Assembly (NCBI GenBank): GCA_026389265.1
Contig: JAPLIE010000156.1
Span: 1-32,004, forward strand
Origin: Cyanobacteriota bacterium
GTDB lineage: Bacteria; Cyanobacteriota; Cyanobacteriia; PCC-6307; Cyanobiaceae
Reading direction: 5' to 3'
Length of the DNA: 32,004 nucleotides
Part shown: one piece after another, positions 1 to 32,004 of the stretch
Numbering within the stretch: position 1 is the first letter of the stretch
Layout: each line of letters opens with the position of its first letter
The notes under the pieces: model-generated
Database searches by the model: none
What the model was told of the DNA's origin: nothing
What the model saw: the letters and a program-made list of their open reading frames with translations, nothing else
Position numbers and translations under genes: made by a program

Positions 1-1
1 G

Positions 2-361
2 TCGCTGGTGAGGCCCCTGCGGCGGGGCGTGGGGGGCCGGCCCCGGCGGTTGCCGCCGCCTGCCACGGACCGGCGCCGCGCCGCGCAGGGGGCGCGGCAG
101 CCCTGGGGGGGGGGGGTGGACTTGGGGGGGCCGGGGCAACGCCGTTTCGAGGTCCTCCGGAGCTGGCGGCTGCAGCAGGCCCGCGAGCAGGGCGTGCCTC
201 CCTATGTGGTGTTCCACGACCGCACGTTGATCGAGATCGCCGCTCGCGAGCCCCTCAACCTGGAGGCCCTGGGCAGCGTTGCCGGGGTGGGCCAGGCCAA
301 GTTGGATCGCTATGGAGAGGCTGTGCTGGCGGTGCTGAGGAACCTGGAGAGCGAATCCTGA
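2..361 (+). CDS. recQ: RecQ-type DNA helicase, C-terminal HRDC domain (5'-truncated)
   Basis: Only the 3' end of the gene is present; the helicase and RQC/zinc parts lie left of the window. The last ~70 residues form an HRDC domain, recognised by an LRSWR-type first helix, the stretch GVPPYVVFHDRTL, and the helix-hairpin end SVAGVGQAKLDRYG. In RecQ helicases this domain helps bind single-stranded or branched DNA during recombinational repair. The frame is open from base 2, so no start is visible. The ~45 residues before the domain are rich in Arg, Pro and Gly and lie over a 12-G run (105-116) and a 7-G run (124-130). A length error there would change the linker frame, so the linker sequence is not trustworthy. 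A stand-alone HRDC protein is unlikely. Confidence 0.8.
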   Translation, partial: SLVRPLRRGVGGRPRRLPPPATDRRRAAQGARQPWGGGVDLGGPGQRRFEVLRSWRLQQAREQGVPPYVVFHDRTLIEIAAREPLNLEALGSVAGVGQAKLDRYGEAVLAVLRNLESES

Positions 362-500
362 AGTGTGGTGGCCAAACCCCTCCAGCCTTCCTCTGGGCAA
401 TGGACACTCCTGGCAGCCTCTCGTCAGGGTTGGCGCCCTTAGAACGAACCCCGCAAGCCACCGCCCCAAGCCCCTGAGCACCGGGAAAGGTCGCCGGGGT

Positions 501-599
501 TTAGGAGTAGCTCCCGAGGGCCAGCTCCACCAACTGCCGGATCAGGGCCCAGGCTGGCGGATCGCTGCGTCGGTCAAACTTGGCGGTGATCTGAAGCAC
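501..599 (-). CDS. possible short ORF, 32 aa, function unknown
   Basis: The 246-bp gap between recQ and aroB holds one short minus-strand frame, from a GTG at 599 to a TAA at 501-503. The peptide starts [17 protein letters not shown] and ends [10 protein letters not shown], with a balanced composition resembling a real amphipathic helical peptide rather than the Arg/Pro-rich shadows common at this G+C. No good Shine-Dalgarno lies upstream. The frame stays open upstream to about 630, inside the aroB start on the other strand. It could be a small gene, the remnant of a larger one, or chance. I do not recognise it. Confidence 0.3.
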
Positions 600-607
600 G
601 GAACACC

Positions 608-1756
608 ATGGCTGTGGGCCAGCACCCGATCACCATCCCGGTCCCCCTGGCGGCCCAGCCCTACCCCATCGTGCTCGGAGCCGGCAGCCTGACCAGCCTG
701 GCGGAGCTGCTCATCCCCCAGGGAATCCGGGCGGACACCCGGGTGCTGCTGGTCACCAATCCCGAGGTGGAGCGGCACTACGGGCCCACGTGCCGCCGCA
801 GCCTTGAGGAGGCTGGCTTCTTGCTGGAAACCTTGGTGATCGAAGCCGGCGAGGACCAGAAAACCCCCGCCACCGTGGCCCTGATCCACGACGCCGCCTT
901 TCGCCATCGCCTGGAGCGGGGATCGCTGATCGTGGCCCTCGGCGGCGGCGTGGTGGGTGACATGGCCGGCTTCGCCGCCGCCACCTGGCTGCGGGGGATC
1001 GCCGTGGTGCAGGTGCCCACCACCCTGCTGGCGATGGTGGATGCCGCCATCGGCGGCAAGACCGGCGTGAACCATCCCGGCGGCAAGAACCTGATCGGCG
1101 CCTTTCATCAGCCGAAGCTGGTGCTGATCGATCCCGCCGTGCTCAACACCCTGCCGGAACGGGAGTTCCGGGCCGGAATGGCGGAGGTGATCAAGTACGG
1201 GGTGATCGGCGATCCTGCCCTGTTTGGGGATCTTGAGGCCGCAGCGCAGCGGGATCCGCTCGTGGGCCTGGCCAGCCGCGAGAGCGTTGGCGAGGGGCTC
1301 CTGGAGCTCCTGCTGGAGCGATCCGCTTCGGCCAAGGCCCGCGTGGTGGCCGCCGATGAACGGGAAGGAGGCCTGCGGGCGATCCTCAACTACGGCCACA
1401 CCCTCGGCCACGCGGTGGAGACCCTCAGTGGCTACGGCACCTACCTGCATGGGGAGGCGGTGGGGCTGGGGATGCTGGCGGCCGGTGAGATCAGCCTGGC
1501 CATGGGGCTGTGGCACCCCAGGGATCAGCAGCGGCAGCGGGCCGTGATCGCCGCCGCCGGGTTGCCGCTGACCTGGCCCGCCCTTGATCCCCAGGCCGTG
1601 CTGGCCTGTCTGCAGGGTGACAAGAAAGTGCGCCAGGGCAGGGTGCGTTTCGTGTTGCCCACCGCCATCGGCGCTGTGGAGATCCGCGACGACGTGGAGC
1701 CGGAGATCATCGTGCTGGCGCTCGAGCGCCTGAAGGATCCTCAGAGCGGAGGCTGA
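608..1756 (+). CDS. aroB: 3-dehydroquinate synthase
   Basis: AroB is the second enzyme of the shikimate pathway. It converts DAHP to 3-dehydroquinate in the cytosol using NAD+ and a divalent metal. The 382-residue length is near the usual family size. Visible motifs are EAGEDQKT, the NAD-binding block [21 protein letters not shown], the [19 protein letters not shown] stretch, [27 protein letters not shown], and the metal-binding histidine regions [11 protein letters not shown] and [11 protein letters not shown]. The ATG at 608 gives a normal N-terminus. The last 50 bp overlap tail-to-tail with a minus-strand gene. The upstream 246 bp should contain its promoter, but I could not pick one. Confidence 0.97.
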
Positions 1757-2246
1757 AACGGCGCCGCGGCTGGCCCAAACCGGCCGCCCGCCCGCCGAAG
1801 TGGTGGATGAACGCCTGCAGCGCCATCGGCCCGCAGCGCCGCTGCCAGCCGAGTCCCTGGGGATAGCAGCGCCAACACTGCACCCCCAGGGCCGTGCGGC
1901 CCCGCCCCCCCAGGGCCAGGCGGTAGCGGTGGCTGCCCACCACGGCCGGCAACGGCTCCGCACCGGCAGGGGGCGGGGCCAGGGGGCGCCAGCTGGGCGC
2001 GCCGTTCCCCAGGCAGGAGGCGGCGAAGCGCTCCGGTGAGGGGTCGAGAGCCAGGGCAGAGGCAAACCACTGCGCCACCTGCTGGGGAGAGCCCCCCGAG
2101 GCGATCCACACCACCAGCTCCCCGGAAGGGCCGGTGGTGGGCATCGCCGCAAAACCTCGGAACTCCACCAAGGCCGGCACCGTCCCTGCCGCGGGGCTGA
2201 TCAGCGATGACATGAACGGGAGAGCACTGCATCCAGCCAGTGCCAC
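1707..2246 (-). CDS. conserved-looking hypothetical protein
   Basis: I do not recognise a family. The 179-residue frame starts at GTG 2246, preceded at a short distance by a GGGTGA-like element; an ATG at 2213 is an alternative and would give 168 residues. The central part has an ordered, non-shadow composition: a short strand/turn segment with [10 protein letters not shown], a Cys-containing stretch, and a Trp/Cys-rich segment [17 protein letters not shown] followed by a helix. The alternative N-terminus has LAGC near residue 6, but it sits too close to the start for a lipoprotein signal. The gene lies 51 bp downstream of the MidA-like gene on the same strand and is probably co-transcribed. 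Its end overlaps aroB by 50 bp. The Cys/Trp pattern might bind a metal, but that is a guess. Confidence 0.6.
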
Positions 2247-2297
2247 CGGCCGTCACCCTGGCGGGACTGGTCCCAGTCGGGGGCTGAAGAGCGGAAT

Positions 2298-3572
2298 TCA
2301 GGGCTCCTGGAGGAAGCGGGGAGGGGCTGCCTCCACCGCGGCCTCTGGACCCCGGGCCAGGGCGATCCAGCGGAACTCCCCCAGACCGGCCGGATCCACC
2401 AGACGCAGCAGTGCCTCCCGGGCCGCCAGCCGGCCGGCGAGATCCTGCGGATGCGCCGGACTCTGCAGGCCGTGGAGGGCCTCGGCCAGGCCCAGGGCCA
2501 GCAGCGCCTGACCCTGCCGGCAGCTGCCCTGCCAGCTCCAGCCCGTGGCGGCGGCCGAGCGCTCCAGACTCTCCAGGCAGAGATGGGACGTGAGATCCCA
2601 GTGGCCGGGATCCAGCAGCGGATCGGGGCTCGCCCGCTGCTGGCGGTAGGCCAGCAGGGTGCCAGCCGAGCGCCAAGGGGCGTAGTAGCGGCGGGCCTCC
2701 AGGGCATAATCCACCACCAGCAGATGGCCTTCGATCAGGCCGGTGCCGGCCGCCTCCAGCCAAGGCGCACAGCCCGGATGGAGTTCGGTGCACCAGCCCC
2801 TCGGCAGGCCCGTCGCGGCTGCATCCAGCCCGAGGGCCTCTAGCTCCTCCAGTGCCTGGGGTTCGAGAGCCGCCCCGGCGCGGAGCTCAAGCCCCCAATC
2901 CGCTCCCAGGGCCACCTCCTGCAGGCGCCAGATGCCGCCATCCCAGCAGATCCGCTTCACCGCGAGGGCATCAAGCACCTCATGGGCCAGCATCACGCCC
3001 CGCACCGGTCGGGCAGCCAGATCGGGCCAGGCCAGCCAGCAGCAGGGGAGGGGAGCAGCGGCCAGGAGCCGGCGCTGGCGCGCCTCCATGCCGGGGTTGG
3101 GTTCCACGAGCAGCAGCTCCAGCCGCGCCGCCAGGTCGGGCCAGCCGGCCGCCAGGGCCGTGGCCAGATGCAGGGCCAGCTCTCCCTCCCCGGGTCCGGT
3201 CTCCACCAGGGCAAGGGGGCCAGGGCCCAGCTCCAGCAGCCAGTCCACTAGCTGGGGAGCCAGGAGGCCGGCAAAACTGGCCCCCAGGCTCGGGGAAGTG
3301 GCGAAATCGCCGCGGGGACCGATCCGCAAGCGGCCGGCTCCATAGGCGCCATGGACGGGATCATGGAGCGCCCACTCCATATACGTGCGGAAGGGCACGG
3401 CACCACCCGCCGCCAAGAGTCGCTCCACCAGCCAGGGGGGCGCCTCCGGGGCTGAACCTGCCGCGCGTTCTGATGGCACGGCCCCGGAATCGGAGCCGGC
3501 GGCAAGTGGTCCAGGCAGCCGACCGCCGGCCTTGCGACCGGCATCAGCCAGAGAATCGGATCCGGAAACCAC
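2298..3572 (-). CDS. SAM-dependent methyltransferase, MidA/NDUFAF7 (COG1565) family
   Basis: The family fold is a class I SAM-dependent methyltransferase. The mitochondrial member NDUFAF7 methylates an arginine of a complex I subunit, so a role in assembling the NDH-1 complex is possible but not shown. Family hallmarks are FRTYMEWALHDPVHGAYG (about residues 61-78), the very conserved GPRGDFATSPSLG (85-97), the SAM-binding ETGPGEGEL (124-132), HEVLDALAVKR, and late in the protein LLVVDYALEARRYY and DPLLDPGHWDLTSH. The listed GTG at 3572 leaves a poorly conserved ~45-residue leader and only 26 bp to the divergent psb32 start. GTG 3479 is an alternative that would free room for two promoters. 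Neither has a clear ribosome-binding site. Confidence 0.88.
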   Translation of the reverse strand: MVSGSDSLADAGRKAGGRLPGPLAAGSDSGAVPSERAAGSAPEAPPWLVERLLAAGGAVPFRTYMEWALHDPVHGAYGAGRLRIGPRGDFATSPSLGASFAGLLAPQLVDWLLELGPGPLALVETGPGEGELALHLATALAAGWPDLAARLELLLVEPNPGMEARQRRLLAAAPLPCCWLAWPDLAARPVRGVMLAHEVLDALAVKRICWDGGIWRLQEVALGADWGLELRAGAALEPQALEELEALGLDAAATGLPRGWCTELHPGCAPWLEAAGTGLIEGHLLVVDYALEARRYYAPWRSAGTLLAYRQQRASPDPLLDPGHWDLTSHLCLESLERSAAATGWSWQGSCRQGQALLALGLAEALHGLQSPAHPQDLAGRLAAREALLRLVDPAGLGEFRWIALARGPEAAVEAAPPRFLQEP

Positions 3573-3598
3573 GCGGTGGGAACCCAGCAGCGGAGAGA

Positions 3599-4459
3599 AT
3601 GCTCGCCCATGCCCCCGCCACCATGCCGAGCCTGCCGGTCCGATTGTTGAAGCGGTGGGCCCTGCGCCTGGCCGGCGGCCTGCTGGCCCTCGGTTGCCTG
3701 CTGCTGCCCACCACCGCCGGCGGTGCCTGGGCCTACGACAACCCCGACCTGCTGCCCGACCACCCCACGCCGGTGATCGACCTGGCCAAGGCCCTCACCG
3801 ACCAGCAGCGCACCGCCTTGGAAAGCGAACTCGACGAGTTCGAGCGCACCAGCGGCTGGAAGCTGCGGGTGCTCACCCAATACGAACGCACCCCCGGCCT
3901 GGCGATTCGCGACTTCTGGAACCTGGATCAACGCAGCCTGGTGCTGGTGGCCGATCCCCGCGGCGGCAACCTGCTCAACTTCAACGTGGGCGATGCCCTC
4001 TTCTCCCTGATGCCCCGCACCTTCTGGGTGGAGCTGCAGACCCGCTATGGCAATCAGTACTACGTGCGCGACCACGGCGAAGACGGCTCCATCCTCGACT
4101 CCCTGCATGCGGTAAAGGGATGTCTGGCCATGGGCGGCTGCCAGGTGGTGCCGGGCCTGCCCCAGGAGCAGTGGCTGCTCACCCTCTGCAGTTCGATTGT
4201 GGGCGGCCTGATCGTGGGCTTCGCGGCCTTTCCGCGGGAAGCCGAACGCACGGTGGAATGGGCATGGGTGCTGCTGCTCTCACCCCTGTGGCTGATCCTG
4301 TTCGGGGTGTTCGGGGTGGCACCGATCGTGACCCGCACCAGCGATCTCTTGCCTCTGGCCCGCAATGGCCTCGGTTTCCTTGCCGCCGCCCTGGTGGCCT
4401 ATCTCATCGCCCAACAGACCGTGGGCAAGTCCCGCCTGCAGGACAAGGGCCAGGGTTGA
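3599..4459 (+). CDS. psb32: photosystem II protein Psb32 (TPM domain)
   Basis: Psb32 is a thylakoid protein linked to photosystem II repair and protection; its plant relative is TLP18.3. The N-terminus has a basic stretch and a hydrophobic helix ending in AWA before YDNPD, consistent with a signal peptide. A TPM domain follows (about residues 57-180) with PVIDLAKALTDQQR, GWKLRVLTQYERTPG, VLVADPRGGNLLNFNVGD and TRYGNQYYVRDHGEDG. After it come about three membrane-spanning segments, including WLLTLCSSIVGGLIVGF and LLLSPLWLILFGVFGVAPIV. I chose ATG 3599 because GGAGAGA lies directly before it; ATG 3623 is in frame and equally possible. The gene is single and ends just before a strong hairpin terminator. 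Confidence 0.93.
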   Translation: MLAHAPATMPSLPVRLLKRWALRLAGGLLALGCLLLPTTAGGAWAYDNPDLLPDHPTPVIDLAKALTDQQRTALESELDEFERTSGWKLRVLTQYERTPGLAIRDFWNLDQRSLVLVADPRGGNLLNFNVGDALFSLMPRTFWVELQTRYGNQYYVRDHGEDGSILDSLHAVKGCLAMGGCQVVPGLPQEQWLLTLCSSIVGGLIVGFAAFPREAERTVEWAWVLLLSPLWLILFGVFGVAPIVTRTSDLLPLARNGLGFLAAALVAYLIAQQTVGKSRLQDKGQG

Positions 4460-4484
4460 ACCTGCTGCCCCGGCGGGCCAATAA

Positions 4485-4516
4485 AAAACCCCGATGTCCT
4501 CGAACATCGGGGTTTT
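4485..4516. terminator. bidirectional intrinsic terminator between psb32 and the muramidase gene
   Basis: A perfect 13-bp inverted repeat (AAAACCCCGATGT at 4485-4497, ACATCGGGGTTTT at 4504-4516) encloses a 6-nt loop. T runs flank the GC core on both strands: TTTT on plus, and six T on minus from A4483-4488. It lies 25 bp past the psb32 stop and 24 bp past the stop of the convergent muramidase gene, so it should stop both transcripts. Confidence 0.93.
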
Positions 4517-4540
4517 ACTAGCTCAGCAATTCGACCGTGA

Positions 4541-5332
4541 TCAGAAACGACCGGAGGGGTCGAGACGACCGGTGGGGGATTCGAAGCTGTTGTTGGGCGA
4601 AGATTCCGGCTGTTCAGCCAGTTCTGGCGGCGCCGGCACTACGGCCGGTGGCACCTGGCGGATGGCCACGGTCTGCCAGGCCGGTTCACCGGACTGGCGC
4701 AGCTGAGAGAGATTGTCTTCATAGAAGCGTTTCAAATCATCGAAACGCTTCACGGGTTGGCCGTAATAGCTGCTGCCCGCCAGGGTGGGGAAGGAGGCCC
4801 ACTCCGGTGAAAGGCGGGCAGCCAGATCGGGCGTCATCTCGCCACGATCCACCAGGGAGAGAGCACCACGACGCTCAATCAGGAAGAGTGCGGCCTGATC
4901 CTGGGAATCGGGGCGGAAATCCTGCAGCCCCAGGACCCGGGAGGCCATGGACCAAGTGAAGGGCATGAACTGGTAAGCACCAGCCGCAGCACTGGCGTAG
5001 CGCGTGGAGTACATCACCCGGTCGGGGTGGCGATGGAGGCTTGGGGTGTAGGACCCGCCAAACAGCATCTGATAGCCCATCGGATGGCCGTTCACCCAGG
5101 TGCCTTCCGCATAACGGATCGTGTTGAGCATGGCCCGGCGCTCAGCGGTCATGCCGAACACCCGGGGGGCAGTGGGCAGAGGCGGCAGGTAAGCCACCTG
5201 CTGAGGCTGGTAGGCCTTGGGAAGGGTGAGGACCCAGGACTTGGATGGATCGGCTGCGTGGGCAGGCGTGGCGACGCTCAGGGCGAGGCCGGCGGCAACA
5301 AGTGCCAGTCGGGAACGCTGAAGAATCGGCAA
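4541..5332 (-). CDS. exported GH104 (lambda R endolysin-like) muramidase / lytic transglycosylase
   Basis: Residues 1-26 form a signal peptide with a hydrophobic core and an AHA cleavage site, so the product is exported. From about residue 60 it matches the layout of the phage lambda R transglycosylase. RYAEGT carries the catalytic Glu (E76), followed by GYQMLFGG, a SAAAGAYQFMPFTW block, LGLQDFRPDSQDQAAL and RRGALSLVDRGE. The family cleaves the MurNAc-GlcNAc bond of peptidoglycan. A Pro/Glu/Ser-rich tail (about 225-263) follows. The start is TTG 5332; the next in-frame stop upstream is at 5405-5407, and no ATG or GTG lies between. No holin or spanin genes are nearby, so a wall-remodelling role is more likely than lysis. 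Expression is bounded by the terminator at 4485-4516. Confidence 0.88.
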   Translation of the reverse strand: MPILQRSRLALVAAGLALSVATPAHAADPSKSWVLTLPKAYQPQQVAYLPPLPTAPRVFGMTAERRAMLNTIRYAEGTWVNGHPMGYQMLFGGSYTPSLHRHPDRVMYSTRYASAAAGAYQFMPFTWSMASRVLGLQDFRPDSQDQAALFLIERRGALSLVDRGEMTPDLAARLSPEWASFPTLAGSSYYGQPVKRFDDLKRFYEDNLSQLRQSGEPAWQTVAIRQVPPAVVPAPPELAEQPESSPNNSFESPTGRLDPSGRF

Positions 5333-5597
5333 AACAATGACTGCAGAGGACGGAACCGAACCAGACCCCGAAGCGGGGAGAGGATGCGGGATTTCCTTGG
5401 AGCACTAGGGGTTGACAAGCGAAGCATGTCGGTGTGAGGAATAGCGCTCGGGAAATCAGATGCAGAATGGATCGGAATGTTAGGCCAACAATGCCTATCA
5501 ATCCCAACCGACGCGATCGTGACAGTGACGCTCGCACAACTGTCCACCTGTATCAGAAATTACGTCGCTGATTCAAATCTCTGTGACCCGCTGCAAT
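5333..5597. other. 265-bp non-coding region upstream of the muramidase gene
   Basis: This region lies between the end of the minus-strand glycosyltransferase and the start of the minus-strand muramidase and is visibly richer in A+T than its surroundings. It must hold the muramidase promoter. On the minus strand TTGATA and TAACAT occur, but only 13 nt apart. On the plus strand a TTGACA near 5413 has no fitting -10 and faces no gene. I could not assign a promoter and see no convincing ORF. Confidence 0.5.
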
Positions 5598-6722
5598 TCA
5601 GCCGGGCGATTGAACAGAAGTCCAAACCCTCTCCAGCGCATCGATCGGCACTGCTGATCGCGCTTCGGCGTGGTGCAGCAGGGCCTGGGCCGCGGTCCGA
5701 GCCCCATCCAGGGGCAGAGGTCCGTTTGTGGGCGGCAGCAGGGGCTGGTCCAGCTCCCAGTCGCCGCGCTCGAAAGCCGCGGGATCGAGGATGCGGTGCT
5801 GGCCGTGGCGCTGCAGATCGCGCTCCAGCACGGGCGCCTCAGCAAAACCGCTGCGGCGCACCAAGTGGATGCCCACCCCCTGGCTGAAGGCCTCGCAGAA
5901 ACTGCTGTATCCGGCCTTGGTGATCAACCGAGAGCAGAGGGGCATCAAATCGATCGGGCGCAGCCCAGGCGGCAGCACCCGGCCATTGGCTTCAGCCTCC
6001 AGGGCCCGGTCCGGCCCGATCAGAACGTGGTCTGGCCAGCGGCGCAGGAGGGTGGGGTCATAGGCCTTGCCAAGGCCTCCGAAGCTCACCAGCACGCAGC
6101 GCTGCCGATCGTGGGGCAGGCCCAGCCGTTGCGCCAGCTCGGCCGGATCGAAGCGGGGCCGGGCACTGGTGATGCCGATCGGAACGCTGGGCACGCCCCA
6201 GTCCATCGGCATCGAGAGGGGGCAGTGCAGCAGCAGATCGCCCTGGGCGTAGAGCTCCCGGCAGCGCTCGGCGCGCTTGAGGAAGGGGCCACCCATCGGT
6301 GCATAGATGGCATCCCAGCCGAAACTTGCCAACCACACCAGCGGCAGACCCAGCCCCCGGGCCAGTTGCGCCGCGGCCGGGGGCACATCCCCGAGCACCA
6401 ACGCCGGCTCAGCCTGCGCCGTGAGCCAAAGCGCCTCCTGCGCCACTCGACCCGGCAGCTCGCAGTCGAGAACCTCCAGGGCCGCCAGGGTCGCTGGCTC
6501 ATCGCTGCCGAGGGCATCGGCCTGCACCACCCCCACATCCCACTGACAGGGCCGGTGCTCAAAGGGCACCGATCCGAAGGCCAGTTTGAGAAAGGAGGTC
6601 GGCAAGCCGCTCGACACCACCAGGCGCCAGTCGGGCCTAAGAGCGGCCAGTTCGGTGAGCACCGATGCCGTGCGGGATCCATGGCCGAAGCCGTGGCTGC
6701 TCAGGGCCGCATAAATCAGCAT
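5598..6722 (-). CDS. GT-B glycosyltransferase-like protein, similar to the N-terminal domain of L-arabinokinase
   Basis: The 374-residue protein starts at ATG 6722 with MLIYAALSSHGFGHGSR, which matches the 'GHGFGHATR' opening of the glycosyltransferase-like domain of plant L-arabinokinase and of MurG-type GT-B enzymes. Further matches to that domain are WDVGVVQADALG, VLGDVPPAAAQLARGLGLP, LASFGWDAIYA, VLVSFGGLG, and the donor-side stretch LITKAGYSSFCEAFSQGV followed by LVRRSGFAEAPVLE. There is no kinase (GHMP) domain. Substrate and product are unknown; a nucleotide-sugar donor is inferred from the fold. An in-frame extension upstream to 6914 exists but is low-complexity antisense of the neighbour. 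The 7-bp overlap with the phosphoesterase suggests translational coupling. Confidence 0.8.
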   Translation of the reverse strand: MLIYAALSSHGFGHGSRTASVLTELAALRPDWRLVVSSGLPTSFLKLAFGSVPFEHRPCQWDVGVVQADALGSDEPATLAALEVLDCELPGRVAQEALWLTAQAEPALVLGDVPPAAAQLARGLGLPLVWLASFGWDAIYAPMGGPFLKRAERCRELYAQGDLLLHCPLSMPMDWGVPSVPIGITSARPRFDPAELAQRLGLPHDRQRCVLVSFGGLGKAYDPTLLRRWPDHVLIGPDRALEAEANGRVLPPGLRPIDLMPLCSRLITKAGYSSFCEAFSQGVGIHLVRRSGFAEAPVLERDLQRHGQHRILDPAAFERGDWELDQPLLPPTNGPLPLDGARTAAQALLHHAEARSAVPIDALERVWTSVQSPG

Positions 6723-7657
6723 CGCTCCATCACCGGTGGCAAGGGAAGGGAGGAGGGCCCCTGAAGGCTGAAGTCCAACACCTCTGCGCGCACCGACGGC
6801 GGGACCCGCCGGGGCGCGGCGCACCAGAGCAACTCCTCGTAGAGGAGCTCCCCGCGCAACCCATACCAACGATGGCTGGCCCGCTCCACTCCCTCTTGGC
6901 CCAGGTGGATCCAACTGAAATGGCGCAGGGCCCGCCCGTGCTCATCCTCCCCATGGCGGGGGACGCAAGCGGCATTGAGATAGGCGGTGCCGCGGCGGTC
7001 CCGAAGGAAGGTGATGCGCTCCCCCCGCTGGCGGCGCAGGGTGTGATGCATGTGGCCGAACACCACCAGGGGCACGGGGCGCCGGGCGCGGATGCGCTCC
7101 AGGGCCAGGGCGAGATCATGGTCTCCCCAGTCGCAGGCCTGCCGCTTCCAGTCGCGGCCGCAGGGGTCACGGGCCTCGCTCCCCAGGCCCGTGGGCCCGC
7201 AATGGGCCAGGAGCACGAGGGGGAGGGCCGGATCGGCGGCCAGGGCGGCCCGCTCGATACGCCGGGCCGAATCTTCCAGATCCACCGGGCCGAACACGGC
7301 CGTGGCGGCCTGGGAAAGATGGTGCCCCCCCCCGGCAGTGGCAGGGCGTCCGCCCACCACCGCCAGACCGGGGGGTGTGAGGGTGCGCAGGGACCAGCCG
7401 CAGTGGAGATCCCCGAGCAGGTCGAGCTGGTGGCGCAGACGGCCGCCACTGGAATCCCGGCCGGTGTCGTGGTTGCCCAGCACACAGGCCAGGGGAAGGC
7501 GAAGCTGCCGGAGCAGACCGGGGATGCGCGTCTTGCCGTCGCTCAGGTCACCCACCACCAGCAGAGCATCCGGGCGGATGTCCTCCAGCACGGCATGGTC
7601 GCTGTGATCCCACTGGTCGTGAAGGTCTCCGGCGATAGCGATCTGCAACACGCCCAA
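6716..7657 (-). CDS. metallophosphoesterase, TIGR04168-type (cyanobacteria/plastid)
   Basis: A calcineurin-like metallophosphoesterase of 313 residues. The metal-binding signature is complete: GDLHDQW near residue 10, VVGDLSDG, LGNHDTG, LLAHCGPTG and VFGHMHHTLRRQ. The length and the GDLHDQW opening suit the family found in cyanobacteria and plants as TIGR04168. Its substrate is not known. The start is TTG 7657: a strong AAGGAGG sits exactly 7 nt upstream, while the GTG at 7651 would be 13 nt away. The gene leads a two-gene unit with the downstream glycosyltransferase (ATGCTGA overlap), so the two may act on the same sugar-phosphate or nucleotide-sugar metabolite, which is inference. It is divergent from nadA with a 49-bp gap. 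Confidence 0.87.
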   Translation of the reverse strand: MGVLQIAIAGDLHDQWDHSDHAVLEDIRPDALLVVGDLSDGKTRIPGLLRQLRLPLACVLGNHDTGRDSSGGRLRHQLDLLGDLHCGWSLRTLTPPGLAVVGGRPATAGGGHHLSQAATAVFGPVDLEDSARRIERAALAADPALPLVLLAHCGPTGLGSEARDPCGRDWKRQACDWGDHDLALALERIRARRPVPLVVFGHMHHTLRRQRGERITFLRDRRGTAYLNAACVPRHGEDEHGRALRHFSWIHLGQEGVERASHRWYGLRGELLYEELLWCAAPRRVPPSVRAEVLDFSLQGPSSLPLPPVMERC

Positions 7658-7664
7658 AGAAAGC

Positions 7665-7671
7665 CCTCCTT
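7665..7671 (-). promoter_or_regulatory. strong Shine-Dalgarno fixing a TTG start of the metallophosphoesterase
   Basis: On the minus strand AAGGAGG occupies 7671-7665, with a 7-nt spacer to TTG at 7657. This is one of the best ribosome-binding sites in the window and supports the non-ATG start. Confidence 0.75.
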
Positions 7672-7706
7672 AGGCTGGACCCATCCTGCCCGACCCGAGG
7701 CCCCGG

Positions 7707-8735
7707 TTGAGCGTCGCTTCATCCATTCAGTCCACGGCTCAGTCCACGGTCGCCAACTTTCCGGCCGCCCGCTCGAGCGATCCCCCGTCGGCGGCTCCAG
7801 CGGCACCGCCTCCAGCCCAGCTGCCCGAAGCGATCGATGCCCTGCGCCGTGAGCGGAACGCCGTGATCCTGGCGCACTATTACCAAGACGACGCCATCCA
7901 GGATATCGCCGATGTGATCGGTGATTCCCTCGAACTCGCCCGCCGCGCCGCCAGCACCGAAGCCGATGTGATCGTGTTCTGCGGCGTTCACTTCATGGCC
8001 GAGACGGCGAAGATTCTCAATCCGGGCCGCATCGTGGTGCTGCCCGACCTGGCGGCGGGCTGCAGCCTCGCCGATGCCTGTCCTGCCGAGGCGTTCGCCG
8101 CCTTCCGGGCTCGCCACAGCGACCACATCGTGGTGAGCTACATCAATTGCTCCGCGGCCGTGAAGGCCCAGAGCGACCTGATCTGCACCAGCAGCAATGC
8201 GGTACAACTGGTGCAGCAGCTGCCTCAGGATCGGCCGATCCTGTTCGCACCCGATGCCAATCTGGGCCGCTGGGTGGCCCGCCAGAGCGGCCGCGAGCTC
8301 ACGCTCTGGCCAGGAAGTTGCATTGTGCACGAAACCTTCAGCGAGCAGGCCCTGCTGGAGCTGAAGCTCGACCATCCCGAAGCCGAGGTGATCGCCCACC
8401 CCGAATGCCAGCAGCACCTGCTCGATCTGGCCGACTTCATCGGCTCCACCAGCAAGCTGCTGCAGCGGGTCCAGACCAGCGAGGCCCCGGCCTTCATCGT
8501 GCTCACCGAGCCTGGAATCCTGCACCAGATGCAGCGGCGGGAGCCCGACAAGGCCTTTTATCCCGTACCGGGCAGCGATGGCTGCAGCTGCAACGCCTGC
8601 CCCTACATGCGCCTCAACACCATGGAGAAGCTGTGGCACTGCCTGGCCACCCTGGAGCCGCGCATCGAACTCGACGAAGAACTGCGGCTGCGGGCCCTCG
8701 CTCCGATCGAACGCATGCTCGCCATGAGCGCCTGA
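7707..8735 (+). CDS. nadA: quinolinate synthase A
   Basis: NadA condenses iminoaspartate with dihydroxyacetone phosphate to give quinolinate in de novo NAD synthesis, using a [4Fe-4S] cluster. Sequence signs are [67 protein letters not shown] and the final CSCNACPYM. By comparison with E. coli NadA the cluster ligands should be C119, C205 and C298. The start is TTG 7707 with a GAGG about 8 nt upstream; no ATG or GTG alternative precedes the conserved region. The first ~35 residues are an Ala/Pro/Ser-rich leader. The exonuclease gene starts 25 bp downstream on the same strand, so they may share a transcript although their functions are unrelated. Confidence 0.96.
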
Positions 8736-8760
8736 AACACGGCGCGAACGACCCGCCCCA

Positions 8761-9834
8761 ATGGTTCTACCGCCCGATGGCCTGCTGCGGCTCACCCCGG
8801 AGGGCTTGTATTGCCCGGCCGCCGGGGCCTGGATTGATCCGGTTCGGCCGGTGCCCAGGGCCCTGCTCACCCACGCCCACGCCGACCATGCCCGCCCCGG
8901 CAGCGGTGCCTACTGGGCGATCGGCAGCAGCGAGGGAATCCTGCGCCGGCGCCTCGGGGCTGGCATTCAGCTGCATCCGATGGCCTACGGCCAGGACCTG
9001 CGGCTCGGGGATGCGCGGATCTCCTTCCATTCCGCCGGTCACGTGCTCGGCTCGGCCCAGATCCGGCTGGAGGCGGGCGGTGAAAGCTGGCTGGTGAGCG
9101 GTGATTACAAGCGCCAGGCCGATCCGAGCTGTGAACCCTTCGAGCCGGTGCGGGCTGATGGGCTGATCACCGAAGCCACCTTCGGGCTGCCGATCTACCG
9201 CTGGCGTACCGGCCAGCAGGTGGTGGCGGAGCTGCTGGACTGGTGGAAGGGAGCTCCAGCTCGGCCCTCGGTGCTCTTCTGCTACGCCTTTGGCAAGGCC
9301 CAGCGGGTGCTGGCGGAGCTGCGGCAGTTGGGGGTGGAGGAGGAGGTGCTCCTGCACGGGGCGGTGCATGCGCTGATCGAGCCCTACCGCCAAGCGGGCG
9401 TGGAGCTGCCCCCCACCCGGCCCCTAGCCGAGCTGGATCGGGGCACCAGCCTGGCCGGGCGCCTGGTGCTGGCCCCACCCGCCGCCGCCGCGAGTAGCTG
9501 GATGAAACGGCTTGCCGGCGCCCAGACCGGCTTCGCCAGCGGCTGGATGGCCGTGCGGGGGGTGCGGCGTCGGCGGGGCTCCGGGCGGGGCTTCGTGCTC
9601 TCTGACCACGCCGACTGGGATGGACTGCTGCGCACGGTGCGCGAGAGCGGCGCCCGAACCGTGCTGGTGACCCACGGCCAGGGGGAGGTGCTGGCCCGCT
9701 ATCTCCGGGAGGTGGAGGGACTCGCCGCCGACCCCCTGGCGACAGGGCGAGCTGCTGAGGCCGAGGGGGAGTCTTCCGAGGATCACGAGCTACCGAACGA
9801 CGCCGTGCCGATCTCTGAGGAGAGAGCCGGATAG
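8761..9834 (+). CDS. ligase-associated DNA exonuclease (metallo-beta-lactamase fold, TIGR04122-type)
   Basis: A 357-residue metallo-beta-lactamase/beta-CASP nuclease of the kind encoded with bacterial ATP-dependent ligases and Lhr helicases. Metal ligands are THAHADHARPGS (H38, H40, D42, H43), AGHVLGSAQI (H94), SGDYK (D115), and later LSDHADW and VTHGQGE. FCYAFGKAQRVLAEL is typical of this branch and of the related mRNA 3'-end processing factors. It probably trims DNA ends in repair; no substrate can be read from the sequence. The C-terminal ~35 residues are Glu-rich and variable, and they overlap the convergent glycosyltransferase by 52 bp. The matching ligase starts 1.9 kb downstream. Confidence 0.9.
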   Translation: MVLPPDGLLRLTPEGLYCPAAGAWIDPVRPVPRALLTHAHADHARPGSGAYWAIGSSEGILRRRLGAGIQLHPMAYGQDLRLGDARISFHSAGHVLGSAQIRLEAGGESWLVSGDYKRQADPSCEPFEPVRADGLITEATFGLPIYRWRTGQQVVAELLDWWKGAPARPSVLFCYAFGKAQRVLAELRQLGVEEEVLLHGAVHALIEPYRQAGVELPPTRPLAELDRGTSLAGRLVLAPPAAAASSWMKRLAGAQTGFASGWMAVRGVRRRRGSGRGFVLSDHADWDGLLRTVRESGARTVLVTHGQGEVLARYLREVEGLAADPLATGRAAEAEGESSEDHELPNDAVPISEERAG

Positions 9835-11123
9835 GGTGCCAAAGCTTCAGCGCCGCCATCCGCGCCGACCCCTTGCGGGGAGAAGGTCCCTCGGGCGGCT
9901 CCGCCGGCGGCCAGCCAGTCGATCAGAGCGAGCTGGCGCGGCAGGCAGACGCCGTGCAGATCGAAATGCCGCTGCACGGTGCGACGCGCCTCCAGGCCGA
10001 GATCACGGTGTGCGGCGGGATCGGCAAGAACGGCGGCCACCCGCTGGGCGAGGGCTTCGGGTGAGAAGAAATCCACCAGCAAACCATTGACCCCATGGCT
10101 GATCACCTCCGCCACGGGCGGGGTGTCAGAACCGATCACCACGGCTCCGCAGGCCATGGCCTCCAGCAGGCTCCAGCTCAACACGAAGGGATAGGTGAGG
10201 TACACATGGCAGGCGCACACCCGGAACAGGTCGTGCAGCACGGGATGGGGAACCTGGCCCACGAAATGGATGCGGTCCAGATCGAGCTGACCCTCCAGCT
10301 CGGCGAGCAGCACCTGCTTCCAGCTGCCACCCTGGGCAGGCGGGGCGCCATAGCTGACCCCCTCGCCCCCCACCAGGATCACGTGGGCCCGCGGCCGCAG
10401 CCTCTGCAGCAGTGGCAGGGCCCGCAGAAAGCTGTGAATTCCCCGATAGGGCTCCAGATTGCGGGCCACGAAACTCACCACCTCGTCGCCGGGCTCGAAG
10501 CGGAGCCCCCGCTTCTCCAGGATCACGTGGGAGCCCTGGCGGGGGGCGATCACGGTGGTACCGATGCCTTCATGAATCACCGACAGCCGGTCGCGGAAGG
10601 CCGCAGGGGCGGTGGAGGCCTGCCAATGGGTGGGAGCCAGGGCCCAGTCGAGATCATGGAAGGCCATCAACTGGGTGGCCCGCCTCAGCCGCAACCGGGT
10701 TTGGGAGCCCGGGACGATGGGGAACTCGGGATCGAAACCGGTGTCGCCTCCCTGGAGCTGATACACGAACTCCAGCTGATGGAGCACCGGAACATCGCCC
10801 CAGTGGTCCTTGATCCCGAGCAGTTCCCCCCACCCGGGATGGCCCAGGATCAGATCAGGCCTGTCGATCTGGTCGGAACGTTCGCTCAGCAGCCTGAGCA
10901 CGGCCTCCGCTCGGAACACCTTGACCTGGAAATCCTGAGCCCAAGGATGCACCGCCGGCACGGCGCCGACGGATGGCAGCCCATAACGAAAGCAAGACAC
11001 ACCCGCCATCCCCGGGGCGTGGGGAGCGCCGATCGCCTGCACCTCGTCGCCGCGGGCGCTGAGAGCTGCCACAAGATGCCGATATTGGCCGGGGAAATTC
11101 TGATGAATGATCAGAATCCGCAC
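9783..11123 (-). CDS. family 4 (GT-B) glycosyltransferase
   Basis: A group 1/GT4-type glycosyltransferase of about 446 residues that probably adds a sugar to a surface polysaccharide or lipid. The N-terminus RILIIHQNFPGQYRHLVAAL is the classic acceptor-side Rossmann start. EPYRGIHSFLRALPLL and the donor-binding stretch EAMACGAVVIGSDTPPVAE lie in the C-terminal half, followed by HGVNGLLVDFFSPE. I chose GTG 11123 because it places the conserved strand at the N-terminus and leaves a short leader after the TATAAT at 11146-11151; TTG 11135 in the same frame is an alternative. A ~40-residue variable tail overlaps the exonuclease gene. It sits between the exonuclease and ligase genes and interrupts that repair cluster. 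Confidence 0.9.
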   Translation of the reverse strand: MRILIIHQNFPGQYRHLVAALSARGDEVQAIGAPHAPGMAGVSCFRYGLPSVGAVPAVHPWAQDFQVKVFRAEAVLRLLSERSDQIDRPDLILGHPGWGELLGIKDHWGDVPVLHQLEFVYQLQGGDTGFDPEFPIVPGSQTRLRLRRATQLMAFHDLDWALAPTHWQASTAPAAFRDRLSVIHEGIGTTVIAPRQGSHVILEKRGLRFEPGDEVVSFVARNLEPYRGIHSFLRALPLLQRLRPRAHVILVGGEGVSYGAPPAQGGSWKQVLLAELEGQLDLDRIHFVGQVPHPVLHDLFRVCACHVYLTYPFVLSWSLLEAMACGAVVIGSDTPPVAEVISHGVNGLLVDFFSPEALAQRVAAVLADPAAHRDLGLEARRTVQRHFDLHGVCLPRQLALIDWLAAGGAARGTFSPQGVGADGGAEALAPYPALSSEIGTASFGSS

Positions 11124-11145
11124 AGACAATTCCAAACGCTGGGAG

Positions 11146-11151
11146 ATTATA
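11146..11151 (-). promoter_or_regulatory. -10 box (TATAAT) for the GT4 gene
   Basis: A perfect TATAAT on the minus strand lies 22 nt upstream of the chosen GTG 11123. No recognisable -35 lies 17-18 nt further upstream (CCCGAA or TCCCGA), so the promoter may depend on an activator or be weak. The predicted transcript start near 11139 leaves only about 4 nt before the alternative TTG 11135, which favours the GTG. Confidence 0.5.
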
Positions 11152-11350
11152 ACTGCTCAGCAGATGATTCGGGATCGAGGGCAGCCGCCTGAACAACCCT
11201 ATCGACAGATGCCAGTGAGGCTGCAGCAGCTAGCAGCCATGGCGCCTCAAATTGGTCGTGGGAAGGGCTTCAAATGGTGGAAGATGCCTTGAATATGAAG
11301 GCAACTGTTCGTGGCATAACCACGCTCGACCCGCTGTACATGGAGTCCAC

Positions 11351-11644
11351 ATGAATGAACCATTACGCATCCTGCAGCGTCAACCGCGCCGCATCTCAAT
11401 CACCCTCAGTTTCCACGTACACGAGGAATTGCTGAAACGTTCTGAGGAAGAGGGCCGCTCGATGTCCAATCTCTGTGCCTTTCTGCTCGAAGATGCTCTC
11501 CGCCATAGCAACGTAGCCCTGCCTGCGGCCATGGGGATCGGCACCGTGCACGCCAACAACCACGCCAACAACGAGCTGCGGCCCCACCAGATCACATGGA
11601 TATTGGATGTTGATTTGATGAAGATTCGGGTAAGGGATTGCTAA
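11351..11644 (+). CDS. small ribbon-helix-helix (CopG/Arc-like) protein
   Basis: A 97-residue protein whose residues ~14-52 fit a ribbon-helix-helix DNA-binding fold. A beta strand RRISITLSFHV is followed by helix EELLKRSEEEG, the turn RSMSNL, and helix CAFLLEDALR. Such proteins dimerise and bind operators, often as autorepressors or antitoxins. The remaining ~45 residues are His/Asn-containing and of unknown role. GGAG lies 5 nt before ATG 11351. No toxin-like partner follows; the next gene, 76 bp downstream on the same strand, is the DNA ligase, so control of the repair genes is a reasonable guess. The frame extends upstream to 11252 but without conserved features. Confidence 0.75.
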   Translation: MNEPLRILQRQPRRISITLSFHVHEELLKRSEEEGRSMSNLCAFLLEDALRHSNVALPAAMGIGTVHANNHANNELRPHQITWILDVDLMKIRVRDC

Positions 11645-11720
11645 CCGCACAAGCGAAGGGGCGAGTTGGATTGTGCCCGCACGCGGACAGCGGCGGTTCC
11701 GTTAGCGGCACAATGGCCTT

Positions 11721-13451
11721 ATGCGTCAGTTCTGCCAGCTGTTTCGGCAGCTTGACCGCAGCACGGGTAGCCAGGAGCGGGTGGCTGCCCTCGTGGCCCA
11801 TTTCGGCAGCGTGCCTCCTGAAGACGCGGCCTGGGCTCTCCACTGCCTTCTGGGGAAGCAGCGGCGCCGCCTGCTCACCGCCCGCCGGCTACGCGAGATC
11901 GCCCTGGACGCCACCGCCATGCCGGAATGGCTGTTCCAGGCCAGCCATGCCCAGGTGGGAGACAGCGCTGAAACGATCGCGCTGCTGGTAGGTGGAAGCG
12001 CGGAGGCAGCCGCAGGGATAGCGAACCGGCCGCAGGAGGATGAAGCCAGAGTCGATGCCGACCAGCCGCTGCATCGATGGATGGAGCGGATCCTGCCCGG
12101 CCTTGCCGCATTGCCGGAGGCAGAGCAGGCGGTGGAAATCCAGCGGCTCTGGAGAGGGCTCTCCGTGGAAGAGGTGCTGGTGATGGTGAAACTCCTCACG
12201 GGCTCCTTCCGGGTGGGGGTGGGTGCGGGGCTCGTGATCCAGGCCTTGGCGACCCTGTCCGGATTGGAGAGCGTTGAGCTGCAGCAGCGGCTGATGGGCC
12301 CCTTTGAGCCAAGTGCAGCAGCGTTTAACGAGCTTCTGCAAACCGAGGCCAGCCAGGAACGCCTCTCCAGCCGCCCCTATCCCTTCTTTCTGGCCAGTCC
12401 GCTCGATGCCGGGCGGCTCAGCGACCTCGATCCGGCCCAATGGCTGGTGGAGTGGAAATGGGATGGCATCCGTGGCCAGCTGATCCGGCGCGGTGGTGCC
12501 GGCTTTCTCTGGAGCCGCGGCGAGGAGTTGATCAATGGCAGTTTCCCCGATCTGCTGGAGCAGGCGGACCCCCTTCCCGATGGTCTGGTGCTGGATGGGG
12601 AGGTGCTGGTCTGGCCCGCCGGGCAAGCGCGGCCGGAACCCTTCGCCGTGCTGCAGCGGCGCCTTGGCAGGCGCAACCCCTCGGCGGCCCTGCTGCGTTC
12701 CATGCCGGCCGCCTTCGTGGCCTACGACCTGCTGGAAAGCGAAGGCATCGACCGGCGCAAGGAGCCGCTCCAGCAGCGCCGGGAGCGCCTTAGGGAGCTG
12801 TTGGCCAGCGGGGTGCCGGGAGCGCTGCGGCTCTCCGATGACCTGCCCCTATCGGACTGGAACGACCTGGAGGCCTGGCGCGAGAAGGCCCGGGATGCCG
12901 GTGCCGAAGGGCTGATGCTGAAGCTTCTGGCCTCGCCCTATGGCAGCGGCCGACGGCGGGGCAGTTGGTGGAAGCACAAACTTGAGCCGATGCACCTCGA
13001 TGCGGTGCTGCTCTATGCCCGCAACGGCAGTGGCCGCCGCGCCAATCTCTACACCGACTACACCTTTGGGCTCTGGGCGTCGGCCGATTCCCCGGGGCCC
13101 GATGCTTCCCCATTGACTTCATTGCCGATGGACGGCACGGCGCCGGGCGGGGCCACACCAGGCCAGGAGCGGCGGCTGGTGAGCTTCGCCAGCGCTTACT
13201 CCGGCCTCAGTGACGCCGAAATCCAAGAGCTGGATCGCTGGATCCGCCGCTACACCACCGAGCGATTTGGACCGGTGCGGGCGGTGGCGCCGGTGTTGGT
13301 ATTCGAACTGGCCTTCGAAGGGGTGCAGCGCTCAAGCCGCCACCGCAGCGGGCTGGCGGTGCGCTTTCCCCGCATCAGCCGCTGGCGCCGCGACAAGCCG
13401 GCCGCCGAAGCCGATACCCTCGCGGCGGCCTTGGCCCTGATCCCCCATTGA
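11721..13451 (+). CDS. ATP-dependent DNA ligase (bacterial Lhr/Lig-associated type)
   Basis: A 576-residue ligase that seals DNA nicks through an AMP-lysine intermediate. The N-terminal ~220 residues form the alpha-helical DNA-binding domain (LTGSFRVGVGAGLVIQAL). The nucleotidyltransferase core follows with motif I EWKWDGIRG (K246), motif III DGEVL (D292-E294), motif IV FVAYDLLE, motif IVa EGLMLK (396-401) and motif V WWKHKL. The C-terminal OB fold ends VFELAFEGVQRSSRH and GLAVRFPRISRWRRDKP, typical of this branch. A Pro/Gly/Ser-rich insertion lies near residues 455-480. This is additional to the NAD-dependent LigA expected for replication. The stop overlaps the helicase start as TTGA, which indicates translational coupling. 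Confidence 0.96.
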   Translation: MRQFCQLFRQLDRSTGSQERVAALVAHFGSVPPEDAAWALHCLLGKQRRRLLTARRLREIALDATAMPEWLFQASHAQVGDSAETIALLVGGSAEAAAGIANRPQEDEARVDADQPLHRWMERILPGLAALPEAEQAVEIQRLWRGLSVEEVLVMVKLLTGSFRVGVGAGLVIQALATLSGLESVELQQRLMGPFEPSAAAFNELLQTEASQERLSSRPYPFFLASPLDAGRLSDLDPAQWLVEWKWDGIRGQLIRRGGAGFLWSRGEELINGSFPDLLEQADPLPDGLVLDGEVLVWPAGQARPEPFAVLQRRLGRRNPSAALLRSMPAAFVAYDLLESEGIDRRKEPLQQRRERLRELLASGVPGALRLSDDLPLSDWNDLEAWREKARDAGAEGLMLKLLASPYGSGRRRGSWWKHKLEPMHLDAVLLYARNGSGRRANLYTDYTFGLWASADSPGPDASPLTSLPMDGTAPGGATPGQERRLVSFASAYSGLSDAEIQELDRWIRRYTTERFGPVRAVAPVLVFELAFEGVQRSSRHRSGLAVRFPRISRWRRDKPAAEADTLAAALALIPH

Positions 13452-16336
13452 CGCGCGGCACCGCTGCAAGACAGGAGACGAAGCAGGGCCGAAACCCTGC
13501 GGGCGCAGCTTTGAATCGCCCCGGCGCCCCGTCCAGCGCCGTGGCCCTACCGTCAGCCTCAGCAAGGGCTCGCGGCAAAGCCAAACGACAGCTGCAGACC
13601 CCACTCCTCCAGCAGGTCCCGACTGCCCCGCAGGGTTGCGCCACCTCTCCCGCCGATCCCCTGGCACCGATTGAGGCCTGGTTTGTGCGCAAGGGCTGGT
13701 CCCCGATGCCCTTTCAACGCCGCTGTTGGCAGGCGTTCCTGGAAGGCCGCAGCGGCCTGGTGCAGGTGCCCACCGGCTCCGGCAAAACCTATGCGGCGGT
13801 CATGGGGCCGATTGCCGAGATGTTGGCCGAGGTGAATGACCAGGTAACGATTTCGGCACCCCCTGTCAGCTGCGGGGAAAGCCCAGCCCAAGCGGAGGCT
13901 CAGAAAGCCCACGGCGCCGAAGGGTGGGGCAGGGGCAAGAGGGGGAAGGGGGCCCAGACCGGGATGGGCGGCCTTGGCATCAACCTGCTGATCCTCACCC
14001 CGTTGCGGGCCCTCAGCCGCGACCTGGCCCTGGCGATCCGCGAACCGATCGAGGCGATGGGCTGGCCCCTGCGGGTGGGCCTGCGCAACGGCGACACCCC
14101 CAGCAGTGAGCGCAGCCGCCAGCTCAAGGCGCCCCCCGAGATCCTGATCACCACACCGGAATCGCTCGCCCTGCTACTGAGCGGCCCCCATGCCGAACGG
14201 CTATTCAGCGGGCTGCGGGCCGTGGTGATCGATGAATGGCATGAACTGCTCGGCAGCAAGCGCGGCAGTCAGGCCGAACTCTGCCTCGGGTGGCTGCGGC
14301 GGCTGCGGCCGGAACTGCTCACCTGGGCGATCAGCGCCACGATCGGCAACCTTGAGGAGGCGGCCCGTGCAGCCGTGGGCACGGGCCGCGAACCGGAGAT
14401 CATCAGCGCCGCCCTGGAGCGCTCCACCTCGATCCGCAGTCTGCTGCCCGAGGCGATCGACGGCTTCCCCTGGGCCGGCCACCTAGGGCTGCGCATGCAC
14501 GAGGTGCTGGTGGGAGCACTCGATCCAGGGATCTCCACCCTGCTGTTCACCAACACCCGCAACCAGGCGGAACGCTGGTTCCAGTGCCTGCGCTGGGCCT
14601 GCCCGGAGATGGAGGGGTCGATGGCCCTGCACCACAGCGCCATCGACCGGGCCGAGCGGGAGGTGATCGAGGCGGGGGTGAAGGAGGGATCGATTCGCTG
14701 GGTGGTGTGCACCAGCTCCCTGGATCTGGGGGTGGATTTCCAGCCGGTGGAGCGGGTGGTGCAGATCGGCAGCGCCAAGAACCTGGCGCGGCTGCTGCAG
14801 CGATCCGGCCGCTCAGCCCACCGGCCGGGGGGCTGCAGCGAGGTGCTGTTCCTACCCACCAACGCCCTGGAACTGCTCGAGGTGAGCGCCATGCGGCGGG
14901 GATTGGCGGCAGGGCTGGTGGAACACCGCACACCGCCCCAGGCACCGCTGGATGTGCTGCTGCAGCACCTCACCGGTCTGGCCTGCGGACCCGGCTTCGA
15001 ACCTGAGCTGGAATGGGAAACGGTGCGCCGCTGCTGGAGCTACAGGGATCTGAGCCGCGACGACTGGGATTGGAGTCTGCGGTTTCTTGAGGACGGCGGG
15101 GATTGTCTGGGGGCCTACCCGCGCTTCCGCAAGCTTGAGCGGGAGGCCCTCACGGCGGGTGATGCGTCGCCGGGGGAAACGGATCCGAACCCGAAGCCAT
15201 CTCCAAATGCATCAGCTCCGGTTGCGGCGGATGTTTCCGGGAGCCCCGGAATGGCGGAGCCGTTCCGCTACCGGGTGAAGGAAACGGCGATCGCCCGCCT
15301 CCACCGGCTCCAGATCGGCACGATCACCGCCGATCTCGCCGTCACGGTGCGCTACGTGCGCGGGGCGGTGCTCGGCCATGTGGAGGAGATGTTCGTGTCG
15401 CGGCTCAAGCCAGGCGACACCTTTTTCTTTGCGGGCCGCGGCCTGGAGTTCGTGCGGCTGCGGGAGATGACCGCCCAGGTGAAGGCCTCCAGCAAGAAGA
15501 GCAGCACCGTGCCTGCCTGGGCCGGCGGCCAGCTGGCCCTCTCCGATCTGCTCAGCCACCACCTGCGCCAGGAGGTCAGCCGCTGCGCTGCCGGTGAGCT
15601 GGACAGCCCCGAGCTTCTGGCCCTGGCTCCTCTGCTCGATCGCCAGAGCGATCTTTCCCGCATCCCCGGGCCCGGCGAGCTGCTGGTGGAGGTCTGCCGT
15701 AGCCGCGAGGGCAGCCACCTTTACGCCTATCCGTTTGAGGGACGCTTCGTGCATGAGGGCATCGGCTTCCTCTGGGCCTGGCGTCTGGCTCGCCACCAGC
15801 GGGGCACGATCACGGTGTCGGTGAACGATTACGGCTTTGAGTTGCTGGCCCCCCGCGGCTATCCGTTCGCCGAGCTGTTCGAGGAGCACGGTGAGGCCCT
15901 GCTGGCGGGCGACGGCCTGCTGGACGATCTGGCGATGGCGATCAACCTCTCGGAGCTCTGCCGCCGCCGCTTCCGCGCCATCGCCCAGGTGGCTGGGCTG
16001 GTGAACAACGGCTATCCGGGCAAGGGAAAGAGCGGCGGCCAGCTGCAGATCAGTGCGGCCCTGCTCTTCGATGTGTTCAGCCGCCATGAACCCGGCAACC
16101 GGCTGCTGGCTCAGACCAGGCAGGAGGTGCTGCGCGAACAGCTGGAGGTGGAGCGGATCGCGGCGGCCCTGGAGCGGCTGCGCGCCGCCACGGTGGTGCT
16201 GGAGCACACGCCTAGGCCGGGTCCCCTGGCTTTTCCGCTGCTGGCCGAGCGGCTCAACAACCGCATGAGCAATGAATCCGTTCTGGAGCGGCTCGCCCGG
16301 CTGCGGGCGGAAGCGGAGCGGGCGGAGAGGCCTTGA
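13448..16336 (+). CDS. ligase-associated DEXH-box DNA helicase (Lhr-type, TIGR04121)
   Basis: A 962-residue superfamily 2 helicase of the Lhr-core type found with ATP-dependent ligases. Walker A is VPTGSGKT (K113), motif Ia LILTPLRALSRDLA, motif Ib TTPESL, Walker B VIDEWHELLGSKRG (262-265), motif III WAISATIGN, motif IV LLFTNTRNQAERW, motif V CTSSLDLGVDFQPV and motif VI LLQRSGRSAHRPGG. The C-terminal half carries the Lhr-type winged-helix and associated domains. By family it is a 3'-5' ATP-dependent translocase in DNA repair. Two odd low-complexity inserts occur: residues ~130-175, between motifs I and Ia, and ~575-605 (Pro/Ser/Ala). The start is TTG 13448, coupled to the ligase stop; the conserved part begins near residue 75, so a later start is possible. 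Confidence 0.94.
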   Translation: MTRGTAARQETKQGRNPAGAALNRPGAPSSAVALPSASARARGKAKRQLQTPLLQQVPTAPQGCATSPADPLAPIEAWFVRKGWSPMPFQRRCWQAFLEGRSGLVQVPTGSGKTYAAVMGPIAEMLAEVNDQVTISAPPVSCGESPAQAEAQKAHGAEGWGRGKRGKGAQTGMGGLGINLLILTPLRALSRDLALAIREPIEAMGWPLRVGLRNGDTPSSERSRQLKAPPEILITTPESLALLLSGPHAERLFSGLRAVVIDEWHELLGSKRGSQAELCLGWLRRLRPELLTWAISATIGNLEEAARAAVGTGREPEIISAALERSTSIRSLLPEAIDGFPWAGHLGLRMHEVLVGALDPGISTLLFTNTRNQAERWFQCLRWACPEMEGSMALHHSAIDRAEREVIEAGVKEGSIRWVVCTSSLDLGVDFQPVERVVQIGSAKNLARLLQRSGRSAHRPGGCSEVLFLPTNALELLEVSAMRRGLAAGLVEHRTPPQAPLDVLLQHLTGLACGPGFEPELEWETVRRCWSYRDLSRDDWDWSLRFLEDGGDCLGAYPRFRKLEREALTAGDASPGETDPNPKPSPNASAPVAADVSGSPGMAEPFRYRVKETAIARLHRLQIGTITADLAVTVRYVRGAVLGHVEEMFVSRLKPGDTFFFAGRGLEFVRLREMTAQVKASSKKSSTVPAWAGGQLALSDLLSHHLRQEVSRCAAGELDSPELLALAPLLDRQSDLSRIPGPGELLVEVCRSREGSHLYAYPFEGRFVHEGIGFLWAWRLARHQRGTITVSVNDYGFELLAPRGYPFAELFEEHGEALLAGDGLLDDLAMAINLSELCRRRFRAIAQVAGLVNNGYPGKGKSGGQLQISAALLFDVFSRHEPGNRLLAQTRQEVLREQLEVERIAAALERLRAATVVLEHTPRPGPLAFPLLAERLNNRMSNESVLERLARLRAEAERAERP

Positions 16337-16346
16337 TCAAGGAAGC

Positions 16347-16375
16347 AGCCGTGGGCTGATGGGCCCGGGGCTTTT
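16347..16375 (+). terminator. possible intrinsic terminator after the helicase gene
   Basis: AGCC (16347-16350) pairs with GGCT (16369-16372). Inside it GGGC (16353-16356) pairs with GCCC (16363-16366), with a small GT/GG internal loop and a 6-nt apical loop, and a T-rich run (TTTTCT) follows. It lies 10 bp past the helicase stop. The internal loop makes it only moderately convincing. Confidence 0.45.
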
Positions 16376-16404
16376 CTCAGAGGCGGCCGGGCGCCAAGCC
16401 TGGA

Positions 16405-16509
16405 TCAGGCGCGCTCAAGCCGCTTCACGATGTAAGCCATCAGGGCGAGTGAACTGGCCAGGGCGATCAGCAGGGCGATGGTCATCGGAAGCGGTGCGAA
16501 TCGGGGCAT
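16405..16509 (-). CDS. 34-residue single-span membrane protein, unidentified
   Basis: A minus-strand frame from ATG 16509 to TGA 16405-16407 encodes 34 residues. The N-terminus MPRFAPLP is followed by a ~19-residue hydrophobic helix (MTIALLIALASSLALMAYI) and a basic tail VKRLERA, so the C-terminus should stay on the cytosolic side. A good Shine-Dalgarno, AGGGAGG, stands 9 nt upstream of the ATG. Size and shape resemble the tiny subunits of photosystems, cytochrome b6f or NDH-1, but I cannot match it to PsbX, PsbY, PetL, PetM, PetN, PsaM or Ycf12. It is divergent from the gamma-glutamylcyclotransferase-like gene (32 bp between starts) and convergent with the helicase. Confidence 0.65.
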   Translation of the reverse strand: MPRFAPLPMTIALLIALASSLALMAYIVKRLERA

Positions 16510-16541
16510 TATCAACGGCCTCCCTATCACCGGCTGCCGCC

Positions 16542-16991
16542 ATGGCCCAGCCCGCCGATCACGCTGATCCTGTGGACTGCGGAGCGCCGCCTGAGACAGG
16601 GGGGGCCATCCCGGGATCTGGGCTTGAGCCGGCCCGGGAGCGGCAGCTCGTCTTCGTCTACGGCACCCTCAAACGCGGTGAAAAGAATCACCACTGGCTT
16701 GAGGGCGCCAGCTGGCAGGGCGAAGCGGAACTGGACGGGGTGCTCCTGCACGACCTCGGCCCCTTTCCGATGGCGGTGATCGGTGAGGGCACGGCCATCG
16801 GGGAGGTGTTTGCCGTGGAGGTCCGTGGGTTTGCCCGGCTGGACGAGCTGGAGGGCTACCCCCGCCTCTACGACTGCCAGGTGCTCAGCCTGAGCGACGG
16901 CCGGAAGGCCTGGGTGTACCTGGGCCGCCCCCACCAGGTGCGCCATGCGCCGCTGGTGGTCGGAGGCAGCTGGCATCCCAGAACAACCTGA
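16542..16991 (+). CDS. gamma-glutamylcyclotransferase-like (GGCT/AIG2) family protein
   Basis: A 149-residue protein of the GGCT/AIG2-like fold. The signature VFVYGTLKRGEKNHHWLEGA lies near residue 40, then LHDLGPFPMAV, IGEVFAVE, and the acidic LDELEGYPRLYDCQV, which carries the expected catalytic Glu. KAWVYLGRP follows near the end. Members cleave gamma-glutamyl dipeptides or gamma-glutamylamines to 5-oxoproline; the exact substrate here is unknown. The first ~35 residues are variable. ATG 16542 is the last good start before the conserved core; the frame itself is open further upstream through the region antisense to the small membrane protein gene. Confidence 0.87.
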   Translation: MAQPADHADPVDCGAPPETGGAIPGSGLEPARERQLVFVYGTLKRGEKNHHWLEGASWQGEAELDGVLLHDLGPFPMAVIGEGTAIGEVFAVEVRGFARLDELEGYPRLYDCQVLSLSDGRKAWVYLGRPHQVRHAPLVVGGSWHPRTT

Positions 16992-17091
16992 TCCTTACCT
17001 ATCCAAGAAAACCCGAGCTTTACCCCATCACCAGGGGAGATCGCGGACATGGCTGCCAATGCGTTAGAAATCGCAAAGTTGCAGCTGTTCC

Positions 17092-17343
17092 ATGGCCCAG
17101 TCACCCGCCGCCCAGCCCTCCCGGGTCAGCCGCCAAGCCGATGAGACCAATGACCGTCAGATGCACCTGGCCCAGCTCCGCCGCGTCGAATTGATCAACG
17201 GCCGCGCCGCCATGATGGGCCTGGTGATTGGCGTGGTGGTCGAAGGCCTCACCGGCTTCGGCATCCTCCACCAGATCGGCCTCGGGGCCCTGGTGGATGG
17301 CTACAGCGCCTGCCGCACCCAGTACCTGCCCTTCTGCTTCTGA
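17092..17343 (+). CDS. high-light-inducible protein (HLIP, CAB/ELIP family)
   Basis: An 83-residue thylakoid protein with one chlorophyll-binding helix. The hallmark ExxNGRxAMxG is intact as ELINGRAAMMG (residues 33-43), followed by the hydrophobic run LVIGVVVEGLTGFGIL. HLIPs bind chlorophyll and carotenoid and protect photosystem II assembly intermediates; transcription usually rises with excess light. The soluble N-terminus of ~30 residues is Gln/Ser/Arg rich. The tail after the helix is longer than usual and carries two cysteines (C74 and C82) in an aromatic ending YLPFCF. It stands alone, 100 bp after the GGCT gene. No clear Shine-Dalgarno or promoter could be assigned. Confidence 0.92.
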   Translation: MAQSPAAQPSRVSRQADETNDRQMHLAQLRRVELINGRAAMMGLVIGVVVEGLTGFGILHQIGLGALVDGYSACRTQYLPFCF

Positions 17344-17461
17344 TCCCAGCCGACTCTGAACATCGCTTGTTGCCAGTGATCGAGAGTGCCGCTCTAGGGG
17401 CGAATCGCATTAAGGGCCTGGTTCAGCTCCTGGCCTGAGGTTGGCAATCATTCACTGACAC

Positions 17462-19687
17462 TCAACCCGCGCCCAACAGCCAGCGTCCCGCCGAAGCCAG
17501 GATCAGGGTGCATCCCGCCTGAACCAACCAGCCGAGGCGATCGGGCAGTAGTAAACGACGCAGCAACACAACGGAACCGATCAGGCCCAGGCCCACCGTC
17601 ACGGTCTGGGAGAAGCCGATCACATGGGGATCGGCAGCCCAGGCTGGCAATCCCGCCAGGACCGCGGCCAGGGAGGTGGCTCCTTCGCCGAGCCAGGATC
17701 TGGCCAGAAGCGGTGCCGCGCTCACCGGCAGCACCATCCCTGCCTCGGCCATGCCGATGGCCAGGTGATGGGCCAGCATCAAGCCCCAAAGGAGGGGAAG
17801 CAGGGCATACAGCAGCAGCCAGGGTCGTTCCCGGCCCGGCAACAGGCGGGCGGCTGCGTTGCGCGCCACCAGCCAGAGGCCGGCGGGCAGGGCCAGGGCC
17901 AGGCATGCGATCGCCAGACGGGGCAGCAGGGGTCCTTCGCTCAAGGACAATGCCTGTTGAGCCTTTAAATCCAGACCACCGGCGAGCGTCGTCGCCGCCG
18001 GCCCATGGCCGCCTGCCAGCGCCGCCACCTTTCCAGGCAGCCACCCCAGCAGCCGCTCCCAGTGGTGCAGGCAGAGTCCCCCCGCCAGCACCAGGATTAA
18101 CCCAGCCTCTCCGGCAGGGGGGTCCATCGACCGCTGCAGGTCAGCGGCCGGGGGGCGCAGCCGCAGGGTCACGGAGCGGTGAGGGCAGGCCTGGGCGCAG
18201 GTGAGGCAGAGCACGCAGTTGCGGTTGTCGGTGAGGTGGGCCGGATGGGTGCCCACCGGGCAGCCCGCCGTGGCGTAGCCCTCCCCCTCAGCCGGCCCTC
18301 CCTTGAAGCAAGCAAAGCTGGAGCAGCTACCGCTGCAGGTGCCGATCTGGGCCCGCAGCTCACTGATGGCCAACTTGGCGAACAGACCGTTCATGCCGCC
18401 CACGGGGCAGAGATAGCGGCACCAGAAGCGCTTCTCAAAAACCAGCGACCCCACCACGGCGCCGGCGGTGATCAGCAACAGCAGGCAGCTGCTCAGCCAG
18501 GCGGTGTTCTCGAGGTTGCCCACCGCTTCCCAGAGGAGGATCGCAGCGAAACCGGCAGCGAGCAGGGGGGCCGCCCAGCGGTCGCTGTCGCCCCGGGGCC
18601 AGCGCTGCGGTTGCCAGCCCAGGAGTCGCGCCAGCCGCTGGCTGATCTCCCCCCACACCATGAACGGGCAGAAGGAACACCACAGCCGCCCCACTAGGGG
18701 ATAGGTGAGCAGGATCAGCGGCCACCACCAGGCCCAGAAGAGATTGAGGCCGCCGTTATGGGCCCGGTCCTGGGGGCCCAGCCAGAGCCAGAGGTTCACC
18801 AGCACGAACACCCAGCTCACAACCCCAAACAGCAGGGTGTTCCACAGGCGGGGCGAGCGCATCAGGTTGCGCAGCTGCGGCTTCCAGCGCCACAGCTCGA
18901 AGCGAGCGCGGGCCTGCTGGCGGCTTCCAGTCCAAAACACATCTTCAGGCAGTTCGACCGGCCGGCTGGTGGCGCACTGGCGCAGAGCCCGATCGATCAG
19001 CTGGCTGAGTTCGCGAATGTTGCCGGGGAAGTCGTAGGTCTGCAGCCGCTTCACCAGGGTCGCACTCACCTGGGGCGGGGGGCTCCAGCCCAAGCTGCGG
19101 GCCTTCTGGCGCACGCCATAGCGCAACCATTCGCCCAGGTCCTGGCGGCGCACCCGTAGCGGCGGCACCCGAATCGGCCGATCGATCGCCTCGAAGCCAT
19201 CGAGGTGGGTTTCGGAGGTGAGGTAGATCCTGCCGCGGAAATCGTGCTCCAGCCCGTCGGGCCCCTGCCAGCGGCGTTCCAGGGCTAGCTCTCGCAGGCG
19301 GGGCAGCAGGACCGGGTCCACCAGATCGACCTGGTCGATCAGGAGCCCGCCGGCGCCGAGGATCTCCAGGAGGGCCGTGCCTTCGGACCCCGGCGCGAAC
19401 AATTCGGCGCCATCGGGGCGCAGCAGGGCGCCATTGAGACGCACCAGCAACTGCTTGCGAGCCGCGGAGCCGTAGTGGATCAGGGCGGCAATGTTGTCCT
19501 TTTCCAGGCCAGGCTCGCCGCTGATCAGCACCGGAGCCCCGCTGGGATCGGCGGCGGCCAACCGGATCGCATCACGAAGTTTCTGGGCGTAGCGGCTACT
19601 CCCCACGATCCCCCGCCTTACCCGGCCCAGCAGCAAGGGGGCGAGACGGCGCAGGTCGGCCGCTGTGGGGTTGGCATCCATAAGCAT
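17462..19687 (-). CDS. fusion of a degenerate sigma-54-activator-like AAA domain with a NapH/NosR-type membrane polyferredoxin
   Basis: A 741-residue protein in two parts. Residues ~25-250 follow the sigma-54 activator AAA+ domain: VLISGEPGLEKDN is a damaged Walker A (canonical GETGTGKE), GGLLIDQVD replaces Walker B GGTLFLDE, and FPGNIRELSQLIDRAL matches the sensor II end. The GAFTGA sigma-54 contact loop and the Fis-type HTH are missing. Residues ~280-510 form a membrane polyferredoxin with CSFCP (C337, C340), CRYLCP (C423, C427), Cys at 451, 455, 460 and 476, and a ferredoxin motif CVLCLTCAQACP (C491-C501). Further membrane helices fill the C-terminus. It could be a redox-sensing or electron-transfer membrane protein. 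ATG 19687 or ATG 19681 may be the start. Confidence 0.85.
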   Translation of the reverse strand: MLMDANPTAADLRRLAPLLLGRVRRGIVGSSRYAQKLRDAIRLAAADPSGAPVLISGEPGLEKDNIAALIHYGSAARKQLLVRLNGALLRPDGAELFAPGSEGTALLEILGAGGLLIDQVDLVDPVLLPRLRELALERRWQGPDGLEHDFRGRIYLTSETHLDGFEAIDRPIRVPPLRVRRQDLGEWLRYGVRQKARSLGWSPPPQVSATLVKRLQTYDFPGNIRELSQLIDRALRQCATSRPVELPEDVFWTGSRQQARARFELWRWKPQLRNLMRSPRLWNTLLFGVVSWVFVLVNLWLWLGPQDRAHNGGLNLFWAWWWPLILLTYPLVGRLWCSFCPFMVWGEISQRLARLLGWQPQRWPRGDSDRWAAPLLAAGFAAILLWEAVGNLENTAWLSSCLLLLITAGAVVGSLVFEKRFWCRYLCPVGGMNGLFAKLAISELRAQIGTCSGSCSSFACFKGGPAEGEGYATAGCPVGTHPAHLTDNRNCVLCLTCAQACPHRSVTLRLRPPAADLQRSMDPPAGEAGLILVLAGGLCLHHWERLLGWLPGKVAALAGGHGPAATTLAGGLDLKAQQALSLSEGPLLPRLAIACLALALPAGLWLVARNAAARLLPGRERPWLLLYALLPLLWGLMLAHHLAIGMAEAGMVLPVSAAPLLARSWLGEGATSLAAVLAGLPAWAADPHVIGFSQTVTVGLGLIGSVVLLRRLLLPDRLGWLVQAGCTLILASAGRWLLGAG

Positions 19688-19880
19688 CAGCCGGGCCCTG
19701 AGAACTGAATTCTGATCGCGGACCCTGGCTCAGGAGAGCCAGGCCGGCAGGATCGGCACTGTCCGCTGCATCGGCTGCGAATCGATGCCGCCCACTGGCT
19801 GCCTCGGGCTCCGCTTCCCTCCAGACCCTGACGCTCGATGCCAGTCTGGCGATGATGAAGAGGCCTCTCCCCCTGCCCCC

Positions 19881-20507
19881 ATGACCCTCACCCTCTACGG
19901 AGCCGCCCGCAGCCGGGCCTCGATGGTGCGCTGGTACCTGGAGGAGAAGTCGATCCCCTACGCGTTCGTGCAGCTCGATCTCAAGAGCGGCGAACACCGC
20001 CACGAGCCTTTCACCACCATCAATCCCTTCGGCAAGGTGCCGGCCTTGGTGGACGACGCCCTCGCCAGCCCCGATGGAGGCCCCCTGAAGCTGTTCGAGA
20101 GCGGCGCCATCCTGTTCCACCTGGCCGAGCGTTACGGCGAGGAGTTCGACCCCCAGGGGCCCGGCGGGGCTGAGGGGGCCGCCGCCCGGAGATCCCTGAC
20201 GGTCCAGTGGCTCCTGTTCGCCAATGCCAGCCTCGGTCCGGCGATGTTCCAGCTGGAAGCGCGGCCGGAGGAGTTCGCCCGCCAGCTCGCCACGGTCGAT
20301 GGGCTGCTGGCGGCAGGCCCCCACCTGCTCGCCGGCACCTGGGGTGATCCCGGCTGGGGAGCGGCCGATTGCGTGCTGCAGTCGTACCTGGCCTACATCC
20401 CCCTCTTCTGCCCCCAGGTGGACCTCAGCCCCTATCCGGCGGTGCAGGAGGCCATTGAAGCCACCAGCAACAGGCCCACCTACCAGAAGGCGATGGGGGT
20501 GGGTTGA
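19881..20507 (+). CDS. glutathione S-transferase family protein
   Basis: A 208-residue soluble protein with an N-terminal thioredoxin-like domain: TLYGAARSRASMVRWYLEE, then TINPFGKVPALVDD with the cis-Pro glutathione-binding turn, and LFESGAILFHLAERYG with the conserved Glu-Ser pair. An alpha-helical C-terminal domain includes AADCVLQSYLAYI. It probably conjugates or reduces substrates with glutathione; the Ser near residue 11 or 14 is the likely catalytic residue. ATG 19881 starts directly at the conserved strand; the frame runs upstream to 19785 without conserved sequence. Its stop overlaps the PdeM start as TTGA, so the two are probably made from one message. Confidence 0.9.
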   Translation: MTLTLYGAARSRASMVRWYLEEKSIPYAFVQLDLKSGEHRHEPFTTINPFGKVPALVDDALASPDGGPLKLFESGAILFHLAERYGEEFDPQGPGGAEGAAARRSLTVQWLLFANASLGPAMFQLEARPEEFARQLATVDGLLAAGPHLLAGTWGDPGWGAADCVLQSYLAYIPLFCPQVDLSPYPAVQEAIEATSNRPTYQKAMGVG

Positions 20508-21223
20508 GCATCGGCTCCGGCCAGCACTCCTGGATCTGGAGGGGTCACCGCCTCGATCTGCTGGCCGAGCGGGCTGTGTGGGACCCGCAGCAGCGCACGC
20601 TGCTGGTGGCGGATCTCCATCTCGGCAAAGCCGAAGTGTTCCAGGCCCATGGCGTGGCCCTACCCAGCGATGGGGATGCCGCCAACCTCAATGCCCTGTT
20701 GGAGCTGGCCCACCACTTCCTTCCCGAGCAGGTGGTGGTGCTCGGGGATCTGATCCATGGTCGGGTGGGCATCACCGCCGAACTGCGGCAGAAACTGGTG
20801 GCCCTTCCCGAACTACTGGGTTGCCCGCTGCGGTTGATCGATGGCAACCACGAACGGGGCAGCTGGCTGGAAGGCCTGCCGCGGGAACCTTCTTGTGCCC
20901 TCGGCCCCCTTTGGCTCAGCCATGGGCCCGAACCCCGGCCAGACCATCTCAATCTTTGCGGCCACCTGCATCCGGTGGCGGTGGTGGGCCATGGGGCCGA
21001 CCGGCTGCGGCTGCCCTGCTTCGCCTATCGGCGAGGGGGGGATCGAGGAAGCCGTGGTCCGAACGGCGAACAACTGGTGCTGCCAGCCTTCGGTTCCTTG
21101 ACGGGAGGCCATCCCTGCTCAGAGGTTGAGGGCCTCTGGCTGGTGGCCGAGGGAACCGTGGTTCCCTGGCGAACCCCGCGGCCCACCAACGGGCCTCCCT
21201 GCCACGCCGGCGATGGAACCTAA
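20504..21223 (+). CDS. pdeM: ligase-associated metallophosphoesterase, PdeM type (TIGR04123)
   Basis: A 239-residue calcineurin-like phosphoesterase. Metal-binding motifs are LLVADLHLGKAEVF (D37, H39), VVLGDLIHGR (D82), LIDGNHERGS, WLSHGPEP and LCGHLHPV. The ADLHLGKA form and the length identify the branch normally encoded with the Lhr-type helicase, ATP ligase and exonuclease, all three of which lie upstream in this window. In that set it is thought to clean or cut DNA ends. The start is TTG 20504, whose last two bases are shared with the GST stop (TTGA). It is separated from the rest of its set by about 4.2 kb of unrelated genes. Confidence 0.88.
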   Translation: MSIGSGQHSWIWRGHRLDLLAERAVWDPQQRTLLVADLHLGKAEVFQAHGVALPSDGDAANLNALLELAHHFLPEQVVVLGDLIHGRVGITAELRQKLVALPELLGCPLRLIDGNHERGSWLEGLPREPSCALGPLWLSHGPEPRPDHLNLCGHLHPVAVVGHGADRLRLPCFAYRRGGDRGSRGPNGEQLVLPAFGSLTGGHPCSEVEGLWLVAEGTVVPWRTPRPTNGPPCHAGDGT

Positions 21224-21332
21224 CCGTTGGTCATCTTGCTTCCGCCCAAGCCGCCGAAACGCTCCAGCAGCGGATCCGCAGCCCAGACCCCGGAAGGGGA
21301 AAGCCACCGTTTGAGCAGCAAGCCTGGAGGGC

Positions 21333-21830
21333 TTACCCCGCAGCCGCCAGAGCCCGCACCACATCACCGCGGGTCAGCACCCCCACCGGGCGCCGCTCAG
21401 CATCCAACACAAACAACCGCTGGGTGGAGCGGTCGTGCAACAGCTTGGCCGCTGCCGGCAACTGGGTTGTGGCTTCGCAGGCATGGGGGTGGTAGCCCAT
21501 CACATCGGCCACGGTGCTGCCCAGCACCTGGTGCACCTGCCGGTCCCACGCGAGCGGATTGCGCAGATAAATCACCGCATCGAGGAGCATCACGTAGGGG
21601 CCGGCATCGAAGCCGCTTTCGCGCACCATCAGGTCGGTTTCGGTGAGCTCACCCACCAACTCACCCGCTTCGCCAACCACCGCCAGACCGCTCACGTGGT
21701 GCTCGCTCATCAACTTCACCGCCTCCTGAAGGGGCGTAGCGCCCTGCACGCTGAGCACCGGGCTGGTCATCACCTCCGCCACCGACCGTTCCACCACCAT
21801 CCCCGAATCCTGCCGTTGCGGTTCCCCCAT
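21333..21830 (-). CDS. protein of two CBS domains
   Basis: A 165-residue protein made almost only of a CBS pair. First repeat: VAEVMTSPVLSVQGATPLQEA, then MSEHHVSGLAVVGEAGELVGELTETDLM. Second repeat: VADVMGYHPHACEATTQLPAA, then LLHDRSTQRLFVLDAERRPVG and LTRGDVVRAL. Such pairs bind adenine nucleotides and act as energy sensors for partner proteins; the partner cannot be seen here. A ~30-residue insert between the repeats contains YVMLLDAVIYLRNP, as in related cyanobacterial and plant stand-alone CBS proteins. ATG 21830 is used; ATG at residue 11 (MVVERS) is an alternative. It is divergent from the phosphatidyltransferase gene with a 41-bp gap. Confidence 0.9.
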   Translation of the reverse strand: MGEPQRQDSGMVVERSVAEVMTSPVLSVQGATPLQEAVKLMSEHHVSGLAVVGEAGELVGELTETDLMVRESGFDAGPYVMLLDAVIYLRNPLAWDRQVHQVLGSTVADVMGYHPHACEATTQLPAAAKLLHDRSTQRLFVLDAERRPVGVLTRGDVVRALAAAG

Positions 21831-21871
21831 TGTGAGGGCGGGCCTGCCGCCCTGAAAGGCCGGCGGGCAGG

Positions 21872-22492
21872 ATGGTCACACGCCTGAATCCGGTGGCCCC
21901 GCCGCCTGCTTTGCCCGTGGGAGTGCCCGTGCTGCGCCGTCTCGCCGACCTGCTCACCATCGGCCGGGCCCTGCTCGGACTGCCGCTGCTCCTGGCTCTT
22001 TCGGGCGGATACGCCGACCTGGCCTGGGGGCTGCTGCTGCTGGGTGCCCTCAGCGATGCGGCCGATGGGGCCCTGGCCCGCCGCGCCGGCGGTGGTTCGG
22101 TCTGGGGAGCCCGGCTCGATCCCCTCACCGACAAGATCCTGATCAGTGCGCCGCTGATCTGGCTAGCGGCTCTGGGGGTGCTGCCCATCTGGGCGGTGTG
22201 GCTGTTGCTGGCCCGGGAGCTGCTGATCTCCGGCTGGCGCGCCGGCCAGGGCAGCGGCGGTCCCGCCTCCCTGGCGGGCAAGGCGAAGACGATCCTGCAG
22301 TTTCTTGCCCTGCTGCTGTTGCTCTGGCCCGCTGACTGGACCCTCGGGGTGCCGGCTGGAGCAGCAGGGGGCTTCGGGCTACCGGTGCTGATGCAGGTGA
22401 TCGGCTGGTGGCTGTTCTGGCCCTCGCTGCTCCTAGCACTCAGTTCAGCCTGGGGATATCTGCGGCAGGGACGGCTTGAGGAAAGAACTTGA
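21872..22492 (+). CDS. CDP-alcohol phosphatidyltransferase, PgsA-like
   Basis: A 206-residue integral membrane enzyme with the complete CDP-alcohol phosphotransferase signature D-x2-DG-x2-AR-x8-G-x3-D-x3-D, seen as DAADGALAR, then GARLDPLTDK about eight residues on. Four to six hydrophobic segments surround it. Sequence order and size suit phosphatidylglycerophosphate synthase, which makes phosphatidylglycerol, a lipid needed by photosystems. The substrate of this family cannot be fixed by motif, so a second, specialised copy is possible. The N-terminal ~25 residues are Pro-rich and variable; a later GTG start is possible. Confidence 0.85.
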   Translation: MVTRLNPVAPPPALPVGVPVLRRLADLLTIGRALLGLPLLLALSGGYADLAWGLLLLGALSDAADGALARRAGGGSVWGARLDPLTDKILISAPLIWLAALGVLPIWAVWLLLARELLISGWRAGQGSGGPASLAGKAKTILQFLALLLLLWPADWTLGVPAGAAGGFGLPVLMQVIGWWLFWPSLLLALSSAWGYLRQGRLEERT

Positions 22493-22596
22493 TGGCGAAG
22501 TGGGAGCCTCTCTGCAACAGCAATGAGCACCCTTCTTTGCCGATCGATTCACCGCAATCTCAAACTCCATGCAGGGTCTCGATGCAGGGTTCAGCG

Positions 22597-22631
22597 TGAT
22601 CGCGATACCGGCAGAGCCGCTATCGCGATCA
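22597..22631. repeat. long hairpin overlapping the stop codon of the epimerase gene
   Basis: An 11-bp perfect inverted repeat (TGATCGCGATA 22597-22607, TATCGCGATCA 22621-22631) encloses CGGC/GCCG (22609-22612 with 22616-22619) and a 3-nt loop, separated by one C/C mismatch. The right arm contains the TCA that is the epimerase stop on the minus strand. No T run follows on either strand, so it is not a standard intrinsic terminator. It may stabilise the mRNA 3' end. Confidence 0.7.
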
Positions 22632-23549
22632 ACCGGCCAGCAGGGCCTCATCAGCGGAGAAATCGGGGCTGGTGGGCAGCTGCAGGGCGTAATCGTTGGT
22701 GTAACTGTCCACCAGGGTGGCCTCCAGATCGAAGCCCGGCTCCCAGGCCAGCTCGCGCCGCACCCGGGTGATATCGGTGAGGAAGTGGGCCAGGCGCAAG
22801 GGAAAGGCCTTGCGGGCTTTCTTGTCGAGCGCGGCGGGATCGAAGCTGCGGATCTCCACAGCGGCAGGATCCTTGCCGGCGGCCCGAGCGGCGGCCTGAA
22901 CCAGGCCACGGAAGGTGATGCCCTGGCGGCCGCTGCAGTTGTAGATGCGGTTGGCGGCGGCCTCAACCTCGATCGAGCGAGCCATCGCCGCCGCCAGATC
23001 GTTCACATGGCCCAGTTGGGTGATCGTGCTGCCATCCCCCGGCAGGGGCACGGGCCGGCCATGCACGATGCGGTCGAAGAACCAGCCCTCCACGGGGTTG
23101 TAGTTGCCCGGACCCACGATGTAGGTGGGCCGGAAGCCTGTGAAGGGGATGCCCTGGCTGCGCAGCCAGGCCTCGGTTTCGGCCTTGCCGGCGTGGCGGC
23201 TGGCCGGATCGGTAGGGCTGTCCTCATCGAGGGGCCACAACTCGCTGTCGGCGTAGACGCCGGCTGAACTCACGTACACGAAGCGATGGCTTGGCGCCCC
23301 GGTGCGCGCGATCACGGCGCTGGAATCCTCCTGGGTGCGGCCGGAGCTGTCCACGATCACATCGAAACGACGCCCTTCCAGGAGCTGCAGACCCTCCGGG
23401 GTGCCGCGGTCGCCCACTAGGTGTTCCACCCCGGCGGGCACGGGCTGCTTACCGCGAGTGAACAGGGTGAGGGAATGGTCGGCGTCCTGCAGCAGCCGCA
23501 CCAGCGGCTTGCCCACGAAGCGGGTACCGCCCATCACCAGGATGTCCAT
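22629..23549 (-). CDS. NAD-dependent epimerase/dehydratase-like protein, CSP41 type
   Basis: A 306-residue extended short-chain dehydrogenase fold. It starts MDILVMGGTRFVGKPLV, in which the usual Rossmann GxxGxxG is shortened to GGTRFVG, as in the chloroplast stem-loop RNA-binding proteins CSP41a/b. VYVSSAGVYADS carries the serine/tyrosine region, then FTGFRPTYIVGPGNYNPVEGWFFDRI and LGHVNDLAAAMAR. In plastids CSP41 proteins bind and cut RNA and support ribosomes and transcription; a sugar epimerase role is also possible. ATG 23549 fits the conserved start; the frame is open upstream to 23720 with low-complexity sequence. Its stop lies inside a strong hairpin. Confidence 0.85.
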   Translation of the reverse strand: MDILVMGGTRFVGKPLVRLLQDADHSLTLFTRGKQPVPAGVEHLVGDRGTPEGLQLLEGRRFDVIVDSSGRTQEDSSAVIARTGAPSHRFVYVSSAGVYADSELWPLDEDSPTDPASRHAGKAETEAWLRSQGIPFTGFRPTYIVGPGNYNPVEGWFFDRIVHGRPVPLPGDGSTITQLGHVNDLAAAMARSIEVEAAANRIYNCSGRQGITFRGLVQAAARAAGKDPAAVEIRSFDPAALDKKARKAFPLRLAHFLTDITRVRRELAWEPGFDLEATLVDSYTNDYALQLPTSPDFSADEALLAG

Positions 23550-23746
23550 GCCGAAACCCGCGGGCGGGCCGTGAAACCGGCCGCCATTCAAACCCCCTGT
23601 CGGCGGGGTGGGCGGTGGCCCGGCCCGGCTGGGGGCCTTGGTGGCCCGGCTCCTTTCATCGGGGTGATGCCGGGGACGATGGTTGGGATGGGACCCCATC
23701 AGCCAACCGGGCCGACACAATCAACAACCACCCTCAAGAGGCCGCC

Positions 23747-24724
23747 ATGCCGATCGGAACCGCCTGGACCGCCCAGCCGGCCGTGCTGGCGAGCAGCGGG
23801 GGCTACCGCCATTTCGCACTGATCGGCGAGCGAGGCCGGGGCCGGGATCGGGCGGTGGAGCTAGCGGCGGTGCTGGAGCGTTCCTTCCGGCTGGTCGTGC
23901 CGCTGCGGAGCCTGCGCGACCGGCAGCTCTGGCAGCCTGGCTGGCAGTCCCTGCGCCGCCCCATGCAGATCATCCCCGCCATCGACCTGCTCGACGGCCA
24001 ATGCGTGCGGCTGCATCAGGGCGATTACGACCAGGTGACCCACTTCTCAGGCGATCCGGTGGCCCAGGCCCTGGCCTGGCAGCGGCAAGGAGCCGAACGG
24101 CTCCACCTCGTGGATTTGGACGGGGCCCGCAGCGGCGAACCGGTGAACGACGCGGTGGTGCGGGCGATCGTGGCGGCGCTCGCCATCCCGGTGCAGCTCG
24201 GTGGCGGGGTGCGGAGTGTGGAGCGGGCCGAGGCCCTGCTGGCGATCGGCCTCGACCGGGTGATCCTCGGCACCGTGGCGATCGAGCAACCGGCCCTGGT
24301 TCGGGATCTGGCCGCCCGCCATCCGGGACGCATCGTGGTGGGCATCGATGCCCGCAACGGCCGGGTGGCCACCCGCGGCTGGCTGGAGGAGAGCGATGTG
24401 GAAGCGGAGGCCCTAGCGGCGAGCTTCGAAGGCAGCGGCGTCGCCGCCCTGATCACCACCGACATCGCCACCGATGGCACCCTGGCCGGACCGAACCTCC
24501 CCTTTCTGCGGCGGATGGCACAGGCCAGCTCCATTCCGGTGATCGCCTCCGGCGGCATCGGCGATCTCACGGATCTGCTCAGCCTCCTCTCCCTGGCGCC
24601 CCTCGGGGTGGAAGGGGTGATTGTGGGCCGAGCCCTCTACGACGGTCGGGTCGATCTGGCCGAGGCCCTGCAGGCGATCGGTCCGGCCCGCCTGCAGGAT
24701 CCGGACAGCCTGCCGATCGCCTGA
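23747..24724 (+). CDS. hisA: HisA isomerase, possibly fused to an N-terminal Trp-rich (TIGR02450-like) domain
   Basis: From ATG 23963 the frame encodes a full 253-residue HisA (ProFAR isomerase) of histidine synthesis, with PAIDLLDGQCVRL (catalytic D8), VDLDGARSG, QLGGGVRS, VGIDARNGRVATRGW (D129), TTDIATDGTL and ASGGIG. The same frame is open upstream with no stop to ATG 23747, which has AAGAGG 6 nt before it, whereas ATG 23963 has no Shine-Dalgarno. The added 72 residues look like the small Trp-rich TIGR02450 family: GTAWTAQPAV, YRHFALIG, VELAAVLERS, LRDRQLWQPGW. Either one 325-residue fusion is made, or two overlapping products arise by internal initiation. HisA itself is certain; the fusion is inference. 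Confidence 0.9.
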   Translation: MPIGTAWTAQPAVLASSGGYRHFALIGERGRGRDRAVELAAVLERSFRLVVPLRSLRDRQLWQPGWQSLRRPMQIIPAIDLLDGQCVRLHQGDYDQVTHFSGDPVAQALAWQRQGAERLHLVDLDGARSGEPVNDAVVRAIVAALAIPVQLGGGVRSVERAEALLAIGLDRVILGTVAIEQPALVRDLAARHPGRIVVGIDARNGRVATRGWLEESDVEAEALAASFEGSGVAALITTDIATDGTLAGPNLPFLRRMAQASSIPVIASGGIGDLTDLLSLLSLAPLGVEGVIVGRALYDGRVDLAEALQAIGPARLQDPDSLPIA

Positions 24725-24792
24725 CCTCCAGGAGCGGCCGGCCGGTCGGCTGGAAACCGGCCGAGCCGAGCTTGGGAACCGCAGGCCATGAC

Positions 24793-24837
24793 TTGACAAC
24801 CGGATAAAAACAGTTCCTAGATCAGCTGACCTATAAC
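24793..24837 (+). promoter_or_regulatory. possible promoter elements upstream of the Fur-family gene
   Basis: A perfect TTGACA lies at 24793-24798 and a TATAAC (5 of 6 to consensus) at 24832-24837, in an A+T-rich patch of the 139-bp gap after hisA. They are 33 nt apart, so they cannot belong to one standard sigma-70 promoter. TATAAC would give a transcript start ~20 nt before GTG 24864 and is the better -10. No clear Fur-box palindrome was found. Confidence 0.3.
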
Positions 24838-24863
24838 GGATCGACGCACGAGATCCAAGCCGC

Positions 24864-25361
24864 GTGGCCCTCGCCACTTTTCCTGTTGGGGCTTCCCCTG
24901 CCAAGGACACCCAAATCAGCTCCGACGGGCTCGCCCACAGCGACGCTGGTCGACCGACCAACGTGGAGGAGGTGTACCAGCGTTGCCGCCACCTCGGCAT
25001 GCGTCTCAGCCGGCAGCGCCGCATGGTGCTCGATCTGCTCTGGGCCGAGCGCAGTCACCTCAGCGCCCGCGACATTTTCGAGAAGCTCAATGATTTGGGT
25101 CGCAATATCGGCCATACCTCCGTCTATCAGAACCTTGAGGCCCTGCAGTCGGCCGGGGTGATCGAATGCATCGACCGGGCCAGCGGCCGCCTGTATGGCT
25201 ATCGGGCCGATCCCCACAGCCACCTGACCTGCGTCGAGTCCGGATCCATCACCGACCTTGACGTGGAGCTGCCCAACGAGCTTCTCCGCCAGATCGAGGC
25301 CGCCACGGGATTCGCCATCGAGAGCTACACCCTCCATCTCAGTGGCCGGCGCCGTCCTTGA
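24864..25361 (+). CDS. Fur-family transcriptional regulator (atypical metal sites)
   Basis: A 165-residue regulator. The winged-helix part is clear: MRLSRQRRMVLDLLW, SHLSARDIFEKL, and the recognition helix HTSVYQNLEALQSAGVIE. The dimerisation part has HSHLTCVESGSITDLDVEL, the place where Fur/PerR proteins carry HxHxxCxxCG. Here H118, H120 and C123 remain, but the second Cys of that site and the C-terminal CxxC are absent, so the usual structural zinc cannot form. It may sense peroxide, iron or another metal; I cannot assign Fur, PerR or Zur. The start is GTG 24864. The 30-residue N-terminal leader is variable. It stands just upstream of DUF3685, with an 79-bp gap. Confidence 0.88.
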   Translation: MALATFPVGASPAKDTQISSDGLAHSDAGRPTNVEEVYQRCRHLGMRLSRQRRMVLDLLWAERSHLSARDIFEKLNDLGRNIGHTSVYQNLEALQSAGVIECIDRASGRLYGYRADPHSHLTCVESGSITDLDVELPNELLRQIEAATGFAIESYTLHLSGRRRP

Positions 25362-25440
25362 GGAGCCACGCCACAAGGCCTCAGGCCTGGATGGAACGCC
25401 TGCCGCTCGTTACGGTGTGAGCTCACCCGCTCTCCCGACC

Positions 25441-27189
25441 GTGAGCCGCCGCAAGGCTGAGCCCGGCCCATGGCTACTTCTCTTCGCCGAGCCCCTGCAG
25501 CGTGAGGGATTGCAGCGCTGGCTGGAGGACGACCCGGCGGGTTATCGGGTCACGGCGGATCCCGCCCAAGAGGGCCTTTCCCCGCGGCTGCTGATCTGGA
25601 GTGTCACCAGCCCACCGCCAGCGGAGCGACTCGAGGCCGAAGCCCGCCAGCTGCTCGATCGCTGGCAACCCGCGCCGCTGCTGCTCCTGCTCCCGGAGGG
25701 CCACCGCTACCCCCAGCGGCTGCTGCTGAGTCTGCCGGTGCAGGGCCTGCTGGAGCAGCCTGAGCCCAGCCTGCTGCGCCAGAGCGTGGCCACCCTTCTA
25801 GCCGGTGGAAGGGTGGTGGAGATCGCCCCGGCCTCGGGACCGCCACCGCCGCCGCCTGAGCGGCCACCCCTGGGTCTGGGGGAATGGCTGCTGGTGAGTG
25901 GCCTCCAACAGATCGATGCGGAACTGCGCATCTGCTCGGCCCTGCTCGACCCGCTGCCCGCCAACCCCCTGACCCAGCTGCTGCTGGAGGGCCGGCGCCG
26001 GGAACTGCGGGCGGCCCGCTCCCTGCTGCTCTGGCTCTGGGGGCCCCTGCAGATGGCCTGGAGCCCCGGGGAGGCCGGCTGGGAGCCGGCGGCGCCTGTT
26101 GCAGGATCCGCTTCAGCGGCCCGGCTCGGGTTTCGCGGCTCCCCAGGTCCCAAGGGCAGCGCCGGCGCGGGCCAGCCGGTGCTCCACAGCGAAGCAACGC
26201 CCGGCCAGGGAGGGGTGAGCCTCACCCTGCGCCAGCGCACCGCCGACGGCATCTGGCAGGCCCTGCGGGAGCGCCTCAGCCAGGCGGCCAGCCAGGGGCC
26301 CGACAATCGCAGTGGCGAGCTGCTGGCCTTCGATGGTCTTCATCCCAACCGTCGCAGCGATCTGCTGCTGGCCCTGCTTGAACAGTTCGAACTGCTGCGC
26401 CGGCGGCTCCAACACCAGGAGATCGGCGGCGACGCGCTGATCCTGGCCTGGAACGAGCTGCAGCCGGAGCTACGGCGCCAGGCCCTGCGCCGGATGGCCG
26501 GCTCCTACGTGCAGCTGCCGAACGAGGGGAAACTCCGCCCCGTGGCCGACACCCTGGTGGGATCGGCCGATTTTGCTGTGCTGGATCCGGAACTCCCCGA
26601 TCCCAGGGCCATGCTCACCACCCTCCTGCAGGCCCGTCCGCTGCTGGTGGAGGGGCGGCTGCTGGGCCCCGATGAACCCCAGGCGGTGCTGTATCTGGAA
26701 ATGTTGCTGGCCAACTGGCTGGTGCGCAGTGCCGAGCTGATCAGCGCCGAGGTGCTCGCCGCCTGTGCCGAGTGGCCCGAGCTGCGGCGCTACCTGCTGC
26801 GGCCCGACCTGCTAGCCACCCGCAACCTCGAACGGCTGCGCAACCAGCTCAACAGCCAGCAGCGCTGGAGCAGCTGGATCACCCGCCCTGTGCAGCTCTA
26901 CGAAAGCCGGCGGCCGCTCTTCCGCCTCGAAGCCGGGGCGATCGACACCATCACCCTCACCGAGCCGAGGGACCGGGAATTGCGGCAGTTGCCCTGGCTC
27001 CAGCAACTGGTGACCCTGGCCTTAGAGGCCCGGGATGCCCTTGCCCCCCAGGTGCAGAGCCTCATCCGGTCCTTCGGCGACTTGGTGGTGGTGGTGCTCA
27101 CCCAGGTGGTGGGCCGGGCGATCGGACTGGTCGGGCGTGGCATTGCCCAGGGGATGGGACGCAGCCTCGGCCGAACCGAACGGAGCTGA
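25441..27189 (+). CDS. DUF3685 / Ycf55-like protein
   Basis: A ~582-residue protein of the cyanobacterial DUF3685 family, related to Ycf55 of red algal plastids; function unknown. The first ~130 residues (WLLLFAEPLQREGLQRWLE and on) look like a worn response-regulator receiver fold. A Pro/Gly/Ala-rich middle follows. The conserved C-terminal half carries LLAFDGLHPNRRSDLLLALLEQ, RRMAGSYVQLPNEG, VLDPELPDPRAML, YESRRPLF and ITLTEPRDRELRQLPWLQQL, and ends in a hydrophobic stretch near FGDLVVVVLTQVVGRAIGLV that may bind membrane. The start is uncertain; I use GTG 25441 because it begins right at the folded part. GTG 25417 is an alternative. Confidence 0.82.
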   Translation: MSRRKAEPGPWLLLFAEPLQREGLQRWLEDDPAGYRVTADPAQEGLSPRLLIWSVTSPPPAERLEAEARQLLDRWQPAPLLLLLPEGHRYPQRLLLSLPVQGLLEQPEPSLLRQSVATLLAGGRVVEIAPASGPPPPPPERPPLGLGEWLLVSGLQQIDAELRICSALLDPLPANPLTQLLLEGRRRELRAARSLLLWLWGPLQMAWSPGEAGWEPAAPVAGSASAARLGFRGSPGPKGSAGAGQPVLHSEATPGQGGVSLTLRQRTADGIWQALRERLSQAASQGPDNRSGELLAFDGLHPNRRSDLLLALLEQFELLRRRLQHQEIGGDALILAWNELQPELRRQALRRMAGSYVQLPNEGKLRPVADTLVGSADFAVLDPELPDPRAMLTTLLQARPLLVEGRLLGPDEPQAVLYLEMLLANWLVRSAELISAEVLAACAEWPELRRYLLRPDLLATRNLERLRNQLNSQQRWSSWITRPVQLYESRRPLFRLEAGAIDTITLTEPRDRELRQLPWLQQLVTLALEARDALAPQVQSLIRSFGDLVVVVLTQVVGRAIGLVGRGIAQGMGRSLGRTERS

Positions 27190-27204
27190 AAGACGACGGG
27201 CACA

Positions 27205-27924
27205 ATGGTGCCCAGCCGTCAGCGGGACTTGCCCCACACCAACGATCAGCGCCGCCCAGCGCCCCCGATGGTCCCGGAGATCCAGCCATTCCTGGCCATC
27301 GATGGGATCCCCGCTTCAGGGGCATCATCGCGGCGGTGGCTGCAGGCAAGATGGCGCCGCACCCTCGGGGCATTCGCCGCACTGCTCCTGCTCCTGGCGG
27401 TGGGTCTGGGGTCCGGCTCACCCGCCGCAGCCAGCCTGGACAACGACCGTTATGACGGCAACATCTTCTCCCTCTACGCCGGCAACGGCTCGCTGGTACC
27501 GCCGCGAAGCAGCCTGGCCCTGGCCCTGGAGCAGCACCGGGTCGCTGTGGTGGTGTACTACCTCGATGACAGCAGCGTGAGCAAGCGATTCGCGCCGGTG
27601 GTGTCGGAGCTGCAGCGGCTCTGGGGTAACAACGTCGAGCTGATCCCCCTGGTCACCGACCCCCTGCGTCCGGGCGGCAAGGCCGCCGCCGGTTCCCTGC
27701 CCGCCGGGGATCCCTCCCGCTACTGGAGCGGCCTGATCCCCCAGGTGGTGGTGTTCGACCGCCAAGGCCAGGTGGTGTTCGATGCCAGCGGCCAGGTGGA
27801 GGTGGATCGGATCAATGGGGCGGTGAGCCAGGCCACCGGTCTGCCGCTGCCGGCCCCCTCGGGCCTGGACAGCACGCGCAGCTTCAATGAGCTCAACAGC
27901 GAAGTGGTGAGCGGCAGCCGATGA
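27205..27924 (+). CDS. exported thioredoxin-fold thylakoid protein (photosystem I accumulation-factor type)
   Basis: A 239-residue protein with a basic N-terminus ([12 protein letters not shown]) and a hydrophobic helix ([15 protein letters not shown]) ending in PAAAS, i.e. a signal peptide or membrane anchor. The mature part begins [24 protein letters not shown], a segment I know from cyanobacterial proteins annotated as thylakoid membrane photosystem I accumulation factor. It continues as a thioredoxin-like fold: [20 protein letters not shown], then [20 protein letters not shown]. The usual CxxC is absent, so it is not a disulfide reductase. ATG 27205 or ATG 27268 may be the start. It sits 15 bp after DUF3685, and its stop overlaps the fumC start as ATGA, so the three are probably one operon. 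Confidence 0.78.
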
Positions 27925-29333
27925 CCCCTTCCTCCGCCGGCGATCCCGCCCCCGCGCCGGCACAGCGCCGCGAGAGCGACAGCCTCGGGCCTGTGATGGT
28001 GCCGGCGGATCACTACTGGGGCGCCCAGACCCAGCGCTCGATCCATTTCTTTCCCTTCGGCCAGCCGATGCCGCTGGCGGTGTTGCATGCCTTCGGCGAG
28101 CTCAAGGCCGCCTGCGCCGAGGTGAATCGCGACCTGGGCCGCCTGGATCCCGCCCTGGCCGCGGCGATCGTGGCAGCTGCGGAGCAGGTGGCCGGCGGCG
28201 AACTGGATCGCGAGTTCCCGCTGAAGATCTGGCAGACGGGCTCCGGCACCAAAACCAACATGAATGCCAATGAGGTGATCGCCAACCGGGCGATCGAGGC
28301 CCTCGGCGGCGCGCTGGGCAGCAAGCAGCCGGTGCATCCCAACGACCACGTGAACCTGAGCCAGTCGAGCAACGACACCTTCCCCACCGCCCTGCATATG
28401 GCCGTGGCGCTTGAAGTGGAAGGACGACTGATCCCGGCGGTGGAGGCGCTGCGATCACTCCTGGCCCAGCGGGCGGAGCAATGGGCGGAGGTGATCAAGA
28501 TCGGCCGCACCCATCTCCAGGATGCGGTGCCCCTGCGGCTGGGCCAGGAGTTCGGCGGCTATGCCGCCCAGCTCGATCTCGGCCTCGACACCCTGCGCGC
28601 CAGCCTGCCCCAGGTGTTGCAGCTGGCGATCGGCGGCACGGCTGTGGGCACTGGGCTCAATGCACCACTCGGCTTCGGCGAAGCGGTGGCGGCCCGGCTG
28701 GCGGAGCGGCTAGAGCTGCCCTTCACCAGCGCCCCGAACAAGTTCCAAGCGCTGGCGGGGCATGAACCCCTGGCGGCTGCCCATGGGGCCCTCACGGTGC
28801 TGGCGGGAAGCCTGATGAAAATCGCCAATGACATCCGCTGGCTGGGCAGCGGTCCCCGCTGTGGCCTGGGTGAGTTGAGACTTCCGGAGAATGAACCCGG
28901 CTCCTCGATCATGCCGGGCAAGGTGAATCCCACCCAGTGCGAGAGCCTCACCATGGTGGCCCTGCAGGTGATGGGCAACAACACCGCCGTGCAGATGGCC
29001 GCCAGCCAGGGCAACTTCGAGCTGAATGTCTTTAAGCCGCTGATCGCCCACAATCTGTTGGAGAGCATCGAGCTCCTCAGCGGCGGCTGTGAGGGGTTCC
29101 GGCGCTTCTGCATCGAGGGGATCGAACCCGACCGAACCAGGATCGAGGCGCTGCTGGCGGGCAGCCTGATGCTGGTCACCGCCCTTACACCCGCGATCGG
29201 CTACGACAAGGCCGCCGCCATCGCCGAACACGCGCACCACAAGGGCCTCACCCTGCGGGAGGCCGCCTTGGGGCTAGGGCACCTGAGCGGTGAGGAATTT
29301 GATTCGCTGGTGCGGCCCGAGCGGATGGTTTGA
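27921..29333 (+). CDS. fumC: class II fumarate hydratase
   Basis: FumC interconverts fumarate and malate. The 470-residue protein has the superfamily signature [15 protein letters not shown], which carries the mobile catalytic loop. Other conserved regions are [39 protein letters not shown] with the substrate-binding Ser/Asn/Asp, [20 protein letters not shown] with the catalytic histidine, and [13 protein letters not shown]. Asn-rich SQSSNDTFP and [10 protein letters not shown] favour fumarase over aspartase, though aspartase cannot be fully excluded. ATG 27921 overlaps the previous stop (ATGA). The first ~20 residues are a variable Pro/Ala leader. Confidence 0.95.
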
Positions 29334-29358
29334 TCGGGGTCAAACCGGCCGCAGCCCA

Positions 29359-30549
29359 TCACCCCCCCGCGTAAAGCCCCGACCCCACGATCAGCACCTC
29401 CCCACCCGGCGCCACCACCCGTCGCAGATAAGTGGTTTTGCGCTCCGGCAGCTTTGAAGCCGAAGGGCGCGGCCAGTTGTAGGTGGTCCAGGTGGATCCA
29501 TCCCTGAGCACCGCCTTGAGAGAAGCGGCGGCAATGGCGCGTTCGGCTGGATCAGGCCACCTGAGCAGGCTGCGGCCCTCCAGGGCCGGGAAGGCGGGGT
29601 TGAGCAGCAGGGTGCCGCTGCGATCGAGCACGAACACGTAGGTGTCCTGATAAAAGAAGGGTCCGAGCGGATCGCGCAACGCCGCGAAGGCCCCGCGACC
29701 CTCCCGTTGCAGCAGCGTCGCAGCGCTCTCCACCGCATCCACCACGAAGGCCTTCACCATCGGCGGTTCATACAGGCCTGAGAGCACCAGGTAGGTGCGG
29801 CCCGAAGGCGCCGTGACCCGCTCCACGTAGGTGGCCTTCCACACCGGCCGGCGGTCACCGGCGATCGGACGGCGCCACTGGTAATGCACCCAGCCCCGGC
29901 CGCTCGGGGATTCGGCCACCGCCAGGATCTGGCGGCCGAAGGGCTTGCCGCCCAGGTCCTGAAACTCCCTGTAGTTCAGACCCTCGCCACGCAGGTCGGG
30001 GGGATACACCACGCTCCTGCCATCGCTGCCGAGCACCACGATGTAGGACTGGCCCTCGAACCAGGGGGCGCCCCGCCGGCGGAAGGCCGCGAAGGCCTCC
30101 TCCCCGCGCGTGCGCACCTCGGCGGCGGCTGCTTCCACGCGGTTCACCAGCGCCTGAACTTGGGTATCGGCATCGAAAGAGTCGGCAGCGCCAGCGGCCG
30201 GTCCAGGAGCCGGGGCCGCGGGTTTGGCGGCGGCGGGTTTGGAAGACGAAGGGGCTGCCGTCGGAATCTGGGCCAGAGCGGCAGCGTTCGGCCGATGCGG
30301 GGCGGGCAGGGCAGGTCGGCGAACGGCTTGCTGAGCTGATCCCGAAGTCTCGACAAAAGCGACGGGATGGGCCTGCAGGCCCCGCTGAGGATCGATGGGA
30401 GAGGCGGTGGCCGATCTCTGGCCGGGGCTGCCAAGCATCAGGAGGGCCAACGTGGCTGCGGCCACAGGCCCCGAAACCCTGGGGCCTGGTAGGGGCGGCT
30501 CCTGCGCTGCTCGCACCGATTGCCGCCGCGCACCTTCCGATTCCCCCAT
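29359..30549 (-). CDS. exported protein with two tandem Cache-like sensor domains
   Basis: A 396-residue protein. A hydrophobic stretch (AAATLALLMLG, residues 31-41) and SATAS give a signal peptide or anchor. A Pro/Ala-rich linker (~70-125) follows. Two repeats come next, residues ~130-262 and ~268-395. Each opens with a helix and AF-A-R (EEAFAAFRRRG, RGAFAALRDP), then a PAS-like strand (YIVVLGSDGRSVVYPPDL, YVFVLDRSGTLLLNPAF), and ends in V-x-SGLY (LVLSGLY, LIVGSGLY). This pattern matches single-Cache domains, which bind small ligands outside the membrane. No kinase, cyclase, methyl-accepting or other output domain is present. GTG 30606 is an in-frame alternative start; ATG 30549 is used. Confidence 0.8.
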   Translation of the reverse strand: MGESEGARRQSVRAAQEPPLPGPRVSGPVAAATLALLMLGSPGQRSATASPIDPQRGLQAHPVAFVETSGSAQQAVRRPALPAPHRPNAAALAQIPTAAPSSSKPAAAKPAAPAPGPAAGAADSFDADTQVQALVNRVEAAAAEVRTRGEEAFAAFRRRGAPWFEGQSYIVVLGSDGRSVVYPPDLRGEGLNYREFQDLGGKPFGRQILAVAESPSGRGWVHYQWRRPIAGDRRPVWKATYVERVTAPSGRTYLVLSGLYEPPMVKAFVVDAVESAATLLQREGRGAFAALRDPLGPFFYQDTYVFVLDRSGTLLLNPAFPALEGRSLLRWPDPAERAIAAASLKAVLRDGSTWTTYNWPRPSASKLPERKTTYLRRVVAPGGEVLIVGSGLYAGG

Positions 30550-30659
30550 CCCGCGGCCATCCCGGCATTCGCTCCGCAGAATGCCACGCTCCCGCCAAAC
30601 CGCCACCGGCCGCCCCCAGCCCGTTCCGTTCCGAAGTCGGCTCCAGAGCGCCGCGGGGC

Positions 30660-32004
30660 TCAGAGCAGATTCGCCGCCAGCTCCGCCAGCTCGGAGCGCT
30701 CACCCCGCAGCAGGCTCACGTGGCCGGCCAGCGGTTGGCCCTTGAAGCGCTCCACCAGCCAGGTGAGGCCGTTGCTCTCAGCATCCACATAAGGATTATC
30801 GATCTGATAGGGATCACCGGTGAACACGATCTTGGTGCCCTCGCCCACCCGGGTCACGATCGTCTTCACCTCATGGGGCGTGAGGTTCTGCGATTCATCC
30901 ACCACCATGAACTGCCGCGGAATCGAGCGACCGCGGATGTAGCTGATCGCCTCCACCTCCAGCAGACCCATGCCCTTGAGATCGGCCCAGCTGTTGCGGG
31001 GCCCCCGCTGGCCACCCCGCCCCCCCTGGTGGCCACCGCCCTCCTCGCCGCCGAGCAGAAAATCGAGGTTATCGATGATCGGCTGCATCCAGGGGGCCAT
31101 TTTCTCCTCGAGATCGCCCGGCAGAAAGCCCATCTCCTTGCCCAGCGAAATCACCGGCCGGGTCACCAGTAGCCGCTCATAGAGGCGTTCATCAGCAACC
31201 TGGTGCAGACCGGCCGCCAGGGCGAGCAGGGTCTTGCCGGTGCCCGCCTTGCCCACCAGGGTGACCAGGGGCACGGAGGCATCCAGCAGGAGATCGAGGG
31301 CAAAGGTCTGCTCCCGGTTGCGGGGCTGGATCCGACCCAACCGCACCTTCGGAGCCCGCTGGAGAGGTAGTAAAACGGCCTGGCTGGCCTGAAAGCGGGA
31401 CAACAGGGTGTGATTGGGCTGGGCCCGATCCACCAGGGTCACCCCTTCATTGGCCTGCAGCAGGGGCCGGCTGCCATCAGCTGCTGGGGGGAGTTCATCG
31501 AGGGGCAGGCCTCCGGTCTTGACCCGATCCATCTGGTCGGCACTCACCCAGAGCTCGCAGACTCCGGAGTAGAGGTCGGCGATGTCCACCTTGTCGGTGG
31601 TGTAGTCCTGCGCAATCAGGCCCACCGCATCAGCCTTGATCCGCAGGTTGGTGTCCTTGGTGACGAGCACCACCGGCGGCCGGGTGCCCACCACCTGCTC
31701 CAGCCTCTGCTCGAGCGCCACCGCCAAGATGTTGTTGTCGCCATTGCCACCCCGCAGCTCGGGCGGCAGCTGGGCCAGGGTCTCATTGCGGCAGAACACC
31801 ACCTTGATGGTGCCGCCGGTTGCTGCATCGATCGTTACCCCATCGGCCAGGTTGCCCTTCTCGCGCAGCTCATCCAGCAGCCGCGACACCAGGCGAGCAT
31901 TGCGGCCCTTCTCCGAGGGATCCCGCTTGAAGCGGTCGATCTCCTCCACCACCTCGATCGGCACCACCACGTTGTTGTCCTCGAAGCGGGTCAGCGCCGA
32001 GGGG
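30660..32004 (-). CDS. PIN-PhoH family ATPase/ribonuclease (5'-truncated at right edge)
   Basis: The N-terminal end lies beyond the window; the frame stays open to the edge as ...SALTRFEDNN before VVVPIEVVEEIDRFK. That is the PIN-domain strand and helix normally preceded by a DTNVL motif, which is therefore outside. Later PIN acidic residues are seen in NGDNNILAVAL and LVTKDTNLRIKA. The PhoH ATPase half has Walker A VGKAGTGKT, LYERLLVTRPV, LGKEMGFLPGDLEEKM, Walker B FMVVDESQNLTPHE and KIVFTGDPYQID. PIN-PhoH (COG1875, YlaK-like) proteins are ATP-driven RNA helicase/nucleases. A Gly/Arg-rich insert (GGGHQGGRGG) divides the ATPase domain. The gene lies 110 bp upstream of the Cache gene on the same strand. 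Confidence 0.93.
   Translation of the reverse strand, partial: PSALTRFEDNNVVVPIEVVEEIDRFKRDPSEKGRNARLVSRLLDELREKGNLADGVTIDAATGGTIKVVFCRNETLAQLPPELRGGNGDNNILAVALEQRLEQVVGTRPPVVLVTKDTNLRIKADAVGLIAQDYTTDKVDIADLYSGVCELWVSADQMDRVKTGGLPLDELPPAADGSRPLLQANEGVTLVDRAQPNHTLLSRFQASQAVLLPLQRAPKVRLGRIQPRNREQTFALDLLLDASVPLVTLVGKAGTGKTLLALAAGLHQVADERLYERLLVTRPVISLGKEMGFLPGDLEEKMAPWMQPIIDNLDFLLGGEEGGGHQGGRGGQRGPRNSWADLKGMGLLEVEAISYIRGRSIPRQFMVVDESQNLTPHEVKTIVTRVGEGTKIVFTGDPYQIDNPYVDAESNGLTWLVERFKGQPLAGHVSLLRGERSELAELAANLL

What the first reader, a model, noticed from the sequence alone, without database searches (positions are those of the whole stretch)
17462..19687. Degenerate sigma-54 activator domain fused to a membrane polyferredoxin
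Cyanobacteria lack sigma-54, and this AAA domain has lost Walker A and B residues, the GAFTGA loop and the HTH. It is nevertheless fused to a NapH/NosR-like protein with well-kept Cys motifs. This suggests a former regulator domain reused, perhaps as a scaffold or a ligand-sensing part of a redox membrane protein.
Basis: partly seen in the sequence, partly recalled or inferred. Interest (0 to 1): 0.6.

Follow-up and report, generated by a model that had tools for sequence, protein, structure and literature searches.

The report
Dead AAA+ module on membrane polyferredoxin
Cyanobacteria carry an old, widely kept membrane iron-sulphur protein joined to the engine of a gene-activator that has lost its moving parts and its sigma-54 partner, which suggests a transcription motor was turned into a part of a redox machine.

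Summary
The finding is real. One 741-aa ORF (17462-19687, minus) joins a sigma-54-activator AAA+ module to a NapH/NosR-like membrane polyferredoxin. The predicted AAA part matches FleQ (Z 19.9). It is an old cyanobacterial family: it or its paralogue is in 200 of 291 Cyanobacteriia genomes. Sigma-54 is effectively absent.

Corrections and additions:
(1) Walker A is not lost: Lys63 and Asp64 are kept, and 6 of 37 family proteins have a complete activator-type P-loop; here its last Gly became Glu. Walker B Glu, GAFTGA, Arg-finger segment and HTH are missing.
(2) 28 of 32 sampled loci outside the window's clade carry a full N-terminal cyclic-nucleotide-binding (CNB) domain; it is missing in three places of the tree while the AAA stayed.
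(3) A paralogue keeps GxGKT and lies by cysteine synthase in 8 of 13 loci.
(4) All 12 cluster-type cysteines are invariant in 50 of 50 proteins.

Best reading: a cytoplasm-facing Fe-S electron-transfer or redox-sensing membrane protein with the AAA kept as a non-hydrolysing assembly or sensing module. Function untested.

The parts
17462..19687 (-). single ORF, 741 aa: degenerate bEBP-type AAA+ module fused to membrane polyferredoxin (family called P1 here)
19184..19615 (-). AAA+ alpha/beta subdomain, residues 25-168
   Evidence: Pfam PF00158 on residues 27-90; AF2 model and VIA-align Z 19.9 to FleQ over residues 22-254
19493..19519 (-). Walker A-like P-loop GEPGLEKDN, residues 57-65; last Gly replaced by Glu, Lys63 kept
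19328..19345 (-). Walker B-like LLIDQV, residues 115-120; Asp118 kept, catalytic Glu is Gln119
18938..19183 (-). AAA lid subdomain with sensor-II-like FPGNIREL, residues 169-250
   Evidence: Pfam PF25601 37 bits, residues 178-241
18143..18835 (-). four-helix NapH/NosR-like membrane polyferredoxin module, residues 285-515
   Evidence: Fer4_5 and TIGR02163; hydropathy and AF2 helices
18668..18679 (-). C337-x2-C340-P at the end of TM2
   Evidence: invariant in 50 of 50
18407..18421 (-). C423-x3-C427-P after TM4
   Evidence: invariant in 50 of 50
18260..18337 (-). C451-x3-C455-x4-C460-x15-C476-P, atypical [4Fe-4S] ligand set
   Evidence: invariant in 50 of 50
18185..18217 (-). C491-x2-C494-x2-C497-x3-C501-P, classical [4Fe-4S] motif
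   Evidence: invariant in 50 of 50; Fer4 16.7 bits, under its cut-off of 21.1
17465..18142 (-). C-terminal multi-helix membrane region, residues 516-741
   Evidence: full-length counterpart in a stand-alone Deinococcus protein

Best explanation
The gene encodes a membrane-anchored polyferredoxin. Its twelve cysteines can hold up to three [4Fe-4S] clusters on the cytoplasmic face next to a membrane part that could reach the quinone pool. It arose in cyanobacteria when a CNB-AAA activator protein lost its DNA-binding end and was joined to a NapH/NosR-like membrane module. The AAA part is a pseudo-ATPase: it keeps the fold, the lid and part of the P-loop but cannot be a sigma-54 activator and very probably cannot hydrolyse ATP. 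I propose that it holds the protein in an oligomer, or acts as a docking or nucleotide-sensing surface, beside the Fe-S clusters, and so tunes electron transfer between a soluble carrier and the quinone pool. Shown: fusion, predicted fold, motif losses, Cys conservation, spread, CNB absences, purifying selection. Inferred: order of evolutionary events, cluster number, topology, oligomerisation, electron path.
For: 12 Cys invariant in 50 of 50 P1+P2 proteins, while the Walker B Glu is in none of these 50 and the GAFTGA loop and R-finger segment are missing from every P1 and P2 row shown. AAA kept where CNB is absent: of 32 class P1 loci 28 have a full CNB, 2 a remnant and 2 none; in the window's clade 0 of 80 named loci have it in this gene (the profile was built from 40 of the same proteins, but Pfam PF00027 agrees for L054, L055, L144 and L156 and does not find it in L173 and L176). 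The CNB-less proteins sit in three separate places of the tree. AAA under purifying selection: dN/dS 0.07 against the 93% relative L056, beside 0.09 for the polyferredoxin part. The variant P-loop is itself conserved: GEPGLEKD in 93 of 102 order-level ORFs. AAA and all Cys loops fall on the same, positively charged side. The membrane module exists alone in Deinococcus and haloarchaeal plasmids, so it is a module in its own right.
Against: No partner or pathway: in 32 class loci (21 with at least 2.5 kb on both sides) no neighbour recurs in more than 5; the window gene stands alone between genes on the other strand. Presence of P1 does not follow hydrogenase (10 of 24 with P1 against 2 of 6 without), PFOR (12 of 24 against 1 of 6) or cytochrome bd (3 of 24 against 0 of 6) in 30 chosen family genomes. 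Against six further relatives the AAA part is less constrained than the polyferredoxin part (dN/dS 0.19-0.59 against 0.09-0.17). A complete bEBP-type P-loop in 6 of 37 P1 means nucleotide binding in the family is not excluded. The membrane model matches no solved structure and its cluster region has pLDDT below 50. Oligomerisation was not modelled.
Confidence: 0.5

Rival explanations
1. Membrane redox sensor: the Fe-S module reads the redox or iron state and the AAA surface passes it on by binding or releasing a soluble regulator; in CNB-bearing relatives a small ligand adds a second input.
For: Activator-derived module plus CNB (Pfam 38.9-52.4 bits in L054, L055, L144, L156) is a regulatory build; paralogue P2 keeps GxGKT in 13 of 13 and lies by a cysteine-synthase gene in 8 of 13 loci and by cydAB in 3 of 11, which I read as a low-oxygen or sulphide-type context.
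Against: CNB absent in three places of the tree; no regulator gene recurs beside P1; no HTH or other output domain found.
Confidence: 0.25
2. NapH-like quinol/ferredoxin oxidoreductase in which the AAA part is a passive fold that only helps folding or membrane insertion.
For: Residues 286-515 have the lowest dN of six domains in 6 of 8 comparisons and the second lowest in the other 2; NapH/MauN profile hits of 40-55 bits in the window protein, L054 and L144; two proteins annotated NosR/NirI match by tblastn.
Against: NapH score far below the family cut-off 213; no gene recurs beside it in more than 5 of 32 class loci; the AAA part has its own invariant residues (GEPGL.KD, VPPLR.RR).
Confidence: 0.18
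3. It is still a transcription activator acting through sigma-70, as TyrR or VpsR do (recalled precedents).
For: AAA part aligns to VpsR 7v2b with Z 18.1.
Against: No DNA-binding domain found; the C-terminal half is predicted to be membrane-embedded.
Confidence: 0.03
4. Decaying gene: the AAA part is a relic on its way out.
For: Three genomes have split frames (L132; L045/L160; L161); AAA dN/dS reaches 0.59 against L061.
Against: dN/dS of the AAA part below 1 in all 7 comparisons that could be computed, conserved variant P-loop, and a single ORF in 77 of 80 named loci.
Confidence: 0.04

Closest known systems
Bacterial enhancer-binding proteins (NorR, NifA, FleQ, NtrC1, PspF)
   Same: AAA fold with lid, acidic residue after the P-loop Lys as in bEBPs, FPGN-x-x-EL sensor II; NorR profile 59 bits here and 101 bits in relative L054
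   Different: No GAFTGA, no Walker B Glu, no R-finger segment, no HTH found, no sigma-54 in the genome; membrane anchored
NapH/MauN and NosR/NirI-type membrane polyferredoxins
   Same: Helices with CxxCP and CxxxCP loops followed by ferredoxin-type Cys motifs
   Different: Extra C-terminal helices, atypical second cluster motif, AAA fusion; NapH score far below cut-off
Stand-alone '4Fe-4S binding protein' of Deinococcus ficus plasmid pDFI1, and more distant ones of haloarchaeal plasmids
   Same: The Deinococcus protein is a full-length counterpart of the membrane half: 29% identity over all 368 residues searched
   Different: No AAA or CNB domain by Pfam in the two tested, L184 and L185
Synechocystis slr0593, annotated 'cAMP binding membrane protein' (link recalled; one passage seen in PMC3516471)
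   Same: The annotation would fit the CNB plus membrane build of this family

Membership tests
sigma-54 activator (bEBP) | AAA+ fold of the bEBP type | tested here: met
   (fold by prediction)
sigma-54 activator (bEBP) | Walker A GxxxxGK[DE] | tested here: inconclusive
   Lys and Asp kept, last Gly is Glu in the window; complete in 6 of 37 P1; acidic residue after Lys normal for bEBPs
sigma-54 activator (bEBP) | Walker B Asp-Glu | tested here: not met
   Window DQ; NN in 25 of 31 class P1; Glu at the second place in none of 37 P1 and 13 P2
sigma-54 activator (bEBP) | GAFTGA L1 loop | tested here: not met
   Loop shortened and motif absent in the P1 and P2 rows; the two comparison activators have GAFTDA and GAYTGA
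sigma-54 activator (bEBP) | Arginine fingers | tested here: not met
   Segment deleted in the P1 and P2 rows
sigma-54 activator (bEBP) | DNA-binding HTH | tested here: not met
   No HTH family at E up to 1 in Pfam; the place is taken by the membrane half
sigma-54 activator (bEBP) | Sigma-54 in the same genome | tested here: not met
   0 hits in own genome, 95% complete; class: 4 of 194 with short marginal hits
NapH/MauN family | Score over NCBIfam TIGR02163 cut-off | tested here: not met
   44.1 bits against 213
NapH/MauN family | Membrane Fer4_5 Cys motifs | tested here: met
   PF12801 two stretches, 35.7 bits; Cys invariant
NapH/MauN family | Quinol oxidation | not testable with these tools
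   needs biochemistry
Cyclic-nucleotide-binding (CNB) protein | CNB domain | tested here: not met
   Absent in the window protein and in this gene in 0 of 80 named clade loci found; full in 28 of 32 class P1 loci

The most novel reading that the evidence does not exclude
A hexameric activator ring was turned into a non-hydrolysing, possibly nucleotide-sensing collar that gathers membrane Fe-S electron-transfer units, so that energy or ligand state (ATP through the P-loop, most of all in paralogue P2, and a CNB ligand in many relatives) sets electron flow into or out of the plastoquinone pool.
Probability: 0.2. Interest if true: 0.75.

Novelty: new variant of a known kind. Interest (0 to 1): 0.52.

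Why it matters
A published survey reported sigma-54 and its activators absent from all 29 cyanobacteria examined, with activators filtered by GAFTGA (PMC3162934, passages read); such a filter would drop these proteins. Two plasmid-borne paralogues are annotated 'nitrogen assimilation regulatory protein' and 'cyclic nucleotide-binding domain-containing protein'. If the reading holds, a transcription motor was converted to a redox protein early in cyanobacteria, and much of the class carries a membrane Fe-S protein, for which nine literature searches found no study, that could feed or read the plastoquinone pool.

Tried and rejected
Working activator: rejected on missing Walker B Glu, GAFTGA, R-finger segment, HTH and sigma-54. 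Two genes or a frameshift artefact: rejected. Recent local fusion: rejected. Operon function: no neighbour recurs in more than 5 of 32 class loci; the group of 5 looks like an ABC-type ATPase at varying places, and shadow ORFs of the gene itself were set aside. Within the window's clade gene order is partly kept but mostly on the other strand. Co-occurrence with hydrogenase, PFOR and cytochrome bd: no link with P1 (24 genomes with P1 and the 6 larger ones without it that one search listed by name); both P2 genomes in that set have cytochrome bd. Solved-structure match for the membrane half: none (best Foldseek E 0.54; best Z 5.6), which shows neither a new fold nor a known one. Promoter, terminator and Rfam scans: nothing above chance or threshold. 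Papers: searches found no study of this protein; only listings were seen except passages of PMC3516471, PMC3162934 and PMC7175178. That TyrR and VpsR work with sigma-70 is recalled. I also noted by eye that the usual cyclic-nucleotide-binding Arg seems missing from the CNB domain of these relatives; the motif is recalled and I did not test it, so I build nothing on it.

Limits of the counts: one search counts P1 or P2, since P2 also passes its threshold with that query; its 20 listed misses are all of the window's family and 71 more are not listed. In the set of 32 class loci L046 and L162 are the same place, and 10 loci have only about 1 kb of flank. Conservation searches left out rows ORD_L129 and CLS_L181 (ambiguous or truncated), while one search kept them; identical rows were counted once. 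Alignments A1 and A2 hold the window plus 58 of the 80 named loci: 74 were long enough, 59 remained after near-duplicates were dropped, and I left out L104 by hand for its insertion. The tree tool counted 2 changes for the CNB label because the 26 CNB-bearing P1 rows were in no group; 'three places' is my reading of the drawn tree, in which the exact place of the window's clade inside P1 is not resolved. dN/dS is Nei-Gojobori, near saturation for all but L056, and could not be computed for the AAA part against L117. The hydropathy scan also flagged residues 105-123 inside the AAA core, which I take as false.

Full report
What is there. The ORF at 17462-19687 (-) encodes 741 aa from an ATG. The own genome holds one copy at E <= 0.01. 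Residues 25-250 form an AAA+ module of the sigma-54-activator type: Pfam Sigma54_activat 22.4 bits and AAA_lid_14 37 bits, NorR/NtrX/NifA profiles 47-59 bits, PDB chains of NifA, FleQ and PspF at E 2e-20 to about 1e-16 with a 59-row profile, and an AF2 model that aligns to FleQ 6jdi with Z 19.9, rmsd 2.8 A, 225 residues. Residues 285-515 form a NapH/NosR-like membrane polyferredoxin, followed by further membrane helices.

State of the AAA motifs. P-loop: GEPGLEKDN in 26 of 37 distinct P1 proteins, the window among them; GEPGLGKDN, a complete activator-type P-loop, in 6 of 37. A review states that activators have D/E after the Lys (PMC7175178, passages), so the Asp is no loss. Walker B: DQ in the window, NN in 25 of 31 class P1; the catalytic Glu is in none of 37. 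GAFTGA and the R-finger segment are deleted by comparison with two activator-type proteins from genomes of the same phylum but another class, whose loops read GAFTDA and GAYTGA. No HTH was found. Sigma-54 is not in the own genome; 4 of 194 class genomes have only short marginal hits in ORFs of 53-107 aa, one of them over the cut-off by 0.9 bits.

Family and history. The window query finds 81 of 200 order genomes and 111 of 386 phylum genomes (8 of the 111 are weak partial hits outside the class). A CNB-bearing relative as query finds P1 or its paralogue P2 in 200 of 291 class genomes at E <= 1e-120. Pfam finds an N-terminal CNB domain in L054, L055, L144 and L156 (38.9-52.4 bits) and not in L173 and L176. 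A home-made CNB profile, built from 40 of these proteins, finds it in full in 28 of 32 class P1 loci, as a remnant in 2 (L173, L175), and not in L176 and L179; in 10 of 11 P2 loci; and in this gene in none of the 80 named loci of the window's clade (the L098 hit is another ORF). On the tree the CNB-less proteins sit in three separate places (the window's family 100/100; L176+L179 beside CNB-bearing L055, 98/94; L150 inside P2, 100/100), and the two remnants each pair with a CNB-bearing protein (100/99 and 93/91). The AAA part stayed in all of them. Selection on it is purifying: dN/dS 0.07 against L056 (polyferredoxin part 0.09); against six further relatives it is weaker, 0.19-0.59 beside 0.09-0.17, and one comparison was saturated.

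The Fe-S part. Cys 337, 340, 423, 427, 451, 455, 460, 476, 491, 494, 497 and 501 are invariant in 50 of 50 distinct P1 and P2 proteins. By hydropathy and charge the AAA part and all these Cys lie on the same, presumably cytoplasmic, side. Cluster number is inferred. The same membrane half, with its C-terminal helices, is a stand-alone protein in a Deinococcus plasmid (29% identity over the whole 368-residue query) and more weakly in haloarchaeal plasmids; two rhizobial proteins annotated NosR/NirI match over about 100 residues. With the whole window protein as query 9 plasmid records match; in the two cyanobacterial ones the match starts at residue 183, in the other 7 it stays within residues 305-559, so no fusion was seen there outside cyanobacteria.

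Paralogue P2. It has GxGKT in 13 of 13, although the first Gly of the classical Walker A is Ala or Ser in 8 of them; it has no Glu at the catalytic Walker B place, no GAFTGA and no R-finger segment. It lies beside a cysteine-synthase gene in 6 of 11 genome loci and 2 of 2 plasmids, and beside cydAB in 3 of 11; single cases lie near a photosystem II reaction-centre gene, a nifH-type gene and a CCG-domain gene.

Mechanism. The two ends point the same way: residues for Fe-S clusters kept without exception, residues for hydrolysis and sigma-54 contact lost in every row compared, fold and a variant P-loop kept by selection. I therefore favour a membrane Fe-S electron-transfer protein with the AAA as a non-hydrolysing assembly or sensing module (0.5), over a pure redox sensor (0.25) and an enzyme with a passive AAA (0.18). 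The AAA surviving where CNB is gone argues that it is not merely the relay between a CNB sensor and the membrane. Results against a firm choice: no recurring neighbours (flanks), no co-occurrence with three redox enzymes tested, weaker constraint on the AAA than on the Fe-S part in most comparisons, a low-confidence cluster region and no structural match for the membrane half.

Literature. [quoted passage not shown] The only lead to a studied gene is slr0593, annotated cAMP binding membrane protein and listed with its antisense RNA in an iron-deprivation data set (PMC3516471, one passage); I could not test whether it is this family.

Noticed in passing
8761-9834 (+), 11721-13451 (+), 13448-16336 (+), 20504-21223 (+): A full ligase-associated DNA damage response set: exonuclease (444 bits), ATP-dependent ligase, DEXH helicase and PdeM endonuclease, all over NCBIfam cut-offs. 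The AAA-polyferredoxin gene lies between helicase and PdeM on the other strand; within the 5 kb flanks held, PdeM is found in 51 and the helicase in 30 of 80 named loci.
   Followed up: partly
L142-L152, L182, L183: Paralogue P2 with a GxGKT P-loop, next to a cysteine-synthase gene in 8 of 13 loci and cytochrome bd genes in 3 of 11; two copies are on plasmids.
   Followed up: partly
L073: A contig titled Bifidobacterium breve MAG carries a 70% identical cyanobacterial copy: probably a mislabelled or mixed bin.
   Followed up: no
L161, L045/L160, L132: Split reading frames of this gene; in L161 the split falls near residue 303, between AAA and membrane parts. Error or real fission was not told apart.
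   Followed up: no
17092-17343 (+): Small protein with a chlorophyll a/b-binding (Chloroa_b-bind) match, 26 bits, downstream of the gene; near it in only 5 of 80 named loci.
   Followed up: partly
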